Translations under genes and position numbers: made by a program
The notes under the pieces: model-generated
Told to the model about the DNA's origin: nothing
What the model saw: only the letters and a program-made list of their open reading frames with translations
Databases searched by the model: none
Source of the DNA: Pirellulales bacterium
GTDB lineage: Bacteria; Planctomycetota; Planctomycetia; Pirellulales; JALHPA01
Length of the DNA: 64,000 nt
Assembly (NCBI GenBank): GCA_033762255.1
Contig: JANRLT010000029.1
Span: 1-64,000 of the forward strand
Direction of reading: 5' to 3'
Shown here: positions 1 through 64,000 of the stretch, piece by piece
Layout of the letters: each line of letters opens with the position of its first letter
How positions within the stretch are numbered: position 1 is the stretch's first letter

Positions 1-216
1 GACATTACGTTATACTTTGCCGATCCGGGTTGTCCGCACCAGCGTGGTACGAACGAAAACACCAACGGATTACTACGTCAATATTTTCCCAAAGGAATGG
101 ATTTTAGAAACGTCACTCCGCAAGAGGTCCGCCGGGTCCAAGATCTTATCAACCACAGACCCCGCGAATGCCTGGGCTTCCAAACCGCCCACGAAGTTTT
201 TTACGCTAGCTCCTAA
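1..216 (+). CDS. IS30-family transposase, C-terminal end (cut by window edge)
   Basis: Frame 1 is open from the first base to the TAA at 214-216 and encodes 71 residues that match the end of the IS30-type DDE integrase domain. Visible landmarks are YFADPGCPHQRGTNENTNG (the block before and around the last acidic residue), then LLRQYFPKG, then INHRPRECLGFQTAHEVF. The glutamate in GTNEN is the expected third catalytic acid of the DDE triad; the first two lie outside the window. This 3' part shows no frameshift or stop, so the element may be intact to the left. A shorter reading in the next frame over the same bases is a shadow. Confidence 0.88.
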   Translation, partial: DITLYFADPGCPHQRGTNENTNGLLRQYFPKGMDFRNVTPQEVRRVQDLINHRPRECLGFQTAHEVFYASS

Positions 217-240
217 ACCCGCGTTGCGTTTGAGTTTGAT
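1..240 (+). mobile_element. Right end of an IS30-family insertion sequence
   Basis: The transposase stop is followed within about 10 bases by CGTTGCGTTTGAGTTTGAT (222-240), which resembles the terminal inverted repeats I recall for IS30 elements (GTTG-CA-type ends). The left inverted repeat and target duplication are outside the window, so the exact boundary is an estimate. The sequence beyond about 245 is clearly more AT-rich, which suggests the element inserted into, or travelled with, foreign DNA. Confidence 0.6.
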
Positions 241-682
241 GTCCGCCATGATTTAGCAAATCCAACACGTATTAGTGTTCTTGGTGGTAACATGTTATTT
301 GAGTCAATTATTTTTTCACGCATGCAGATTATGGACCATATTTTAAAACAACATCCTTCTCAGTTTGCGTTTCTTGATTCATTTTTATGCATTAACCGTG
401 ACGATTACCTCTATTCCATGATTAAGGACTCGCGTAACGTGGATATGCTATGGCATTTTATTAGATGCAAGTACATAAACGGTCTCTAGTAAGGCAATCG
501 CATGAAATACATGTAATTTTATAGTGATTATGCGCTTTTCATTTAATCGGTGTGCTAGCTGAAAATGGTAACAATATAACAACTTTTTTACTTTAGCGGC
601 AGTTTGCGAAACGGGACGACCTTTGTTAAAATTATATCGCTTAGTAGTAAAAACACATGATAGTTGTCAAATAGCCCGTATT
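241..682. other. AT-rich non-coding stretch next to the IS end
   Basis: This region is visibly richer in A and T than the rest of the window, with runs such as TTTTTTCACG and ATTTTAAAAC. One 65-codon open frame (292-489, plus) exists, but it has no ribosome-binding site and no recognisable motif, so I do not call it. The composition suggests acquired DNA or a degraded remnant beside the insertion sequence. Confidence 0.5.
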
Positions 683-970
683 TTACAGGAAATTATATTC
701 GATTGCACCCCTATTCCCCATCGCCGCGCACCAATGCACAAAGTGCCATTCCCGTGGAATGGGCTTTGTTCCCGTGAGCAACTCCCGCAGTTCCGCCGGT
801 GAGTCGCTATTACAAATGTCCGCTCTGATGTACCGTTCTAGGCCCAGGCGCGACACTTGCTCGTTGAGGATCCGAATCGGCAGATTCCACTCCCGATTCT
901 GGGGCGTTACCGCTTCTATGGCAACCTCATAGCACCGCCACATCAGTTCCGACCCCCGTGAGCAGCGCAT
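683..970 (-). CDS. Possible small hypothetical protein (95 aa)
   Basis: I do not recognise this protein. From the ATG at 970 it reads MRCSRGSELMWRCYEVA and ends GNRGAIEYNFL. It looks soluble, with a helical, mildly acidic middle, and has no signal peptide or membrane segment. The reading frame stays open upstream to 1102, but that part is proline/arginine-rich and covers repeat-like DNA, so the start at 970 is preferred. It lies between an insertion-sequence remnant and a palindrome array, so it could be the 3' remnant of a longer gene. No partner gene is adjacent. Codon use is mixed, and this may not be a real gene. Confidence 0.33.
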   Translation of the reverse strand: MRCSRGSELMWRCYEVAIEAVTPQNREWNLPIRILNEQVSRLGLERYIRADICNSDSPAELRELLTGTKPIPREWHFVHWCAAMGNRGAIEYNFL

Positions 971-1248
971 GCGCGTAAATTCAGAAGTATGAATGCAGAA
1001 TGCGCGCCTCGCAGTGATCGGGGGCGGGAATCGTTGGCGCGGGTGGGCCGGTGACTTGCAGGGGTTCGCCGCCCAGGCTTCACGTCCCCCTTGGGGGCGC
1101 AAACTTTATGGCTCCAGCGGCCCTCACCCCGTCCCTCTCCCGATAAGACGTAGTCGCAAATGGAAAACCACTGTCGGGAGAGGGAGGTAATACAGAATGA
1201 ATAAGTAAGAGTTCACGGCGTTGCGGTGATAGGTATTTTACCATAAAC

Positions 1249-1418
1249 CAGCAAATAAAAGCTTAATCGGCGACGGGACGTCGCCGCTACGGGCAGTTCG
1301 GCGTGTGGAACTCGCCGCTACGACCGGAAGGGCGAGTGGAACTCGCCGGTACGGCCGGAAGGGCGAGTGGAACTCGCCGGTACGGGCAGTTCGGCGAGTA
1401 AAACTCGCCGCTACGGGT
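1249..1418. repeat. Array of short palindromes, copy A
   Basis: This is a string of near-perfect palindromes separated by 10-15 bases. They include GGCGACGGGACGTCGCC, GGCGTGTGGAACTCGCC, GGCGAGTGGAACTCGCC (twice) and GGCGAGTAAAACTCGCC. Nearly all are followed by GCTACG or GGTACG, so on the minus strand each hairpin is preceded by GTAGC or GTACC. The leading block (CCAGCAAATAAAAGCTTAA, then the first palindrome) recurs at 1497. This is not a CRISPR array: the units differ and there are no constant-length spacers. Confidence 0.8.
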
Positions 1419-1496
1419 CGCGTACACAGGGTGCGCTGCGCGAGCCTGGGCTAAGGTACGTAACCGCTTCGCGGTAGAAAGGGAATTGCAGAAAAG

Positions 1497-1634
1497 CCAG
1501 CAAGTAAAAGCTTAATCGGCGACGGGACGTCGCCGCTACGACCGGAACGGCGAGTGGAACTTGCCGGTACGGCCAGTTCGGCGAGTAAAACTCGCCGCTA
1601 CGGAGAGAACGGCGAGTGGAACTCGCCGCTACGG
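1497..1634. repeat. Array of short palindromes, copy B
   Basis: A second array begins with CCAGCAAGTAAAAGCTTAA and the GGCGACGGGACGTCGCC palindrome, as in copy A. It continues with GGCGAGTGGAACTTGCC, GGCGAGTAAAACTCGCC and GGCGAGTGGAACTCGCC, each followed by CTACG or GTACG. The two arrays fill most of the 850-base gap between the possible gene ending at 683 and the beta-helix gene at 1822. I see no gene in that gap. Confidence 0.78.
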
Positions 1635-1821
1635 GAAGATCGGTGTCCGCGTGCATCGCCAAATGCCCTTGTACCGCCCATGACTCTCGACCTCTGGGGC
1701 ATTTCTAATACAAAAATCCCGCATTCCCGGCCAAAAATTCTCCTGCCATATTGCTTCCAGCGGGCATAAATTGGTGTAAGACTGTGGTTTTAAGCCCTTT
1801 TTAACCCCAATCAGGTTCCGC

Positions 1822-3726
1822 ATGTTCAACCGCTTAACCTTGCTTGCCATCTGTGCTTTTTTGTTATTTGTCGCATTTTTCGGTCCTATCGCTTCCGCTC
1901 AGGCTGTCGATCCGACTGCCCAATTTTCATTTCCACGGGATGCCAGCGTGTTGGACGCGCGGCGCGACTTTGGCGCGGTGGGAGATGGCAAAGCCGACGA
2001 CACCGCCGCACTGCAGGCGGCCATCGACGCCAGTTGCGGCACTGACCCCAAATTTCGCGGGAAAAGCAACTTGCTCTTTGTGCCTAAGGGCACCTACCGC
2101 GTGACCAACACGCTGGTCGTCAAAAGCGCCCTAGGCCCCTGGGTGTGGGGGGAATCGCGCGACGGAGTCATTATCAAGCTGGATGATGGCGTAAAAAATG
2201 TGAATTCCGTCCTCCGCACCCATCCGAATGAAAAAGGCCCGACCTCCGCGGACTGGTTCATGCGAAATTTGCGAAACTTTACGATTGATGCCGGTAACAA
2301 TCCGCAAACAGATGGCATCCGTTACTATGCGACCAACAGCGGCTGTTTGCAAAATGTGCGGGTCATTGGCCAGGGAAAAGTAGGGGTCAACGGCGGCTTT
2401 TTGGACCAAAGCGGGCCAAATCTAATTCAAGATGTCGAAATCGACGGGTTCGAAACGGGCATCCTCAGCCAATGGATCTGGAGCCAAACGCTCTCGCGCA
2501 TAAAAATTTCAAATTGCCGCAAAGTCGGGGTGGAGGTTACGGCCAATGTCGTGGCGATCGAGGATTTGACCGTGGAAAATACCCCCTTGGCGATTGATAA
2601 CAAGGTGCCCAATGATTGGGGGCATTGGGGGGGGATGATCGCGCTGGTGAATGGGAAATTTAGCGGCGGCGACCCCCACGGGCCAGCCATTCGGAACGAA
2701 TCGGGCCTGTATGCCCGCAATGTCACGGCGACGGGCTTTGGCAAAATGGTGGCCAGCAAAACCGAACGGGGGGATGTCGCGGGGGATCGGATCGACCAGT
2801 ACATCTCTTATGGAGGAAAGCGGCTGTTTGACGGCACGCCGGAACGCTCGGTCCAGTTGCCCATCCAACCCGAACCGGCCGTCCCGTGGGAGCATGACCA
2901 CGCCAAATGGCTGTGCGCGGACGAGTATGGCATCAACGCGAACGATCACGAAGATGACACGGCGGCGATTCAGCGGGCGTTTGACGCGGCGGGCAAGGAA
3001 GGGAAAACTGTTGTCTATTTTCGCGGATGCGGGGGATCAGAGCCAAACTGGATTAAGCTGTCAAAGCCAATCCGTGTTCCCGCGCCGGTCCGGCTGGTGT
3101 TGGGCCTAGGTTGGGGGCGACTCTTGCGGGAGGGAGAAAATGGCGGATTTGTTGTGGATGACGCTTCCGCCCCGCAGGTAAAGTTTCAGAACTTGGACTC
3201 ATTTGGCGGACCGCCGATTCAGATCACGAATGCTTCGGCCAAAAACACAATGGTTGTCGAGGGATGCGGCGTCACCGTGATTGGACAAGGGAGTGGAGAC
3301 ATCTTTGTGACGGACTGTCCCTCGCATATTCATTTGCGCAAAGCGGGTCAAAACTGCTGGGCGCGCCAGCTCAATCCCGAAGGGAACAGCGACACCGGCG
3401 TGGTCCAGAACGATGGCGGCAACCTGTGGTGCCTGGGGGTCAAGCATGAGGGGCGGGGGGTGCGGTTTGCCACGCGCAACGGGGGAAAGACCGAGATTCT
3501 GGGCTTGTTTTATTATGGTGGCTTTCCCGACGAAGATGACCAGCGGCCGGTGTTTGACATCGTGGATAGCTCGTTTAGCGTGGCGGGATTGCGCGAGATC
3601 GCGTTTGATTCGCACACGGCTACTGTGAAGGTGCGCGAACGCCGCGGCGCCGTAGAGAAAATCCTCGATAAGCAAACCGAAGGTGGCTGGATCGGCTGGA
3701 CGCTGTTTAGCGGTATGGTGGAGTAG
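1822..3726 (+). CDS. Secreted right-handed beta-helix protein, pectate-lyase superfamily
   Basis: A 634-residue protein starting at an ATG. An N-terminal signal peptide (about residues 1-28, hydrophobic core LLAICAFLLFVAFFG) is followed by the Pectate_lyase_3 opening block DFGAVGDGKADDTAALQAAI (about residues 49-68). A second copy of that block, YGINANDHEDDTAAIQRAF, appears near residue 375. This gives two beta-helix modules, as seen in GH55 and related families. The middle contains glycine/asparagine-rich repeats typical of beta-helix coils. The family includes lyases, glycoside hydrolases and non-catalytic proteins, and I cannot assign a substrate. It is probably exported and acts on, or binds, polysaccharide. 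It is monocistronic; the next gene is convergent. The palindrome array lies just upstream. Confidence 0.8.
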   Translation: MFNRLTLLAICAFLLFVAFFGPIASAQAVDPTAQFSFPRDASVLDARRDFGAVGDGKADDTAALQAAIDASCGTDPKFRGKSNLLFVPKGTYRVTNTLVVKSALGPWVWGESRDGVIIKLDDGVKNVNSVLRTHPNEKGPTSADWFMRNLRNFTIDAGNNPQTDGIRYYATNSGCLQNVRVIGQGKVGVNGGFLDQSGPNLIQDVEIDGFETGILSQWIWSQTLSRIKISNCRKVGVEVTANVVAIEDLTVENTPLAIDNKVPNDWGHWGGMIALVNGKFSGGDPHGPAIRNESGLYARNVTATGFGKMVASKTERGDVAGDRIDQYISYGGKRLFDGTPERSVQLPIQPEPAVPWEHDHAKWLCADEYGINANDHEDDTAAIQRAFDAAGKEGKTVVYFRGCGGSEPNWIKLSKPIRVPAPVRLVLGLGWGRLLREGENGGFVVDDASAPQVKFQNLDSFGGPPIQITNASAKNTMVVEGCGVTVIGQGSGDIFVTDCPSHIHLRKAGQNCWARQLNPEGNSDTGVVQNDGGNLWCLGVKHEGRGVRFATRNGGKTEILGLFYYGGFPDEDDQRPVFDIVDSSFSVAGLREIAFDSHTATVKVRERRGAVEKILDKQTEGGWIGWTLFSGMVE

Positions 3727-3914
3727 TGGGGGAGTGGGAAGTGGATAGTGGGAGGTGAAAAGAACGTAGGTTGGGACCAGCCGCGTGCGTGCATGGCTAT
3801 ATGAAAAATCGTAATGGGCGCAGTCCCAACAGGGGTAATTTCGATTATAGTGGTGGGACTGCGCAGGCAATGATTAAACAAAAGAGTTAAGCATCTTGGC
3901 TGCTGGTCGCTTTC

Positions 3915-5117
3915 CTACGGCTTCTCTTCCTCTGGCTGACGCAGCTTTTCCGTCGCCGCTTTTAATTCCGCCTGGGCGGCTTGGATTTTCGCCAGGGTCT
4001 CTTTCAACGCGTCCTTGTGCTGTGCATCGTTGGCTGTTTGTTGAACAACGGTTTCGGCATGTTTGAGCATCTGCTCCGCCATCCGCAGGCGGATTTCCAG
4101 CGCATTTGCGGCAGGAGCCGGAAAACCAGGGGGCACATTCCCCGGCGGGACATTCCCAAAAGGAACATTGCCAAACGGGGCATTCCCCGCCGCAATCGCC
4201 CCCCCCACGGCTCCCTGGCCATATTTTTCATACAGCTTGAAACCTTCGGGGTGATTCTTTTTTAATTCATCGAGATTCTTCGCTTTGTACTCGCTCGTTT
4301 TGCCATCCTCGATCAAGGCCACGCGGATTTCCTGGGGGTCCTGGTCGATCTCTACCTGGCGGCCGTTTTCGTTCACACGCACTTTGTGCTGGCCATTATT
4401 GGCGATCGCTTGGGCTTGAATGGCAATCCGCGCCCCGTTCAGGTTGGGCCGGAAACGGGGTTGCGGGATCAAGTTGCCATTCCGCAGGATTATTCCCCCG
4501 CCCGGAGCGATTTGATTTGGATTGGGTGTGCCAAAGGGATCATCGGCGGCGCTTGTGGTGTTCAAGGCCACCGGCGGCGCGGGATTAATAATATCTTTTG
4601 CCCGTTGGGCGGCGGTGGCGTCGGTCCCTTTGGCAATCTCGCCCAGGGCCGTGGTCGCCGCTGTTTTTAGTTCGGCATCGTTCCCTTCAAAGAATTTGCG
4701 GAGAATGCCTAACCCCTGGGCCATCACTTCGAGTTTTCCGGCTTGAACGGCGGGGACAAGCGCCGGGATGGCGGTCTTACCCGCCGCGGTCAGCCGTGTG
4801 GCGGCCAATTGCCGTACCTTAAAGTCATCGTGGTCGAGTTCAGCCACCCATTGGGCCACTTGTTCGGGAGTGGCAGCGATGGCAGGAGTGGGCGAATTTA
4901 CGTCCGCACTTTTATCATCCACAGCGTTGGATTCCGCCCCCTGGGCAGCGGCACTGTCCGAGTTAGCCGCTGGAGGAGCAAAGCCCTGGGGAAATTCCTC
5001 GGCTGGGGTATGGTTTGGCAGTGTGCCCAGTGCCAGTGTAATTCCTACAAAACTGGTTAAGCAGATCGCCCGTCGCGTGTGCGCAATGGTGCTACTGATT
5101 GGCAAGCGAGTTTGCAT
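3915..5117 (-). CDS. Secreted HEAT-like protein with PFGN/PPGN repeat and coiled-coil tail
   Basis: A 400-residue protein. A signal peptide covers about residues 1-40 (core LTSFVGITLALGTL). Residues 80-180 look like a short HEAT or armadillo-like region (VAELDHDDFKVRQLAATRL, then LVPAVQAG and LRKFFEGN). A central Asn/Gln/Pro-rich part follows, then a short tandem repeat (APFGNVPFGNVPPGN, about residues 311-325), and a C-terminal predicted coiled coil rich in Ala, Lys and Glu (about 340-395). No catalytic motif is visible. The opening, ELDHDDFKVRQLA, is common in planctomycete secreted proteins that carry one to three HEAT units. The function is unknown. It is convergent with the beta-helix gene. 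Confidence 0.68.
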   Translation of the reverse strand: MQTRLPISSTIAHTRRAICLTSFVGITLALGTLPNHTPAEEFPQGFAPPAANSDSAAAQGAESNAVDDKSADVNSPTPAIAATPEQVAQWVAELDHDDFKVRQLAATRLTAAGKTAIPALVPAVQAGKLEVMAQGLGILRKFFEGNDAELKTAATTALGEIAKGTDATAAQRAKDIINPAPPVALNTTSAADDPFGTPNPNQIAPGGGIILRNGNLIPQPRFRPNLNGARIAIQAQAIANNGQHKVRVNENGRQVEIDQDPQEIRVALIEDGKTSEYKAKNLDELKKNHPEGFKLYEKYGQGAVGGAIAAGNAPFGNVPFGNVPPGNVPPGFPAPAANALEIRLRMAEQMLKHAETVVQQTANDAQHKDALKETLAKIQAAQAELKAATEKLRQPEEEKP

Positions 5118-5522
5118 TATTTTTATCCCCCGATTGTGAAAATCGACTTTACGGACGGGAAGTTGAGGCTCCGGCGCTGCTCCAGGCCTTTATGTTACCG
5201 CAGCGCGGACGATCTTGCCCGTCAGGTCGTAGGGAATTTCCGACATTTTTTGCAGGAAAAGGGGGGCACCTATCGACCCGGCAGATTTCCTAACCCGCCT
5301 AAATTCACCCCATAGGCAGCTAGGGATGATACCGGTAAAATGCAGTGTTCCGCGTGGGGCGACAATTGCCTAGCTTCTGGCTGGCCGTTGCTTGATCAAG
5401 TCCGCCAGTACATTCGGTACCTGATTAGGTCTGGCAAATCCCGGGCGGCACAGACGGATTTAATCGCGGGATTTGGTCGCGGGTCGATTCTCTTAAGCCT
5501 TTGCCTTTTATGGATTTACGGC
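5118..5522. other. Intergenic region between divergent genes
   Basis: A 405-base gap separates the divergently transcribed HEAT-like gene and uvrA. Open frames here are short and lack family features. The uvrA frame itself is open upstream to an ATG at 5340, but those 61 codons do not resemble UvrA. The promoters of both flanking genes must lie here. I see no confident sigma-70 box and no terminator. Confidence 0.5.
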
Positions 5523-8500
5523 ATGCCTGCAGCAGAGATTATCATCAAAGGGGCACGCGAGCACAATTTGCGGGGGGTCGATTTGCGGTTGCCCCGCAAT
5601 CAATTGATCTGCCTCACCGGCGTCAGCGGTTCCGGCAAAAGCTCGCTTGCCTTTGATACGGTCTATGCCGAGGGGCAACGCCGCTATGTGGAAAGCCTGA
5701 GCAGCTTTGCCAGACAATTTCTGGGACAAATGCCCAAGCCCGAGGTCGAGGCGATCAGCGGACTTAGCCCCACGATCTCGATTTCGCAAAAATCCAGCGG
5801 TCAAAACCCCCGCTCGACCGTCGGCACCATTACCGAGATTTACGATTATCTGCGCGTGTTATTTGCGCGTGTGGGCCAGGGGCATTGCCCGCAGTGCAGC
5901 CGACCGATTACCGCGCAAAGCCGCGAGCAAATTATTGAGCGGATTTTGCAGTTTCCCGCGGAGAGCCGGTTGCTTATCTTGGCCCCGGTCGTGCGACGAC
6001 AAAAAGGGGAGCACCGCGATTTATTTATCGATTTACAAAAGCAGGGGTTTAATCGCGCGCGGGTGGATGGCAAACTGGTCCCCCTCAACGATGCGATCAG
6101 CCTGGATCGGCAGATGCGGCACGATATTGAGGTTGTCATCGACCGGATCACCATCGGACCCCAGGTTCGTGGTCGATTGGCGGAGGATGTGGAGCTAGCG
6201 CTTAAACTAGGAAGCGGGTCGCTAATCTTGGCCCCGGATGAGGCGACGGCGGGCGGGGGACAGATCACTCGTCCCGAGTATACAGATGAAGAGGAAGAAT
6301 TTTCCGCCGAACGAGAAGCGGAAACGGGACTCGGGGAAAAGGACTCCCCCCGCAAGGCTAAAAAGAAATCCAAAAGCGTGGTCAAGGGGGGCCAGCCGGG
6401 GGATGTGGTCCTGTCCTGTGATTATGCCTGCACGCACTGCGGCATTTCGTTTGATCCTCCCACGCCGCAACTCTTTAGCTTTAATAGCCCGCAAGGGATG
6501 TGCCCTCAGTGCGATGGATTGGGAGAGGTCTTTACCTTTGATCCGCGATTGCTGGTGCCGGATGACAGTTTGTCGTTAAAGGATGGGGCGATCGAGCTAG
6601 TCGGCAAGTGGAAAGAAATGGGGCGCTGGCGGCGGCATATTTATCAGGGAGTGGCCGACACCCTGGAACGAATCCATAACTGGGACGAAGGAACGCTGCT
6701 GGAAAGCCCCTGGCGCGATTTAGATAAGGTCATGCGGGGAATTTGGCTCGCGGGGACCGGCGACACGCATATCACGTTTACCTGGCGGGGAGGGAACGCC
6801 CCCCAAAAGTACGGAGGCCACTGGGAAGGCTTTGTCGCGCAGTTCCTCGAACGTTACCGCGGCACCGAAAGCAAGCCCCACCGCGCCGCGCTCGAGAAAT
6901 ACATGACGGTCACGCCTTGCCTAGCCTGCGGCGGCACCCGCCTCAAACCACAGTCCCGTGCTGTCCGGCTGACCACCACCAATCCGCGGTTTCCCGGTTC
7001 GCCATCGCTTTCCCTCCCTGAGGTTTGCTCCCTGCCGGTCCAGGACGCCGCGGAATTTTTTCAAGAGTTGGAGCTTGACGCCACCGGACAACTTATTGCC
7101 ACGGAACTGCAAAAGGAAATCCTTGGCCGGCTTGGCTTTTTGGTCAATGTCGGCCTGGAATATCTGACCCTCGACCGCACGGCCCCCACGCTGTCCGGGG
7201 GGGAATCACAGCGAATCCGCCTGGCGGGGCAGATTGGCTGCGGATTGGTCGGCGTGTTATACATCCTGGATGAGCCGTCAATCGGCCTGCATCCTCGCGA
7301 TAATGACAAACTTATTAACACGCTCAAATCCTTGCGCGACAAGGGAAACACCGTGCTGGTCGTGGAACACGACGAAGACACCATGCGCGCGGCGGATCAG
7401 ATCGTGGACTTTGGCCCCGGTCCCGGCGTCCGCGGGGGAGAGGTTGTCGCCCAAGGAAACCTGGAAAAGCTGGCCAAATCCAGCAAAAGCCTGACCGGCA
7501 AATTCTTGAGCGGACAGGACGGGATTGCCATTCCCGACGCGCGGCGCACGCCCACGGGGAACGTGCTGCGGATCGAAGGAGCGCGGCATAACAATCTGCG
7601 GGGTGTCGATGTGGAGATCCCCCTGGGGTGCTTTGTCTGTGTGACGGGGGTCAGCGGTTCGGGTAAAAGTTCGCTCGTGAATGACATTCTGGTGGAGGCC
7701 CTCCGTCGCGACTTGAACGGCGGCGAGGGGACCCCCGGCGGGTTCGACCGGATCACGGGCTTGCAGCATTTGGACAAGCTCATCGCCATCGACCAATCGC
7801 CGATTGGCCGGACGCCGCGGTCCAATCCCGCGACGTATATTAAGGTCTTTGACGATATTCGGGATCTGTATGTCAAACTGCCCGAGGCGAAGGCCCGCGG
7901 CTACAAGGCGGGCCGCTTTAGCTTTAATGTAAGTGGCGGACGGTGCGAGGCTTGCGAGGGGAACGGCAGCCAGCGGCAGGATATGGACTTTTTGGCTGAT
8001 ATTTGGGTCACTTGCACTGTCTGCGAAGGACGCCGTTTTAACCGCGAAACCCTACAGATCAAATTTAAGGGAAAATCCATCTCCGAAGTGCTGGAAATGG
8101 ATGTCCAAGAAGCCCTCCGCCACTTTGAAAATGTTCCCGATGTCCGGCACAAACTGCAAACCTTGCACGATGTCGGCCTGGATTATCTGAAGCTAGGGCA
8201 ACCCTCGCCCACACTCAGCGGGGGCGAGGCGCAGCGGATCAAGCTGGCCCGTGAACTGGTAAAGAAAAGCACGGGCCGGACGCTATATCTGCTGGACGAG
8301 CCGACCACGGGGCTGCATTTTGCCGATATTAAACTGCTGTTAAAAGTTTTGCACAACTTTGCCGCCGTGGGCAACACCGTGCTGGTCGTGGAGCATAACC
8401 TGGATGTTATCAAAACAGCGGATTGGCTGATTGATATGGGGCCGGAAGGAGGCCGCGGGGGGGGGCGGGTCATCGCCGCTGGCACGCCCGAGGCTATAGC

Positions 8501-11500
8501 CGCCGGGACCGCGTATCTGCCGCAAACCCAGGACGAAAAAGTGGCGGTGGACACTCCCAACGGCGAAGTTGGCGAAAGCCTGTTTTCCTACACCGGCGTG
8601 GCCCTGGCCAAGGTTCTAGGCGTGCGGCACCTTCGGGCGGATGGTTCTTATTACAAGGCCCCTCCCGCCACCACACTGGCGGGGGCGGCTCCGGTCAAAG
8701 TGGCCGAGTCGAAGGCGATCATTGTCCGCGGGGCACGGCAGCACAACCTGAAAGGGGTCGATGTTACGATCCCCCGCGATCAAATGACCGTCTGCTGCGG
8801 GCTGAGCGGATCGGGCAAAAGCTCCCTCGCCATGGATACCATCTATGCCGAGGGACAACGCCGCTATGTCGAAAGCCTCAGCTCCTACGCCCGACAGTTT
8901 GTCGGCCAAATGCAAAAACCCCGGCTGGAACATATCGAGGGACTCTCCCCCGCGATTGCCATCGAGCAAAAACACCTGGGCCACACACCCCGCAGTACCG
9001 TCGGGACCGTGACCGAAATTTACGATTACCTGCGGATCCTATTTGCCCGACTGGGGCAGCCGTATTGCCCCGGATGCAATCTGCCTATCGGCACGCAAAC
9101 GTCCGACCAGATCATCGACCAAATCCTGCGCGACCTGCCGGGAGAACGGATCTTGATCTTGGCTCCGCAACTAATCGACGTGGGCGAGAATTACGGCGCA
9201 TTGTGGGAGGAACTGCGCGGGTTTGGCTATCAACGAGTCCGCGTGGACGGAAAGACGCACCCCCTGGATGATCCGCCGGCCATCGACCGCCGCCGCAAAC
9301 ATAGCGTGCAGGTGGTGATCGACCGGGCCAATGTGCGCGCCGACGCCCGAAGTCGACTGGCCGACAGCGTGGAAAAAGGGCTGGACCTGGGCATGGGTGA
9401 AATCCACATCGCCGTGGTCAACGAGGATCAGCCGGAGCCAAAATGGCGGGTCGAAACCTTTAGCCAGCATCTAGCCTGCCACGCCTGCGGTCGCAGCTTT
9501 GAACGGCTGGGGCCACACCATTTTTCGTTTAATAGCGCGCTGGGCTGGTGTGGCACCTGCGAAGGGTTGGGGGTGCAGATAGGGGCCAATCCCGCAGCGC
9601 TGTTGCGCGATTCTAAATTGACCCTGCGGCAGGGGGCCGTGCTGGTTTGGCCGGATGTGGCACGCCCCTACTTTGGCGGCATGCTGGCGGCACTAGCTCG
9701 GCAAACCGGATTGCCGCTGGATACCCCGTTTGACAGCTTTAATAGCCGTCAACGACGACAGGTGATGTACGGCACGGGGGATGAGTGGCTGGCGGTTACC
9801 GCGGCCGATGTGGCGCAATATGGACCTAGCCCCGAGACCGCCGCGGCACCAACCAAAAAGCGTGGGAAAGCGACGAAGGAGCTAGCCGCGCGCGCGTTAA
9901 CAGCGGAAACCACCAGTAAAACAAAAACAACGGACAGCGCCGCTGGCAATCATGTGCTCTTTCGCTTTCAGTATAAAGGGTTGTATCCCGCGCTCGAGGA
10001 ATCGGCCCGCTTGTCCGTCACGCTGCGCACGCGACTGGATCACTTGGTAACCGAGGTCGAATGCGGTAGTTGCGGCGGCAGCCGTCTGCGCGAGGATGCC
10101 GCCGCGATGCAGTTTCAAGGGCGAACAATCCACGACCTGTGTGCGCTCCCCCTGGGACAACTCACCCAGGTGCTGCAGAGTTGGAATCTGACCGGCGAAG
10201 AGAAAAAAATCGCCGGCGAACTCCTGCGCGAAATTCGCAACCGCACGCAGTTCCTCGTCGATGTGGGCCTGGAATATTTGTCGCTGGCGCGCCCCGCCCC
10301 CACGCTTTCCGGCGGCGAGGCCCAGCGCATTCGCCTGGCGTCGCAGGTGGGCAGCGGCCTATGCGGCGTGCTGTATGTGTTGGACGAGCCGACGATCGGC
10401 CTGCATCCCCGCGATAACACGCGGCTGATCAAAGCCCTGCAAAAACTGCGCGACCTGGGGAATACGCTCTTGGTGGTGGAACACGATAAAGAAGTCGTGA
10501 GCGCGGCGGATCAGTTGCTGGATTTTGGCCCGGGCGCGGGGGAATTTGGCGGAAATATTGTCGCCCGGGGCACGCCCACGCAGGTGGCAAAAACCGCCGA
10601 CAGCGTCACCGGGCCGTTTTTGTCTGGAAAAAAGAATATTCCCATTCCGGCCAATCGCCGTTCCGCCGATCCCGCTCAACTCAGTTTATCGACGGAAATC
10701 ACGGTCTCGCGCAAATTGTCCAAAGCGGGGGGGAATCCGCGGAATGAGGTGGATGACGCCAAGCAAGCGGTAAAGAAAAATTCCCGTTTGGTGAATCCGT
10801 TTTCCCGGACGCCACCAACCCAGTTTGGTTATCTGGAGATCGTCGGCGCCCGACATAACAACCTGCGCAATGTCACAGTGCGAATTCCCCTGGGAACATT
10901 GACCGCGGTAACCGGTGTCAGCGGATCGGGCAAAAGCTCTTTGCTAGAGGACGTCCTGTATAACGCCCTGGCCAAGACCCTGCATCGGGCGGCGACCATC
11001 CCCGGCGCGTATGACGCCATTCGCGGCATCGACCATATCAATAAAGTCATCCGCGTCGATCAGCAGGCGCTGGGAAACACGCCCACGTCCAATCCGGCAA
11101 CGTACACGGGCGTGTTTGAACTGATCCGGCAGCTCTTTTCGCAATTACCCGATGCCAAGGTTCGCGGCTATACCGCCCGGCGGTTTAGCTTTAACGCCCC
11201 CGGTGGACGCTGCGAGGCCTGCGAGGGGAACGGCCAAAAGAAAATCGAAATGCACTTTCTGCCCGATGTCTGGGTCACCTGCGAAACCTGCCAGGGCAAA
11301 CGCTATAATCCCGAAACCTTGGGCGTCAAATTTCACGGCCACTCCATCGCCGATGTGCTGGAACTCTCGTGCGGGCGGGCACTGGCCTTGTTTAGCAATA
11401 TCCCCAAAATCCGCCGCATTTTGCAAACCTTGTGCGATGTGGGGCTGGATTATTTGCGCCTGGGGCAGGCGGCCCCCACGCTTTCCGGCGGCGAGGCGCA

Positions 11501-12977
11501 GCGGGTGAAGCTGGCCGCGGAGCTAGCCCGCCCCGACACCGGACGCACGCTGTACCTACTGGATGAACCGACGACGGGGCTGCACTTTGAGGATATCCAT
11601 AAACTACTCGAGGTGTTGCAACGATTGGTCGATCTGGGAAATTCCGTTGTGGTGATTGAGCATAATCTGGATGTGATTAAATGCGCGGACTGGTTGATCG
11701 AAATGGGGCCGGAGGCGGGGGATGGCGGGGGCCAGGTGATCTATGCCGGGACGCCAGAGGGGCTGGTCGCGGCGGCGGGGGGGACGCCCGGCGGGAAACC
11801 GACGAAGGCTAAAAAATCAAAATCCGTGGAAACAAAACCAGTGATCAGCAAGGGTCCCGGCGAATCCGCTAGCGCCGCGGCGGATGAGTCGCGCTACCCC
11901 CTGGCCAGCGCCTCCCACACGGCTCTCGCGCTGGCCCCGGTCCTGGCGGCGGGTCCGTATGTAACACGGGAAAAATATGACCCCGCCGCCGTCGAAAAAC
12001 CACGTCAGGGAGATTTGGACATCGACGATGTCGGCCGCAACGTCCATATGCCCTGGGAGGCGGATGGCGAACGCTGGCACACGCAGGAACGCGTGGGCCG
12101 CAACGGCGAGCCCTGCCGCTGGGATGGACGCATTTTGGCCGAAGTCGTCCGCCGCATCGAGGCCGCGGGGGAATTTACCACCAATTGGAACGAACGAACC
12201 GTCGTCGAAATCACCGGCGAGAAAAAAAGCGACGGTTGGTTCTTTCACGCGCTGACCGGCGAACAATGGGTGCTCAAGCTCAAATTTCGCTGCGCGCGCT
12301 CCACCTTTCAGCGCGAGGAACTACAAGCCCGGCTCAAGCTGCGGCCGTTTAACGAGCTCCCCGAACTCCCCGTTTATGGTAATGAGCCCCGCGTCAAATG
12401 CGTCAACCTGGGAGGTCCCTGGCAAGAAGTCCAATTGCAATTGCATGCCTGGGAAGAAATCAACATTCCCGAATTTTGGCAATTTGTGGAAGAGGCGGTG
12501 GCGGGATTTGTCAAATTCACGAACAAGGCCGCAATCAATCCCGCCGATGTGATGCCCTGGAAAGTGCTGGGCCAAAAGTGGCATCTGGCCCGCAAGGGCT
12601 TTCCCCCCGGCAAAAAGATCGCCTGGGAGACCGAAACCCTGGTCGAATTGTGCGATATTTTGCAGCAAGCCGCCCCCGGCGCGCAGTTCCTGTGGAATAA
12701 CCAGCAAATCGTCAATGTCATGCTCCCGGGCAAACGCGATCCCTGGGCACAAATTTATTCCAAAAAAACCTCCGCGATCGAATTGGTGCTACGCGGACCA
12801 AAAAACAAGTTTGCTTATGGTCAGGTCGTTACCCTCGGCCGCGAGCCGGAACTAGACACTCTCCGCGGCGAGTCCGATATCATCAAGCTCAAACTGATCG
12901 AAAGCGCGGATCTAAATAAGGGAGACCTGGCAAAATTCCTCAGCGACCACGCCGCTGCCACGGGGGAAAATGGCTAG
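5523..12977 (+). CDS. uvrA: Double-length excinuclease ABC subunit A (two fused UvrA copies plus extra C-terminal domain)
   Basis: A 2484-residue protein. The start is set at 5523 because UvrA homology begins at once there (AAEIIIKGAREHNLRGVDL). Two full UvrA units follow: unit 1 about residues 1-1010, unit 2 about 1060-2085. All four ATPase sites look intact: Walker A GVSGSGKSS or GLSGSGKSS near residues 34, 709, 1093 and 1798; signatures LSGGESQRI or LSGGEAQR; Walker B ILDEPSIGLHP, LLDEPTTGLH, VLDEPTIGLHP and LLDEPTTGLH. Both units keep their zinc-binding Cys pairs (CPQC, CEAC with CTVC; CHAC, CEAC with CETC). UvrA scans DNA for bulky lesions as a dimer and loads UvrB, so this chain could be a tethered dimer. 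After a Lys-rich linker, residues 2176-2484 hold two copies of an unrecognised Trp-rich domain. I recall long UvrA proteins in planctomycetes but cannot check their tails. Confidence 0.95.
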   Translation: MPAAEIIIKGAREHNLRGVDLRLPRNQLICLTGVSGSGKSSLAFDTVYAEGQRRYVESLSSFARQFLGQMPKPEVEAISGLSPTISISQKSSGQNPRSTVGTITEIYDYLRVLFARVGQGHCPQCSRPITAQSREQIIERILQFPAESRLLILAPVVRRQKGEHRDLFIDLQKQGFNRARVDGKLVPLNDAISLDRQMRHDIEVVIDRITIGPQVRGRLAEDVELALKLGSGSLILAPDEATAGGGQITRPEYTDEEEEFSAEREAETGLGEKDSPRKAKKKSKSVVKGGQPGDVVLSCDYACTHCGISFDPPTPQLFSFNSPQGMCPQCDGLGEVFTFDPRLLVPDDSLSLKDGAIELVGKWKEMGRWRRHIYQGVADTLERIHNWDEGTLLESPWRDLDKVMRGIWLAGTGDTHITFTWRGGNAPQKYGGHWEGFVAQFLERYRGTESKPHRAALEKYMTVTPCLACGGTRLKPQSRAVRLTTTNPRFPGSPSLSLPEVCSLPVQDAAEFFQELELDATGQLIATELQKEILGRLGFLVNVGLEYLTLDRTAPTLSGGESQRIRLAGQIGCGLVGVLYILDEPSIGLHPRDNDKLINTLKSLRDKGNTVLVVEHDEDTMRAADQIVDFGPGPGVRGGEVVAQGNLEKLAKSSKSLTGKFLSGQDGIAIPDARRTPTGNVLRIEGARHNNLRGVDVEIPLGCFVCVTGVSGSGKSSLVNDILVEALRRDLNGGEGTPGGFDRITGLQHLDKLIAIDQSPIGRTPRSNPATYIKVFDDIRDLYVKLPEAKARGYKAGRFSFNVSGGRCEACEGNGSQRQDMDFLADIWVTCTVCEGRRFNRETLQIKFKGKSISEVLEMDVQEALRHFENVPDVRHKLQTLHDVGLDYLKLGQPSPTLSGGEAQRIKLARELVKKSTGRTLYLLDEPTTGLHFADIKLLLKVLHNFAAVGNTVLVVEHNLDVIKTADWLIDMGPEGGRGGGRVIAAGTPEAIAAGTAYLPQTQDEKVAVDTPNGEVGESLFSYTGVALAKVLGVRHLRADGSYYKAPPATTLAGAAPVKVAESKAIIVRGARQHNLKGVDVTIPRDQMTVCCGLSGSGKSSLAMDTIYAEGQRRYVESLSSYARQFVGQMQKPRLEHIEGLSPAIAIEQKHLGHTPRSTVGTVTEIYDYLRILFARLGQPYCPGCNLPIGTQTSDQIIDQILRDLPGERILILAPQLIDVGENYGALWEELRGFGYQRVRVDGKTHPLDDPPAIDRRRKHSVQVVIDRANVRADARSRLADSVEKGLDLGMGEIHIAVVNEDQPEPKWRVETFSQHLACHACGRSFERLGPHHFSFNSALGWCGTCEGLGVQIGANPAALLRDSKLTLRQGAVLVWPDVARPYFGGMLAALARQTGLPLDTPFDSFNSRQRRQVMYGTGDEWLAVTAADVAQYGPSPETAAAPTKKRGKATKELAARALTAETTSKTKTTDSAAGNHVLFRFQYKGLYPALEESARLSVTLRTRLDHLVTEVECGSCGGSRLREDAAAMQFQGRTIHDLCALPLGQLTQVLQSWNLTGEEKKIAGELLREIRNRTQFLVDVGLEYLSLARPAPTLSGGEAQRIRLASQVGSGLCGVLYVLDEPTIGLHPRDNTRLIKALQKLRDLGNTLLVVEHDKEVVSAADQLLDFGPGAGEFGGNIVARGTPTQVAKTADSVTGPFLSGKKNIPIPANRRSADPAQLSLSTEITVSRKLSKAGGNPRNEVDDAKQAVKKNSRLVNPFSRTPPTQFGYLEIVGARHNNLRNVTVRIPLGTLTAVTGVSGSGKSSLLEDVLYNALAKTLHRAATIPGAYDAIRGIDHINKVIRVDQQALGNTPTSNPATYTGVFELIRQLFSQLPDAKVRGYTARRFSFNAPGGRCEACEGNGQKKIEMHFLPDVWVTCETCQGKRYNPETLGVKFHGHSIADVLELSCGRALALFSNIPKIRRILQTLCDVGLDYLRLGQAAPTLSGGEAQRVKLAAELARPDTGRTLYLLDEPTTGLHFEDIHKLLEVLQRLVDLGNSVVVIEHNLDVIKCADWLIEMGPEAGDGGGQVIYAGTPEGLVAAAGGTPGGKPTKAKKSKSVETKPVISKGPGESASAAADESRYPLASASHTALALAPVLAAGPYVTREKYDPAAVEKPRQGDLDIDDVGRNVHMPWEADGERWHTQERVGRNGEPCRWDGRILAEVVRRIEAAGEFTTNWNERTVVEITGEKKSDGWFFHALTGEQWVLKLKFRCARSTFQREELQARLKLRPFNELPELPVYGNEPRVKCVNLGGPWQEVQLQLHAWEEINIPEFWQFVEEAVAGFVKFTNKAAINPADVMPWKVLGQKWHLARKGFPPGKKIAWETETLVELCDILQQAAPGAQFLWNNQQIVNVMLPGKRDPWAQIYSKKTSAIELVLRGPKNKFAYGQVVTLGREPELDTLRGESDIIKLKLIESADLNKGDLAKFLSDHAAATGENG

Positions 12978-13374
12978 CCGCGACACGGACTTTGGTTTTT
13001 GGTTGCTGGTTGCTGGTTTTTAGCTTTTGGTTGTTTCCTTCTGCCGCCACGCCGCAAAATCCACGTTCTCCCTACCTTCTGCCTTTACTAAACTTTTCCC
13101 ATCGTCCCTCATCCGGCTCGCTCCTCGCCACCTTCTCCCAGGGGGAGAAGGGTTATGTTTTCCCCCCTCTCCCGATAGCGACGTTCCCTCATGTATAAGA
13201 TCTCCATCCGGGAGAGAGCTGGGGTGAAGGAATCTACCGCAACGCGGTTGCGACATGCGGAAATAACCCATTAATACCAGGTGCCTTCACAAATTGTTAG
13301 CCGCGCTACGTTTAGCTAGAAAGCGTTAGATAGATTGACTAATTTTGCAATGGCTTTCTGACGCCATTCCCTCT
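12978..13374. repeat. Intergenic region with low-complexity tract and dispersed repeat
   Basis: The uvrA stop is followed by a G/T-rich simple tract (about 12992-13035, repeats of TTGGTTGCTGG type). A block at about 13210-13315 then resembles one at about 36850-36945: both read GGTTGCG, then AATAACC, then an ATnCnnGGTG-CTT-ACAAA core (GTGCCTTCACAAATTG here, GTGACTTTACAAAGTG there). A weak hairpin AATGGC/GCCATT lies at 13349-13368, just after the stop of the minus-strand transporter. No gene is visible. Confidence 0.5.
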
Positions 13375-14490
13375 TTAGTCCGCTTCGCGCAGCCAGCGAT
13401 TGCTCAGCACTCCGGCGATAAAATGCTGCAATAGGATGTAGCAAATCAGCACCAGACTGACCAGCGGGTAGCTGGATAGCGACTGGCCCATGAGTGTCAG
13501 CGCGATGCCGTTGTTTTTCATTCCCAGGGCGTAGACCAGGGCGCTTTTTTCCGGTTGATTTAGGCGGTTAAGTCGTGCCAGGGCATAGGCCAGGCCAAAG
13601 CAGCCGCCGCACAGAGCCGCCGCCAATAGTAGCGTTGCCGCGACGACTTGCGCGTCGGCATGTCGTCCCAGCGCGGGTAGTGCATCCGACGCGTTGATAT
13701 AATTAAGTAAGAGCAACAGGCAACAACTGGCCACGCTCAGCAGCGGTCGCAAACGGTCGATCCGTTCCGTCCCAGCGGCGCTGACCGTCAGCCAACCCGC
13801 CAGTGAGGGCAGGACCACCCAAATAACCAAAAATCGCGCGGAAAAGACATCATTAAGCGCCGCTTCGGCGGCCAGGGCGTCCACGCCCACGCTTCGCACC
13901 ACCTGGGGCGTGAGTAGCGGGCTGATTAAGGTCGTGCATAACACGACAGTCAGGCATAACAGGACATTGCCCCGGGCGTTTTGCGTCCACGCGACCGACG
14001 ACTGCGCTGACGGCACCGCCGCCACAATGACCAACCCCAACCAGACCTGGCTGAACGCCGACAAGGGCAAAAGCCAACTGGCGGGCCAGCGTAATAGCAA
14101 CAACAGGGCCAAGGGGATCAGCCAGCAACCGGCAATCCCCAACCCCGCCAATAGAGGCTTGGCCGCTAGTACGCGCAAGTGCGCCCTGCGGACGCTCAGG
14201 CCCGCGATAAATAGCATCATTGCCAACAAGATCGAGGGGAAATTGATTGCCACCCCCACGGAGGGAAACTCTCCCCAACGATCGCGCAGTCCCTGGCCAG
14301 GACCTGGTAAAAAGGCGGCCAGCAAATCAACCGCCAATAATAGCCAGATAAACCAGGCGTGCATCCACCGCGAGATCCCCTGAAACAGGGGAAGAAGCCG
14401 GGGGGGAGATGCAAAGCTCATGGAGGCTGCGGAATCCAGCGAAACTCGGGAAGCGGGAGAAACTTCGATGATCGGAGATTGTACAGGCAT
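13375..14490 (-). CDS. Bile acid:sodium symporter (SBF)-like membrane transporter
   Basis: About 371 residues from the ATG at 14490. An ATG at 14421 (MSFASPP) is an alternative; the frame also extends upstream to a TTG with no homology. The protein is almost entirely hydrophobic, with about nine to ten membrane segments. Two family landmarks are visible: the discontinuous-helix region AVPSAQSSVAWTQNARGN, matching the PSSxxSxxxTxxAxGN block, and YALGMKNNGIALTL, matching the GMKNxG block. SBF/BASS proteins couple sodium uptake to organic anions such as bile acids, pyruvate or pantothenate. The substrate here is unknown. The gene is on its own, with no neighbour on the same strand close enough for an operon. 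Confidence 0.78.
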   Translation of the reverse strand: MPVQSPIIEVSPASRVSLDSAASMSFASPPRLLPLFQGISRWMHAWFIWLLLAVDLLAAFLPGPGQGLRDRWGEFPSVGVAINFPSILLAMMLFIAGLSVRRAHLRVLAAKPLLAGLGIAGCWLIPLALLLLLRWPASWLLPLSAFSQVWLGLVIVAAVPSAQSSVAWTQNARGNVLLCLTVVLCTTLISPLLTPQVVRSVGVDALAAEAALNDVFSARFLVIWVVLPSLAGWLTVSAAGTERIDRLRPLLSVASCCLLLLLNYINASDALPALGRHADAQVVAATLLLAAALCGGCFGLAYALARLNRLNQPEKSALVYALGMKNNGIALTLMGQSLSSYPLVSLVLICYILLQHFIAGVLSNRWLREAD

Positions 14491-14697
14491 GTCCTGGCCC
14501 TGGCGAGCGGAAAGAAACGCCAAGCGGCGTTCCTGGGCGAATTTCGCGCAAAAAACCGTTGTTTTGGCCAATATTTTGCCAAAAGCGCGCAAAACCAGCC
14601 CACGGTAGTTCCCCCTGCACAACAATAAGCGGAAATCGCCGACGGCAGCGGACAGCTTATTGTGTATATTTTAAGAAAATTAGGGAAAATGGGGGGC

Positions 14698-14732
14698 TTA
14701 AGAAAAGGGGCGATTGCAGTCGCAACCGCCCC
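14698..14732 (-). terminator. Rho-independent terminator after the DUF1254 gene
   Basis: On the minus strand an 11-bp stem (GGGGCGGTTGC with GCAATCGCCCC, one G-U pair, loop GACT) is followed directly by TTTTCTT. It starts 40 bases after the stop codon at 14772 and is one of the clearest terminators in the window. Confidence 0.85.
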
Positions 14733-14771
14733 GGGCCATTACCGTGGCAATCTTACCAGTTGTGAAATGAC

Positions 14772-16190
14772 TTACTTAATAACTTCCACAGGGGGCAATT
14801 TCCAGGTACCGTCCAGAATCGAGGGGGCTTTTTCCCGGGGATAGTACAACCGCATCATCAGGCTGAATTCGTCTGCGGGAGCGGGAAGCCAATTTGCCTC
14901 TTTGTCCTTGCCCGGCGATTCATGCTGAATGTAAATGTCGAGCGATCCATCGGGATTGTATTTGAGCGCGTTGCGCGGGCTGACCGTGTATTTATTGAGC
15001 GGATTGTCCACAAAAAAGTAATTCTTGTCATACATTGTCAGTGACCAAAAGGCATTGACCGGCGGAGCTTGCCCCTTGGCAAACCGCAGCACGTATTTAT
15101 TCGCTCCGCTATACTTTTTTCCATTCGCGGTTTCGACCGATGTGGGATAAACGGCGTCTTGGGGCCGGTTCGCCCCGAGGCCAATTGCCGTGATAAAAGC
15201 GCGTTGCAGATAATCCGTGCCATACAGGCCGGTTCTCGTGGTAAATGTCCAGCCATTCTCTAGGACTCCCGAGTCCTTCATGTGCCCCATGATTTTTTCC
15301 TGGGCTAGCTTGGGAACTTCCTGAAGGGCGGTTTGAGCGTCCTTGGAAAGCAGGCTGACATCAAACTTTTTACCCGGGACAATACCCAATTTGGCCAACT
15401 TGGCGATGATGGGGGCATCTTCCGCGGCGGGAGGATTGGCTGCCATCAGTTGAGCCAATCGCTGAAAATACTCGTCCGCGGAAAGCGCGTGAACTTGTTC
15501 GCGCACGGCTGTTTTTTCATCAACCTTAGGATTGACAGTTCCGTCCGGGGGGGTGTATTTCTTGCCATACGCGCTTAGCGGACGCAGGTCATACTTGTCC
15601 ATGATCGTGTGGCACTCCTGGTAATCCTCGGGTGTGCCAGTGCAATAGGTCCGGCCCAGGATCCAGACCGAGTCGGTCGGGGATTTGAGCTCTTTGACGC
15701 CTGGCGGCAATGTCCCCTTCCAGGAGGGACCGGTGATGGCATACACCTGGGCTTTGTTACCCGTCGTGCGGGTCCCCGGAACGGCGAAGACATCCGTCCA
15801 GCCGCTTAGCATCGGCATGAGAAAGTATCGGTCGCCCATGTCCGGCAAACTCAGAATGTAAGGCTCTTGTGATAGATCAATCCATGCCGTGGAGTAAAGC
15901 GTGTCCGCGTTGGGAGCGGTAATATCGCGGAATTTGGCCGTGGGGTACTCTCTCATCCGCATGAATTGACCCATGGGAGCGTGGGATCCCTGGGGCTTGA
16001 CCGTGTTGGTCATCACTTGGCGGGTCAAATCGGTGGTAATTAACGGATAGCCATAGATGTACGCTTCGATGCCTATTTGCCGCGCCTCGTCCGCGGCCAG
16101 ATCGGCCCCCTTCGCGCTCATAGATTCCGCCATAAACATCGACGCCAGGGCTGCCAAAAATGTTAGTGTCCCCACTACTACCTTGCTCAT
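14772..16190 (-). CDS. DUF1254/DUF1214 domain protein, secreted
   Basis: A 472-residue protein with a signal peptide (about residues 1-26, core LTFLAALASMFMA). The DUF1254 domain follows at about 35-170 (IGIEAYIYGYPLITTDLTRQ, NADTLYSTAWIDLSQEPYIL). The DUF1214 domain is at the C-terminus (GANKYVLRFAKGQAPPVNAFWS, LTMYDKNYFFVDNP, LNKYTVSPRN). Proteins with this pair are common in bacteria and a few viruses, and are usually annotated only as hypothetical exported proteins. No enzyme motif is known to me. A strong terminator follows, and a palindrome lies about 120 bases upstream, so it is probably a single-gene unit. The start ATG is preceded by AAAAAGGGAACC, a fair ribosome-binding site. Confidence 0.87.
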   Translation of the reverse strand: MSKVVVGTLTFLAALASMFMAESMSAKGADLAADEARQIGIEAYIYGYPLITTDLTRQVMTNTVKPQGSHAPMGQFMRMREYPTAKFRDITAPNADTLYSTAWIDLSQEPYILSLPDMGDRYFLMPMLSGWTDVFAVPGTRTTGNKAQVYAITGPSWKGTLPPGVKELKSPTDSVWILGRTYCTGTPEDYQECHTIMDKYDLRPLSAYGKKYTPPDGTVNPKVDEKTAVREQVHALSADEYFQRLAQLMAANPPAAEDAPIIAKLAKLGIVPGKKFDVSLLSKDAQTALQEVPKLAQEKIMGHMKDSGVLENGWTFTTRTGLYGTDYLQRAFITAIGLGANRPQDAVYPTSVETANGKKYSGANKYVLRFAKGQAPPVNAFWSLTMYDKNYFFVDNPLNKYTVSPRNALKYNPDGSLDIYIQHESPGKDKEANWLPAPADEFSLMMRLYYPREKAPSILDGTWKLPPVEVIK

Positions 16191-16305
16191 AGGTTCCCTT
16201 TTTTAAAACACCTATAGGACAGAGTCTTACAACACTGGATATTTTTATACAATTTTTTAGCGAGTGTTGCTAGCAATCTCACGGTAATTTAACACGTGTC
16301 AGATA

Positions 16306-16325
16306 GTGTGAATATATGTTCACAC
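16306..16325. promoter_or_regulatory. Operator-like palindrome GTGTGAA-n6-TTCACAC
   Basis: A perfect 7-bp inverted repeat with a 6-base centre lies between glgC and the DUF1254 gene, 116 bases upstream of the latter's start. A second short palindrome, ACACGTGT, lies at about 16292-16299. There is no T-run on either side, so a terminator is unlikely. A dimeric regulator binding upstream of the DUF1254 gene is the simplest reading. Confidence 0.45.
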
Positions 16326-16356
16326 TCACGGGGGGCAACTCGTTTTTAGATTCGAT

Positions 16357-17640
16357 TCATCGCAATAACGAGGATTCCTCAAAATGCTCGATCCCCTCGG
16401 ACTTGGCGATGACGGTAATCCCCCCTTCGCTAATGGTAAAGCCACGCAGCCGGTCCTCCTCCGCGTCATAGCCGATGGACGTTCCCGGCGGGATCTTTAC
16501 CCCTTTGTCTATGATTGCGCGGCGGATTTGGCAATGCCGGCCAATTTCCACCCCTTCGAATAATATTGAATCCTCCACCAATGAATAGCTATTCACACGG
16601 GTGTTGGGGCCTAAAATCGAACGCTCGACCTGGCCGCCGCTGAGGATGCTTCCCTGGCAAACCGTGCTATCGAGCGCGGTGCCGCGACGGGCATTGTCCC
16701 CTTCCTCGGCGAACACAAATTTGGGCGGTGGCATATTGGGCTGCAACGTCCGGATCGGCCAGTGATTGTCGTACATATTGAGCAACGGATCCACCGAAAT
16801 CAGATCCATGTTGGCCTCGTAATAGGCATCCAGCGTCCCCACGTCCCGCCAATACGCGTCCCGCTTGCGATTTTCATCCCGAAAGGGAAACGCAAACACG
16901 CGGTTGGTATTGATGATCGACGGGATGATATTATGCCCAAAGTCATGCGCGCTGCCGGGACGGGTGGCATCCAAGCATAATTGTTCAAACAGGAATCGAG
17001 CGGAAAAGACATAGATGCCCATGGACGCAAGGCAGTGGTCGGGATCGCCGGGAATGGTGCGGGCTTGCAGCGGTTTTTCATGAAAGCCGATCACCCGCTG
17101 GTCGGTGTCAACCTGCATCACGCCAAAATGCCGGCTCTGGCTGGCGGGGACGCGTAACGCGCCAATGGTCAAGTCCGCGTCGCACTGCTCGTGGTATTCG
17201 ACCATCTTGCGGTAGTTCATCTTATAAATATGATCCCCAGCCAAAATCAGCACAAACTTGGGCCGAAATTTTTCTATCGCATAAATGTTTTGATAAACGG
17301 CGTCGGCGGTCCCCTGGTACCAATGCTCGTCAATTCGCTGCTGGGGGGGGAGCACGTCGATAAATTCCCCCAAATCATGAATAAACAGCCGCCGCCAACC
17401 CAGATTGATATGCCGGTCCAGGCTCATCGCCTTGTACTGGGTGAGGACCAGGATTTTTTTTAGGCCGCTATTGAGACAATTTGACAAGGCAAAGTCGATA
17501 ATGCGATACGAACCGCCAAAGGGAACGGCGGGCTTGGCCCGGTCCCGGGTCAATGGCTCCAAACGCGAGCCTTTTCCGCCCGCCAAGACAACAGCCAAGA
17601 CATTATTTAACAACGGTTCGCTGGCATCCCAGAAAAGCAT
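16357..17640 (-). CDS. glgC: Glucose-1-phosphate adenylyltransferase
   Basis: A 427-residue ADP-glucose pyrophosphorylase, close to the usual length of about 420. It makes ADP-glucose from glucose-1-phosphate and ATP, the committed step of bacterial glycogen synthesis. The N-terminal nucleotidyltransferase domain (about 13-290) has VVLAGGKGSRLEPLTRDRAK, PAVPFGGSYRIIDFALSN and LAGDHIYKMNY. The C-terminal part (about 310-410) has left-handed beta-helix repeats (VERSILGPNTRVNSYSLVED, EGVEIGRHCQIRRAIID). No other glg gene is nearby. The start ATG at 17640 fits the family, which begins a few residues before VLAVVLAGG. It is followed by the convergent-free gap holding the palindrome at 16306, and preceded by a low-complexity GGATGGTGG tract. 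Confidence 0.95.
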   Translation of the reverse strand: MLFWDASEPLLNNVLAVVLAGGKGSRLEPLTRDRAKPAVPFGGSYRIIDFALSNCLNSGLKKILVLTQYKAMSLDRHINLGWRRLFIHDLGEFIDVLPPQQRIDEHWYQGTADAVYQNIYAIEKFRPKFVLILAGDHIYKMNYRKMVEYHEQCDADLTIGALRVPASQSRHFGVMQVDTDQRVIGFHEKPLQARTIPGDPDHCLASMGIYVFSARFLFEQLCLDATRPGSAHDFGHNIIPSIINTNRVFAFPFRDENRKRDAYWRDVGTLDAYYEANMDLISVDPLLNMYDNHWPIRTLQPNMPPPKFVFAEEGDNARRGTALDSTVCQGSILSGGQVERSILGPNTRVNSYSLVEDSILFEGVEIGRHCQIRRAIIDKGVKIPPGTSIGYDAEEDRLRGFTISEGGITVIAKSEGIEHFEESSLLR

Positions 17641-17779
17641 AGGAGTGGATGGTGGAGAGTGGGTAGTGGATGGTAGTTAGTGATGGATGGGTAGTGATGG
17701 ATGGTGCGCAATAACCCCCTAAGTTTACCCGCACTCGCAATTCCCCGCCTACATCGATCTGGTCGGCATTTTCGGCACT

Positions 17780-18658
17780 CTAGCCTAAGATGGGCAATAA
17801 CTCATTCTGGCTGCCGCTACGAAATCCCGCCGCATCCACGGTCACGTATTTCCAGCCAAAAGCTCGCAGGGCGGCCTCTAGTTCGCCGCGCAGCGGATCA
17901 GCGCAAAGCCGCGCGATCTGGGGTGATTCCACCTCGATCCGGGCCAGGTCCCCCGCATGGTACCGAACCCGGGCCACCCGAAATCCCCGCTCCCGCAGCC
18001 ACGCCTCTCCCTTGTCGATCATTTGCAACCGCTCCGGAGTCACCGCCTGGCCATACGCCACCCGACTAGACAGGCAGGGAGCCGCGGGTTTGTCCCAAAT
18101 GGGGAGTTGCCAATACTCCGCTATCGCCCGCACACCGGATTTATCGATTTGACATTCGACCAGCGGGCTGCGCACGTGGTAATTTGCCGCGGCTTGCATT
18201 CCTGGCCGGTAATCGCCCAAATCATCCACGTTCGCCCCGTTGACGATCACGGCCAAACCCTGGGCCAGGCGAATATGTTCCAACCGCTGATAAAGTTCGG
18301 TTTTGCAGTGAAAGCAGCGGTCCGGGGCGTTTTGCACATACGCCGCCTCGTTAAATTCATCCGTGGCTATGATTTGGTGCCTTATGCCAATCCGCGCTGC
18401 CAATTCCCGGGCTTGGTCCAATTCGCCCGCGGGAAGGCTGGCACTGGTACCGGTCACGGCCAAAGCCCGTGAACCTAGCGCCCGCTGCGCGGCTGCGGCG
18501 ACAACCGTGCTATCAACCCCGGCCGAAAACGCCACGACGCAAGATTGATAGCTAGCAAGTGTGGCCAGCAGGCGATTGGCCAGGTCGCTGGTCTTTTTGT
18601 AAGGGAGCGTTTCCGCTGGCACAGCGGGGGACGGCGATAAGCAGGGCTGTTGGGACAT
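17780..18658 (-). CDS. larE: ATP-dependent sacrificial sulfur transferase LarE-like
   Basis: A 292-residue member of the PP-loop ATPase family; LarE proteins are usually about 270-280 residues. The PP-loop SAGVDS (45-50) binds the ATP phosphates; GTSASLPAGEL and RCFHCKTELY follow. The conserved cysteine is present in APCLSSRVAYG (Cys195), at the place of the sacrificial Cys in the Lactobacillus enzyme. LarE adds sulfur to the pyridinium cofactor precursor of the nickel-pincer nucleotide used by lactate racemase. The partners larB, larC and larA are not in the window, so the substrate here could differ. The gene ends 113 bases before glgC starts on the same strand, so co-transcription is possible. 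Confidence 0.88.
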   Translation of the reverse strand: MSQQPCLSPSPAVPAETLPYKKTSDLANRLLATLASYQSCVVAFSAGVDSTVVAAAAQRALGSRALAVTGTSASLPAGELDQARELAARIGIRHQIIATDEFNEAAYVQNAPDRCFHCKTELYQRLEHIRLAQGLAVIVNGANVDDLGDYRPGMQAAANYHVRSPLVECQIDKSGVRAIAEYWQLPIWDKPAAPCLSSRVAYGQAVTPERLQMIDKGEAWLRERGFRVARVRYHAGDLARIEVESPQIARLCADPLRGELEAALRAFGWKYVTVDAAGFRSGSQNELLPILG

Positions 18659-18807
18659 ATCTATATTTTAAGGCACCGCCACAAGACAAGTCCAGAACCA
18701 GGGGGGAAGTGCTTTTCTCGCTCCCGCGAGAGGGGAACAAACGCGGGCGGACCGCAATACTCCCGCCTTTCCACGCTGGCTGGATGACAGGCCCGACCTG
18801 GCGCGCC

Positions 18808-20037
18808 TCACGCCGCGGTGGCCGACCAAGGCAGGGCGACATTTAACAAGACATAGCCGCTTCCTAATAGTGCAAACGAAATCCGGTCAAACCACCGCTG
18901 AAATGTTTCCGCTTCCAGCTTTTCCAAAATGTATAGGGAGATTGCCGATTGGATCAACGTCAACAGAATCATGAAGATCCCCAGCTCATTAATGAGATCC
19001 GCCAGGACCAAAATGCCGCTGTCGGGCAAAAGGGCCGAGGTGATGTAAGAATTTGCCACCGCCGCAAACAGCCCCCCCACGCCTAGGCCAAAGCGGGGAT
19101 CGACATTGGTGGGTCGGATAAAGAACGCCAGCATGGCAATCGAAACCGAGATATACAGCGGCAAAAACATCTTCAAATAAAAACCCCAGCCGCTGCGGAC
19201 AATCTCAAAGCCCAGGCGAAATTGCGAAAAGGTCACGTATTTTTGCCCGGCGAGGCGCGGATCGCCAAAGTTTGTTTTATACGTGTGCGCTTTTTCGATG
19301 GCCTGGTGGGGCCGCATGGCAAATCCGGTGACTTTGACACGGCTGCTAATATGGGTGTTGTCCTGATCCACCGCAAAAAGCAGTTCCGCGCGGGGACGGA
19401 TGGGGCTTTCGATATTGATCGTGATCAGGTGCTCATCGCAGGGAAAACGGGCCACGTCAAAAAATTTGGTGATTTTGGCCAGTACTCGGTATTGCACATA
19501 ATGCTCGTCGCCATTGTCAAATTTGTCGATCACTTCGCGGGAATCGATCGTCCCATTCACCACCTGAAAACTCTCCGCTGGGTCAAAGTCACCCCCCCGC
19601 CACCGAAACCAAATGTAAAAATCAACCACCAGCGTGACATCCCTTATCGAAATCTCGGAAATCCGGTCCAGGTAAATTCCCGTGGTGACGACCAGAGGCC
19701 GGGCGTTGGCGGGCAGTTCCCACTGAATGGGCGTCAGGCCCTCTTCGTTTTGGCGGGGATCCATGCGCATGCGATGATTTATCGCCGTTTGCTGCCGATT
19801 ACGCCCTTGCACCCCCATGGCCAACCACCCGGTGAGAGCAAACAACAGGGCAATCCCCGCTCCCCAGAGCCATAAATAACGCCGTTGGGACGGGGTAAGA
19901 GGAACCGTGTTGGACAAAACGTCGGTCCCCGCTGCGGGGGCTGCTTTCACGGGGACGGTTGGCGGTGAAATGATCGCCGGTGGTGGGGCTGGATCGGGGC
20001 TAGGCGGCGGCTGCGAACCAGAATTGGGAGTTTCCAT
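18808..20037 (-). CDS. Pentameric ligand-gated ion channel homologue (Cys-loop family) with N-terminal anchor
   Basis: A 409-residue protein. A Pro-rich N-terminal tail (1-50) is followed by an extra membrane segment (about 54-76). A beta-rich domain follows (about 112-280) with IYLDRISEISIRDVTLVVDF, like the first strands of the neurotransmitter-binding domain. Next comes ARFPCDEHLITINIES (196-211) at the Cys-loop position, where FPxD is conserved but the flanking cysteines are absent, as in bacterial members. The four channel helices are M1 (285-307), M2 (315-337), M3 (343-368) and M4 (384-404). The pre-M1 sequence has Arg281 and the FYLKMFLP block, with the conserved proline in M1. Bacterial relatives such as GLIC and ELIC open to protons or amines; the ligand here is unknown. 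The N-terminal anchor is unusual. Confidence 0.8.
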   Translation of the reverse strand: METPNSGSQPPPSPDPAPPPAIISPPTVPVKAAPAAGTDVLSNTVPLTPSQRRYLWLWGAGIALLFALTGWLAMGVQGRNRQQTAINHRMRMDPRQNEEGLTPIQWELPANARPLVVTTGIYLDRISEISIRDVTLVVDFYIWFRWRGGDFDPAESFQVVNGTIDSREVIDKFDNGDEHYVQYRVLAKITKFFDVARFPCDEHLITINIESPIRPRAELLFAVDQDNTHISSRVKVTGFAMRPHQAIEKAHTYKTNFGDPRLAGQKYVTFSQFRLGFEIVRSGWGFYLKMFLPLYISVSIAMLAFFIRPTNVDPRFGLGVGGLFAAVANSYITSALLPDSGILVLADLINELGIFMILLTLIQSAISLYILEKLEAETFQRWFDRISFALLGSGYVLLNVALPWSATAA

Positions 20038-20208
20038 AGATCATAATTCGTTTGTGGGGCGTCAGTCTTTGGCGGAAGGGCGGGAATTCCCAGTCAGTCA
20101 GTGGCAAGATAACAGGAATATGCATATTTGCCCACAAATACCTGTAACTTGTGAGTTGGGAGTCAGCATTTTCTGCAATTTTCCAGGTAAATTGCTCTGG
20201 CCCACTCA

Positions 20209-20237
20209 TTGACGCCAGCCACGGTATCCTTTACAAA
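20209..20237 (+). promoter_or_regulatory. Candidate sigma-70 promoter for rpmF-fab
   Basis: TTGACG (20209-20214) and TACAAA (20232-20237) are separated by exactly 17 bases. Transcription would start near 20244, just before two stacked hairpins, about 70 bases upstream of the rpmF start codon. The -35 box is near consensus; the -10 box matches at four of six positions. Confidence 0.5.
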
Positions 20238-20262
20238 GGAGGTTTCCCAAATTTTGGGACAG

Positions 20263-20289
20263 GCCTCCCGCCGGGAGGCGATATTTTTT
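20263..20289 (+). terminator. Attenuator-like hairpin in the rpmF leader
   Basis: A 7-bp GC-rich stem (GCCTCCC, loop GCC, GGGAGGC) is followed after GATA by TTTTTT (20284-20289). A smaller hairpin (CCCAA/TTGGG, 20246-20258) precedes it. No plus-strand gene ends upstream, so this cannot be a normal 3' terminator. It sits between the candidate promoter and the rpmF ATG at 20315, so conditional termination in the leader is the likely role. Confidence 0.6.
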
Positions 20290-20314
20290 GCTATATCAGC
20301 CCTTGTGTGCGACC

Positions 20315-20491
20315 ATGGCCGTACCGAAACGACGTCAATCCAACTCCCGCACCGGCAACCGTCGGTCACATCATCACAAAAAGCCGCGCCAGTTGACTTT
20401 TTGCCCTCAGTGCAGCAAGTCCGTCCCGACGCACGTTGTTTGCCCCAACTGTGGTTATTATATGAATCGCACGGCGGTCGAAACGACCTAG
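20315..20491 (+). CDS. rpmF: 50S ribosomal protein L32
   Basis: A 58-residue protein starting MAVPKRRQSNSRTGNRRSHH, the standard L32 opening. The zinc-ribbon cysteines are intact: CPQC, then CPNCGYYMNR. An upstream in-frame ATG at 20288 would add nine unrelated residues and is rejected. As in many bacteria, L32 heads the fatty-acid synthesis genes; here fabD follows after 212 bases, while plsX and fabH, which often sit between, are absent. The leader carries a candidate promoter and an attenuator-like hairpin. The Cys-rich form suggests a zinc-dependent L32 rather than the Cys-free paralogue. Confidence 0.96.
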   Translation: MAVPKRRQSNSRTGNRRSHHHKKPRQLTFCPQCSKSVPTHVVCPNCGYYMNRTAVETT

Positions 20492-20703
20492 GTGGGATTT
20501 ATCGGCCCTCTGCGGCTTTTATTCCCCTCCGCTGGTTTTGGTCGGCGGGTGATTATTTTGCAGTGATTGTATCTGTGGCAGTATCATTTCTGAACTGCGT
20601 CATTTCTGAACTGCTACGAGTTGGGCACGAGGGGATTCTAAGGGTCCCCAGAATATCGGCTCTCTAAAATTTTTAGCACATCACGCTTCTCGTACTGCGA
20701 CCA

Positions 20704-21609
20704 TTGAGCACGGCGTTTCTCTTTCCTGGGCAAGGCGCACAAACAGTCGGCATGGGCCGGGCTGATTTTGATTCTTCCCTCGTCGCAAAGGATCTGTTTC
20801 AAAAGGCATCCCAAATCTTGGGGTATGACTTGGCGAACTTATGCTTTGAAGGTCCGGCGCAAAAGTTAGACACCACCAGTTTTAGCCAGCCCGCCTTGTA
20901 TGTGACTAGTTTAGCGGCATTGGCGGTTCTACGTGAAAAACAACCAGATCTGGTGGAAAAAGTGTCGATTACCGCCGGCCTCAGTCTGGGTGAATATCCG
21001 GCGCTGGTCTTTGCGGGGGTGATGGATTTTGCCGATGGACTGCGAATCGTTGCCGAACGGGGGGCCGCCATGCAGGCCGCGGCCGACGCTGTTCCCAGCG
21101 GCATGGTGAGTATCTTGGGGCTAGATCGTCCCCAGGTGGAGACTATTTGTCACGATGCCGCCGCCGGGTCGGTACTTGCTGTCGCGAATTTGCTCTGCCC
21201 CGGAAATATCGTTATTTCCGGCGAAAAAGCCGCACTCGCGCGCGCTTCCGAATTAGCCGCCGAGCGGGGGGCCATGAAAGTGATCCCCCTGGCGGTGGCG
21301 GGGGCGTTTCATACCGAATTGATGCAAGGGGCGGTCACCCGTCTGCGGGGAGCCCTCGAAAGTGTGACCCTGCGTCCGCCGCGCATTCCCGTCGTTTCCA
21401 ACGTCGACGCCCTTCCCCATAGCGACGTTGTTGAAATTCGCAACCTATTGGTAAGGCAGGTTTGCTCCCCCGTCCTCTGGGAAAATTCGCAGCGTTATAT
21501 TCTTGGGACAGGCGTTACCACCTGCTGGGAAGTCGGTCCAGGCCGCGTCCTACGGGGTTTGCTTAAACGGATCGACCGCAAACTGGAATGCCTGGGAACC
21601 AGCGAGTAG
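20704..21609 (+). CDS. fabD: Malonyl-CoA:ACP transacylase
   Basis: A 301-residue protein, close to the E. coli length of 309. It transfers malonyl groups from CoA to acyl carrier protein for fatty-acid elongation. It begins at a TTG, because the family opening TAFLFPGQGAQ lies directly after it and no nearer ATG fits. The nucleophilic serine is in GLSLGEY (Ser94); the usual motif is GHSLGE, so the histidine is replaced by leucine. The catalytic histidine is in AGAFHTELM (about residue 201), and the C-terminal GPGRVLRGL block is present. It lies in the rpmF-fabD-fabG-acpP-fabF cluster, 104 bases before fabG. Confidence 0.95.
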   Translation: MSTAFLFPGQGAQTVGMGRADFDSSLVAKDLFQKASQILGYDLANLCFEGPAQKLDTTSFSQPALYVTSLAALAVLREKQPDLVEKVSITAGLSLGEYPALVFAGVMDFADGLRIVAERGAAMQAAADAVPSGMVSILGLDRPQVETICHDAAAGSVLAVANLLCPGNIVISGEKAALARASELAAERGAMKVIPLAVAGAFHTELMQGAVTRLRGALESVTLRPPRIPVVSNVDALPHSDVVEIRNLLVRQVCSPVLWENSQRYILGTGVTTCWEVGPGRVLRGLLKRIDRKLECLGTSE

Positions 21610-21713
21610 GGCGGAATATTTTCGGCCATTTTTGAGTTTCTCCATCCTGGCGGATCACAATCCTCCCTACGCCTGACATCCATTAACGACTAATTTTTTT
21701 AGAGACAAAACCA

Positions 21714-22478
21714 ATGGCGGATAATAAACGGATTCAAGTCGATTTAACCGGCCAAGTGGCCATTGTCACCGGGGCGTCTCGCGGTCTGGGCAAGGCCATC
21801 GCCCTACGACTGGGCGAGTGCGGGGCCAAGGTCGCCTGCCTGGCCCGTGATCAGGCCAAACTGGCCGAAACCGTGGCAGCCATCACCGCCGCCGGTGGCC
21901 AAGCCACGGCATTTGCCGTGGATGTCACCCAATCTGCCAGCGTGACCGAAGTTGTGGACCAGATCGCGACGGACTGGCAGCGTGTGGATATTTTAGTCAA
22001 TAACGCCGGAATTACCCGCGATACGTTGCTGTTGGCCATGAAGGACGAGCAATGGGATGACGTGTTAAATACCAATCTGCGGGGACCGTTTTTGTTCACG
22101 CGGGCCGTCCTGCGCACGATGATGGGCCAGCGTTATGGGCGGATCATCAATATTTCCAGTGTTTCGGGGTTGATGGGAAATCCCGGGCAGGCGAATTACT
22201 CCGCGACCAAGGCGGGATTAATTGGCTTTACCGCGACGGTGGCCAAGGAAATGGCCAAGCGCAATATCACAGTCAACGCGGTCGCTCCCGGCTTTATCGA
22301 AAGCGAAATGACCGCCGCGCTCGGGCCAGCCCTGGCTGACGAGGTCAAGAAACGAGTTCCGGTACAGCGTCTGGGCCGGGCCGAAGAAGTGGCCGACACA
22401 GTCCTATTTTTGGCAGCGCCGGGTAGCGGTTACATTACCGGGATTTGCCTGACAATCGATGGTGGCCTGACCGCCTAA
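21714..22478 (+). CDS. fabG: 3-oxoacyl-ACP reductase
   Basis: A 254-residue classical short-chain dehydrogenase. The NADPH-binding motif VTGASRGLG is at 18-26, NNAG at 96-99, and the catalytic triad is Ser149 (NISSVSG), Tyr162 and Lys166 (YSATK). The ending FLAAPGSGYITGICLTIDGG is typical of FabG. It reduces 3-oxoacyl-ACP in each elongation cycle. The position between fabD and acpP confirms the role over the many other short-chain dehydrogenases. A gap of 773 bases separates it from acpP, which is unusually long for this cluster. Confidence 0.96.
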   Translation: MADNKRIQVDLTGQVAIVTGASRGLGKAIALRLGECGAKVACLARDQAKLAETVAAITAAGGQATAFAVDVTQSASVTEVVDQIATDWQRVDILVNNAGITRDTLLLAMKDEQWDDVLNTNLRGPFLFTRAVLRTMMGQRYGRIINISSVSGLMGNPGQANYSATKAGLIGFTATVAKEMAKRNITVNAVAPGFIESEMTAALGPALADEVKKRVPVQRLGRAEEVADTVLFLAAPGSGYITGICLTIDGGLTA

Positions 22479-23251
22479 GCGTTTGTTGACGCCAAGCAAT
22501 TCAGCCCGCAGCGTGAGCAAGGGAGAAACCATCTGAGCCCGCCACGTTAGCCAGGATATGGCATTTAACCCACCGTGCGTGCCAGGGAACAACGTTTGAT
22601 CTGTGAACAGGGATTCCAGGTCCCCGATCGCGGACTTTATCTCCCTGATTTTTCTTGTTTGTCATGGACCAGAAAGCCGGGAACCTTCTCATTGAGCGTT
22701 TTTCCAGCGAGATAGCGCTGGTGATCTTGCTAGCATTGACTTTTTCCGGGTCATTCCCTTCCTCGCGATTTTTTACTTTGTGACACAAGATAAAAATGCG
22801 GCAACATACATAATACAAATTTGTCCAGAAAGCAGCTTACCGCATTTTTCAGCCGAATGGCGGGAATTGGGGGGGCAGTCATCTGGACAGGGGGGCTTAA
22901 AAGCGGTATACCTTGACCTGGATTGTGAAAATCCTCTATTTTAAAGCATGGTTGACCCAGACGGCCTAAGTTGTTGTCAGGGTTTTCCTGGTTTAACAAA
23001 CTTGACGATTTTTTAAACATTCCGCGAAAGGGCCCCGTTACCCTGGAGGCAGCTTGGTGCGGCGGAATCGGCAAGTCATTTTGACGATCACCAATCCGTT
23101 AGTCATCACGACCGTCGGATGCCTTGGCGTTACTATGGTAGGCGGGCATCACTGTGGTTGACGGTTACGCTGGCTTTCGCGGGCGCGATACTGGCGGAAA
23201 TGTGCTGCAATAACATTAATCCTACAAAATACAACTAGGAGGGACCCGAAG
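22479..23251. other. Long gap inside the fab cluster
   Basis: These 773 bases between fabG and acpP hold no convincing gene; frames on both strands are short or atypical. A candidate promoter is described separately. The acpP ribosome-binding site AGGAGGG lies at the far right (23238-23244). The first part could be a decayed gene, but I cannot recognise one. Confidence 0.5.
22913..22942 (+). promoter_or_regulatory. Candidate promoter for acpP-fabF
   Basis: TTGACC (22913-22918) and TATTTT (22937-22942) are separated by 18 bases. It would give acpP its own transcript with a leader of about 300 bases, consistent with the need for far more carrier protein than reductase. The match is moderate and unproven. 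Confidence 0.3.
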
Positions 23252-23488
23252 GTGGCTTCCGTACAAGATCGCGTGTTTGATATTGTGGCTGATCAATTGG
23301 GCGTGCAGCGGGATCAATTGACCCGTGAAACCTCATTTATTAATGACCTGGGCGCGGATTCCCTGGATACCGTGGAATTGGTGATGGAGTTGGAAGAAGA
23401 ATTCGACATCAACATTCCCGAGGAAGAAGCTGAAAAAATTCAAACCGTCGGTCAAGCAATTGACTATATCGAAAAAACCCAGAAGTGA
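23252..23488 (+). CDS. acpP: Acyl carrier protein
   Basis: A 78-residue acidic protein starting at GTG, preceded by a strong ribosome-binding site (AGGAGGG, 7 bases upstream). The 4'-phosphopantetheine attachment site is Ser37 in [13 protein letters not shown], and the helix-three block [15 protein letters not shown] is present. It carries growing acyl chains for the fab enzymes encoded around it. fabF starts 24 bases after its stop, so the two are almost certainly co-transcribed. Confidence 0.97.
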
Positions 23489-23512
23489 GCCGCGGGAGTT
23501 GGCCAACCTCTG

Positions 23513-24751
23513 ATGAAACGCCGAGTGGTTGTCACCGGATTGGGAGCCGTTACCGCGCTCAGTACCAAAGTGGAAGAGCTTTGGGCGCGGATTCTGCGCG
23601 GTGAATGCGGCATCCATCCGCTAACCACGCTCGATACCGAAAAGTTTAAAGTTAAATTCGGCGGAGACATTCCCAACTGGGACCCGACCGGCTATATCTC
23701 CCCCAAGGATGAAAAGCGAATTGACCGCTTTACCCAGTTTGCGATCGTCGCGGGGATCGACGCTGTTCGCGATTCGGGCCTGGATTTTGCCAAAGAAGAC
23801 CCCTGGCGCTGCGGTGTCATTGTGGGTTCGGGCATTGGCGGGCTGAACGAGATTCAGGAACAAATCACCCGGCTGACGCTGAAGGGACCTGATCGCGTTT
23901 CGGCGTTTTTGATTCCTAAAATGATGGCCAACGCCGCCAGCGGTCACCTGTCAATTCATTTTGGCCTGCGGGGCATTAATACCGCCGTGGCGACCGCTTG
24001 CGCCAGCGCGGCCAACGCCATTGGCGACGCGTATCATGCCATTCAACATGGCGTGGCGGATGTCATGCTAACAGGGGGGGCCGAGGCCGCCGTGACCGGC
24101 ATCGGCATCGCCGGCTTTGCCAACATGCGGGCCTTGTCCGAACGCAACGACAATCCAGCCGCCGCCAGCCGCCCCTTTGACATCGACCGTGACGGCTTTG
24201 TCCTGAGCGAGGGGGCGGGCATCTTGGTTTTGGAATCACTAGAACACGCCCAGGCCCGCGGTGCCAGGATCTATGGCGAACTATTGGGCTATGGCACGAC
24301 CGCCGACGGTAGCCACATCACCCAGCCGGACGAACAAGGTCGCGGCGCGGCCAAGGCGATGGAACTGGCCCTGGCCGACGCGGGCATGACCCCGACCGAG
24401 ATCGACTACATTAACGCCCACGGTACCAGCACGCCGCTAGGGGACGCGGCGGAGACGCAGGCGATCAAGACGGTCTTTGGCGATCACGCGTATAAAGTCA
24501 GTGTGAGCAGCACGAAAAGCCAGTTGGGCCACATGCTGGGGGCCAGCGGCGGGGTGGAGGCGGTGTTTATCACCTTGGCCGTGCGGGATGGTCTGATCCC
24601 GCCGACAATCAATCTGGATAATCCCGATCCGGCATGCGATCTGGACTATACGCCCCATCGGGCCAAAGAACGCACCGTCCGCGCGGCGATGAGCAATAGC
24701 TTTGGCTTTGGGGGGCATAACGCGGCGGTGATTATCGGGGCGTTGCGCTAA
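23513..24751 (+). CDS. fabF: 3-oxoacyl-ACP synthase II
   Basis: A 412-residue condensing enzyme of normal length. The catalytic cysteine is Cys163 (VATACASAANAIGDA). The two active-site histidines are in NAHGTSTPLGD (about 303) and SQLGHMLGASG (about 339). The C-terminal NSFGFGGHN block is present. It extends acyl-ACP chains with malonyl-ACP. It follows acpP by 24 bases and closes the cluster; no terminator with a T-run is visible after it, only a weak GCTCC/GGAGC stem at about 24758. No fabH is nearby, so initiation must be encoded elsewhere. Confidence 0.97.
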   Translation: MKRRVVVTGLGAVTALSTKVEELWARILRGECGIHPLTTLDTEKFKVKFGGDIPNWDPTGYISPKDEKRIDRFTQFAIVAGIDAVRDSGLDFAKEDPWRCGVIVGSGIGGLNEIQEQITRLTLKGPDRVSAFLIPKMMANAASGHLSIHFGLRGINTAVATACASAANAIGDAYHAIQHGVADVMLTGGAEAAVTGIGIAGFANMRALSERNDNPAAASRPFDIDRDGFVLSEGAGILVLESLEHAQARGARIYGELLGYGTTADGSHITQPDEQGRGAAKAMELALADAGMTPTEIDYINAHGTSTPLGDAAETQAIKTVFGDHAYKVSVSSTKSQLGHMLGASGGVEAVFITLAVRDGLIPPTINLDNPDPACDLDYTPHRAKERTVRAAMSNSFGFGGHNAAVIIGALR

Positions 24752-24880
24752 AAATTGCTCCGGCAGGGGGAGCACGCCCACGATACGGGGATATGGCGAG
24801 TGGAATTCGTCGCAAAGGGATTAGGCAACGGAGATGCCTCCCCTAGTTCTCCTGTCTCCCGTCCCCCGCCTCCCCTCTCG

Positions 24881-25840
24881 TTACCGCGGATGTTCATGCA
24901 CGGCGGGTGTTTTACCCCGGATGCGCAGCAGATGAAAATCCTTGAGATAATTCTGCATTTCCTCTTCGGTGGAAAGTCCCAACGCGACCAGGGTTTCGCT
25001 CAGACTGGGGACGCTTTCCGCTTGTAATTCCAAGAGCATCTCCAAATCCTGTTCGGTCATGTAGCCCCCCGCCAAGGCCGCCTGGCCAAACAGCTCGTTG
25101 GTTTGGGCTTGCCGCTGCAAGATTTCCAGCACCTGGCTGATCGTTAGCACCCGCGATTGCAACGCCAAATGCCCAATCTTCGGCGTTTGCGCCTTAAGCA
25201 GGGACATGGCATTTTGCAGATCAACCGCGGAGACAGCTCCCAGTTCTTCTAGAAATTCGCAAAAAACCTCGGCATCCCGTAGGGCCATTTCGCCGCTGGT
25301 TTCCGGCAGCAGCAGGTCGTCAAGATTATCACGATGGGGATCTGCGGATCGCGCAACAGCGGCCGAATTCGCCGACGCACCTGGGCCTGCATGATTGAGT
25401 GTGGAATTCGCGCGGGCGTTTTGCCGTTCGGTATGCAGCAGCGACTGAGAAAGATTTCGCCAGTGCTCGCGTTGTTGGATCGCGTCGCGAAGCGCGGCGA
25501 TCAGGGGCGCAAAATCCATGATCGGCTTAAAAAAGCAGTATTCAGCCCCCAAATAACGGGCTTCCATCACCGTATTTAAGGAAACTTGGCTGGTTAAAAT
25601 AATTACCGACAAGTATGGGTCAATTTTGCGCACTTTCGCCAAAACTTCTAATCCATTCTCCCCCGGTATATCCAAATCCAGCAGCAAAATATCGTAATGG
25701 CCATTGGCTAATTCATTTGGTAATTCATCCGCCTGATGCAACGCCCGGCAGTGAAAACCAGCCTTTTCCAAACACTTACCCACAATACGGGTCAATAAGG
25801 GATCATGATCTGCGTGTAAAATCGTGGCGGAGGCTTGCAT
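24881..25840 (-). CDS. Response regulator with receiver domain and helical C-terminal domain
   Basis: A 319-residue protein. Residues 5-125 form a CheY-like receiver: acidic pair in HADHD, phospho-acceptor aspartate in LLLDLDIPGENG (about residue 56), and the conserved lysine in CFFKPI. A linker at about 130-185 is followed by a helical region (190-315) with two similar segments, LALQSRVLTISQVLEILQRQ and AALAGGYMTEQDLEMLLELQ. These resemble the repeated helices found next to MshE/GspE N-terminal domains. There is no DNA-binding domain, so output is probably by protein contact. No histidine kinase is adjacent. It is convergent with fabF. Confidence 0.82.
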   Translation of the reverse strand: MQASATILHADHDPLLTRIVGKCLEKAGFHCRALHQADELPNELANGHYDILLLDLDIPGENGLEVLAKVRKIDPYLSVIILTSQVSLNTVMEARYLGAEYCFFKPIMDFAPLIAALRDAIQQREHWRNLSQSLLHTERQNARANSTLNHAGPGASANSAAVARSADPHRDNLDDLLLPETSGEMALRDAEVFCEFLEELGAVSAVDLQNAMSLLKAQTPKIGHLALQSRVLTISQVLEILQRQAQTNELFGQAALAGGYMTEQDLEMLLELQAESVPSLSETLVALGLSTEEEMQNYLKDFHLLRIRGKTPAVHEHPR

Positions 25841-26162
25841 AACGGGCTAACCACTAACAAGGGGGCTAACAATGATTAATGGAAGAGGACGCCGATGTTG
25901 TGCAACATGTTTCCGATCAACAAGTTAGCCCCTGTGATAAATCATACCAATATGTAGGTTAATTTTTGGGCAGAAGCCAAATGACACGGCAATACCAGGC
26001 TTTAGCTTGGCTTTTTGCGGAGTTTCCCAATCCGGGACAGGTCTTTTGTCCCCTTTCGTGGTCGATTAAACGATATTGTTGCGATAATCCCCACAATCCT
26101 GTTAAAATGACCCGGCTGTTAGGTCATCACCCACGTGTCTTTAGCTTAAAAAAGTAACACCC
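25841..26162. other. Intergenic region with shared motif upstream of thuA-like gene
   Basis: This 322-base gap between divergent genes holds a block at 26013-26052 (TTTTGCGGAGTTTCCC, 11 bases, GGTCTTTTG) that recurs at 35428-35462 and partly at 20241-20263. It contains the hairpin GGGACA/TGTCCC (26034-26052). A candidate promoter follows, described separately. Confidence 0.5.
26079..26108 (+). promoter_or_regulatory. Candidate promoter for the ThuA-like gene
   Basis: TTGCGA (26079-26084) and TAAAAT (26103-26108) are separated by 18 bases and end 54 bases before the ATG at 26163. The shared intergenic motif lies just upstream. The match is moderate. Confidence 0.35.
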
Positions 26163-27194
26163 ATGCGCGCTCAATTTCCCTTGTTAAACAGTTGCCTGGC
26201 AATCATTTGCGCTTTGACCGTGGCATGGCCCGCGACTGGAGCGGAATCCCCCGGGGTAAAATATGCCGGTAAAACCGGACCGGTAAAAGCGAAGCAGATT
26301 GTCCTGGTAAGCGGGGACGAGGAATACCGCAGCGAGGAAATGTTGCCCCAACTGGGTAAAATTTTGGCCGCACACCACGGCTTTGAGTGTACGGTGCTGT
26401 TTCCCATTGATACGGCGGACGGCACCATCCATCCCAATGTCAGCAATATTCCGGGTTTGGAAGCGCTCAAGACGGCCGATCTGCTGATTTTGATGACCCG
26501 CTTTCGCGATCTACCGGATGACCAAATGCAACACATTGCCGATTACTTGGAATCTGGCAAGCCAATCATCGGCATACGCACCGCCACCCACGCCTTTAAT
26601 ATTCCAGACAATAAAAAATTCGCCAAATTCTCCTTCAATAATAAAGATTGGGATGGCGGCTTTGGCCGACAAGTGCTGGGCGAGACCTGGATCAATCATC
26701 ACGGCAATCATGGCTCGGAAAGCACGCGCGGAATCATTGCCCCGGATGCCAAGGAACACCCCATCACCCGCGGTTTGCAGGATGGCGATATTTGGGGGCC
26801 CACCGATGTCTATGGCGTGCGGTTGCCCCTGCCCAAGGGTTGCCAACCGGTCGTCTTAGGCCAAGTGGTGGACGGGATGTCCGCGAATGATCCGCCGGTC
26901 AAAGGGGAAAAGAACGAACCCATGATGCCGATTGCCTGGACGTACCATTACGCCGCCGAAAATGGCAAATTGGCGCGGATTTTTACCAGTACGATGGGTT
27001 CGGCCCAGGATTTTGAAAACGAAGGTTACCGACGGCTATTGGTCAACGCGGCGTATTGGGCGTTGAACATGGATGACCAGATCAAACCTGGTGCCAAGGT
27101 TGAGATCGTGGGGGAATACCGGCCCAGCAAATTTGCCTTTAATGGCTTTGTAAAAGGAAAAAAGCCGAGCGATCACGAGTGGGAGGGGAAGTGA
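26163..27194 (+). CDS. Secreted ThuA-like domain protein
   Basis: A 343-residue protein with a signal peptide (about 1-26, cleavage after ATGA). The ThuA-like (trehalose utilisation, class I glutamine amidotransferase fold) domain spans about residues 43-300. It has IVLVSGDEEYRSEEMLPQL at its start, then LKTADLLILMTRFRDLPDDQ, then GKPIIGIRTATHAF and GRIFTSTMG-type sequence near the end (ARIFTSTMGS). The family is widespread in planctomycetes, often near sugar or PVC-dehydrogenase genes. The true substrate is not established. It is a single gene; a toxin-antitoxin remnant is convergent 10 bases downstream. Confidence 0.83.
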   Translation: MRAQFPLLNSCLAIICALTVAWPATGAESPGVKYAGKTGPVKAKQIVLVSGDEEYRSEEMLPQLGKILAAHHGFECTVLFPIDTADGTIHPNVSNIPGLEALKTADLLILMTRFRDLPDDQMQHIADYLESGKPIIGIRTATHAFNIPDNKKFAKFSFNNKDWDGGFGRQVLGETWINHHGNHGSESTRGIIAPDAKEHPITRGLQDGDIWGPTDVYGVRLPLPKGCQPVVLGQVVDGMSANDPPVKGEKNEPMMPIAWTYHYAAENGKLARIFTSTMGSAQDFENEGYRRLLVNAAYWALNMDDQIKPGAKVEIVGEYRPSKFAFNGFVKGKKPSDHEWEGK

Positions 27195-27204
27195 GTTAAG
27201 AATT

Positions 27205-27552
27205 TCAAACGAGTGGCCGCATCCTAATACGATCATCAGTGATCACCACAAAATGACCTTCCCAATCTGATCGACTTTCGATTGCTGAAATCATTCTCTG
27301 GACATCAGCTTGGGGAGATTCTCCAGCAAGTCGAAATAAAATGATCCCTGCTCGAGCGTCGACTTTATTGCGGAATGCCAATTCTCCAAAATCCTTGTCT
27401 TGTGTAACGACAAGTCGCAATTCTTGTTGAGCGAGTTTTTAAATTTCCAAGTCGCTAGCACCAGACAATGACTCTTTCACTGATAAAACTTCATGTCCGC
27501 GATTTCGCAATTCTCGAATCATGGAGTTCGATAAATTTTCGATCACAATCAT
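27205..27552 (-). pseudogene. DUF5615 PIN-like toxin, broken by an in-frame stop
   Basis: The frame from the ATG at 27552 reads MIVIENLSNSMIRELRNRGH and runs in one frame to 27205, except for a TAA at 27441-27439. The part after the stop continues KLAQQELRLVVTQDKDFGEL and LAGESPQADVQRMI, which is the typical DUF5615 PIN-like core with its conserved D in TQDKDFGEL. The reading frame is otherwise undamaged, so a single base change probably inactivated it. An internal restart at 27420 would give 71 residues lacking the N-terminal acidic residue. It is the expected toxin partner of the DUF433 gene 22 bases upstream. Confidence 0.75.
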
Positions 27553-27574
27553 TCTTAGCATCATGATGCCTAAA

Positions 27575-27808
27575 TTAGGGTGTCGCGTGATATACGCGCT
27601 CTGATTTTAATATCTCACTTGCGTAGTTTAAGCATGCAAGAATGTCCGCGTATTGTAAGTGATCGTACTCTTCCAAAATTTGCTCTTGAGTCCATCCCCG
27701 AGCAAGCAAATCGACTATAAATTCCACCGCGATTCTCGTCCCGCGAATGACGGGTTTACCAACTAATACTTGAGGATCAATTACAATTCGATCTCGCCAG
27801 TCTGTCAT
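27575..27808 (-). CDS. DUF433 antitoxin-like protein
   Basis: A 77-residue protein with the DUF433 signature: RIVIDPQVLVGKPVIRGTRI, then VEFIVDLLARGWTQEQILEE and YDHLQYADILACLNYA. DUF433 proteins carry a winged-helix-like fold and usually act as the antitoxin of a PIN-like DUF5615 toxin; such a gene follows 22 bases downstream but is broken. Both are more AT-rich than their neighbours, as expected for mobile modules. The antitoxin itself looks intact. Confidence 0.86.
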   Translation of the reverse strand: MTDWRDRIVIDPQVLVGKPVIRGTRIAVEFIVDLLARGWTQEQILEEYDHLQYADILACLNYASEILKSERVYHATP

Positions 27809-28062
27809 TGTCGCACCTGACTAATTTGAGAGCGTTTAGGATAAAATTGGCGTAAATGGCGTCGGCGAGTCAAGTTGGGCAAGGAGAACAAAGCAAACAA
27901 ATCCGAAGATTCTTCGATGAACTTCGACGAAGCACAACACAGTCGTAGCCAGCCAGAACGCCACATATAAATACAACGCGCTCTAAATCGCATAACCGCA
28001 ACCCCAAATTCAATTTATCTTTCCACCCGATCCGAATCCAATACAATTTCGTCCGCTTTTGT

Positions 28063-31000
28063 TTATTTGCCCCCCACCCATTGCGCTTGGGCGGGGGATT
28101 TTTCGGCGTCCAGCAACTCCAGGCTCAGGGGGTCGGAGCGGACATCGGCTTCGATGGCGCAAACCACCGTGTGCCGGCCGACCGGTAGGTCCAAGGTGGC
28201 TTCTCCCGCTCCGGCGGCATTCTTAGCCAAGGCTTCTTGCTGGCCGTTCACATAGAGCGCTACGCCGCGTGGATTGGCAATCCGCAGGACCACCAGTCCG
28301 GCGGAACTGACCTCTAGCCGCGTCCGCACAAAAGCCACCGCCTGCTGGTTGGCCCCAAATTTTTGCCGCGTCAGCCCATCCAGCGGCAATTCTCCGTTGA
28401 CGGTGCTATAAACCGAACTCCACGTCAATGGCCCGGACTGGTCCAAGACCACTGGCACCCCAATCCGCCCCAACAGCGTGAATGTGTCCCCCACCGGCGC
28501 GGGCGTTTGCCAGGTGCGTGCCAGGCGGCGTTGACCAACGGCATAGGGCCCATCCTTGCCCAATTCCGATAAAAACCGGGTTAAATCCAGCAATTCCTGG
28601 CGAGTCAATTCCTCAATCAATCCCACCGGCATCAGCGAAGTCTGCGCTAGTTGGGGTGGATTCAGAGTGGCTTTTTGCAAAACGACTTCCTGATCTTCGC
28701 TATTGCGCAAGACCAGTTCCTGATCTGTTTCGCGAATTTTGATTCCACTGTGGGATTTGCCGTCGTGGTCCTCGACCAAGAGCGCGTTGTATCCTTCCTT
28801 GATCTTGCCACTGGGGTCGATGAGCGACTGCAAAATATAATCCGCGGGAGCGCTGGCCCCCAGGCTGCGCAGTTCCGGTCCGCCCACGCCGCCGGCGCCG
28901 CCGATCGCATGGCATTTTTGGCAATTGAGCTCCGCCCGGCGATAAATCGCTTCTCCCCGCGCGGCGTCTCCCGCTTTGGGCAGGTCAGCCAACATGGCCG
29001 AGATTTCCGCGGGAGTAAAGGTCCGCGACTCGCCCAGCCCCCCCGCCAGTTGCCACGCTTGTTCCAAATCTGGATCGCGTTTGGCCAGCCGCCGCGCGGC
29101 CCGCAGGCCCAAGCGCGCGGCATCCGCAGAGATATTAACCCCCTGAAGTTGCTTTTTCCACAGCTCCGCCGCGCCGGGGGCTTGCTGCAGTTCCGCGCAG
29201 ACCCGCGCCAGTTCATCGCTGACGCGCAATTGGATAAGAAGTTGCTTGACGGTAAGTTCGATTGCGGTTGGCAATTCCAGTTGACCCATCGCTATTGCCG
29301 CCTCCGCCCGCAAAAAGGGATATTGCTCGGCCGAAGTAAGAAACTTGCGCAGTTCTTCTTTGGCGGTCGCTGTCCCCAGGCCACCCAACGCGCGTATGGC
29401 CGCCAGACGTACCGGAACGGGTTCCAGCGGTTCGCTGCTCCACTTGAGGATGGTTTCTTCCAACTGGGGCAATTTCCAGGCCCCGATCAATTGCGCCACG
29501 GCGATCCGCGTGGGGGGATCTTGCGCATCGCTCGCTTTCCGCAGGGCCGCTTCCGCCCCCGGCACAGGCTGCGCGTAGCGTGACAAATTTGCCGCCAAGC
29601 CAGAAAATACCGCCTGGCGGATGCTCAGGGGCGTGTCGGCCAGGACTCCCCGCGCGAGAGCCCAGCCAGCGTCGTCCGGGCTTCCCTGGGTTAGCACGAC
29701 CTGGATCAACTGGGCCTGTTGTTCGGGATTGAGCTGGCCTTTTTCCAAGAGCGCCCGCAATGGAGCAGCGCTTTGTCCGCCACCCACCGCCTGCAGGGCA
29801 AAGACCAGCGCGTTGACATTCTCGCCAAAGGGGTTTTCCCCCCGTTCGATGCGTGGCAACCATAAGGAGCGCAAGTCGCGAAAGGTTTTCCACTGCGCAA
29901 ATTCCAAAAAGCGGTCATTGGACGTGAGCGGCGCGGCGGCGACCAGGTTTAAAATTTCTGGTTGGGGAGCACGGATGGCGGCGCGATAGGCCTCTAACCG
30001 CACTCGGGGATGGGGGTCCGTCAGGGCGGCGGCAATGACGGGTAAGCCTCCCTGGGAATTCACAAATGTCGCGGAAATATCCTCCGCCCACTCCCCCCAA
30101 ACCCGTGTCGCCGCCGCGCGCACACGGGGGTCGGTAGCGTGAATTAATTTTGCTATTAAGTGCCGGCGTGGAGACTGCCACGCGCGGTAGAGCCATAAAT
30201 ATTCCAAACCCAGCCGCTCTTGTGCGGCATTTTGGGGAGTAAAGTTTTCCACCAATTTAGCTAATTCAACACCGGAAAATTCCGGTCCCCGTTCTTGCAG
30301 CAATTGCCGGGCTTGTTCGCGTTCCCACAGTTCGGGACTATCGAGTTTGGCCAATAATTCCGCGGCCGAAAGCTCGGTCAATGGTTGATACTTGACGAGG
30401 GGACGAGCTTTATAAGTGACGCGCCAAATGCGGCCGTGGGTCTTATCGCGGCGCGGATCGCGAAAGTCAACCTCGCCATGTTGAATAATCGGGTTGTACC
30501 AATCGGCGATATAAAGCGCGCCGTCGGGGCCCATTTTGACATCGACGGGGCGGAACGCCTGATGTGATGATTTGATCAACTCCGGCATCTCCCGCGCGGC
30601 ATAGCCCGCGCCATCCTCGCCGAGCACAAACCGGCAGACCCGCTGCGCCCGAAAGTCATTGGTGATCAAATTTCCCTGCCATTCCGGCGGAAAATTGCTA
30701 GATTCCACCACCTCCAGGCCACAATGCTTGGGGCTGCCGGGATTTAGCCCCTTGACGATTTTTTCGGACTCGTCGGCCCAGGTCATGATGGAACCAGGGA
30801 ATACGTAATTAATCCCCTCGTTGCCGGCGCCGTCAGTGGCAAAGCTTTGTCCCCAGCGATCCCAGGCCATCCCCCAGGGATTAACCAGCCCCTTGGCATA
30901 AACGCGCAGGTCCTGCGTGCGGGGATGATACTGCCAAAATCCCCCGGCGTTCAACCGCCGGACACCGCGCGGCGTTTCAATATGGCTGTGAATGTACACG

Positions 31001-31578
31001 GACTGCGCAAAACACAGATCCCCGGCGGGGCTATTACGCAACGTATGAATAATATGATGCGTATCTTCGGTCCCAAAGCCGGATAACACCACCCGCGTAT
31101 TATCCGCCCGGCCGTCGCCGTTAGTGTCTTTCAAATGCAGTAGCTCGGTGCTGTTGCCGACATACGCTCCGCCATCACCGGGAATAACCGCCGTGGGGAT
31201 GAGTAGTCCGCCGGCAAACACGGTCGTCTGATCAGCCACGCCATCCCGGTCGAGATCCGCTAGGATAAGGATTTTATCATCGGCGGGGACCCCCGGTTGG
31301 ATTTGCGGGTAGGTCTCGCTGGTGGCGACCCACAACCGCCCCTGGGCATCCCAGTTCATCTGGATGGGTTTGGCCAGGCGCGGATCGGCGGCAAACAAAT
31401 TCACCTCAAACCCCGGCGGCAGTTGAAATGTCTTGCGCTCGTCCTCGGGATCGGTCGACGGAATCCCCAGGGCGTTAGGGTCACCAGGCCGCTGGGCGTG
31501 CAGATTTGGTAAATTGCTGTGCGCTGCGTTCAAGAGCAGGGTCAATATCAACGGCAAGCGAAAGAGCCGGGAAAGCAT
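28063..31578 (-). CDS. PVC-type membrane-bound dehydrogenase / cytochrome c with HEAT repeats
   Basis: A 1171-residue exported protein. A signal peptide (about 1-28) is followed by a six-bladed beta-propeller dehydrogenase domain (about 45-385: LPPGFEVNLFAADPRLAKPI, GRLWVATSETYPQ, VGNSTELLHLKDTNGDGRAD, MGPDGALYIADWYNPIIQHG). HEAT-like repeats fill about 410-850. A cytochrome c domain holds the heme site CQKCH (about 885-889), with its distal region following. A C-terminal beta domain (about 1020-1160) may bind sugar. This architecture is a hallmark of the Planctomycetes-Verrucomicrobia group and is thought to oxidise sugars or alcohols in the periplasm. The SGNH-like gene upstream on the same strand is its usual companion, separated here by 279 bases of repeats. 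Confidence 0.9.
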   Translation of the reverse strand: MLSRLFRLPLILTLLLNAAHSNLPNLHAQRPGDPNALGIPSTDPEDERKTFQLPPGFEVNLFAADPRLAKPIQMNWDAQGRLWVATSETYPQIQPGVPADDKILILADLDRDGVADQTTVFAGGLLIPTAVIPGDGGAYVGNSTELLHLKDTNGDGRADNTRVVLSGFGTEDTHHIIHTLRNSPAGDLCFAQSVYIHSHIETPRGVRRLNAGGFWQYHPRTQDLRVYAKGLVNPWGMAWDRWGQSFATDGAGNEGINYVFPGSIMTWADESEKIVKGLNPGSPKHCGLEVVESSNFPPEWQGNLITNDFRAQRVCRFVLGEDGAGYAAREMPELIKSSHQAFRPVDVKMGPDGALYIADWYNPIIQHGEVDFRDPRRDKTHGRIWRVTYKARPLVKYQPLTELSAAELLAKLDSPELWEREQARQLLQERGPEFSGVELAKLVENFTPQNAAQERLGLEYLWLYRAWQSPRRHLIAKLIHATDPRVRAAATRVWGEWAEDISATFVNSQGGLPVIAAALTDPHPRVRLEAYRAAIRAPQPEILNLVAAAPLTSNDRFLEFAQWKTFRDLRSLWLPRIERGENPFGENVNALVFALQAVGGGQSAAPLRALLEKGQLNPEQQAQLIQVVLTQGSPDDAGWALARGVLADTPLSIRQAVFSGLAANLSRYAQPVPGAEAALRKASDAQDPPTRIAVAQLIGAWKLPQLEETILKWSSEPLEPVPVRLAAIRALGGLGTATAKEELRKFLTSAEQYPFLRAEAAIAMGQLELPTAIELTVKQLLIQLRVSDELARVCAELQQAPGAAELWKKQLQGVNISADAARLGLRAARRLAKRDPDLEQAWQLAGGLGESRTFTPAEISAMLADLPKAGDAARGEAIYRRAELNCQKCHAIGGAGGVGGPELRSLGASAPADYILQSLIDPSGKIKEGYNALLVEDHDGKSHSGIKIRETDQELVLRNSEDQEVVLQKATLNPPQLAQTSLMPVGLIEELTRQELLDLTRFLSELGKDGPYAVGQRRLARTWQTPAPVGDTFTLLGRIGVPVVLDQSGPLTWSSVYSTVNGELPLDGLTRQKFGANQQAVAFVRTRLEVSSAGLVVLRIANPRGVALYVNGQQEALAKNAAGAGEATLDLPVGRHTVVCAIEADVRSDPLSLELLDAEKSPAQAQWVGGK

Positions 31579-31715
31579 GTGAGTGGGAGCTGTGGAGTTT
31601 GGAGGTTTGGTTTTTGGTTTTTAGCGAACATAGCCGCTGATGGTATCGGCGGAGGAACAACAACGTCGCTGATGGTATCGGCGGAAAAGGATCGCAGTCG
31701 CAAAAAAACTTACAA

Positions 31716-31848
31716 ATACGGCACCGGGACGGTGCTTACTACATTGACTCATACGGCACCGGGACGGTGCCTACTACTTTGACTCATACGGCACCGGGAC
31801 GATGCTTACTACATTGACTCATACGGCACCGGGACGGTGCCTGCTACA
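31716..31848. repeat. Tandem 35-bp repeat with a hairpin in each unit
   Basis: Three full units and one partial unit of 35 bases start at 31716, 31751, 31786 and 31821. Each contains the palindrome GGCACCGGGACGGTGCC (one unit has A in the second arm) followed by CTAC or TTACTAC and ATTGACTCATAC. On the minus strand each hairpin is preceded by GTAG, and the first begins 10 bases after the stop codon of the SGNH gene. A shorter direct repeat, CGCTGATGGTATCGGCGGA, lies at about 31634 and 31670. Confidence 0.88.
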
Positions 31849-31857
31849 ATTCATAAA

Positions 31858-32778
31858 CTACCGATTCAACGCCCAAATTTCCTCTTCCAGTTTGGCGACC
31901 AAGGGATCAAACTGGGCGATCTCTTTGGCGTTTTGACCTTGCTCATGCTTGCGAAAACCGAACAGATACGTTTGATTCTGCGGCCGCCAGCGATGAAAAA
32001 ACAACTCGTTTTTGGCGATGATCTTTTGCCGCAATTCATCACTGGGCTGCGCATCGCGGCCATCCGGGGGGGTAAACAACAGCTTAGCGGCGGAGACGTA
32101 ACCGGCATCATCAAGATGCAAGCCGTTGTAGGTGAGCGATGAGGCTTCCCCCCGCGCGGCGTCCGAGGGATAAGCCAAAAAGGTCAACTGTTCCATCTGG
32201 GCAATTTTTCGTAAAGCGGCGGTGTACGTGGCCAGCGCGGAGTTGTATTTCTCGGGGTTGTTCCCGCTGGCAGCGTGGTACGGCAGCGGTTCCAAGATTG
32301 CAATTCGATCCGTCTGCTTTTTTAGATCAGCAATTAACTGAAGGCATTGTTTCTCAAAATCCACCAACCCCGCCTGGCCGGCGTGGGCCTCGTTTCCGCC
32401 GTACGACAGGTAAATGACCGTGGGTTTTAATTCGGCCAACAGTTCCAGCGTGCGGCGGTAGCCGTCGGCTGGCTTATCAAAATAGGCCCGCGAGTCGCAC
32501 CAAACGGTGTCTCCCGACCAGCCCAGGTTGCGAAAGATGATTTTCTTGCCGGGATGGAGGGCCGTCAGCCGCGCTTCCAGGTGGCCATAGCGTCCCTCGC
32601 GCTCCAAGAACGTATTCCCCAAAAACACCACCCGGTCACCATCACGCAGATCCAGCCACGTGGCGGGGGAGGAGCTAGCCGGTGGATCAGCCTCCGCGGC
32701 ACGGACGAGGGATCCGCTACTACCGATCACAACAGAAATACACCAACACAACAGTAGCCCGAGCGCACAGCGGCACAT
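31858..32778 (-). CDS. SGNH/GDSL-hydrolase-like protein with altered active-site residues
   Basis: About 306 residues from the ATG at 32778, chosen because a signal peptide follows it (CALGLLLCWCISVVIG); the frame also extends to an upstream ATG at 32868. The SGNH fold landmarks are block I DRVVFLGNTFLERE, block II NLGWSGDTV, block III YLSYGGNEAH and block V YNGLHLDDAGY. The usual block I GDS serine is a threonine (GNT), and the aspartate of the DxxH pair is an asparagine. It may therefore be a non-hydrolytic binding protein. It neighbours the PVC-type cytochrome gene on the same strand, its common partner. A tandem hairpin repeat follows its stop. Confidence 0.8.
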   Translation of the reverse strand: MCRCALGLLLCWCISVVIGSSGSLVRAAEADPPASSSPATWLDLRDGDRVVFLGNTFLEREGRYGHLEARLTALHPGKKIIFRNLGWSGDTVWCDSRAYFDKPADGYRRTLELLAELKPTVIYLSYGGNEAHAGQAGLVDFEKQCLQLIADLKKQTDRIAILEPLPYHAASGNNPEKYNSALATYTAALRKIAQMEQLTFLAYPSDAARGEASSLTYNGLHLDDAGYVSAAKLLFTPPDGRDAQPSDELRQKIIAKNELFFHRWRPQNQTYLFGFRKHEQGQNAKEIAQFDPLVAKLEEEIWALNR

Positions 32779-32868
32779 AAGCGGGTTTGCTCCTTCCCAA
32801 TAAACTGTCAATAAGCGCCAAACCTGCTGACAAGCAGAATGCCAGCGTACAGCTATAATATAAGCCAC

Positions 32869-33339
32869 TTAGGGAGTTGACCGCAATAATTCGGCAATGA
32901 GTCGGGGATCAGCGCGAAAACTGGTGGTTTGCAAGGCGGAAATGGCTGTTGACAGGGAGATTAACTTTTGGGACGCAGCCAAATTTAAGACACCGAGGGT
33001 TCCTGTCGTCCGCAGTTGAAGTTGATTTGCGGCCTTTCTGCCAATACGTTCATCAATAATCAATAGATTGGCGGATAACTCCAGAGCGAGCGAGATCGCT
33101 TCTGATTCCCCCAGATGTAAATGGGGAATACGCAAGGTGTGCAGGGGTTGTTGAACACTTATCCAGTGAGGTAATGGATTTAGCCAGTCACGCACCTTGC
33201 TGGGAGTATTTGCATTTTGCAATTCCTGGAAAACGCCTTCAGTGATCAGTAAACTTCCAAAAAGTTTGGCTAATATCTCTGCACTGTCAATGAGTATTAA
33301 ATAGTGCAGCGGGGATGTATCGGAAACGACGACCATCAC
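32869..33339 (-). CDS. DUF3368 PIN-like toxin
   Basis: A 156-residue PIN-fold protein: VVVSDTSPLHYLILI holds the first conserved aspartate, LHLGESEAISLALE the glutamate, and LLIIDERIGRKAA the next acidic residues. Proteins of this family are the toxin half of type II modules with UPF0175 antitoxins and are presumed to be RNA nucleases. The antitoxin gene lies directly upstream with only two bases between. No truncation is visible. Confidence 0.85.
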   Translation of the reverse strand: MMVVVSDTSPLHYLILIDSAEILAKLFGSLLITEGVFQELQNANTPSKVRDWLNPLPHWISVQQPLHTLRIPHLHLGESEAISLALELSANLLIIDERIGRKAANQLQLRTTGTLGVLNLAASQKLISLSTAISALQTTSFRADPRLIAELLRSTP

Positions 33340-33341
33340 AG

Positions 33342-33608
33342 TTAGCCATCGAGCAGCTTGTGCAATGCCTCGGATTCAGCCTTAAATTCCTCAACAGACT
33401 GCAAATCTTCGATCACATGATATTGCTTCAAGAGTGCATCGGTTGCAAACCGGTCCAACCGCAAGACAGTTGATAATTCAACATGCGATAATTTCCCCAG
33501 GCGATACAATTCAACCATAGCGGCTTCCTTTGCCAGTAAATCCAAATTCGCCAAATCTTGCCGCAATTGCAATTCCAGTTCCGGTGGTAGATCAAAGGTT
33601 ACTGACAT
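33342..33608 (-). CDS. UPF0175 antitoxin
   Basis: An 88-residue protein with the UPF0175 opening VTFDLPPELELQLRQDL and the helix-turn-helix-like segment AAMVELYRLGKLSHVELSTV. It pairs with the DUF3368 toxin gene that starts two bases after its stop. A good ribosome-binding site (AGGAG, 7 bases before the ATG at 33608) is visible, unusual in this window. The antitoxin probably binds its own promoter to repress the pair, as in related modules. Confidence 0.87.
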   Translation of the reverse strand: MSVTFDLPPELELQLRQDLANLDLLAKEAAMVELYRLGKLSHVELSTVLRLDRFATDALLKQYHVIEDLQSVEEFKAESEALHKLLDG

Positions 33609-33686
33609 GGATTATCTCCTGTTAATCGATTTCCGATATTCTATTATATCATCATAAACAATAACAATCGCACTTGTTTTTTCCCC

Positions 33687-34568
33687 TTAGCATTTCCCTT
33701 CCCCGCGTAATTCCACGCCCAATTGATAAATCTCTTCCGCGTCCAGCGTTAAATCATTCGCCGTGAACAGCTTGGCAATCGCCGCTTTGTGGATTTTCAT
33801 TTTGGTCCCTCCCACGCCTAACGCCCCGTAGGTCGCCACGCCGTCCCGCTCGGTTCCGGCATCCGTGGGCGAGACCCCCGTCAGTCCCACGGGGGGGACA
33901 GCATTCAGGTCGATCGCCACCCGCAGGTCAGGGCATTGACGGCGGACGGACTCGGCCAGCATTTCCGCGCCGGGCGCCCCCGCGGCAATGATCCCTTGCG
34001 CGCCCGCAAGCGCAGGAAGAAGGTCCTCATGTGCTAGCGTGGCGACTGGCTCAAACTTTCCCCCCGGGACCCGCAATCGCAAATCCGTGCAAGTGCTGCT
34101 GGCCCGATTTAGCTGGCGCGACCCAACCCGCACAGTCGCCCCCGCCCCGGCGAGTAATCGCGCGACCCGTTGCCCCACCGGTCCCGTCCCGCCTAATACC
34201 AAAAAAACCGCATCCGCCAAATTCATATGCTTTTTTGCCGCTAGGACGGCCGCCGCCGCCGTGGTGTTGGAGCCGTTGGCGTCCAGCATGACCGAGACCC
34301 GCATCGGCCCAAAAAACGTCCGCTGCACCTGTCGAAAAAGCTCTTCCGCCGGAGCAACCTGACTGCCGCCAACAAAGATCGCGGTGTGCCGCAGCTTATC
34401 ACCCCCCCGGGTAAAAATGCAGCCATAGACTAGTTCTGTTACCTGTGCGGGCGTGACCCCGCCATGACGAAACAACTGGGCCACCCCCGCATCCACCGCC
34501 ACCACCCCATCAAAGACGCTGGGCTGGGGATCAGGATCCAGTTGCAACAGAATTTGGGCAGGACTCAT
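33687..34568 (-). CDS. mtdB: Methylene-tetrahydromethanopterin dehydrogenase (MtdB-like)
   Basis: A 293-residue protein of normal length. It has ILLQLDPDPQPSVFDGVVAV at the start, YGCIFTRGGDKLRHTAIFVG, the catalytic-domain block VMLDANGSNTTAAAAVLA, and a Rossmann motif VLGGTGPVGQRVARLLA. It oxidises methylene-tetrahydromethanopterin with NAD(P), the second step of the formaldehyde-oxidation route after Fae. fae lies 156 bases upstream on the same strand. This route is known from methylotrophs, archaea and planctomycetes. The short spacing suggests a shared transcript. I cannot tell NAD from NADP preference. Confidence 0.88.
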   Translation of the reverse strand: MSPAQILLQLDPDPQPSVFDGVVAVDAGVAQLFRHGGVTPAQVTELVYGCIFTRGGDKLRHTAIFVGGSQVAPAEELFRQVQRTFFGPMRVSVMLDANGSNTTAAAAVLAAKKHMNLADAVFLVLGGTGPVGQRVARLLAGAGATVRVGSRQLNRASSTCTDLRLRVPGGKFEPVATLAHEDLLPALAGAQGIIAAGAPGAEMLAESVRRQCPDLRVAIDLNAVPPVGLTGVSPTDAGTERDGVATYGALGVGGTKMKIHKAAIAKLFTANDLTLDAEEIYQLGVELRGEGKC

Positions 34569-34724
34569 AGGTGATACTGAAAATTTGGCGGTGGCGGCAC
34601 GCGGCGATGGAAGGCCCAGGTGCGTGACATGTTAATACAGCATGATAAGGCAACAGCCGACGAATTGCCTCGCCGGCTGTGCATAATAACCAGGATTCAT
34701 GGGACCGCGCTAGTTCATGAGACA

Positions 34725-35222
34725 CTAAAATCCGCGGAAGGGGTGTTTGACGCTGTCTTTGCCAGCAATCATTTCCGCCGCGGTCGGCTTGCCACCCATG
34801 GCATTGACGATCGCCATTTTGGTGGCTTCGTAGTTGTAATCGTAGATTTTCTTGTCATCGGCCGCTTGGGGATGGATAAACACGCCACAAACAATGACCA
34901 GATCCTCGGCTTTGCTGGCGGGAATCACGTTATCCGCCACCGAATCGGCCACGGCCTTGGCCACGGCGGCCTGTGCGGGGCCAAACATTTGCACGGCTTG
35001 CTTCATCCCCTTGATTGTGACCTTAGTAATCATGACCGTGGCGGGTTTGACGGCCAAATTGGGGGTTAAAACCGCCAAGAGGTTGTTGTGGCCTTCGCTT
35101 TGGCGGGCCAAAGCATTGGCAAAGGCATTTCCCACCGGGCCATCCTTGCTGCCAATCAATAAGTCGATATGCGCGATCTCGTTTCCGTCGCCAGCCAGGG
35201 CTTCGCCCACAAACATGGACAT
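34725..35222 (-). CDS. fae: Formaldehyde-activating enzyme
   Basis: A 165-residue protein of the usual length. The active-site region VGEALAGDGNEIAHIDLLIG holds the conserved histidine (His18, in AHIDLL). GPVGNAFANALARQSEGHNN, ATVMITKVTIKGM and IHPQAADDKKIYDYNYEATK match the family. It condenses formaldehyde with tetrahydromethanopterin to methylene-tetrahydromethanopterin, feeding the mtdB product encoded next. In planctomycetes the pathway is thought to detoxify or oxidise formaldehyde rather than support methylotrophic growth. The ATG at 35222 fits the family start. Confidence 0.95.
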   Translation of the reverse strand: MSMFVGEALAGDGNEIAHIDLLIGSKDGPVGNAFANALARQSEGHNNLLAVLTPNLAVKPATVMITKVTIKGMKQAVQMFGPAQAAVAKAVADSVADNVIPASKAEDLVIVCGVFIHPQAADDKKIYDYNYEATKMAIVNAMGGKPTAAEMIAGKDSVKHPFRGF

Positions 35223-35919
35223 GTTTTGTTACTCCCAAGGGAAAAAAGTCCAAAATAAATTTCGCTCACCCGGCTTATTTTTAGTCGATCTGACGGCAGT
35301 CCGATACCCCCCAAAGTTTTAGAAAAATGCCGAAAAATCGCCACGGATATGAGATTCTTATTTTTAAGCCAACCCAAAATCGTAACAAGAAAAAATCCAA
35401 TTTCAAGGGCAAATGTTTTTTTTATCCTTTTGCGGAATTTCCCGGGTTGCAATGGTCTTTTGACCGGGTAAGGTGATTTCAGAGCTTGACCGGTAAAGTT
35501 CCCCCAGGTTGCCCTGATTGTGATTTGTCTCGGACGCGTTGCAAATCACCCCTTACCAAATCGGTGGTCCCTGAGGGAGCGGTGCAATCCGCTCAACAGC
35601 CAGTCTTGGTGTTTGATTGACGACGGAAAAATCCACCTCAATCACCCTGGCGGCTGAATGCTGTTGCACGTGGGTTCAGGATTCTTGTTTGGGGATTACA
35701 GCCAGCGCGATGACCGGTGATGTGGCATATGTGCATTGCCGTCGCCGTCATTAAACAAATTGTCTGGCCACAAAACTCGGTTGTCGTGCCTCGTCCGCAC
35801 CTAGATGGCAACTATTTCCAGCAGTTTGTGATCCTCAGGGAATCGCCCAATTTGCAACTCCCTTGCCTAAGGGTTTTGCAGTGATCAGTTTCCTTTTCAC
35901 TCACGGAGGCTTGTTGAGT
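35223..35919. other. Long divergent intergenic region with shared motif
   Basis: These 697 bases lie between fae (minus) and the CAP-domain gene (plus). I see no coding sequence with family features. The block TTTTGCGGAATTTCCC, 10 bases, GGTCTTTTG at 35428-35462 matches the one upstream of the ThuA-like gene. The left third is AT-rich. The ribosome-binding site of the CAP gene (GGAGG) is at 35905-35909. Confidence 0.5.
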
Positions 35920-36660
35920 ATGTTTATGAACAAAGTAAGGTTTTTTTTGGCCAGCTTGGTACTCACACTTACCGTATCGGATGTGATGGCCCAAAACCGC
36001 TCTTCGCGGTCCTTTGGCCAGCGGCGTTCGGGCGTTACCTATAATATGCCCAAGGTCACCCGCACCGTGCCGCAATCCCAGGCCACGCCGCGATATTCGA
36101 TGCCGGTGTATTCGGCTCCGGCGGTCAATACCAACGGGCAACGGGTGGTTTATTCGCAACCACGTCCCGCGACCAGCGTCAGCCAAGTCGTGCCGCATAC
36201 TGTGGCAAAACCGGTAACCAGCAACCAAGTGATTTACAGCACGCCAAACTATGCAACCGGCACTGTAACATCGCGTCCGGCGACTTATTCCACGCCAATT
36301 GTGCTCAATTCCGCTCCCGCGATCCCTAATTATGGCGGCGATTCGGCCTATCAGGTCGTCTCCCTGGTTAATTCCCAGCGGGCCCGCTATGGATTGGCTC
36401 CCTTGAATATCGATGCGGGACTTATGAGTACGGCCAACGCCCATGCTAGCTGGATGGCCCGGTCCAACAGCATGCAGCATGGGCGGTATCCTGTGGCGGA
36501 GAATATCGCCATGGGCCAGCGTAGCCCCGGCGAGGCGATGAATAGCTGGATGAATAGCAGCGGCCATCGGGCAAATATTTTGGGGCGGTATTCGTCGATT
36601 GGCGTGGGCGTGGCGTATTCATCCGGGGGGCAAATGTTTTGGTGCCAGCAGTTTAGATAA
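35920..36660 (+). CDS. Secreted CAP-domain (SCP/PR1-like) protein
   Basis: A 246-residue protein. The ATG at 35920 is chosen for its signal peptide (VRFFLASLVLTLTVSDVMA) and a GGAGG site 10 bases upstream; an ATG six bases later is an alternative. After a Ser/Thr/Pro-rich linker with repeated YSTP and YS-P motifs (about 30-125), the CAP domain fills the C-terminal half. Its landmarks are VVSLVNSQRARYGLAPLNID, then NAHASWMARSNSMQHG, ENIAMGQRSPGEAMNSWMNS and SGHRANILGRYSSIGVG. The expected histidines and glutamate of the CAP cavity are present. Bacterial CAP proteins have no agreed enzymatic role. A strong terminator follows. Confidence 0.87.
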   Translation: MFMNKVRFFLASLVLTLTVSDVMAQNRSSRSFGQRRSGVTYNMPKVTRTVPQSQATPRYSMPVYSAPAVNTNGQRVVYSQPRPATSVSQVVPHTVAKPVTSNQVIYSTPNYATGTVTSRPATYSTPIVLNSAPAIPNYGGDSAYQVVSLVNSQRARYGLAPLNIDAGLMSTANAHASWMARSNSMQHGRYPVAENIAMGQRSPGEAMNSWMNSSGHRANILGRYSSIGVGVAYSSGGQMFWCQQFR

Positions 36661-36722
36661 ATCTGTACGGAGCCAATAGCATTTGGCCGACAGACACACA
36701 CGATGCGACAGCAATGAGTTAT

Positions 36723-36757
36723 GCCCTCCCCAGACAGACTGGGGAGGGCTTTTTTAT
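36723..36757 (+). terminator. Rho-independent terminator after the CAP gene
   Basis: An 11-bp perfect stem (GCCCTCCCCAG, loop ACAGA, CTGGGGAGGGC) is followed directly by TTTTTTAT. It begins 62 bases after the stop codon and is the strongest terminator in the window. Confidence 0.95.
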
Positions 36758-36829
36758 ATGATGGGAAAGCAAGCAAAATCCCTGGGCGATGATCCACCAT
36801 ATCGCCAAATAACCAAGCGATAGCGGTAT

Positions 36830-36945
36830 CTCTCTTTCTCTGAAAGAGGGCCGGTTGATGGATTCCTAACGCAAAGCGGTTGCGTCAACCGGTAATAACC
36901 GATTCATGCTGGGTGACTTTACAAAGTGCCAGCCCCGCAAGAAAG
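36830..36945. repeat. Dispersed repeat related to the one after uvrA
   Basis: The block CTCTGAAAGAGGG, GGTTGCGTCAACCGG, TAATAACCGATTCATG and GTGACTTTACAAAGTG parallels the block at about 13210-13315. It lies between the CAP terminator and the next minus-strand gene; no gene is visible. Confidence 0.45.
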
Positions 36946-36959
36946 CGGATTAGCCCCGC

Positions 36960-37448
36960 CTATGGCTGCGACTGCACAAAAAAGGGCTTGCCCGTTTCGT
37001 CCTGCAATTCCAACTTGGGCTTACCATTGACGGTATTGAGAAAAATGCGGTTGGTCCCTTTGTCGTCGTTCACGGTGATTCCACAAAAATTAAGCTTGGG
37101 TTGCATTCCCAACAGGACTTGCTTTTTATAGGTGTCGTCGGCAAATACTCCGATGCCGGTTCCACCTTCTTTGCCAGCAAAGATCGAGATGCGGTGTTTG
37201 CCGTCTTCGTTATTGATAAAAAAGCCGTCACGGGTGATTTCCACGCGGGGGACATTGTTGGCGTCCCGCATGATAAACCCCGCCGCCTCGATCACTGGGG
37301 GTTTGGTGTCCCGGGCCGCCCCTAAAAACAGCGCCATTCCGGCAAGAACGGCAATTGACGCACCTCCCAGCTTTAGCCAGCGATTTTGTTGTTCTAGGCG
37401 GGCAATCCGGGCTGATAAGAGTGCGAGGGAATCGGGGGAATTGGACAT
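36960..37448 (-). CDS. Small single-pass membrane protein of unknown function
   Basis: I do not recognise a named family. The 162 residues show a short N-terminal coiled coil (LLSARIARLEQQNRWLKLGG), one membrane segment (about 28-45, ASIAVLAGMALFLGA) and a beta-rich domain outside. That domain contains three similar units: AAGFIMRDANNVPRVEITRD, KHRISIFAGKEGGTGIGVFA and NFCGITVNDDKGTNRIFLNT. The repeating pattern (hydrophobic, Gly, D, N, then R-hydrophobic) suggests a small beta-helix or beta-roll. It is followed by a repeat region and is not clearly in an operon. Confidence 0.6.
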   Translation of the reverse strand: MSNSPDSLALLSARIARLEQQNRWLKLGGASIAVLAGMALFLGAARDTKPPVIEAAGFIMRDANNVPRVEITRDGFFINNEDGKHRISIFAGKEGGTGIGVFADDTYKKQVLLGMQPKLNFCGITVNDDKGTNRIFLNTVNGKPKLELQDETGKPFFVQSQP

Positions 37449-37594
37449 GACGTGCTCCTAAAGAATGAAACGTGTGAAAGAAGTTGAAACAAGACGCTTT
37501 CGCCGCTAGAAAGCGAATCTTGGGCTGGTTGCGAGATTTTTTTGCCGAAATTTGAACCGTATGGGGCTAGCCTTCGGTTGCGTAGTCCCATGGG

Positions 37595-37807
37595 TTAAAG
37601 CATTTGTGGAGTTTTGGCATAGCGACTACATGTTAACTCCGGCACATGCTCATCTTCGTATTTTTCTATCAGGATACCAATCACTTCCATGAGGGACGCC
37701 AACGGATGGTGTTCGTCATTTCCGACTTCGTCGATGAGTTCGTCAAGCCAGGCGACTAAGCGGTGATATTCCATTGCGGTAAGTGGATAATTAAGCTGCA
37801 TTGCCAT
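37595..37807 (-). CDS. HigA-like antitoxin N-terminal domain, lacking the HTH
   Basis: A 70-residue protein. LNYPLTAMEYHRLVAWLDEL, then LASLMEVIGILIEKYEDEHV resembles the N-terminal helical domain of HigA-family antitoxins, where xLxxLIExYExxHxPI comes just before the helix-turn-helix. Here the frame stops soon after (RYAKTPQML), and no helix-turn-helix is found downstream in any frame. No HigB toxin is adjacent. It starts 18 bases after the moaC stop on the same strand. It may be a remnant of a module or a stand-alone small protein. Confidence 0.5.
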   Translation of the reverse strand: MAMQLNYPLTAMEYHRLVAWLDELIDEVGNDEHHPLASLMEVIGILIEKYEDEHVPELTCSRYAKTPQML

Positions 37808-37825
37808 TATTATAGCTTGACAAGA

Positions 37826-38386
37826 CTATACGCGCCGATACTCCCCGCTTCTTCCCCCCGCTTTTTCCAATAACCTGATTTGGCCGATCTCCAGTTCCTT
37901 ATCCACCGCTTTGCACATGTCATAAATCGTGAGCGCGGCCACGCTAACCGCCGTGAGGGCCTCCATCTCCACGCCCGTCTTGCCCGTGACGGTGACCGTA
38001 GCCCGAATTTCGAGTTGAGCAAATTCAGCCCCTCCATTGGTATCCCGCGTGGAATCCACGGTGGCCCGCGTGTCGTCAGCGGCCGCCGCGGCAACGGTCG
38101 TTTCCGCGGGTCGCAGCAACGCAAACTCAACCGACACGCTCTCTAGCGGCAAAATATGGCATAACGGGATCAGCCCCGCTGTTTGCTTGGCACCCATGAT
38201 CCCTGCCAACCGCGCCACGGCCAGCACGTCCCCCTTGGCATGTTCCCCCGTGGCGATCATCCGCCACGTCGTCTCCCGCATCGTCACCACCCCCCCAGCC
38301 ACCGCCCGCCGAGCGGTGACGGGCTTCTCACCCACGTTCACCATATGGGCGGAGCCAGAACTGTCAAAATGGGTAAGATCGGACAT
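37826..38386 (-). CDS. moaC: Cyclic pyranopterin monophosphate synthase
   Basis: A 186-residue protein from the ATG at 38386 ([20 protein letters not shown]); the frame also extends upstream without homology. It makes cyclic pyranopterin monophosphate in molybdenum-cofactor synthesis. Landmarks are [30 protein letters not shown] with the active-site His, and [20 protein letters not shown] followed by [10 protein letters not shown] with the conserved lysines and aspartate. The family is usually about 160 residues; the excess is an Ala/Thr/Asp-rich insertion at about residues 90-120, in a surface strand region. No other moa gene is near. Confidence 0.94.
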
Positions 38387-38649
38387 AAGGGCCAAGCATC
38401 GTATGAGGGTAAAGGAGAGACGATCCAGGGCGAATTGCATTCGCGTCAATTCGCCGCAATGAATGGTGATTTTTCACTGAGACCGAGTTTTCATTTTATC
38501 ATCCAGCCACAAGCAATATCAACGTATTTGCTAGCAACATCGACCTCGTCCCAACCGGGCGCAATTGCTATGCTTGGCCTTGTTTTATATGCAAAAGAGA
38601 CCTGGATTTTTGGGGACAGCCGCTCCTTTAACCGCGCGGCAATCAACGC

Positions 38650-39435
38650 ATGGCCAACAACCGTCCCTGGGCGTTAGTAACCGGCGCGAGCAGCGGATTG
38701 GGCGTGGAATTTGCCCGGTTGCTGGTGACAGAAGGATATAACATCATTCTCAGCGCCCGGCGGCGGGAACGATTGCTGCAATTATGCGGCGAATTACAAC
38801 AACGAGGTCCCTGTGAAGTACGGGTTATACCCGCTGATTTGGCATACGAGGGAGGAAGCCGCCAATTATGCGGCGCTGTCGACGCTTTGCAATTACCCGT
38901 GGAATTGTTGATTAACAATGCGGGATTTGGGGTGTTTGGGCCGTTTTTGCAGCAGTCCGCGCAGCAAATAGCCGAGATGATCGCTGTCAATGTAACTAGC
39001 GCGACGCAACTAGCCCGACACTTTGCCGAAGGAATGGCTCAGCGTGGATCGGGAGGGATTTTGCAAGTCTGTTCCTACGCCGGAGTGCAGCCGATCCCGC
39101 GTTATAGCGTGTATTCCGCATGCAAGGCATACGGCATCGCGCTTACGCAAGGGTTGCGATACGAATTTCGCAAACAAGGAGTGCGGGCCAGCGCGCTAGC
39201 GCCCGGATTTATGGATACTGAGTTTCACGAGGTGGCCCAACATGCCAAAACCCGCTGGATGCGGATGTTGACCCTGGATGCAAAGCTGGTCGCGCGCGCG
39301 GGCTTAAAGGGGTTGGCCCATAATCAACTGCTGATCACGCCGGGCTGGGCGTATACGCTGAATAACTTTGCGGCGCGGCTGCTGCCGCGCAGTTGGGGGG
39401 CGGCCATCTCCGCCCGCGTGGTGAAAAACAGCTAG
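38650..39435 (+). CDS. Short-chain dehydrogenase/reductase
   Basis: A 261-residue classical SDR. The cofactor motif TGASSGLG is near residues 14-21, NNAG near 92-95, and the catalytic YxxxK is in YSVYSACKAYG (about 156-160). RRRERL after the second beta strand suggests NADP(H). The closest general type is the DltE/YqjQ-like subgroup with EFARLLVTEGYNIILSARRR. The substrate is unknown. It is followed after 430 bases, on the same strand, by another SDR with 25-30% visible similarity, so they are related but not recent duplicates. Confidence 0.87.
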   Translation: MANNRPWALVTGASSGLGVEFARLLVTEGYNIILSARRRERLLQLCGELQQRGPCEVRVIPADLAYEGGSRQLCGAVDALQLPVELLINNAGFGVFGPFLQQSAQQIAEMIAVNVTSATQLARHFAEGMAQRGSGGILQVCSYAGVQPIPRYSVYSACKAYGIALTQGLRYEFRKQGVRASALAPGFMDTEFHEVAQHAKTRWMRMLTLDAKLVARAGLKGLAHNQLLITPGWAYTLNNFAARLLPRSWGAAISARVVKNS

Positions 39436-39654
39436 CCCGCCACGTCAGCAAGGGACAACAGCATCAGCACCAAGTTGAATTCAAATACGATCTGAGATTT
39501 CAAATTTGAGATTGGATTTAGCCAAGGATACCTACGGATGTAACACAGATGAAGGACTTCCGTGCAAATCCGTATTACTAACCTTTCAAATCTTTACAAC
39601 GTGTAAAGATCATTCGTTGATCAAGCATTAGTGGACCAAAGGCGTTTAATTCCC

Positions 39655-39807
39655 GCGGGCTAAAGGCCCGACCTATCCCAGCCTAGGGCAAGCGCAGCGT
39701 CGCCCTAGGTCAATGGAAATAAATGAATGGAAGCGCCAAAGGCCCGATTCAACCGCTGCGACAAACGAATTAAGCTAAAAATATTTTGGGTTTCGGGCTG
39801 AAGCCCG
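39655..39807 (+). repeat. Dispersed multi-hairpin repeat, copy 1
   Basis: Ordered elements: GCGGGCTAAAGGCCCG; ACCTATCCCAGCCTAGGGCA with CGCCCTAGG, a hairpin pairing CCTAGGG with CCCTAGG; GCCAAAGGCCCGATTCAACC; and finally GGGCTGAAGCCCG. The same order appears at 43122-43278, and the first three elements appear at 60983-61075 on the other strand. It lies in the 431-base gap between two SDR genes, where no coding sequence is visible. Confidence 0.85.
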
Positions 39808-39866
39808 CTCCACGTTCCTCCGGTTCACCCAGATTTCCGCATGACCCTTAGCATGGAAGCTCCAGC

Positions 39867-40772
39867 ATGAAAACACTGCTCAATAAACGTTGTTTGTTGA
39901 CCGGCGCGGCCAGTGGAATCGGCCGGGCCTTTGCCCTGCAATTAGCCGCCAAAGGGGTACGACTGATTTTAGTGGACAAAGACCGGCAGGCGCTGGCGGA
40001 AGTCGCCACCGCCTGTCAGGCTACCGGTACAGAGGCGCTGCCGCTGGTTTGCGATTTGACGGATCGCGCGGCAATTTCCCGGCTGGTGACGGATGTGCGG
40101 CAACAGTGGGAAACGGTGGACCTGCTGATAAATAATGCCGGCGTGGCCTTTTATGGTCCGACCGAGACGATGTCCCAGGCGCAATGGGATTGGCTTTTGC
40201 AAATCAATTTGCTGGCTCCTATTCAAATCACCACGGCCCTGTTGCCGGGGATGCTGACCCTGCCCGAGGCTCATATCCTGAACGTTTGTAGTATTTCAGG
40301 CTTGGTGGCGGCGGGACGCTTTGCCGCCTATCACGTCAGCAAATTTGGGCTGGTTGGATATAGCGAAGCCCTGCGGGCCGAATATGTCCGCCGCGGCATC
40401 GGCGTCACGGCCCTGTGCCCCGGCCCCGTCACCACCAATTTGTACAATGCCGCCGTCAGTGGCCGCCCCGACCGGGCCGTTCCCAATCCGCCCAACTGGC
40501 TGTGTGCTACGCCCGAGACGGTCGCGGCAACCGGCATTCGTGCGATAGAACGTAATCAAGGAATGGTTTTGGTGACGTTGATGGCGCACGCGCTCTGGCG
40601 TGCCAAACGCTGGTTTCCCGGCGTGCTGGATTTTCTAAACCGAATCACCCGCAAAAAACATCGCCCATCTCCAACCGCGACCATCCAGACGAGCGCTTCA
40701 TCGGCAACATTAGCTGGGCCGCATGCGATACCACCGGTCGAGACCACCGCCACATCCTCCCGCGCCGCGTAA
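39867..40772 (+). CDS. Short-chain dehydrogenase/reductase with C-terminal extension
   Basis: A 301-residue SDR. The cofactor motif LTGAASGIGRAFALQLA is at about 11-27; the D in LILVDKDRQAL suggests NAD(H). NNAG follows at about 90, and the catalytic serine and YHVSK motif are in NVCSISGLVAAGRFAAYHVS (Tyr about 154, Lys about 158). The last 60 residues are beyond the usual SDR core and include a hydrophobic helix (MVLVTLMAHALWRAKRWFPG), which may anchor it to the membrane, plus a Ser/Thr/Ala tail. The substrate is unknown. Confidence 0.87.
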   Translation: MKTLLNKRCLLTGAASGIGRAFALQLAAKGVRLILVDKDRQALAEVATACQATGTEALPLVCDLTDRAAISRLVTDVRQQWETVDLLINNAGVAFYGPTETMSQAQWDWLLQINLLAPIQITTALLPGMLTLPEAHILNVCSISGLVAAGRFAAYHVSKFGLVGYSEALRAEYVRRGIGVTALCPGPVTTNLYNAAVSGRPDRAVPNPPNWLCATPETVAATGIRAIERNQGMVLVTLMAHALWRAKRWFPGVLDFLNRITRKKHRPSPTATIQTSASSATLAGPHAIPPVETTATSSRAA

Positions 40773-41153
40773 CGGGCAAATGAACCGCAGAGTGGAATTT
40801 ACCGCCTCAATCACGGATAAGTACAAGTAATCCACAGCACACGGATCATGGAGATTTAACGAGATGTTCACTGATCTTTAGATATTCCCCTCAAGATCAG
40901 TCGTTCGATATTTATCTATAATCCCCTAAGCCCGTCCTTGGCTAAAATTCGCTGCGCCAGGGATAGGCACGGTGAAATAAAAAAACGCAATCAATTAATC
41001 CTTCCGTATCTTCCCTGCAAACAACGCCGCGAATATCCTCGCGCACCGCGTCATCGATGTTCCATCGTATTATGTGTGCCCCGTATCGCGGTGAATTCTC
41101 TAGCCCTTTGAAAAAATTGGATTTCAAAGGGCCCAAAGCGCATTGGGCATTTT
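40773..41153. other. Intergenic region downstream of the tad locus
   Basis: This 381-base gap lies between convergent genes. A 64-codon minus-strand frame (40942-41136) starts inside a hairpin and has no recognisable family, so I do not call it. A strong hairpin after tadC is listed separately. Confidence 0.45.
41103..41132 (-). terminator. Hairpin 21 bases after tadC
   Basis: A perfect 11-bp stem (GCCCTTTGAAA, loop of 8, TTTCAAAGGGC) lies just after the tadC stop at 41154. No T-run follows on the minus strand, so it may stabilise the 3' end rather than terminate transcription by itself. Confidence 0.5.
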
Positions 41154-42131
41154 CTAGCCCCCCGGATTCATCTTGGTAAACATTTCGCGTACCATCTTGA
41201 TGGCGGCGGGGCCGACCAGCACCACAAAAATGCCGGGGAAAATAAAGATCACCAGCGGAAAGATCAGTTTTACCGCTGTTTTTGCCGCTTTTTCTTCGGC
41301 CAGTTGGCGGCGGCGGGTCCGCATCGAGTCGCTTTGCACGCGCAGCGCCTGCGCGACGCTAGAACCAAACTTGTCCGCTTGAATCAAGATCGCTGATAGC
41401 GCCCGCAGATCATCCACGCCGGTCCGCATCCCCAATTCGTGCAGCACTTCGCTGCGGGCCCGGCCCATTTGCAATTGCAAATTGCACAGTTGCAACTCGC
41501 CGCAAATCACGGGGGCGACCTTTTTTAGTTCTTCACTGACGCGGCGCATCCCCTGATCCAGGCCCAACCCCGCTTCCACGCAAACCACCAGCAGGTCCAG
41601 CGCGTCCGGCAAGGTCAAAAAGATTTGTTGCTGGCGGCTCCGTTTAATGAACCAGATGCAAATATCGGGCAAATAAAACAGAAAGCCGATGGAAAGCACC
41701 GTCGCCGTCAATGCTGTCTGGTCAAACCCCCGGATCAACAGGATCGGCCCCCCGGCAAAAAAGAAACCCGCGATCAAACCGGCAAACTTGAGGCCCAAAA
41801 ACGTATTGACCGCTCCTTCGTGGCGAAAACCGGCCATCGAGAGCCGCAGCCGCAATTTGCTGGTCTCGAGTTCAGTCTTGGGTTGGAGCGGCGCGGCCAG
41901 GGCGTTGGTTTTTTCCAGGACTTTACTGATCGCGTCATTTTTCTTGGTGCGAACTTCTTCGCGCTTGCGGCGCAGCATGGGGTCCTTAAATTCGTCCAGC
42001 CGTTCCCCCGCGCGTTTATTATCGCCCGAGAAATATTCGACCGCCCAAAACGCCCCGACGGCAAACAGTCCAAAGACCGCCCAAGGGAGGATGGTGGCAA
42101 AATCGATGGTAGAGGCAAAAAGTTCGGTCAC
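41154..42131 (-). CDS. tadC: Tad pilus inner-membrane platform protein TadC
   Basis: A 325-residue GspF-domain protein starting at GTG three bases after the tadB stop, so translation is probably coupled. Membrane segments are at about 15-35, 108-128, 132-155 and 290-315. The GspF region (about 170-300) has ALDLLVVCVEAGLGLDQGMR, VSEELKKVAPVICGELQLCN and LRALSAILIQADKFGSSVAQ, all typical. With TadB it forms the platform that couples the TadA ATPase to pilin assembly. It is the last gene of the locus and is followed by a strong hairpin. Confidence 0.92.
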   Translation of the reverse strand: MTELFASTIDFATILPWAVFGLFAVGAFWAVEYFSGDNKRAGERLDEFKDPMLRRKREEVRTKKNDAISKVLEKTNALAAPLQPKTELETSKLRLRLSMAGFRHEGAVNTFLGLKFAGLIAGFFFAGGPILLIRGFDQTALTATVLSIGFLFYLPDICIWFIKRSRQQQIFLTLPDALDLLVVCVEAGLGLDQGMRRVSEELKKVAPVICGELQLCNLQLQMGRARSEVLHELGMRTGVDDLRALSAILIQADKFGSSVAQALRVQSDSMRTRRRQLAEEKAAKTAVKLIFPLVIFIFPGIFVVLVGPAAIKMVREMFTKMNPGG

Positions 42132-42134
42132 GGG

Positions 42135-43100
42135 TTACACCTGGATATTGACGATTTTACGAATGACCAATGCGCCCAAGAGCTGCATAAAAATGCCGCC
42201 GGCCAGCATTTGCTTGCCCAAGGGATCGGTGAACAAGACGTTAAGGTAATCGGGGTTCAGGCGGTACACGGCGACAAATAGCGCCGGGGGGAGAGCCAAG
42301 AGGACGATCCCCGACAGGCGGCCTTCGCCGGTAAGGGCCTGGACCTGGCCCCAGATTTGAAAGCGTTCGCGGATTAAGTCGCCGATTTTGTCGAGAATTT
42401 CGGCCAAGTCGCCGCCGGTTTGGCGCTGTAAAATCACCGCCGTGGCAAAAAATTTCAGATCCAGGTTGGGGACGCGGGAGGTCATATTGTTGAGGGCCTC
42501 TTCCAGCGTGATACCCAGATTTTGTTCCTCAAACACCTTTTTAAATTCACCGGCGATTGGTTCGGACATTTCCTCGGCCACCAGGTTGCATCCCGCGCCG
42601 ATGCTGTGTCCGGAACGCAGGGCCCGGCCGATCAGTTCGAGCGCGTCGGGAAGTTGCTTGCCAAAGGCGGCAAATCGGCGGCTGCGCATGAACAACACAT
42701 ATAGCAGCGGAAACGTGGCGGAGAGCAGCCCCACCAACAGGGCAATCCCCGCGTGCAGCCGCAGCGTGGTGATCGTCAGCATGCCGGCCCCCGCGCAACC
42801 GGCGGTGATCAGCATGAATTTGAGCGGCGTCAAATTTATGGCCGCTTGATCAAACAGCAATTGCAAATTGAGGTAACGGGCGATCGCGTCGGACAGCGAA
42901 TTTGCTGAAATATCCAGCGGTTGCAGCAAGACGCTTTGCTTGGCCAACAGATCGCCGCGGGGGGCATTTTTGGAGAGGGTCAATTGGGCCAGGCGACTTT
43001 CCATGGCCTCTTCGGTCCCGCCGCGCAGCCACAAAGCCAGGCCCCCGACCAGGGCGGCGACGCCAAAAAAAGCGGCAATTGGAATTAAAATGGACATCAT
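42135..43100 (-). CDS. tadB: Tad pilus inner-membrane platform protein TadB
   Basis: About 321 residues from the ATG at 43100 (an ATG at 43097 is equally possible); the open frame extends upstream through a dispersed repeat and is not coding there. Membrane segments lie at about 4-24, 95-135 and 255-310. The GspF domain (about 145-270) has LPDALELIGRALRSGHSIGA, GCNLVAEEMSEPIAGEFKKV and FFATAVILQRQTGGDLAEIL, followed by DKIGDLIRERF. It partners TadC, whose start codon lies three bases after its stop. The 262-base gap to tadA contains a multi-hairpin repeat and a GTAG hairpin. Confidence 0.92.
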   Translation of the reverse strand: MMSILIPIAAFFGVAALVGGLALWLRGGTEEAMESRLAQLTLSKNAPRGDLLAKQSVLLQPLDISANSLSDAIARYLNLQLLFDQAAINLTPLKFMLITAGCAGAGMLTITTLRLHAGIALLVGLLSATFPLLYVLFMRSRRFAAFGKQLPDALELIGRALRSGHSIGAGCNLVAEEMSEPIAGEFKKVFEEQNLGITLEEALNNMTSRVPNLDLKFFATAVILQRQTGGDLAEILDKIGDLIRERFQIWGQVQALTGEGRLSGIVLLALPPALFVAVYRLNPDYLNVLFTDPLGKQMLAGGIFMQLLGALVIRKIVNIQV

Positions 43101-43121
43101 GGGCAATGGTATTTCTCTTTT

Positions 43122-43278
43122 GCGGGCCAAAGGCCCGACCGATCCCAGCCTAGGGCATACGCAGCGTTCCCCTAGGTAAAAAAACGTCACATTATTGGCA
43201 GGGCCAACGGCCCGTTCAATCATGTTGACCCTGTTCAACCTGCCTCAAAAAAATCCTGTATTTGTGGGCTCAAGCCCG
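43122..43278 (+). repeat. Dispersed multi-hairpin repeat, copy 2
   Basis: Same order as copy 1: GCGGGCCAAAGGCCCGACC; ATCCCAGCCTAGGGCA with CCCCTAGGT; AGGGCCAACGGCCCGTTCAA; and GGGCTCAAGCCCG. It sits between tadA and tadB, antisense to them, so any transcript through the pilus locus would carry the reverse complement of these hairpins. Confidence 0.85.
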
Positions 43279-43333
43279 CACTAGTTTGGGTGACGGAACT
43301 TGCTAAAAAGTTCCGGGTGTTTCTTGCGTCCTC

Positions 43334-43356
43334 GGAATTCTGGCGAATTCCGCTAC
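43334..43356 (-). repeat. GTAG hairpin directly after tadA
   Basis: On the minus strand, five bases after the tadA stop, GTAGC is followed by the hairpin GGAATTC-GCCA-GAATTCC. The same design occurs at 48629 and at 63805. There is no T-run. Confidence 0.8.
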
Positions 43357-43362
43357 GAAAGT

Positions 43363-44697
43363 TTAATCATCACGCAGCATGACGCGTTGGCGGAACGCGC
43401 TGGCGGGCAAGCGCACGCCGCTTTGTTCCAGTCGATCCATAAACGTCGGCCGCACGCCGGTGGCTTCGAACCGGCCGATCGCCCGGCCTTGCTCGTCCAC
43501 GCCTTCCTGGTGGTAATGGTAAATGTCCTGCATGACCACCGTGTCCTGCTCCATCCCGACAATCTCGGTGATGTGGGTGATCCGGCGCTTTCCCCCCTGG
43601 ATGCGGTTGGCCTGAATGATCAAGTCGACCGCGCTGGCAATTTGTGAACGCATGGCCTTTAACGGCAATTCAAATCCGGCCATGGTGATCATGGTTTCGA
43701 TACGTGCCACCGCGTCGCGGGGGGTGTTGGCGTGAATCGTGGTCATGGAACCTTCGTGGCCGGTATTCATGGCCTGCAGCATGTCCAGGGTCTCGGCCCC
43801 GCGACACTCGCCAATGATGATCCGTTCGGGCCGCATCCGCAGTGCGTTCCGCACCAAGTCGGTGGCGGTGATCGCCCCTTTGCCTTCAATATTTGGCGGG
43901 CGGGTTTCCAGCCGAACCACGTGATCCTGTTGCAATTGCAACTCGGCCGCGTCCTCGATCGTAATCACGCGGTCGGTGTGTGGAATAAAGCTAGACAGGG
44001 TGTTCAGCAGCGTCGTTTTACCAGAGCCGGTCCCTCCCGCGATAATAATGTTCAGGCGGGCCTTGATCGCCCCTTCCAGCAACATCACCATTTCCGGGGT
44101 AAAGGCCTTAAAATTTAGCAAGTCCTCCAGCTTGAGGGGATTCGACCCAAAGCGCCGAATCGACACGCTGGCCCCATCCAACGCCAACGGAGGAATAATC
44201 GCGTTCACGCGCGAGCCGTCCGGCAACCGGGCGTCAACCATCGGGCAGACTTCGTCCACACGTCGGCCCACGCGCGAGACGATCCGATCGATAATTTGCA
44301 GCAAATGCTGGTTATCGCGGAACTGGACGGGGGATTTTTCCATTTTTCCCCGGCGTTCCACATAAATGTTTTTCGGCCCGTTGATCATAATATCGCTGAT
44401 GGTGTTGTCCTTGAGGATCAACTCCAGCGGGCCCAGGCCAAATGTTTCGTCCAACACTTCGTCCACGAGCTTGTCGCGTTCGACGCGATTCAGCATGGTG
44501 TCTTCGGAATCGCACAAATGCTCCACCACCAGGCGGATCTCGCGCCGCAGGACATCTCCCTCTAAATCGCCAATCTTTGTCAGATCCAGCTTGTCCACCA
44601 ACTTGGAATGGATTCGCCGTTTTAACAGGTCAAACTCGACAGCACCGCTCTTTTCACCAGGGCGCGTGGGCAGGGGAGATTGTTTAACAGGAGGCAT
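43363..44697 (-). CDS. tadA: Tad pilus assembly ATPase TadA/CpaF
   Basis: A 444-residue type II/IV secretion ATPase. Residues 60-160 form the N-terminal domain ([20 protein letters not shown], then YVERRGKM). The ATPase core has Walker [13 protein letters not shown] (221-232), the Asp box [12 protein letters not shown] (about 247-258), Walker [12 protein letters not shown] (292-302) and the His box [17 protein letters not shown]. It hydrolyses ATP to drive Flp pilus assembly through TadB and TadC. The conserved arginines and ExxR-like motifs are present, so it should be active. It starts 468 bases after tadZ. Confidence 0.96.
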
Positions 44698-45165
44698 AAG
44701 TTACTCGCATCCGGGATAAAAACTCAGCAATCAATCATCGGTGGCAAACTTTCGCCTGGGGCGGGTCGCTGACCCCACCCCCCCAGGCCACTCGCGCGCA
44801 CATTCCGCGCGCAAGCCGGTTTTTTGCTAAGCAAGTCTAGGTCACGATTTTTGGCAAGTGTGGCAAAAAGCGTACGAATGCCGGGCAGGGAAGAGCTTTT
44901 TGAAAAATCGGTGGATTTTTTATTTATCAACCGTGAGAACTCCGGATACTCTTACCGGATCTTATTACCTGCAAAGAACTTAGAACGTTTACAGCATGAT
45001 GAGTTGCTTAGGAATAACGATCATTTCCATGCAGCTTTCATGCTTAAATAGTCCATTAAGCGTCACGCCAAGTTGCTTCATCGAGGTGTGGTAACGGATT
45101 TATTACGTTTATAGGGGCAATAATATTGTCAAGCGACAGTAATGTTTTTAATGTTCACTTCCCCC
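44698..45165. other. Gap between tadZ and tadA
   Basis: These 468 bases hold no convincing gene. There is a short inverted repeat of GCGCGC type at about 44788-44814 beside a TTTTTTG run and an AT-rich stretch (44900-45130). A promoter for tadA-tadB-tadC probably lies here but I cannot place it with confidence. Confidence 0.4.
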
Positions 45166-46380
45166 CTACCCTCCCTTTTTGCCGGCAAACATGGGCAGCC
45201 ACTTCCCCAGGGTGCTGGTTGGCTTGGCGGCATCGGTGGCGGGCTTTGGCTCTCCCCCTAGTTGCTCGCTCAATTTCACGATACTTTGCGAGAGCGCCGT
45301 CCGCGGCGCATGCTCGATGAGCGGCACGCCGTTGTTTCGCACTTCGACCATGGTGCGATAATCGTTGGGTATCTGCCAAAAGATTTCCCGGCCAATAGTT
45401 TCTTGGGCTTTTTTCAGGCTGATTTGGCCGTTATCCAACCCCGCGCGGTTGACCACCACGCGCAGTTTGTCCTTAAGTTTGGGATCCTCGTTAAAGGACA
45501 TCATCAAGCGGACGACATTCCGCAGGCAGGGCAAATCCATTTGCGTGACCAACAGCACATGGTTGGCGGTCTCCATGGCCAGCATATCGATTTCGCTATA
45601 GCTCTTGCTCAGGTCCAAGATCATATGCGTAAAAGTGGCCTTGAGCAGGCCAAACACCCGCTGCATGTCATCCAGTCCGATATGCCGCGAATCCTCTAAC
45701 TGGACGGGCCGGGGCAAAAGATACAAGCCCGATGAATGTTTGGTCAATGAGCGCTTGAGCAGCGCAAAATCCAGCCGAGCCACATTTTGCGAGACGTCGG
45801 CCAGGGTATAGTCGGGAATCGTATCTAAAAAGACGTCGGCATCCCCCAGGCACAGGTCCAAATCAACCAGCACCACGCTATTTCTTTGGTCGGAAGCGAG
45901 AATACAGCCCAGGTTAACGGCCAGGCTGGTGGTGCCGACTCCGCCGGTGGCACCGGCGACGGCGGTCACGACGCAGCCGGTTCGCTTGGCATCCCCTTTG
46001 CCGCCGCGGCGATCGCCGATGCGTTCCAGCGCGTTAATCAGGTCTTCCAGCTTGAGCGGTTTAGTCAGGTACTCTTTTGCTCCGGCCCGCATGGCCCGCA
46101 AAATGAGAGCCCCGTCCGAAGAGCTGCTGACCACCAGAATGCTGCATTCGGGAGAGTTCGCGGTGACTTGCTCTAGCAGCTTTAGCGATTTTTCTTGGTC
46201 GCTATCCAGTGCCACAATCCCGATGTCCGGGTGGGTTTGGGCGACCACGTCCGCAAAAAATTCATAGCGCGAGCATTCTGCTTCCAGCCAGACTTTATCC
46301 AAGCCGAGCAGTGTCGATTTTAGCGAATCGCGGGACGAGTCGCTGGGGTCAACAATCGCAATCCGCTGGACGTTGCTCAT
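45166..46380 (-). CDS. tadZ: Tad pilus localisation ATPase TadZ/CpaE
   Basis: A 404-residue protein. Residues 5-120 form a receiver-like domain (IAIVDPSDSSRDSL, IVALDSDQ, AKEYLTKPLKLEDL) with an aspartate at the acceptor position (Asp59) and the conserved lysine. Residues 135-385 form a ParA/MinD-type ATPase with a deviant Walker A GATGGVGTTSLA, where the usual lysine is threonine, as is common in CpaE/TadZ. VLVDLDLCLGDADVFLD and HMILDLSKSYSEIDM follow. It helps position the pilus machine at a pole. The C-terminal 20 residues are Lys/Gly-rich. Confidence 0.92.
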   Translation of the reverse strand: MSNVQRIAIVDPSDSSRDSLKSTLLGLDKVWLEAECSRYEFFADVVAQTHPDIGIVALDSDQEKSLKLLEQVTANSPECSILVVSSSSDGALILRAMRAGAKEYLTKPLKLEDLINALERIGDRRGGKGDAKRTGCVVTAVAGATGGVGTTSLAVNLGCILASDQRNSVVLVDLDLCLGDADVFLDTIPDYTLADVSQNVARLDFALLKRSLTKHSSGLYLLPRPVQLEDSRHIGLDDMQRVFGLLKATFTHMILDLSKSYSEIDMLAMETANHVLLVTQMDLPCLRNVVRLMMSFNEDPKLKDKLRVVVNRAGLDNGQISLKKAQETIGREIFWQIPNDYRTMVEVRNNGVPLIEHAPRTALSQSIVKLSEQLGGEPKPATDAAKPTSTLGKWLPMFAGKKGG

Positions 46381-46748
46381 GGTTCTTTCGGGGAAACTTC
46401 AGGGGAAGCGCAGCGTGTGTTCAACTTTAGCTTGAAAACCGCCTACCCGCTCTGCCACGGTGGATTGCAGGTAACCGCAAACTTCCACTTTCTGCCCCGA
46501 AAATCGTTATATTCGCGCTCGCTAGAGATGGGTCGTGATGTGCTTTCGCGGCTTTAAAGCCCATTCCCGATCCTGCCTGCCATCCCTTCATCCTTATCTT
46601 CGCTGTTCCACCTGCGGGACTTGATGTGGAACGCAAATATGCCAATGTTTAACGGTTAATTCGCCATTCCCAGCGAATGAGCAGGGGGTCGCGCCCGCTG
46701 CGCCACCCCCGCCTCCATCCCGCAAGCCTTACTAGGTCCCCGACCGTG
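46381..46748. other. Gap between the secretin gene and tadZ
   Basis: This 368-base region contains no gene that I can support and no clear terminator. Since secretin ends at 46749 and tadZ starts at 46380, this region could carry a separate promoter for tadZ. Confidence 0.4.
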
Positions 46749-48542
46749 CTATTCGTCATAACCAATAGGACCGATCAAGCCGCCACTATTAGAACCAGGT
46801 CGAGTGGTAGGCGCGGCCGAACGACCAGGAACCGCCCGCGTACCGATCAGCTCTCCCCGCGCGGCTTCCGCCGGACGAACCGGACGACTGGCGGTTTGGG
46901 GCACTCCGTTGGCTGGTGTCGCGAGGTACGGGGATGATGGCACATTTCCCACGCCCCGGACGGCCGAGCTAGTCCCCGGCGGCAAATCCTCCGCTTTGGT
47001 GGAAGGCGCGACTGTCGGCCCGCTGGGCATGCCCGGCAAAATCACCTGATTGGTCGTCGGTTGCAAAAATTGCCCGTCATCACAATTCGAACCAGGAGCG
47101 CATGGCCCACAGTTGGGGACTTCCATGTAACCGCGGAAGTAAAAGTCGCAATCAGCCGGACTAGTGCTGCTCATACCGGGACCACAGGGGGGAACTTCGC
47201 TGGCGTCCACACCGTTGACAAATTGGGGCGTGACCAAAATCAACAACTCGACCTCGTTGATTTCCTCGGCATTGCGGCGGAACGGCACGCCCAAATAGGG
47301 CAGGTCGGCCAGCCAGGGGATCCCGCGACTGTCGGATTCGACGCGGCTTTGGACCAAACCGGCCAGGGCCAGGGTTTGACCCGCTTTCATTTCCACGCCG
47401 GTGTCGACTTCGCGGACCCGCAGGCCCGGGACGGTGGTGCCATTGATCGTGACGCTACGGGTGGAGTCGATTTCGCTGATTCGGGGGCGGACTTCCAGGC
47501 GGATCGTGCCGTTCCCCAGCACAATCGGGACAAAGTCCACCTGGGTGCCATATTTCTTATACTGGATCGACACCGTCCCCAAGCTTTGCGGTACTAACAC
47601 GGGAAACTCGCCACCCGCGTTAAAAAATGCGGGGCGACCACTTACCGTGATCAATGTCGGTTCGGCCAGCACCTTGATCAGCTTGTATTGCCGCAAGGCC
47701 TGTAAGAAGGCGAAAAAGCTGTTATTTCCATCCACAAAGCCAAACCGGATCGTGTCCCCCGCGGCGGTGGCGGTGCCGGCCTGGGCGGCGGTGGCACTGA
47801 TCAGCCCGCTCACGCCCGACACCACAAAGTCCGAACCATTGGAAAACGACCAATCCATGCCCAGGGTCCGCAGCTTGGTGCGGCTGACTTCCATAACTTT
47901 GACATGGAGGGCGATTTGCTGGACGCCGCCGACGGTGATATTGGGGATGACCTTGGGATAGTAATCCTCGGCGATGCGGATGATCCCGCTCACTTGTTCC
48001 TGGCTATCGACAAAGCCGGTCAGGATGACGCTATTGGCGATGGGACGGACGCGAATGCTGGAATTGGGGTACTGCTGGGCGAGAACTTGTTCCAACTCGC
48101 GGGCATCGCCGTAAATAATCACATCCAGCGTGGTGATGTTGTTGGATTCGTCCCACAGATTGACCTGGGTCACGCCCGGTTTTTTGGCAAAAATTTGCAC
48201 TTCGTTCGGCGAGAGCGGGGTCAGATCCAGCAGGTCTTTATTATTGACCTGGGCGCGGGGGATTTTTTGATCCAGCTTGACAATGCGGCTGGTGTTGGCC
48301 GTCATTTCCAGCTTTTCGCTGGCGGCGCGAATCTTGTGGACGACATTCGCGGGGGCCGCTTCGCCAAACGAGGGGGGCAGGGCCGCGATTTGCTCTTGCG
48401 GGCCGACAGCGCCGGTCGCGCCGGTCAACTGTTGGGCCGGGGCCGATGGACCAACCATCCCGGCTAACGACCAAGCCGCCGCCTGGCAGAGTAAAAACTG
48501 AAATTTCCAGGCGCGCAACCGCGCAAAGATGCGAGTGACCAT
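46749..48542 (-). CDS. cpaC: Tad pilus outer-membrane secretin (CpaC/RcpA)
   Basis: A 597-residue protein with a signal peptide (about 1-36). Residues 70-150 form the pilus-assembly N-domain (EKLEMTANTSRIVKLDQKIP, FAKKPGVTQVNLWDESNNIT). Residues 150-205 form a BON-like region. The secretin core spans about 210-440 (KVMEVSRTKLRTLGMDWSF, LAEPTLITVSGRPAFFNAGG, EFPVLVP, VDFVPIVLGNGTIRLEVRP, LVQSRVESDSRGIPWLADLP, LGVPFR). Beyond it lies a tail of about 150 residues: first a Cys-rich segment (VPPCGPGMS, ADCDF, VPNCGPCAPGSNC), then a Pro/Thr-rich part ending GGLIGPIGYDE. The tail is far longer than in CpaC of other phyla. Confidence 0.92.
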   Translation of the reverse strand: MVTRIFARLRAWKFQFLLCQAAAWSLAGMVGPSAPAQQLTGATGAVGPQEQIAALPPSFGEAAPANVVHKIRAASEKLEMTANTSRIVKLDQKIPRAQVNNKDLLDLTPLSPNEVQIFAKKPGVTQVNLWDESNNITTLDVIIYGDARELEQVLAQQYPNSSIRVRPIANSVILTGFVDSQEQVSGIIRIAEDYYPKVIPNITVGGVQQIALHVKVMEVSRTKLRTLGMDWSFSNGSDFVVSGVSGLISATAAQAGTATAAGDTIRFGFVDGNNSFFAFLQALRQYKLIKVLAEPTLITVSGRPAFFNAGGEFPVLVPQSLGTVSIQYKKYGTQVDFVPIVLGNGTIRLEVRPRISEIDSTRSVTINGTTVPGLRVREVDTGVEMKAGQTLALAGLVQSRVESDSRGIPWLADLPYLGVPFRRNAEEINEVELLILVTPQFVNGVDASEVPPCGPGMSSTSPADCDFYFRGYMEVPNCGPCAPGSNCDDGQFLQPTTNQVILPGMPSGPTVAPSTKAEDLPPGTSSAVRGVGNVPSSPYLATPANGVPQTASRPVRPAEAARGELIGTRAVPGRSAAPTTRPGSNSGGLIGPIGYDE

Positions 48543-48628
48543 CCGTGGTTCCTTGCGTTAGCTGTTACGGGACAAGCAAACGGCACTATCACTGGCGGGC
48601 ATCCTCCTGACGCACCGCGTTCCACCGC

Positions 48629-48651
48629 GTAGCGGAATTCGCTAGAATTCC
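48629..48651. repeat. GTAG-flanked hairpin after cpaB
   Basis: GTAGC then GGAATTC-GCTA-GAATTCC on the plus strand, ending five bases from the cpaB stop. Read on the minus strand the cpaB stop itself forms GTAG, and the hairpin ends with GCTAC, so the element has GTAG on one side and CTAC on the other. Confidence 0.78.
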
Positions 48652-48655
48652 GACA

Positions 48656-49783
48656 CTACAGGCTCAACGTGCTCAAATCCAGGGTTTTATCCGCACCGTT
48701 CGTCGCGGGAGCCGCGGGCGTGTGCGTCGTGACCGGAGAATTCAAGCTGGCGGGCGCGGTCGGGAGGGAGCGCTGAGCTCCCGCTCCGAAACCAGTGCCC
48801 GTTTGATTATTTTGCCACTTGGCATTCGGTTCCTTGGCTTTGCTAAACTCCACCGCCCGCTCTTGGGATCCTTCGAGGATCGTCATGCGAAACGTGTCAA
48901 ATGGCAAGGCCGGCGCGGGGGCGGACGGGTTGTCGTTGCCGTGGGCTTCCTTGGCGGAGTCGCGCAGGGCGCTCAAAAAGGAGCTTCCCACATCGGACAA
49001 TTTGGACAACGTGTTGGTGGCCATATTTTTCTGCTCGGTCTGTTCGTCATTGGAACGATTGCCGGTTCCGCGCAAAATGTCCTGCAATTTGGCAATGTCA
49101 AAGTCCTGCCCGCTGACGGTCTCTTCATTTTCGGGACGGAGCGATAATTTCAACTTGCCCCGTTCCTGGGCAAAGCCCAAAATCGTGGCTTGTTCGGGAG
49201 TGACCAGCAAGGACACATTTTTGACGGCGGAGTTGGTTTCGTCGGTTTCATTGCCGTTGTTCCAGACGCCGTTCACCGCAAAGACTTTGACATTGTACAA
49301 AATGGTTTTGGCCACGGATTCCTGGTTGGGACCGGTGCTGGAATAATAAAACGTGACATCCACGCGGTTTTCCGCCTCGATCAGGCCCACGCCACTGACA
49401 TTGTCCGCCATGATGGTAAAGACGCGAAATCCGGAGGGGATTTTGCGGGCGACCATGCGGTCCTCGGACTTAAAGCGATCGGCCAAGAGCACTTCCCCCG
49501 GATAGACATTGGACCGGAGGGGCAGGTTGGCCTTGACGATTTCGTCAATCGATTTGTAAGCCCCCTTGGGTATCGTTAACTTGGTGCGCGGTTCCAGTTT
49601 GATCTGGTCGGGCTTGATCTTATCGCCAATTTTGATTTCCTTGACCGCGACCACCACCTCCTCGGTCTCCAGGACGGGAACGTCCGGCAGGCGGTTGTTT
49701 TGGATGACCTGGCTGATGCCGATGGAGGCAATCAAGCCGCAACCCAAGGCCAAGAGCAAAAGTACGATTGATTTGGTACGCAT
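48656..49783 (-). CDS. cpaB: Flp pilus assembly protein CpaB/RcpC
   Basis: A 375-residue protein. An N-terminal membrane segment (about 5-27) precedes a SAF-type domain (about 40-110: EEVVVAVKEIKIGDKIKPDQ, YPGEVLLADRFK). The RcpC/CpaB domain continues at about 115-230 (IPSGFRVFTIMADNVSGVGL, ENRVDVTFYYSS, NVSLLVTPEQATILGFAQER). The last 150 residues are low in order, Asn/Ala/Pro/Thr-rich. It is a periplasmic part of the Tad system thought to interact with the secretin encoded next. The gap to the secretin gene is 113 bases and contains a hairpin. Confidence 0.92.
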   Translation of the reverse strand: MRTKSIVLLLLALGCGLIASIGISQVIQNNRLPDVPVLETEEVVVAVKEIKIGDKIKPDQIKLEPRTKLTIPKGAYKSIDEIVKANLPLRSNVYPGEVLLADRFKSEDRMVARKIPSGFRVFTIMADNVSGVGLIEAENRVDVTFYYSSTGPNQESVAKTILYNVKVFAVNGVWNNGNETDETNSAVKNVSLLVTPEQATILGFAQERGKLKLSLRPENEETVSGQDFDIAKLQDILRGTGNRSNDEQTEQKNMATNTLSKLSDVGSSFLSALRDSAKEAHGNDNPSAPAPALPFDTFRMTILEGSQERAVEFSKAKEPNAKWQNNQTGTGFGAGAQRSLPTAPASLNSPVTTHTPAAPATNGADKTLDLSTLSL

Positions 49784-49871
49784 GGGAAAATTGCCGTCTG
49801 AATACTAAGCGGAAAAAATCCGGCTCCATCCTACAAAGTAAAAATCCTAAAACAATTCCGCGGACTGCCCG

Positions 49872-50384
49872 TTACTGGACGGTCTCGCGGCGCATCACCG
49901 CCGACGATGAGAGGGTTTTCCCCCCCAAAAACAACGGCGACGGCAGCCAACTAACCTGGTTAAACGGGATCGACACGGTCACGGTCACGGGAGCACCATA
50001 AGCCGCGCTGCTGGGCGGGTTGGGGGTGACGGTGACGGTGGCGGTCGTGATCGAGCCGCTGGCCAGGTAATTGTTAACCGTGGTTTGCACGGCGGCGGTG
50101 GTGGCTCCATCCAACACGGCGCGGCGGGCTCCCTCGCGGGAGGCATTGGTGATGAGTTGTTGCACCATCACCATCCGTCCATATTCGATAATGCCAAACA
50201 CCAACAAAAAGAAGACCGGCGCCACGACGGCGAATTCAACGACGGCGGCCCCCCGTCGATTTCTTCGGCACGAACGGCAGAGCTTCTCCACCTGTATCGG
50301 CCCGCGGGGGGCTAAGTCGGCGGAATTTTTTTCTTGCCCGTCCCGCGACACTGGTTGGTTTTTCATGCTAGCAAGCTGGTTCAT
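49872..50384 (-). CDS. tadE: TadE-like pseudopilin
   Basis: About 170 residues from the ATG at 50384, which overlaps the stop of the prepilin peptidase gene as ATGA, pointing to coupled translation; a start 18 bases upstream is also open. A basic N-terminal tail of about 45 residues precedes the TadE block NRRGAAVVEFAVVAPVFFLL, then VFGIIEYGRMVMVQQLITNA and SREGARRAVL. The glutamate of VVEFA is at the usual position for a type IVb pseudopilin, processed by the peptidase encoded next to it. The C-terminal domain is beta-rich and Thr/Val/Pro-rich. Confidence 0.9.
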   Translation of the reverse strand: MNQLASMKNQPVSRDGQEKNSADLAPRGPIQVEKLCRSCRRNRRGAAVVEFAVVAPVFFLLVFGIIEYGRMVMVQQLITNASREGARRAVLDGATTAAVQTTVNNYLASGSITTATVTVTPNPPSSAAYGAPVTVTVSIPFNQVSWLPSPLFLGGKTLSSSAVMRRETVQ

Positions 50385-50968
50385 ACTAACATCCCCGCCC
50401 AAAAGAAGTACATGATCGAGCCAATAGCGATTGGAATGCCGTACGGCAGCAAAAACATTCGCGGTTTGCGTTCAGCCGCAATCGCGGCCAACTCCCCTGG
50501 TTTGCCAATGGTCATGATCTCGTGCAGGATCATAAAAAATTGATTCTTGTGCTTGCCCCAGGCGTGCCGCGATAGCACCATCAGCACGGCCAGCACCCCG
50601 CCAATGACCGCCGACCAGCAAAAGGCGTAAAACGTGTGCGTTCCCCCCACCCAGGCCCCGACGCCTGCCAGCAATTTTACATCTCCGGCCCCCATGCCGC
50701 CGATGGCATACGCCGGCAACAACAGCCCCAGTCCCACCGCCGTGCCGGTCAGGCTGAGCAATAGGCCCTGGTACCACAGTTGCTCCCCGGATCCCCAGAG
50801 CGGCTGCAGCGCGCAATACACCCAGCCGCTGATGATCATGGGAAACGTGATCCAATTTGGCACTCGCAGTTCCTTGCCATCAATCCAGGCAGCGACAATC
50901 AACGTGATCGTGACAAACCACACGGGCCAATTGGTAACCAGCGCTGTTCCCAGTGTCTGAAAATCCAT
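50381..50968 (-). CDS. cpaA: Prepilin peptidase of the Tad system (CpaA/TadV)
   Basis: About 195 residues from the ATG at 50968; the frame continues upstream without homology. It is an A24-type aspartic peptidase that cleaves the Flp pilin and TadE-like leader peptides. The catalytic aspartates are in AWIDGKELRVPNW and in GGMGAGDVKLLAGVG. Six membrane segments are predictable. Its stop overlaps the start of the TadE gene. A stable hairpin and a T-run lie between it and the pilin gene upstream. Confidence 0.93.
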   Translation of the reverse strand: MDFQTLGTALVTNWPVWFVTITLIVAAWIDGKELRVPNWITFPMIISGWVYCALQPLWGSGEQLWYQGLLLSLTGTAVGLGLLLPAYAIGGMGAGDVKLLAGVGAWVGGTHTFYAFCWSAVIGGVLAVLMVLSRHAWGKHKNQFFMILHEIMTIGKPGELAAIAAERKPRMFLLPYGIPIAIGSIMYFFWAGMLV

Positions 50969-51292
50969 GAGTCTCACCTGCTGTCGGATGTAATGCAAAA
51001 GGTAATTGTCCCCCGGGCAATCCCGGAGGTTCCCGGAAGGCCTGGCGGTCCGGGGAGGCAACCCCCGTCGGAAAAGCCAGTTTTCCGCCGCCACGCCGAC
51101 CCGTGCCCGACAACCCTAGCTTACATCCGGCCACAAGAGTCCATTTTTTTGCGAAAATCTTTTTTCGTCGGCGGATCCGCCCGCCGGGCAAAAAAATTTT
51201 TCCCTGAGCGCATGGCAAACCTCGCCCGAACGTACGGCATCCTCCGCCTGTGCGGAGAAATCCGTGCGACCGCGCGAGGCAGCGCCGCCCCG

Positions 51293-51349
51293 AAAAAAAC
51301 CCGCCCCACCCCAAGATCGCGTCGGGGGGGAACACCACCGACGCGATCT
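51293..51349 (-). promoter_or_regulatory. Strong hairpin between flp and cpaA
   Basis: On the minus strand, 26 bases after the flp stop, a perfect 12-bp stem (AGATCGCGTCGG with CCGACGCGATCT, 12-base loop) is followed after 14 G-rich bases by TTTTTTT (51299-51293). The spacing is too long for a textbook terminator. A partial terminator or RNA-stabilising structure would let the pilin be made in excess over the machine genes. Confidence 0.6.
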
Positions 51350-51375
51350 GGCGAGGGCACACCACAACTTAGGAC

Positions 51376-51552
51376 TTAGCTAGCGATCGAGTTCGCCACG
51401 TTGGTAAACGTGGTATTCGCGTTCGTACCGATCGAGTTAATCGCCGTCAAGCAGACGATCACGATCAGGGCCAACATCACCGCGTATTCCACGGCGGTCG
51501 GGCCATCTTCACTCTTCAAAAATTTCTTCACGTTCAAAAACAGATTCTGCAT
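51376..51552 (-). CDS. flp: Flp-family type IVb pilin
   Basis: A 58-residue prepilin with start ATG at 51552, supported by a strong ribosome-binding site (GGGAGGA, four bases upstream). The leader MQNLFLNVKKFLKSEDG is followed by PTAVEYAVMLALIVIVCLTA, with the conserved glutamate at position +5 after the glycine and Tyr at +6. It is the main subunit of the adhesive Tad pilus. It is the first gene of the locus and is separated from the rest by a strong hairpin. Confidence 0.95.
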   Translation of the reverse strand: MQNLFLNVKKFLKSEDGPTAVEYAVMLALIVIVCLTAINSIGTNANTTFTNVANSIAS

Positions 51553-52194
51553 GTGGTCCTCCCTCGGTGACAACACCGCGGCACACCCGCGACCCTGCCG
51601 CCGAAAAACAAAAAATTGCCAAGGTTCATCCGCGGACGCGAGGTCATGCCAGCATGCCTCGTCGGCCTGTGTCGCCGCGAAAAAACCAACATGATTGTGG
51701 AACCCCGGCACCATCGCTCGTTGGCCGGATTTTAACCAGTGGCGATTTGCCACCGCTCAAACCCGTTTAGCTCCGGATTAAAAATCCGTCGCCCACCCTT
51801 TCGGTAACCCAGCCGCCCGCAAAGGTTGTTCGCGGGCCTTGGGCTTTGCGTCTCCGCCTGACGGCGGATTTGCCTTTATCGAGGATGTCACCCGGCCCCC
51901 ACAGGCCTAAGTACTTCTTGCGCGACCGGCGATTCGCTACGAAAGACAAGTTCTCGCGATCAACCGGACCCGCTTTACCACAACCCAAAGGTCGTGTTCG
52001 GAAGGGGATTTGCATCCGCCGCTCCGTCTCTACCAAACCCTAGGTCGAATTTGTCCGCTGTCAAATTCGGGCAATTAGAAAAACTTGAGGAATTCCCAAA
52101 AAAATTCCGAAAAGATAAACCTCCCGGGGAAAGCGGATCGCCATTCCCCATCCCTCCCCCGCATAATCCCTACAATGAGCGCGGGCTGATAAAG
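51553..52194. other. Upstream region of the tad locus
   Basis: This 642-base gap between the glycosyltransferase gene and flp should carry the flp promoter. Frames on both strands are short and without family features. I see no perfect sigma-70 or sigma-54 site. Confidence 0.4.
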
Positions 52195-53757
52195 CTATGA
52201 CCCCGGCGCGGGCCGCAGGGGGCTGTCATGTTCCGGTTGTTTTTCCACAAACCTCCCTCCGCCGCGCGTCAAATATCGCACCGGCCACTCCACCCACCAC
52301 CGCTCTTCGCCGATTCGCAGCGCAAATTCCGTTCGCTGGCCTTGTTGAAACTCTTTGGCCATGCGCTCCTTGCGCAATTGTTCTGTCACGCGATACGTGG
52401 GATGGGCCAGTCCCCCCGTCAGCCAAAAACTTCCCACAAAGAATATTGAAAAGCTAACCAGTAACACCCCCGCCTGCGTCCACGCCCAGCCATACGCGCC
52501 CGTGCGCGATAAGATGAGCGCAAAGAGCACCGCGATCGGCGCCACCCCCCAGAGGCCGTAGCGTTCATAGCCTGGGGTAAGTGATTCCGGCCCCGCCACA
52601 AATAACAGCGACACCCAACCCGCCAGCGTGCCGTGGGCAATCTCTCGAATCCATGGGTCAACGCTATCGGCGGGAGGGATTGTAGGAATTGAATCGCTAG
52701 TGTGGCCATTCGCCGTTGCGGAGTTCCTAATTAACACCACATAGCGCCATACAATCACCACCGTAGGCAGCAAAGTTGTCGCCAGGACCGCGCTCAACCA
52801 GGGGTAATCCCGCTCATAACTCCACGAGATCGACTCATAAACACTGGCGCCGGAAAAGATTCCCACCACATCGCCCAGAAAAATACCTAGCGAGGGTAGC
52901 CCCAAGCGCGATTGGGCAAAAGCTCCCCAATCTGCCGGATAACCGGCCCGCGCCCAACCAAGTACCCAGGCGGCGCACAATCCGCCGCCAAACAGGCCGA
53001 ATTTAAGCAATGTTTGGGTTTTGTCGGAGACACCCTGCCAGACTAGCGGCCAGCAAAGGCAGATAGCCACCGGCGCTAAAAACAGATTTGTGGGATGCAC
53101 CCAGAGGGCACAAAAACCCGCGGTCGTCGTGAGCGCTAACGCGTATCTGGGATAAAGTTTTCCCCGCCGCGCGGCCAGCGGGATATATAACACGGGCAAA
53201 CAAAACAGCACCGACTGGGAGCAATCCCACGCCAAGCGGCTATAAGCCAGCATCACCGGCAAAACCGCTAAAACCAGCGTGGTAATCTCGGCCAATGTTC
53301 TTCCTAACGCCCAACGAGCCAGCCAGTAATTGACAACTAGCGTTAATAAGCCACAGATCAGCCCCGGCGCGCGCAATTTGGCAAAGGATGGCTCTCCCCA
53401 CAACTCCAACAGCACCCGCGGACCCATCCAAAACGGGTTCCACACATTTCCCGTGGGTGTGCGGTATTCCACATCCGGTTGGGGGCTATTTTTTGTAAGG
53501 TGCGTGGTGGGGGTGGTTTGGAGATTGTTCCCCGAGGCAATCAAAAGCTGCGCCTGCACGCCGTACCAGGCCTCGTCGGCGTTGATGCCCGGCCACGTAT
53601 CAAATCGCCAAGTCCGCAGAATAATCGACAGTATCAGTACCACCAGCGCGGCCCAACTGAAATGCCGCGCAATCCGTCCCTGTGCCGGAGAATGCGGCGG
53701 CAAGTTCGCGTCATTCGCGCTGGTGGAGTCAACAAAAGTATTCACGGCAAAAGCCAA
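52195..53757 (-). CDS. GT39-like (dolichol-phosphate-mannose type) membrane glycosyltransferase
   Basis: A 520-residue polytopic membrane protein starting at TTG. The first membrane segment is at about 32-50; then WPGINADEAWYGVQAQLLIA carries the acidic pair (DE) typical of the first outside loop of PMT/ArnT-type glycosyltransferases. About eleven more membrane segments follow (for example ITTLVLAVLPVMLAYSRLAW, SVLFCLPVLYIPLAA). These enzymes use lipid-linked sugars. The substrate is unknown. It lies next to the pilus locus, which could suggest pilin glycosylation, but that is only a guess. The C-terminal end (EERWWVEWPVRYLTRGGG) is soluble. Confidence 0.8.
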   Translation of the reverse strand: MAFAVNTFVDSTSANDANLPPHSPAQGRIARHFSWAALVVLILSIILRTWRFDTWPGINADEAWYGVQAQLLIASGNNLQTTPTTHLTKNSPQPDVEYRTPTGNVWNPFWMGPRVLLELWGEPSFAKLRAPGLICGLLTLVVNYWLARWALGRTLAEITTLVLAVLPVMLAYSRLAWDCSQSVLFCLPVLYIPLAARRGKLYPRYALALTTTAGFCALWVHPTNLFLAPVAICLCWPLVWQGVSDKTQTLLKFGLFGGGLCAAWVLGWARAGYPADWGAFAQSRLGLPSLGIFLGDVVGIFSGASVYESISWSYERDYPWLSAVLATTLLPTVVIVWRYVVLIRNSATANGHTSDSIPTIPPADSVDPWIREIAHGTLAGWVSLLFVAGPESLTPGYERYGLWGVAPIAVLFALILSRTGAYGWAWTQAGVLLVSFSIFFVGSFWLTGGLAHPTYRVTEQLRKERMAKEFQQGQRTEFALRIGEERWWVEWPVRYLTRGGGRFVEKQPEHDSPLRPAPGS

Positions 53758-54021
53758 ACGGCGAAAAAATGCGCTTTTCCAGGATCCGGCGGATTATTGA
53801 CAAAATACGTCGCACACCCGCCACAGGACTTAGAAAAAGCTAGCTTTTTTTAACCCCGGGGTCGGGAGTCTGACGCGGTGAAAGCGCATTTGGCTAGTAG
53901 GCTTGCCCTCGGAAGTCTCCCATCCCCCTTGGACTGATAGCCACAAGTGTACTCTTCGTCACGAGCTAAAGTCCGTACTACATGGCTAAAGCCCGCATTA
54001 TCATTAAATCGCAAGCGCCGT

Positions 54022-55158
54022 ATGGATTGGATCAACACCAGTAGCGAATTTCTGGCTCAGCAAATCCCCTGCGGCTATGAACGAGATAGCCAGCCGCAAA
54101 CCGAGCCTACCGCCGTCGCGGCGCTCGCGCTACTGGCCCTGGATCAATCAGCAAACCCGCGTCGGTTCACCACCCCCATCCAATCCGCCCGCGCCTGGCT
54201 GGCCCAAACGCAAAACACCGATGGCAGCCTAGGCCCAAACCGCGACCACGCTATCCCTGGTTGGCCCACCACCTGGGCGTTAATCGTCGAAGCCGCGGCG
54301 ACGGAGCTACCCCCCGCCCCATCTTCTCTGGATGTTGGACAGGGGTTGGATTGGCTCTTGGGAACAAAGGGGATGACCATGCCGCGCAGCCAGGGGGGGC
54401 ATGCGGAGCTTTCCGTATTGCACGATGTGGAGTTAGTCGGCTGGCCCTGGGTGACAGGGACCCATACATGGCTCGAGCCGACTTGCTTAGCCATTTTGGC
54501 TTTGAAAGCGCATGGCCTGGGGCGACATCCCCGCGTACGCGAAGGGGTGACGGTCCTCTTTGATCGGATCTTGCCGGCGGGGGGGTGCAATTACGGCAAC
54601 ACGGTCGTGCTGGGGCAGGAGCTGCGGGCGCATGTGCAACCGACGGGATTGTTGCTGTTGGCACTGGCGCATGAAGCGGATTGGCCCCTTGGTCCGTCGG
54701 CGATGGGTTCATTCTTATGCCCTGGATATCGTTGCGACGGGGGGGAGATAAAATTGCCCGCACCGGTCGCTGATTCCGCCGCCGCCTATAAACGGCAAAC
54801 ACAACTAAAAAAATCACTTGCCTGGCTCCTTAGCGAGTTGGGAACGGATTCGACCGCCGCCTCACTCAGCTATGGGCTATTGGGGCTTGCCGCGCAAGGC
54901 ATTCGCCCGCGATATGCCGTGGACTGGTTGGAAAAATCGGCCCAGCGTGTCTGGCAAGGGGACCGATCTCCCTATCGATTGGCATTATTACTGTATGCCG
55001 CCGCGCGACTGCGGCAGTTGCCGGTGACGATCCCTCCCACAGCCGAGTCGCCCGCGAATCATGCGGCAAAATCCAATCCGCCCGAACGTGCTGCGCGCGG
55101 GTTGGCAATCGTGAATTGGCATGCGGGGAAGCTGGCAACCGTGGGGGGCGCGCCATGA
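54022..55158 (+). CDS. Terpenoid-cyclase-fold (squalene/hopene cyclase-like repeat) protein
   Basis: A 378-residue protein from the ATG at 54022; a GTG 75 bases upstream is in frame. It resembles the alpha/alpha-toroid repeats of squalene cyclases and prenyltransferases: QPQTEPTAVAALALLALDQS, ARAWLAQTQNTDGSLGPN, WPTTWALIVEAA and LEPTCLAILALKAHGL. It shows QW-like TDGS motifs, but no DxDD-type catalytic motif, so it is probably not a true cyclase. It has no obvious signal peptide. The stop codon overlaps the ATG of the DUF362 gene, which suggests both act together. Confidence 0.65.
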   Translation: MDWINTSSEFLAQQIPCGYERDSQPQTEPTAVAALALLALDQSANPRRFTTPIQSARAWLAQTQNTDGSLGPNRDHAIPGWPTTWALIVEAAATELPPAPSSLDVGQGLDWLLGTKGMTMPRSQGGHAELSVLHDVELVGWPWVTGTHTWLEPTCLAILALKAHGLGRHPRVREGVTVLFDRILPAGGCNYGNTVVLGQELRAHVQPTGLLLLALAHEADWPLGPSAMGSFLCPGYRCDGGEIKLPAPVADSAAAYKRQTQLKKSLAWLLSELGTDSTAASLSYGLLGLAAQGIRPRYAVDWLEKSAQRVWQGDRSPYRLALLLYAAARLRQLPVTIPPTAESPANHAAKSNPPERAARGLAIVNWHAGKLATVGGAP

Positions 55159-56228
55159 CAATCCCTGATTTGTCCAAGCCTCAGGCCATTTCTCCCACCA
55201 ACGGCACGAATGCGCCAGCATCCGAAAATAATTCTTTTGACCGCCGCACGCTGTTGATGTCCAGTGGCGCGGTCCTGTTGGCCGGCGCTGCCTATTTTGG
55301 CGTGAAAGAGTATCTTTCGCCCACGGCACGGGTGTTTATCGCCCGGGGACAGCGGTACGATGGCCCGCTGGTCCAGACCATTGCCGACGGTCTGATCGCC
55401 ACGGGAATCGATACCGCGTGGCTGCGCGGCAAGAATGTCCTGCTCAAGCCCAATCTGGTCGAACCGACGCGCCGCGCGCCGCATCTCACCACGCATCCCA
55501 GCGTGGTGGTCGCCACGGCCGAGGTCTTTACCCGCTGGGGGGCCGTTGTCACCGTGGGCGAGGCTCCTGGACATGTCCGCGATACCGAAATGGCCCTGGC
55601 GGAATCGCAACTTGGCCCCGCCTTGGCCTCCGCGAAAATTCCCTTCGCCGACCTGAATTATCAAACGACCGCTTGGCTTCCAAATCACGGTAAAACCTGC
55701 AAGCTGGATGGCTTTCACTTTCCCCAAGCCGTGGTCCAGGCCGATCTGATTGTTTCGCTGCCAAAGCTCAAAACGCATCATTGGGCGGGAATAACCGCCG
55801 CCATGAAAAACATGTATGGCACGATCCCCGGCATTCGCTATGGCTGGCCCAAGAATGTGCTGCATTACAACGGCATCCCCCAGACCGTGCATGATATCAA
55901 TGCCAGCCTGCCAAATACCATCACCGTGGTGGATGCGATCACTTGCATGGAGGGGGACGGCCCGATCATGGGCACGCCCAAGCAACTGGGATTGATCCTG
56001 GTTGGCACCAATCCCACCGCCGTTGATGCCACCGCGGCGCGGATCATGGGCCTGCGTCCCGAAGGGGTCAGTTACCTGCAACTAGCGGCGGGAAAGTTGG
56101 GGCCTATCGCCCAGCGACATATCGAACAGCGCGGGGAATCCTGGCAAGAACTGGTTAGCCCGTTTGAAATCTTAGACGTGCCGCATTTGCGCAGCTTACG
56201 GGATAAGCCGGGCGTATTTGTGACGTGA
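55155..56228 (+). CDS. DUF362-domain protein with twin-arginine-like leader
   Basis: A 357-residue protein. The ATG at 55155 overlaps the upstream stop as ATGA. About residues 27-50 resemble a twin-arginine signal (SFDRRTLLMSSGAVLLAGAA). The DUF362 domain follows (about 70-340): NVLLKPNLVEPTRRAPHLTT, HPSVVVATAEVFTRWGAVVT, VGEAPGHVRDTE, LPKLKTHHWAGITAAMKNM and ITVVDAITCMEGDGPIMGTP. Family members often carry 4Fe-4S ferredoxin domains; none is seen here. The function is unknown. Coupling to the cyclase-fold protein suggests a two-protein unit. Confidence 0.85.
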   Translation: MTIPDLSKPQAISPTNGTNAPASENNSFDRRTLLMSSGAVLLAGAAYFGVKEYLSPTARVFIARGQRYDGPLVQTIADGLIATGIDTAWLRGKNVLLKPNLVEPTRRAPHLTTHPSVVVATAEVFTRWGAVVTVGEAPGHVRDTEMALAESQLGPALASAKIPFADLNYQTTAWLPNHGKTCKLDGFHFPQAVVQADLIVSLPKLKTHHWAGITAAMKNMYGTIPGIRYGWPKNVLHYNGIPQTVHDINASLPNTITVVDAITCMEGDGPIMGTPKQLGLILVGTNPTAVDATAARIMGLRPEGVSYLQLAAGKLGPIAQRHIEQRGESWQELVSPFEILDVPHLRSLRDKPGVFVT

Positions 56229-56552
56229 GTGGGTTTTTGGTTGCTGGTTTTTTGTATTTAGGCGACGAAATCAGCCGCAGGGCGCTAGCCCACGGTTCAT
56301 ACGACAACCGGACGCTAGCGCGTCGCGGCTGTGGTTGGTGAACTGTAGGAGGCGACTCCGTCGCCGAAAGTGTGGCGGGGGCCGGATATTGGGAGGAAAT
56401 GCAAGAGCAGGAGCCACTTTTCTCTGGCTCCTTGCCAAGCAGGGGTGCGAAGGTGCAAGGGTGCCGGGGCGAGGCATATTGCTTTATCCCTTCGCCATAA
56501 ACAACTCGTAAGAATCCAATTCGTAATTCTTAATTTGTAATTCGTAATTGAC
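56229..56552. repeat. Intergenic region with long imperfect palindrome and GTAG hairpin
   Basis: A long imperfect palindrome lies at 56273-56330: AGCCGC, GGCGCTAGC, CGGTT, centre, AACCG, GCTAGCG, GCGGCT. A GTAG hairpin follows at 56345-56365 (GTAGGA then GGCGAC-TCC-GTCGCC). Its design matches the hairpins at 62034 and 63049. A microsatellite-like TAATTCGTAATT tract (about 56518-56549) leads directly into the next start codon. Confidence 0.75.
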
Positions 56553-59159
56553 ATGCAACTCCTCCCCTCACCTTCTGCTCCTTCCCTTCCCGCTCCGGAA
56601 TGGCACGGTGGCTTAGCGGAGATTCACCCTGCTGTTGAGCAACTGAATGCCACCAAATCACCGGTTCCCACAAGCGCGCCGCAAAAACCTTCCTGGTTCC
56701 GCCGCTGGTCGGGGGGAATAGTCCTATCGTGGTTGCTGTTAGTGGTACTAGGGGGTGCGCTGCGTCTGCTGCCATTGCATGATGACCTTTTGGCGTATCA
56801 TTTTCCCCTCCGGCATTTTTATCAGCAATGTTTAATTAATAACGTTGATTGGCAGTGGTGCCCCGCCCTGTTTGCCGGCTACTATCTGCATGGCGAGGGG
56901 CAAATCGGCGGCGATCACCCGCTGCACCAGTTCCTCTATCGGCTGCTCCCCCTGCAATGGGCGTTTAGCGTCGAAATGTGGTGGCCGTATCTGGCCATCG
57001 TTTCTGGCACGTATGTTTGGTTGCGGCAACTGCGCTTGGGTGTGCGGGCATCCGCCTGGGGAGCGTTAACACTGGCGGGTTGTGGCTGCTTGACATTGCG
57101 CATTGTTCATATGAACGCCACGCAGGTCATCGCGCACTTTCCGTGGCTGTTGGCATGTCAGGCCGCGTGGCTACGGTCATTGCGCAATAGTGCGCGCCCC
57201 CTGGCCGCCCCGCCGCGCACTTGGTTATTGAGTCCGCAGGCCTTATTGGCAGCGATAGCTCTCTTGACCGGTTCGCAGTTGCTCTTGGGTTATCCCCAAT
57301 ATGTCATTTATTCGCTAATTGTCGAAGGAATTTCGCTCGTGTGGCTGGGACGGCGATTCGCCAGTGGTTCCAGAATAAAACTGTGGAAAATCTACAGTGC
57401 TTACGCCGCGGCCAAGCTGTTGGGCCTGCTGATCGGTGCCGCGCAGGTCCTGCCCACCTTGGATTATTTACTCGCTTCCGAGCGCGCCACCTGGACGGCG
57501 GCGGACGCGCTAAATGGTTCGTGGCATCCGCTGAATGTGGTGCAACTGATCGCCCCCTATCTGCTGACCACGCGCGTCGTGGGACAAAACACCCACGAGC
57601 TGACCAGTTATCTAGGCGTGATCCCGCTGTTTCTGGCTGTGACGGGAATCTGGTGCGGCGGGACAAATCGTGCGACGCGCGGATTGCGACTGTTGGGTTG
57701 GACGTTGGTCGTCACCGGCACCCTGATCGCACTGGGGGAACATGGCCCGCTCCGTTTGGTGCTCCCTTATGTGCCTCTAGTCAATTATCTGCGATTTCCC
57801 AGCCGGGCGATGGTGATTGCCATGCTGGGGTTGGTGATTTTTTCGGCCTTGGGCCTGCGCAGACTGTTGCAGGCGGCCTGTGCTGCGCAGCAAGGTTCCG
57901 CCAAACCACCAGCATCTGAAACGAGTGTGTCAAATAATGGCCAGTTAAACAATAAAGAGAACACTCCCGCGCAACAGCAGTTATCCTGGGCGGAGTTTTG
58001 CGCGGCGGCGGATGCCCCGCCGGTTGTCTCGCCCACCACCCTGCCCAACTCCCTCTGGTGGATCTATGCCGCGTTGGTTGCTGTCAGCTTGGGCTTGATT
58101 GTAATGGCCCAAACGGCGTGGTCCACCTGGGCCGCCCCGGTGGAGTATCAGGTCCTGGGGCCAGCCCTGGCGATCTTATCGGTTATTCTGATTGGTAACG
58201 CCGCGCAAGGAGCTCCGTTTGCCTTTCGCACGTTGGAACTGGTCATGCTGTGCGATGTGGGCCTGTATGCGGGGCTGCATTACTGGCAAAAATTTCCAGA
58301 ATCGTCGGCCTTTCATCATCCCCGGCCATTACTATTAACCGACCAAAAAGCTCGCGATCAATGGCTTAGCTATCAGGACGCACACGCTATAGCAAGTGAT
58401 GGTTTCTTGGTCAACTTGCCGGCAACATGGCATAAGCGAATTAATGTCAAATCCAATGATCCGCAATTGAGCGAATCCAATGTGCGCGGCTATGCGGGCG
58501 TGGCTCCGCGCCGCCAGTTGGATTATCAAACGAGCGAATTGGCGGCGCAACTGGCCGGGTATGATCCCCGGAGGTGGCAAATACTAGCAGATACCGTCCC
58601 CCCTGCCAATTTGATCGAGCAAGTTTATGTTAGCGATTCAGCGCCGGGGGAGTTGTTAAAGCGCGTGGACTTTGGCAAGGTGGCAATCGTCGATGCGAAT
58701 GAGTTTGCAAGATTGCTATCAGTTGAGAAATTGAAGTTGTCTCTGGGAGAAATTTTCCCCGTGGATCGCGCGATTGATCGGCTGCGTTTTAAAAGGGAAG
58801 CGGTCCGACAGCCGCAAATCAAGCGATTTCTGCCAGCCTACAGGGAATTTATCATCCCTCCAGAGGCAGCCGCCGCGCGCGATCACGATTACTTGCTTGT
58901 CACGACTGAGTCCTATCACCCCGGCTGGAGAGGGACGTGCGATGGTCGGCCTGTGCCGGTTGTGCGGGCAAATGGGGACTATCTAGCCTGCGGCGTGCCA
59001 GCGGGGGGTCGCCAGGTCACGCTGGAATTTGCCCCCTGGTCCCACACACTCGGCCGCTGGTTGTCGCTTTTTGGCCTAGGCTTGTGTGCGGCACTATTGG
59101 TTCTAACCCTTTTTTGTCGCAATTCAGCTTTCCCCGCATTTGTAATTAGTAATTCGTAA
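56553..59159 (+). CDS. Large YfhO-like membrane protein
   Basis: An 868-residue protein with about twelve membrane segments, most in the first 560 residues. The first outside loop (HDDLLAYHFPLRHFYQQCLI, YLHGEGQIGGDHPLHQFLYR) and later VPLVNYLRFPSRAMVIAMLG fit the YfhO family, which is involved in glycosylation of cell-envelope polymers in Gram-positives. The C-terminal part (about 600-840) is soluble and ends with a domain (YHPGWRGTCDGRPVPVVRAN, GVPAGGRQVTLEFAPW) shared with YfhO-type proteins. The last residues FVISNS are encoded by a TAATTCG microsatellite that also forms the leader of the next gene. No signal peptide. Confidence 0.75.
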   Translation: MQLLPSPSAPSLPAPEWHGGLAEIHPAVEQLNATKSPVPTSAPQKPSWFRRWSGGIVLSWLLLVVLGGALRLLPLHDDLLAYHFPLRHFYQQCLINNVDWQWCPALFAGYYLHGEGQIGGDHPLHQFLYRLLPLQWAFSVEMWWPYLAIVSGTYVWLRQLRLGVRASAWGALTLAGCGCLTLRIVHMNATQVIAHFPWLLACQAAWLRSLRNSARPLAAPPRTWLLSPQALLAAIALLTGSQLLLGYPQYVIYSLIVEGISLVWLGRRFASGSRIKLWKIYSAYAAAKLLGLLIGAAQVLPTLDYLLASERATWTAADALNGSWHPLNVVQLIAPYLLTTRVVGQNTHELTSYLGVIPLFLAVTGIWCGGTNRATRGLRLLGWTLVVTGTLIALGEHGPLRLVLPYVPLVNYLRFPSRAMVIAMLGLVIFSALGLRRLLQAACAAQQGSAKPPASETSVSNNGQLNNKENTPAQQQLSWAEFCAAADAPPVVSPTTLPNSLWWIYAALVAVSLGLIVMAQTAWSTWAAPVEYQVLGPALAILSVILIGNAAQGAPFAFRTLELVMLCDVGLYAGLHYWQKFPESSAFHHPRPLLLTDQKARDQWLSYQDAHAIASDGFLVNLPATWHKRINVKSNDPQLSESNVRGYAGVAPRRQLDYQTSELAAQLAGYDPRRWQILADTVPPANLIEQVYVSDSAPGELLKRVDFGKVAIVDANEFARLLSVEKLKLSLGEIFPVDRAIDRLRFKREAVRQPQIKRFLPAYREFIIPPEAAAARDHDYLLVTTESYHPGWRGTCDGRPVPVVRANGDYLACGVPAGGRQVTLEFAPWSHTLGRWLSLFGLGLCAALLVLTLFCRNSAFPAFVISNS

Positions 59160-59171
59160 TTCGTAATTAAC

Positions 59172-60404
59172 ATGGCCCAATGCTTGCTCTCCGTCGTTCT
59201 GCCGGTCTTTAATGAGGCCGCGGTATTGCCCGAACTGGTCGCCCAGGTGACCGCCGCCCTGGAGCAAACCGGGATGAACTGGGAGGTACTATTTATCAAC
59301 GACGGCTCGACGGATGACAGTCCGCGTATTTTGGACGAACTGGCCATTGCTCATGCAAATAATATTTCTTCTCTTAAGAAGCGGAATTTACCAAAACACA
59401 ACACCAAAAGTCATAATTCAATTTCCGCTCCCGCCGATAGCACTGCTGGGCAAGCCAGCGGCGGCACGCAAACCGGCAGTGGCACGGGGGTCATACGCGT
59501 TTTGCACCTGAGCCGCAATTTTGGGCATCAGGCTGCGGTGCAGGCGGGACTGGCCCACGCGCGCGGCGACGCGGTAATCCTGATGGATAGCGACCTGCAG
59601 GACGAACCGCGGGCGATCGGGACGTTTGTGCAACAGTGGCGGGCGGGTTACGACGTGGTGTACGCCTTGCGGCGCGAGCGCAAAGAAGCCTGGTGGAAAC
59701 GGGCGTTGTTTGACGGGTTTCATCGCTTATTGGCCCGGTTTGCCACAACCAAAATTCCCGCCGACGCAGGGAACTTTAGCCTGATGGACCGCCGGGTCGT
59801 GCGGCAAATCACACAATTGGGCGAGTCGGACCGTTATTTGCCGGGTCTGCGCGCGTGGGTGGGTTTTCGCCAAACCGGCGTGGAGGTCGAGCGCAACGCC
59901 CGGTACGACGACACGCCGCGGGTGTCGCTGCGGGGATTGGTGCGGCTGGCCAAGACGGCGATTTTTTCGTTTTCGTCGCTGCCACTCACATTGTTTGCGC
60001 GCATTGGTTATGGCGCGACGGTGTTATTTCTTTTGCTGGCGACTTACGCCCTGGGGGCCAAATTGTTTACCAGTAGCGCGCTGCCGGGTTGGACGTCGCA
60101 TTTGCTGGTGGGGAGCTTTTTTGGGGCCCTCAACGCCCTGGGAATCAGCATGCTGGGGGAATACGCCGTGCGGATCTATGACCAGGTGCGCGGGCGGCCG
60201 CTGTTCCTGGTCGCGCGGGAAACCGGGGTGGAGGGGCAATCGGCGATAGAGAGTGCCGCCCAGGCTAAAGTCGATCAAAGCGGTGATAGCGCGCAATTAC
60301 TTCGCCAGAGCAGAAAGTTGCTTAAATTAAGTATTCGAGGGAAACAATCCACCAAAAAACCAGCAGACAATAGGAAGAAAACAACCCGTACCTCAACGAA
60401 ATAA
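59172..60404 (+). CDS. GT2-family glycosyltransferase (GtrB/DPM1-like)
   Basis: A 410-residue protein. The GT-A domain begins SVVLPVFNEAAVLPELVAQV; FINDGSTDDSPRIL, LHLSRNFGHQAAVQAGLAHA, and ILMDSDLQDEP (the metal-binding DxD) follow, with DAGNFSLMDRRVV as the acceptor block. Two membrane segments at about 275-295 and 315-335 are as in GtrB/ArnC-type enzymes that load a polyprenyl phosphate. An insertion of about 40 Ser/Thr/Asn-rich residues (about 65-105) splits the GT-A domain after the first DxD-like motif. The C-terminal 40 residues are Lys/Ser-rich and basic. It follows the YfhO-like gene by 12 bases, so they are probably one operon. Confidence 0.9.
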   Translation: MAQCLLSVVLPVFNEAAVLPELVAQVTAALEQTGMNWEVLFINDGSTDDSPRILDELAIAHANNISSLKKRNLPKHNTKSHNSISAPADSTAGQASGGTQTGSGTGVIRVLHLSRNFGHQAAVQAGLAHARGDAVILMDSDLQDEPRAIGTFVQQWRAGYDVVYALRRERKEAWWKRALFDGFHRLLARFATTKIPADAGNFSLMDRRVVRQITQLGESDRYLPGLRAWVGFRQTGVEVERNARYDDTPRVSLRGLVRLAKTAIFSFSSLPLTLFARIGYGATVLFLLLATYALGAKLFTSSALPGWTSHLLVGSFFGALNALGISMLGEYAVRIYDQVRGRPLFLVARETGVEGQSAIESAAQAKVDQSGDSAQLLRQSRKLLKLSIRGKQSTKKPADNRKKTTRTSTK

Positions 60405-60438
60405 CAATGCTTGACAGTTCTTTGGAAAAGTCAACATC

Positions 60439-60909
60439 CTATTCCGGTGGTTCCCCGGAGTCGAGCCATATATGCCACTTCTCCACCGCCGCGCGGCGTT
60501 CCTCTAGAGGTGCTTCATGATTTAAGTTGCCCAATCTGTCCCAAAATTTCCGAAACTTAAGGCGGTTTTTGCGCTCATCACCTACCCAACCGTGGTCATC
60601 CCTTAAGCCCTGTAAATACGCAATGTTCCTTAATAGGGCCATATTCGCATGCAATCGAGAGAATTCATTATCGCTCAGCATCACTTCCAATAACGGTCTG
60701 ATTGCGGGGCGACCTAACTTCGCTAGCTCATTCACGGCTGGCGTGTACTCGGGATGCAATCTATCATATTTCTCATCTAAAACCATAATTAACTGCTCCA
60801 CCCGCCCCGCAGTCGTTTGATGGTAATAGGCAAAGGAAGCGAGCGACACTGTGGCGGAAAAAGTAGTGATGAACACCGCAAGTCCAAAAATTCGCATGGC
60901 TAGTTTCAT
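60439..60909 (-). CDS. Small membrane-anchored HEAT-like protein
   Basis: I do not recognise a named family. The 156 residues have an N-terminal membrane segment or signal (about 7-27, IFGLAVFITTFSATVSLASF). Two helical hairpins follow, including YTPAVNELAKLGRPAIRPLL and HANMALLRNIAYLQGLRDDH, which resemble single HEAT units. A Trp/Arg-rich C-terminus ends WHIWLDSGEPPE. It is convergent with the GT2 gene, 34 bases away. A dispersed repeat lies upstream of it. Function unknown. Confidence 0.6.
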   Translation of the reverse strand: MKLAMRIFGLAVFITTFSATVSLASFAYYHQTTAGRVEQLIMVLDEKYDRLHPEYTPAVNELAKLGRPAIRPLLEVMLSDNEFSRLHANMALLRNIAYLQGLRDDHGWVGDERKNRLKFRKFWDRLGNLNHEAPLEERRAAVEKWHIWLDSGEPPE

Positions 60910-61260
60910 GAAGCTCTACCTCAAATTCATGGCTGTATTATCAGCAGCTAAAAATAGATCGCATAGTGTAGTCAAGAAGGCTGAATCGGGCCGTTGGCCC
61001 TTCCTAGCATGCTAATATTGACCTAGGGCGACGCTGCGCTTGCCCTAAGCTGGAATAGGTTGGGCCGTTGGCCCACAAGAACTTTAAATCACGCATTACC
61101 ATACCGATGGCGCAACTTGCGCTTCATCAGTGTTTCATCCGTGGCTAAACAAGCATTCTATTCAGGGGCAATAACAAGTTTTGCAATTTCTCCGGCTGCT
61201 CTGTGAATTCCCCAGCTTTCTCGGCGTCTGAGTGGTTTCATAATTCCGTAGCCTAACGTC
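60910..61260. other. Intergenic region downstream of cupin gene
   Basis: This 351-base gap holds the third copy of the multi-hairpin repeat (60983-61075, listed separately). No gene is visible in the rest, and no terminator with a T-run follows the cupin stop. Confidence 0.5.
60983..61075 (-). repeat. Dispersed multi-hairpin repeat, copy 3 (reverse orientation)
   Basis: Read on the minus strand: GTGGGCCAACGGCCCA, ACCTATTCCAGCTTAGGGCA with CGCCCTAGGTCAAT, then AAGGGCCAACGGCCCGATTC. It matches copy 1 almost base for base in the central part. The fourth hairpin (GGGCT-AAGCCCG type) is missing. Confidence 0.85.
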
Positions 61261-61641
61261 TCACCGCGCCAGCTTGGTCTCTTCCATCAGCACGGTGTCC
61301 TCGTGTTCGTACGGCGGGGTGCAGCAGCAGAGAAACGTCAGGTCTTCGCTTCCCAGGCCGGTGATCTGGTGTAAGGCCCCGGGCGGGATCGCCACGGCGT
61401 CGCCGGGCTGGACCTCACGGTATTCGTGCCCCACGCGCACACGGCCCCGGCCCGAGGTAATGTAATAAATCTCCTCGCTTTTGACATGGTAATGCAGCGT
61501 GGTCGTCAACCCCGGGGCCACCCGGGCCGCGGCCAGGCTTTGCAGTTTTATTAGCGAATTGCGATAGGCCAACAGCTCGCGAATCTCCGAGCCATCCTTG
61601 GTCGTAAACGCCGGAACGTCATGTAAATTACGAATGTCCAT
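61261..61641 (-). CDS. Cupin-domain protein
   Basis: A 126-residue single-domain cupin starting at the ATG at 61641; an in-frame TTG lies nine bases upstream. The metal-binding histidines are in TTTLHYHVKSEEIYYI (HxH and E), and a later one in IPPGALHQI. GRGRVRVGHEYREVQPGDAV is the typical cupin motif bridge. Small cupins bind metal ions and act on sugars, amino acids or aromatic compounds, or have no enzymatic role; nothing here allows a choice. It lies alone, with a TAATTCG-like tract just upstream of its start. Confidence 0.86.
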   Translation of the reverse strand: MDIRNLHDVPAFTTKDGSEIRELLAYRNSLIKLQSLAAARVAPGLTTTLHYHVKSEEIYYITSGRGRVRVGHEYREVQPGDAVAIPPGALHQITGLGSEDLTFLCCCTPPYEHEDTVLMEETKLAR

Positions 61642-61914
61642 GGGGGTCAATTACAAATGATGAATGACGAATTACAATTGGGCGAAAATTCATTATAGCA
61701 ATTCGCAGATGGTTTATGGCCATCGGAAAGTGTGGAATCAATTAAGAAATGATGAAATAGGCCTTCTTGACTGGTAAAGTTCGTCGTTCGTTGGTTGAGA
61801 CAAGCCGCCAAATAGTATTCAATCTGGACTGAAAATCATTGGCGATGTCCCAACAATGTCGGATGGGAGACAATTTTTTCGCGTGGAGAGCCGCGGAGTA
61901 GGTGGCGAATGCCA

Positions 61915-61948
61915 AAAATACAAAAACCCAGGGGACACGGCCCCTGGG
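61915..61948 (-). terminator. Rho-independent terminator after the PEP-CTERM gene
   Basis: On the minus strand an 8-bp perfect stem (CCCAGGGG, loop CCGTGT, CCCCTGGG) is followed by TTTTTGTATTTTT. It lies about 120 bases after the stop codon at 62070. Confidence 0.88.
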
Positions 61949-62033
61949 TATGTTGTACTAAACGCACAGTGCTTTTTTACCGAGGACTCTCGTACCGCAT
62001 ACCGCCGATGCCAGCGACGGCGATTTTGGATTC

Positions 62034-62054
62034 GGCGACGGAGTCGCCTCCTAC
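62034..62054 (-). repeat. GTAG hairpin after the PEP-CTERM gene
   Basis: On the minus strand, 15 bases after the stop codon, GTAGGA is followed by GGCGAC-TCC-GTCGCC. It is identical to the hairpin after the DUF1559 gene (63069) and the one at 56345. Confidence 0.88.
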
Positions 62055-62069
62055 ATTTCAATTTGCCCC

Positions 62070-62858
62070 CTACATAGAGCGACGGCGGAAACCCCACGCC
62101 CCCGCGACGGTAGCCAACGCGATCAGACTCCAGGTGCCTGGTTCGGGAACGACGTTGGTTTGAATCCATTCTTCCGCGGCTTCGTGAATTTCCTCGCTCA
62201 GTCCGTTGTTATACACGATGTAAATCGGGTCGGAGTTCAATAAGGTGCCATTGGAGTTCACGGTGGGAATCAGCTTTAATTGCATCCCAATGTAATAAAT
62301 CCCATCGGGCGCGTTGGGGGCGGCGGGATTTGTCCCGTCGGTAAAATGCAACTCCGAATCGAGATGCTCATGCACGCGGCCTGCGGCACCAGTAGGCTGG
62401 ATCGTGGGCCAGGTGCCGGTTTGATTTCCCGCGCCATCCACAAAGCCCGTGTTGCTGCCGCGGTTAAGACCCAATAGCACATTCGCCGGAGCGGGGCCAA
62501 AGTTAACCGAGCCGGTCCCATCCCAGTAAAACAACTGCGTCACCACGTCAAACGCCAATGTGCTAAACGTGGGCAACAGGCCATCATTGGGAAAGACGCC
62601 CACGGCAAATCCGCCGTTATTAAAGCCGGGATCGCCAATGATGTAGGGATCGGTGGGATCTTCGCCAAAATCATAGCCGTAGACCAGCTGTTCTAAAACA
62701 TCGGTACCTAAAACATCATCATGGGAACCAGTGACGATTTTGCCATTCAGTCCATAAGGGATCACATCGGGATGTTGGGCGAAAGCATTTAGCGATCCGG
62801 CCAACCAACCGCTGGCTAGCAAACCCACTACCAACAACCATTTTAAACTCTTGCGCAT
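62070..62858 (-). CDS. PEP-CTERM sorting-domain protein
   Basis: A 262-residue exported protein from the ATG at 62858, with a GAGGTG ribosome-binding site upstream. A signal peptide (SLKWLLVVGLLASGWLAGSL, ending near residue 27) is followed by a Gly/Asn/Asp-rich beta-type domain. The C-terminus is the PEP-CTERM sorting signal: VPEPGTWSLIALATVAGAWG followed by FRRRSM. Such proteins are processed by an exosortase and displayed outside. The exosortase gene is not in the window. The middle domain has LEQLVYGYDFGEDPTDPYII and RVHEHLDSELHF, a family I do not recognise. A GTAG hairpin and a terminator follow. Confidence 0.9.
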   Translation of the reverse strand: MRKSLKWLLVVGLLASGWLAGSLNAFAQHPDVIPYGLNGKIVTGSHDDVLGTDVLEQLVYGYDFGEDPTDPYIIGDPGFNNGGFAVGVFPNDGLLPTFSTLAFDVVTQLFYWDGTGSVNFGPAPANVLLGLNRGSNTGFVDGAGNQTGTWPTIQPTGAAGRVHEHLDSELHFTDGTNPAAPNAPDGIYYIGMQLKLIPTVNSNGTLLNSDPIYIVYNNGLSEEIHEAAEEWIQTNVVPEPGTWSLIALATVAGAWGFRRRSM

Positions 62859-63048
62859 GCTGCACCTCACAGAAAAAAACAGAGAAACCGGAATGAAACT
62901 CGTGATCTTTCACTCAGGCACTCCGCAAAATGCCGGCATGCGACTCCTAAAAAGAAACGTGCAAATGGAAGGGGGATTGGATGTGGCGACAGGGCCAAAA
63001 TTTGGCGGTAGGGTCGCGATCTGGTTCTTCGGCGACATATCGGCCATC

Positions 63049-63069
63049 GGCGACGGAGTCGCCTCCTAC
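63049..63069 (-). repeat. GTAG hairpin after the DUF1559 gene
   Basis: On the minus strand, GTAGGA and the hairpin GGCGAC-TCC-GTCGCC follow the DUF1559 stop by 12 bases; the stop itself sits in a GTAGGCGAC sequence. It is identical to the hairpin at 62034. Confidence 0.88.
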
Positions 63070-63081
63070 AAATTCGGTCGC

Positions 63082-63795
63082 CTACTGCGGCAACGCAAAA
63101 TTCCAAGGCTGATGCGCCCAGGTGTGAATCTGCTCTTCGTTGATTAAATCCACATGCCCGTCGGCATACAGGTAATGGGCGGCACCCAGGTGACGGTCAA
63201 CCTGGACCTCCGCTTTGATAGCGTCAAACACGATCCCTTTTTTGATATTCGAGACGCGATACCAATTAAAACTGTGCAAGTGGTCGGCGAACAAATCGAC
63301 CCCTTTTTGCTCGGCGGTCTCAAAAGCGACAATCGTCTTTGATGTCGCCTTTAACTTGCGCACATTCTCAAACTTGGGCTTGGCCTCTGTTGACAAATAC
63401 CCATTCAGCGAGTAACTGGTCAACTTTTGCCGCAGGCGTTCCTCTCCCAGCAGGTCGCTAGGGCAGATCCGCACCTTGTCGACGCTTTCCATGTAGGGGG
63501 CCAGCGTATGAATCCACGCCCGGGTGTACAAACCGGTCACCGGATCGGGTTCGGTCGTGTGGGTGGACGCGGGCCAACGCCCTTTGTGCACATCCAGGTA
63601 ATTCAACATCGAAATGCCAATCTGTCGCAGGTTGTTACCGCATTGGGTGCGTAAACTGGCCTGCCGCGCTTGTTGCACGGCGGGCAACAGCAGCGCTAAT
63701 AAAATCCCAATAATTGCAATCACCACCAACAACTCGACCAGCGTAAAGCCAGCCCAGCCACGGCGGGAAATCCAGTTTGGACGGGAAAAGTTCAT
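63082..63795 (-). CDS. DUF1559 pseudopilin with prepilin leader and H-X9-DG motif
   Basis: A 237-residue protein. The prepilin-type N-terminus [20 protein letters not shown] (about 15-34) has the cleavage glycine, followed by FTLVE with the glutamate at +5. The helix continues [20 protein letters not shown]. The C-terminal half has the family motif [15 protein letters not shown], His plus nine residues plus DG. DUF1559 proteins are expanded in planctomycetes and presumed to build type IV-like surface fibres. It lies in no pilus operon; a GTAG hairpin follows its stop. Confidence 0.93.
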
Positions 63796-63804
63796 AATCA
63801 GCCT

Positions 63805-63895
63805 GTAGCGGAATTCGCTAGAATTCCAGACTTTATCTCGTAGCTGAATTCACTAGAATTCCAAACCATCTGCAGCGGAATTCTGCCGCATTCTT
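63805..63895 (+). repeat. Cluster of GTAGC-GGAATTC hairpins
   Basis: Two hairpins of the form GTAGC, GGAATTC (or TGAATTC), 4-base loop, GAATTCC lie at 63805-63827 and 63840-63862, with a third degenerate copy (GCAGCGGAATTCTGCCGC) at about 63873. They match those at 43334 and 48629. They occupy most of the right edge beyond the DUF1559 start; no gene is visible in the last 100 bases. Confidence 0.82.
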
Positions 63896-64000
63896 GCCAA
63901 CGATAGCCACAAATTCCAGCCGATTGATCACGTAGCGAAAATTGCAAAATTCCGATGATTCAACGTATTTCACGAGGAACTTTGTGTGAGTTCCACTAAG

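Follow-up and report, generated by a model that had tools for sequence, protein, structure and literature searches.

The gene at positions 18808..20037 on the minus strand of the window (the whole stretch of DNA analysed here, 64,000 nucleotides in length) raises the question of whether a bacterial ligand-gated channel can keep, as a membrane anchor, the N-terminal segment that its relatives use as a signal peptide. An initial annotation had read the product as a Cys-loop-type channel with an additional membrane segment ahead of the ligand domain. We find that the gene encodes a 409-aa subunit of a pentameric ligand-gated ion channel (pLGIC) of the Pro-loop type, whose hydrophobic segment near the N-terminus has most likely been retained as a signal anchor. 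A conserved N-terminal anchor is well supported for a whole branch of bacterial pLGICs.

Fold and family of the channel subunit

The gene product is a pLGIC subunit of the Pro-loop type, without a Cys pair, and its fold is evident by computation. The single-chain AlphaFold2 model (mean pLDDT 92.1, pTM 0.84) shows the beta-sandwich ligand domain and, after it, the four helices expected for the superfamily. Foldseek, run with this model, returned a GLIC/GABA-A chimera (E 2.9e-19), and VIA-align matched residues 110-407 (Z 23.9), overlaying them at Z of about 23-24 on structures of GABA-A receptors, GLIC chimeras, GluCl and glycine receptors. A sequence search of the PDB also reached a GLIC/GlyR chimera (E 4.3e-7). 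Curated profiles matched below their cut-offs: PF02931 with E 0.0041 (17 bits versus 26), TIGR00860 with E 7.1e-6 (25 versus 280) and NF033918 with E 1.6e-5 (24.5 versus 500), while PF02932 gave no match in the profile search. The cut-offs are also missed by a signal-peptide-bearing relative (L012), and a member of the protein's own clade (L002) has no Pfam match; thus, these scores reflect the divergence of the whole group.

The ligand-binding domain spans residues 115-281 (19195..19695, minus strand, as are all features below) in the AlphaFold2 model and the VIA alignment. It is followed by the modelled helices M1 (285-306; 19120..19185), M2, the pore helix (312-334; 19036..19104), M3 (345-374; 18916..19005) and M4 (377-407; 18817..18909). 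The pentameric-channel features named initially are all present, including the opening strand VVTTGIYLDR (116-125), R281 before M1, F286-Y287, P293 and the four C-terminal helices. The designation “Cys-loop” held only in part. The motif F198-P199-C200-D201 does occupy the Pro-loop in the alignment (19435..19446), and P199 is kept in 64/64 aligned proteins. However, the disulphide pair is missing, as the protein has no cysteine besides C200, and the name applies loosely. The M1 proline P293 occurs in 1 of the 26 aligned anchor-clade proteins, that of the window, and in 22/64 rows of the wider alignment, and is therefore not a defining trait of this branch. By comparison with known M2 sequences, we take D313 to lie at -2', R315 at 0', G321 at 6' and F324 at 9', with P338 following at 23'. 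P199, the Arg at M2 0' and the Phe at 9' fall within the range given in the available text of Jaiteh et al. (2016; PMC4795631).

The window protein thus shares with GLIC and other simple prokaryotic pLGICs the ligand domain and four-helix pore, the Pro-loop proline, the Arg at M2 0' and the absence of a Cys pair, but differs from GLIC-type members in three N-terminal parts: a tail, an anchor that looks uncleaved and an ordered linker of 22 residues. It is the single pLGIC match in its genome, which fits a homopentamer; two other genomes of the phylum sample (G137 and G140) have five and three matches, respectively. In the window, genes resembling those for L32, a malonyl-transferase and a ketoreductase lie on the upstream side in divergent orientation, and a LarE-like and an ADP-glucose-pyrophosphorylase-like gene lie downstream (names from reading of the sequences and Pfam matches).

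A single clade of probably anchored channels and its relatives

Homologues were collected from genome contigs (29 loci) and further genomes, giving 91 proteins after deduplication. Retention of the segment in homologues had been proposed beforehand as a check, and it was borne out: 26 proteins, the window's included, carry the segment, and the computed trees place them in a single clade. The “anchor” label was assigned by eye from N-terminal sequences before any tree was built, and the segment itself was excluded from the trees, which used the ligand domain and pore. The 26 proteins group together with SH-aLRT 96 in a tree of 88 rows (the 91 without L081 and two short rows) and with SH-aLRT 98 in one of 89 rows (86 plus three Cache-type rows; L081, L113, L010, L024 and L061 left out). 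In a third tree of 55 chosen rows the anchor clade has bootstrap/SH-aLRT support of 100/98 and is recovered in 100% of 200 bootstrap trees. Its neighbours appear, from their sequences, to carry signal peptides, so the simplest history is one swap of a cleaved signal peptide for an anchor, a reading that rests on unrooted trees and the by-eye label.

Hosts of the clade are genomes of the planctomycete phylum together with metagenome-assembled genomes (MAGs) of an Acidobacteria member (L040), one labelled Rubrobacter (L041) and a Bacteroidota member (Prolixibacteraceae, L042). Matches that begin at profile position 22 or lower, and so take in part of the anchor region, were found in at least 18 of 396 genomes of the order sample and at least 10 of 397 of the class sample, the window's genome counted in both; these are lower bounds because few candidates per genome were scored. 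Four of the ten class-sample cases also occur in the order sample, and one is split over two contigs. Across the 392 genomes of the phylum sample the anchor segment occurs in two, again counting the window's; a further match from position 14 (L015/L123) ends its segment in G-H-A|D and was classed as a signal peptide. Among viral contigs, 209 stretches matched the search pattern and none was a relative, and a search of phages gave no match. Ten plasmid records hold a relative of protein P0001, and the N-terminus of one (H8) is signal-peptide-like.

In genome G900, an otherwise well-conserved anchored channel gene (L100), one of the 26, has a TGA around 1546-1548, at the codon equivalent to W58, which could be a sequencing error, a pseudogene or something else. 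Outside the clade, the N-terminal segments of proteins from a Snowella MAG (L059) and from genome G117 (L027) might, judging by their sequences, also be anchors.

A cleaved signal peptide in the known bacterial members, as stated in the initial annotation, agrees with the available text of Tasneem et al. (2004; PMC549065), where a signal peptide is given at the start of all bacterial members found, Cache/MCP-N fusions to pLGICs are described and extra passes are not mentioned. The statement does not extend to Cache-type pLGICs or to a relative from Acaryochloris marina, which have a segment before the ligand domain. Cache/MCP-N pLGICs, such as P0002 of the Prolixibacteraceae MAG and its relative in Vibrio sp. 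THAF191d, share with the window protein a hydrophobic segment directly before the ligand domain. P0002 differs in what lies ahead of that pass: its 708 residues begin with an N-terminal hydrophobic segment and a dCache/MCP-like domain, continue with two more segments, the second of which is the pass itself, and end in a pLGIC-like part. It matches the clade profile by hhalign with E 1.1e-4 and probability 56, and a GLIC chimera in the PDB with E 0.016; it is the second match in its genome with a wider profile (E 3.2e-15). In the window protein, some 40 residues separate the anchor from the ligand domain, and Pfam gives no match to a sensor domain.

A relative in the Vibrio plasmid record extends over 93% of P0002, and the Acaryochloris plasmid protein (WP_012166950.1, P0003) matches P0002 only from the last segment on. 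The latter, annotated as a hypothetical protein on plasmid pREC1 (L169:2989-4446), resembles the window protein in being pLGIC-like, with a short hydrophobic segment right before the ligand domain and no A-x-A seen. It differs in its C-terminal tail of about 100 residues and in grouping with the Cache-type pLGICs rather than with the window's clade; it has no Pfam match at E 0.1. In the 89-row tree, P0002 and the Vibrio and Acaryochloris proteins form their own group with support 100, on a separate branch of long or odd rows. A pass right before the ligand domain therefore occurs on two separate branches. The idea that the anchor is a relic of the Cache-type pass was not adopted, as the groups lie apart in the tree and two changes are needed, a count from unrooted trees that is blind to gain versus loss and includes a long Vibrio branch and the odd composition of P0002.

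DeCLIC, another prokaryotic pLGIC, likewise has added N-terminal parts contacting the ligand domain, but in the available text these are two soluble jelly-roll lobes rather than a membrane helix (PMC9897478). Within the window's phylum, genome G140 encodes two fusions of a periplasmic binding domain to a pLGIC (L018:1420-3327, minus strand; L038:490-2427, plus strand), the domain matching PF16868 (NMT1_3) with E 6.1e-47 and 3.9e-55, respectively. In the Prolixibacteraceae MAG, 15 bases separate the stop codon of the dCache-pLGIC gene (L042:2865-4988, plus strand) from the start of an anchored pLGIC gene (L042:5007-6101), a hint that the two may form a mixed channel or belong to one operon. At two loci of family f8 (L151:2857-7123 and L155:6073-10303), FG-GAP/UnbV, TPR and anchored channel genes adjoin, with four-base overlaps at the junctions.

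Anchor or signal peptide

Both N-terminal parts reported earlier, a Pro-rich tail and a hydrophobic segment at 54-76, were found before the ligand domain. The tail (residues 1-48; 19894..20037) is unconserved in sequence, with block-of-ten mean pLDDT of 51-65 over residues 1-40. It is followed by a single continuous predicted helix (49-92; 19762..19893), of which about 54-76 would lie in the membrane while the remainder would project into the periplasm, and by a linker to the ligand domain (93-114; 19696..19761) that is predicted to be ordered. Residues 51-120, covering most of the helix and the linker, reach block-of-ten mean pLDDT of 92-97. In a control prediction of L012, a homologue from outside the clade modelled with its signal included, the signal helix is weak (9-30; blocks at 52, 75 and 64), residues 30-52 form a disordered linker below 50 and later blocks reach 80-98. 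Part of this contrast may stem from alignment depth (36 rows, 22 with signals, for the control; 64 and 26 for the window protein). By simple arithmetic, a 44-residue helix of about 66 Å would rise some 24 Å above the membrane. A pLGIC ligand domain is about 60 Å tall, and its first strand starts near the top in known structures; from the modelled projection, the linker could reach that top.

Within the clade, W58 is kept in 24/25 rows of the 26-row alignment, and in the linker G100 is found in 25/25 rows with a letter and A112 in 25/26. R52 and W58 are both invariant in the first seven rows, but R52 is an Arg in only 13/25 of the wider anchor alignment. A Tat signal was considered and rejected, since its RR varies as RK, RER or RR even within seven rows. 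To judge from these sequences, the anchor segment is better conserved than the signal peptides of related channels. At 45-60% core identity, segment conservation was 27.1 in non-f8 anchor pairs (3.6 shuffled; 19 pairs), 36.1 in f8 anchor pairs (4.9 shuffled; 59 pairs) and 10.4 in signal-peptide pairs (1.7 shuffled; 42 pairs), and at 35-45% it was 15.6 for anchors (16 pairs) versus 9.5 for signal peptides (153 pairs), the pairs in each case not being independent. Below 45% core identity, the substitution score of the segment is higher in anchors than in signal peptides, but its percent identity is not (0.229 vs 0.221; 0.237 vs 0.236).

Cleavage sites were scored with a home-made matrix trained on 60 related signal peptides, for which leave-one-out scores were used. 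It was applied to 85 proteins (25 anchor, 60 signal-peptide), leaving out L081, L100, L018 and L038, as well as L059 and L027 because each may carry its own anchor. The signal-peptide homologues score from 2.1 to 10.8 (5th-95th percentiles; minimum 1.0) and the anchor proteins from -1.6 to 8.1, with the window protein lowest. A clear signal-peptidase site after residue 76, named at the outset as the sign of an unusually long signal peptide, is absent by this matrix: the best candidate, AMGVQG|RN, scores -2.3, under all 60 signal-peptide homologues, and by this score the window protein departs from the GLIC-type architecture with its cleavable signal peptide. The two distributions overlap, as 14/25 anchor proteins exceed the signal-peptide 5th percentile (2.1) and 9/25 the lower quartile (5.0). 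In six f8 members of the clade (L076, L077, L082, L084, L085 and L086), the helix ends in A-R-A, A-V-A or A-W-A with Q as the next residue; signal peptidase could plausibly cut at such a site, and cleavage may have returned there.

Counted over 12 flanking residues, the 25 anchors average 3.16 lysines and arginines ahead of the segment and 3.0 behind it, versus 2.76 and 1.11 in 62 other proteins; the window protein has a net charge of +2 before and +3 after. These flanking charges, being near equal, are not the basis for orientation: the N-terminus would lie inside because the ligand domain must be outside, so that a cytoplasmic tail follows from pLGIC topology. Uncharged-run length hardly separates the groups (median 22 in anchors vs 20 in others). 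Linker length is narrow in anchors (25-75%, 29-33 residues) and scattered in others (8-25); by the same measure the window protein has 24, at the short end for anchors.

We weighed a retained anchor against three other explanations. The segment could be a long cleavable signal peptide that serves Sec targeting only and is cut off at about residue 75-80 to yield an ordinary four-pass pLGIC. The -3/-1 rule for signal-peptidase sites is loosely obeyed by AMG (73-75) and VQG (76-78), the six f8 relatives show A-x-A|Q in the equivalent position, clade members L002 and L041 score 6.2 and 6.0 in the matrix, relatives outside the clade are mostly signal-peptide-like by sequence, and neither flanking charge nor run length tells an anchor from a signal peptide. 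Nevertheless, we consider cleavage unlikely given the score of the window protein, the lowest of 85, the 53 residues that precede the hydrophobic segment, the conservation of W58 and the segment, and the modelled high-confidence helix that continues unbroken through the would-be site. It is more improbable still, to the point of being barely credible, that the true start lies further downstream and that tail and anchor are not made. The reading frame opens with an ATG, two codons after an in-frame TGA; no clear Shine-Dalgarno sequence precedes the ATG, and GTG codon 30 and TTG codon 41 are possible alternative starts. However, starts at codon 30 or 41 would still include the anchor, one at codon 74 would remove any export signal, and similarity to homologues from other phyla begins at about residue 47.

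The remaining alternative accepts a retained anchor but gives it mainly a role in assembly or in docking of a partner, either a Cache-type subunit or a cytoplasmic protein, without influence on gating. The adjacent dCache/MCP-like and anchored channel genes of the Prolixibacteraceae MAG and the overlapping FG-GAP/UnbV, TPR and channel genes of the two f8 loci speak for such a role, which we regard as possible if rather doubtful. The window gene, by contrast, has no such neighbour, the tails are not conserved, and when the window was compared with 13 homologue loci (14 stretches in all; home-made gene calls, blastp at 1e-6), no neighbour family was common to more than a few.

A proposed tether of the ligand domain and its implications

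The reading that we favour, and hold to be probable, is that of an uncleaved signal anchor in a five-pass, homopentameric Pro-loop channel subunit with a tethered ligand domain. The pentamer, its topology and packing, the function as a tether, the ligand and the selectivity for ions are inferred here. The product would assemble, probably with four further copies of itself, into a Pro-loop ligand-gated ion channel of the inner membrane, in which a signal anchor with cytoplasmic N-terminus takes the place of the cleaved signal peptide. The anchor would send the ligand domain to the periplasm and remain attached to it, giving five passes per subunit and 25 per pentamer. Its helix would extend above the membrane and pass into the ordered linker, which connects with the ligand domain at its first strand; as that strand lies near the top, each ligand domain would have two attachments, M1 and a tether along its outer face. 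Most probably, this would restrain or bias the movement of the ligand domain in gating, and the lipid and the cytoplasmic tail would be given a handle on this domain. More speculatively, and with considerable doubt, the anchored proteins may constitute a distinct five-pass branch in which the anchor packs on the pore domain, the tether runs outside the ligand domain, membrane or cytoplasmic signals influence gating from the top of the ligand domain and, in Bacteroidota, mixed pentamers form with the Cache-type neighbour.

Among the matches listed in a literature search of titles and abstract openings (mostly without subscription papers), none concerned an uncleaved N-terminal pLGIC anchor, a negative to which we attach little weight, and none paired “pentameric ligand-gated ion channels” with “Planctomycet”. 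The available text of Jaiteh et al. (2016; PMC4795631) gives no known biological role for unicellular members of the family and discards terminal regions before phylogeny. The anchored channels indicate that these terminal regions carry lineage-specific architecture. In the usual picture, pLGIC subunits have four passes and the ligand domain has a free N-terminus, whereas here a fifth, N-terminal helix would be joined to that N-terminus. The anchored branch would be a natural setting in which to test the coupling of the pore to movements of the ligand domain, and the extra helix would readily lend itself to control by the membrane or the cytoplasm.
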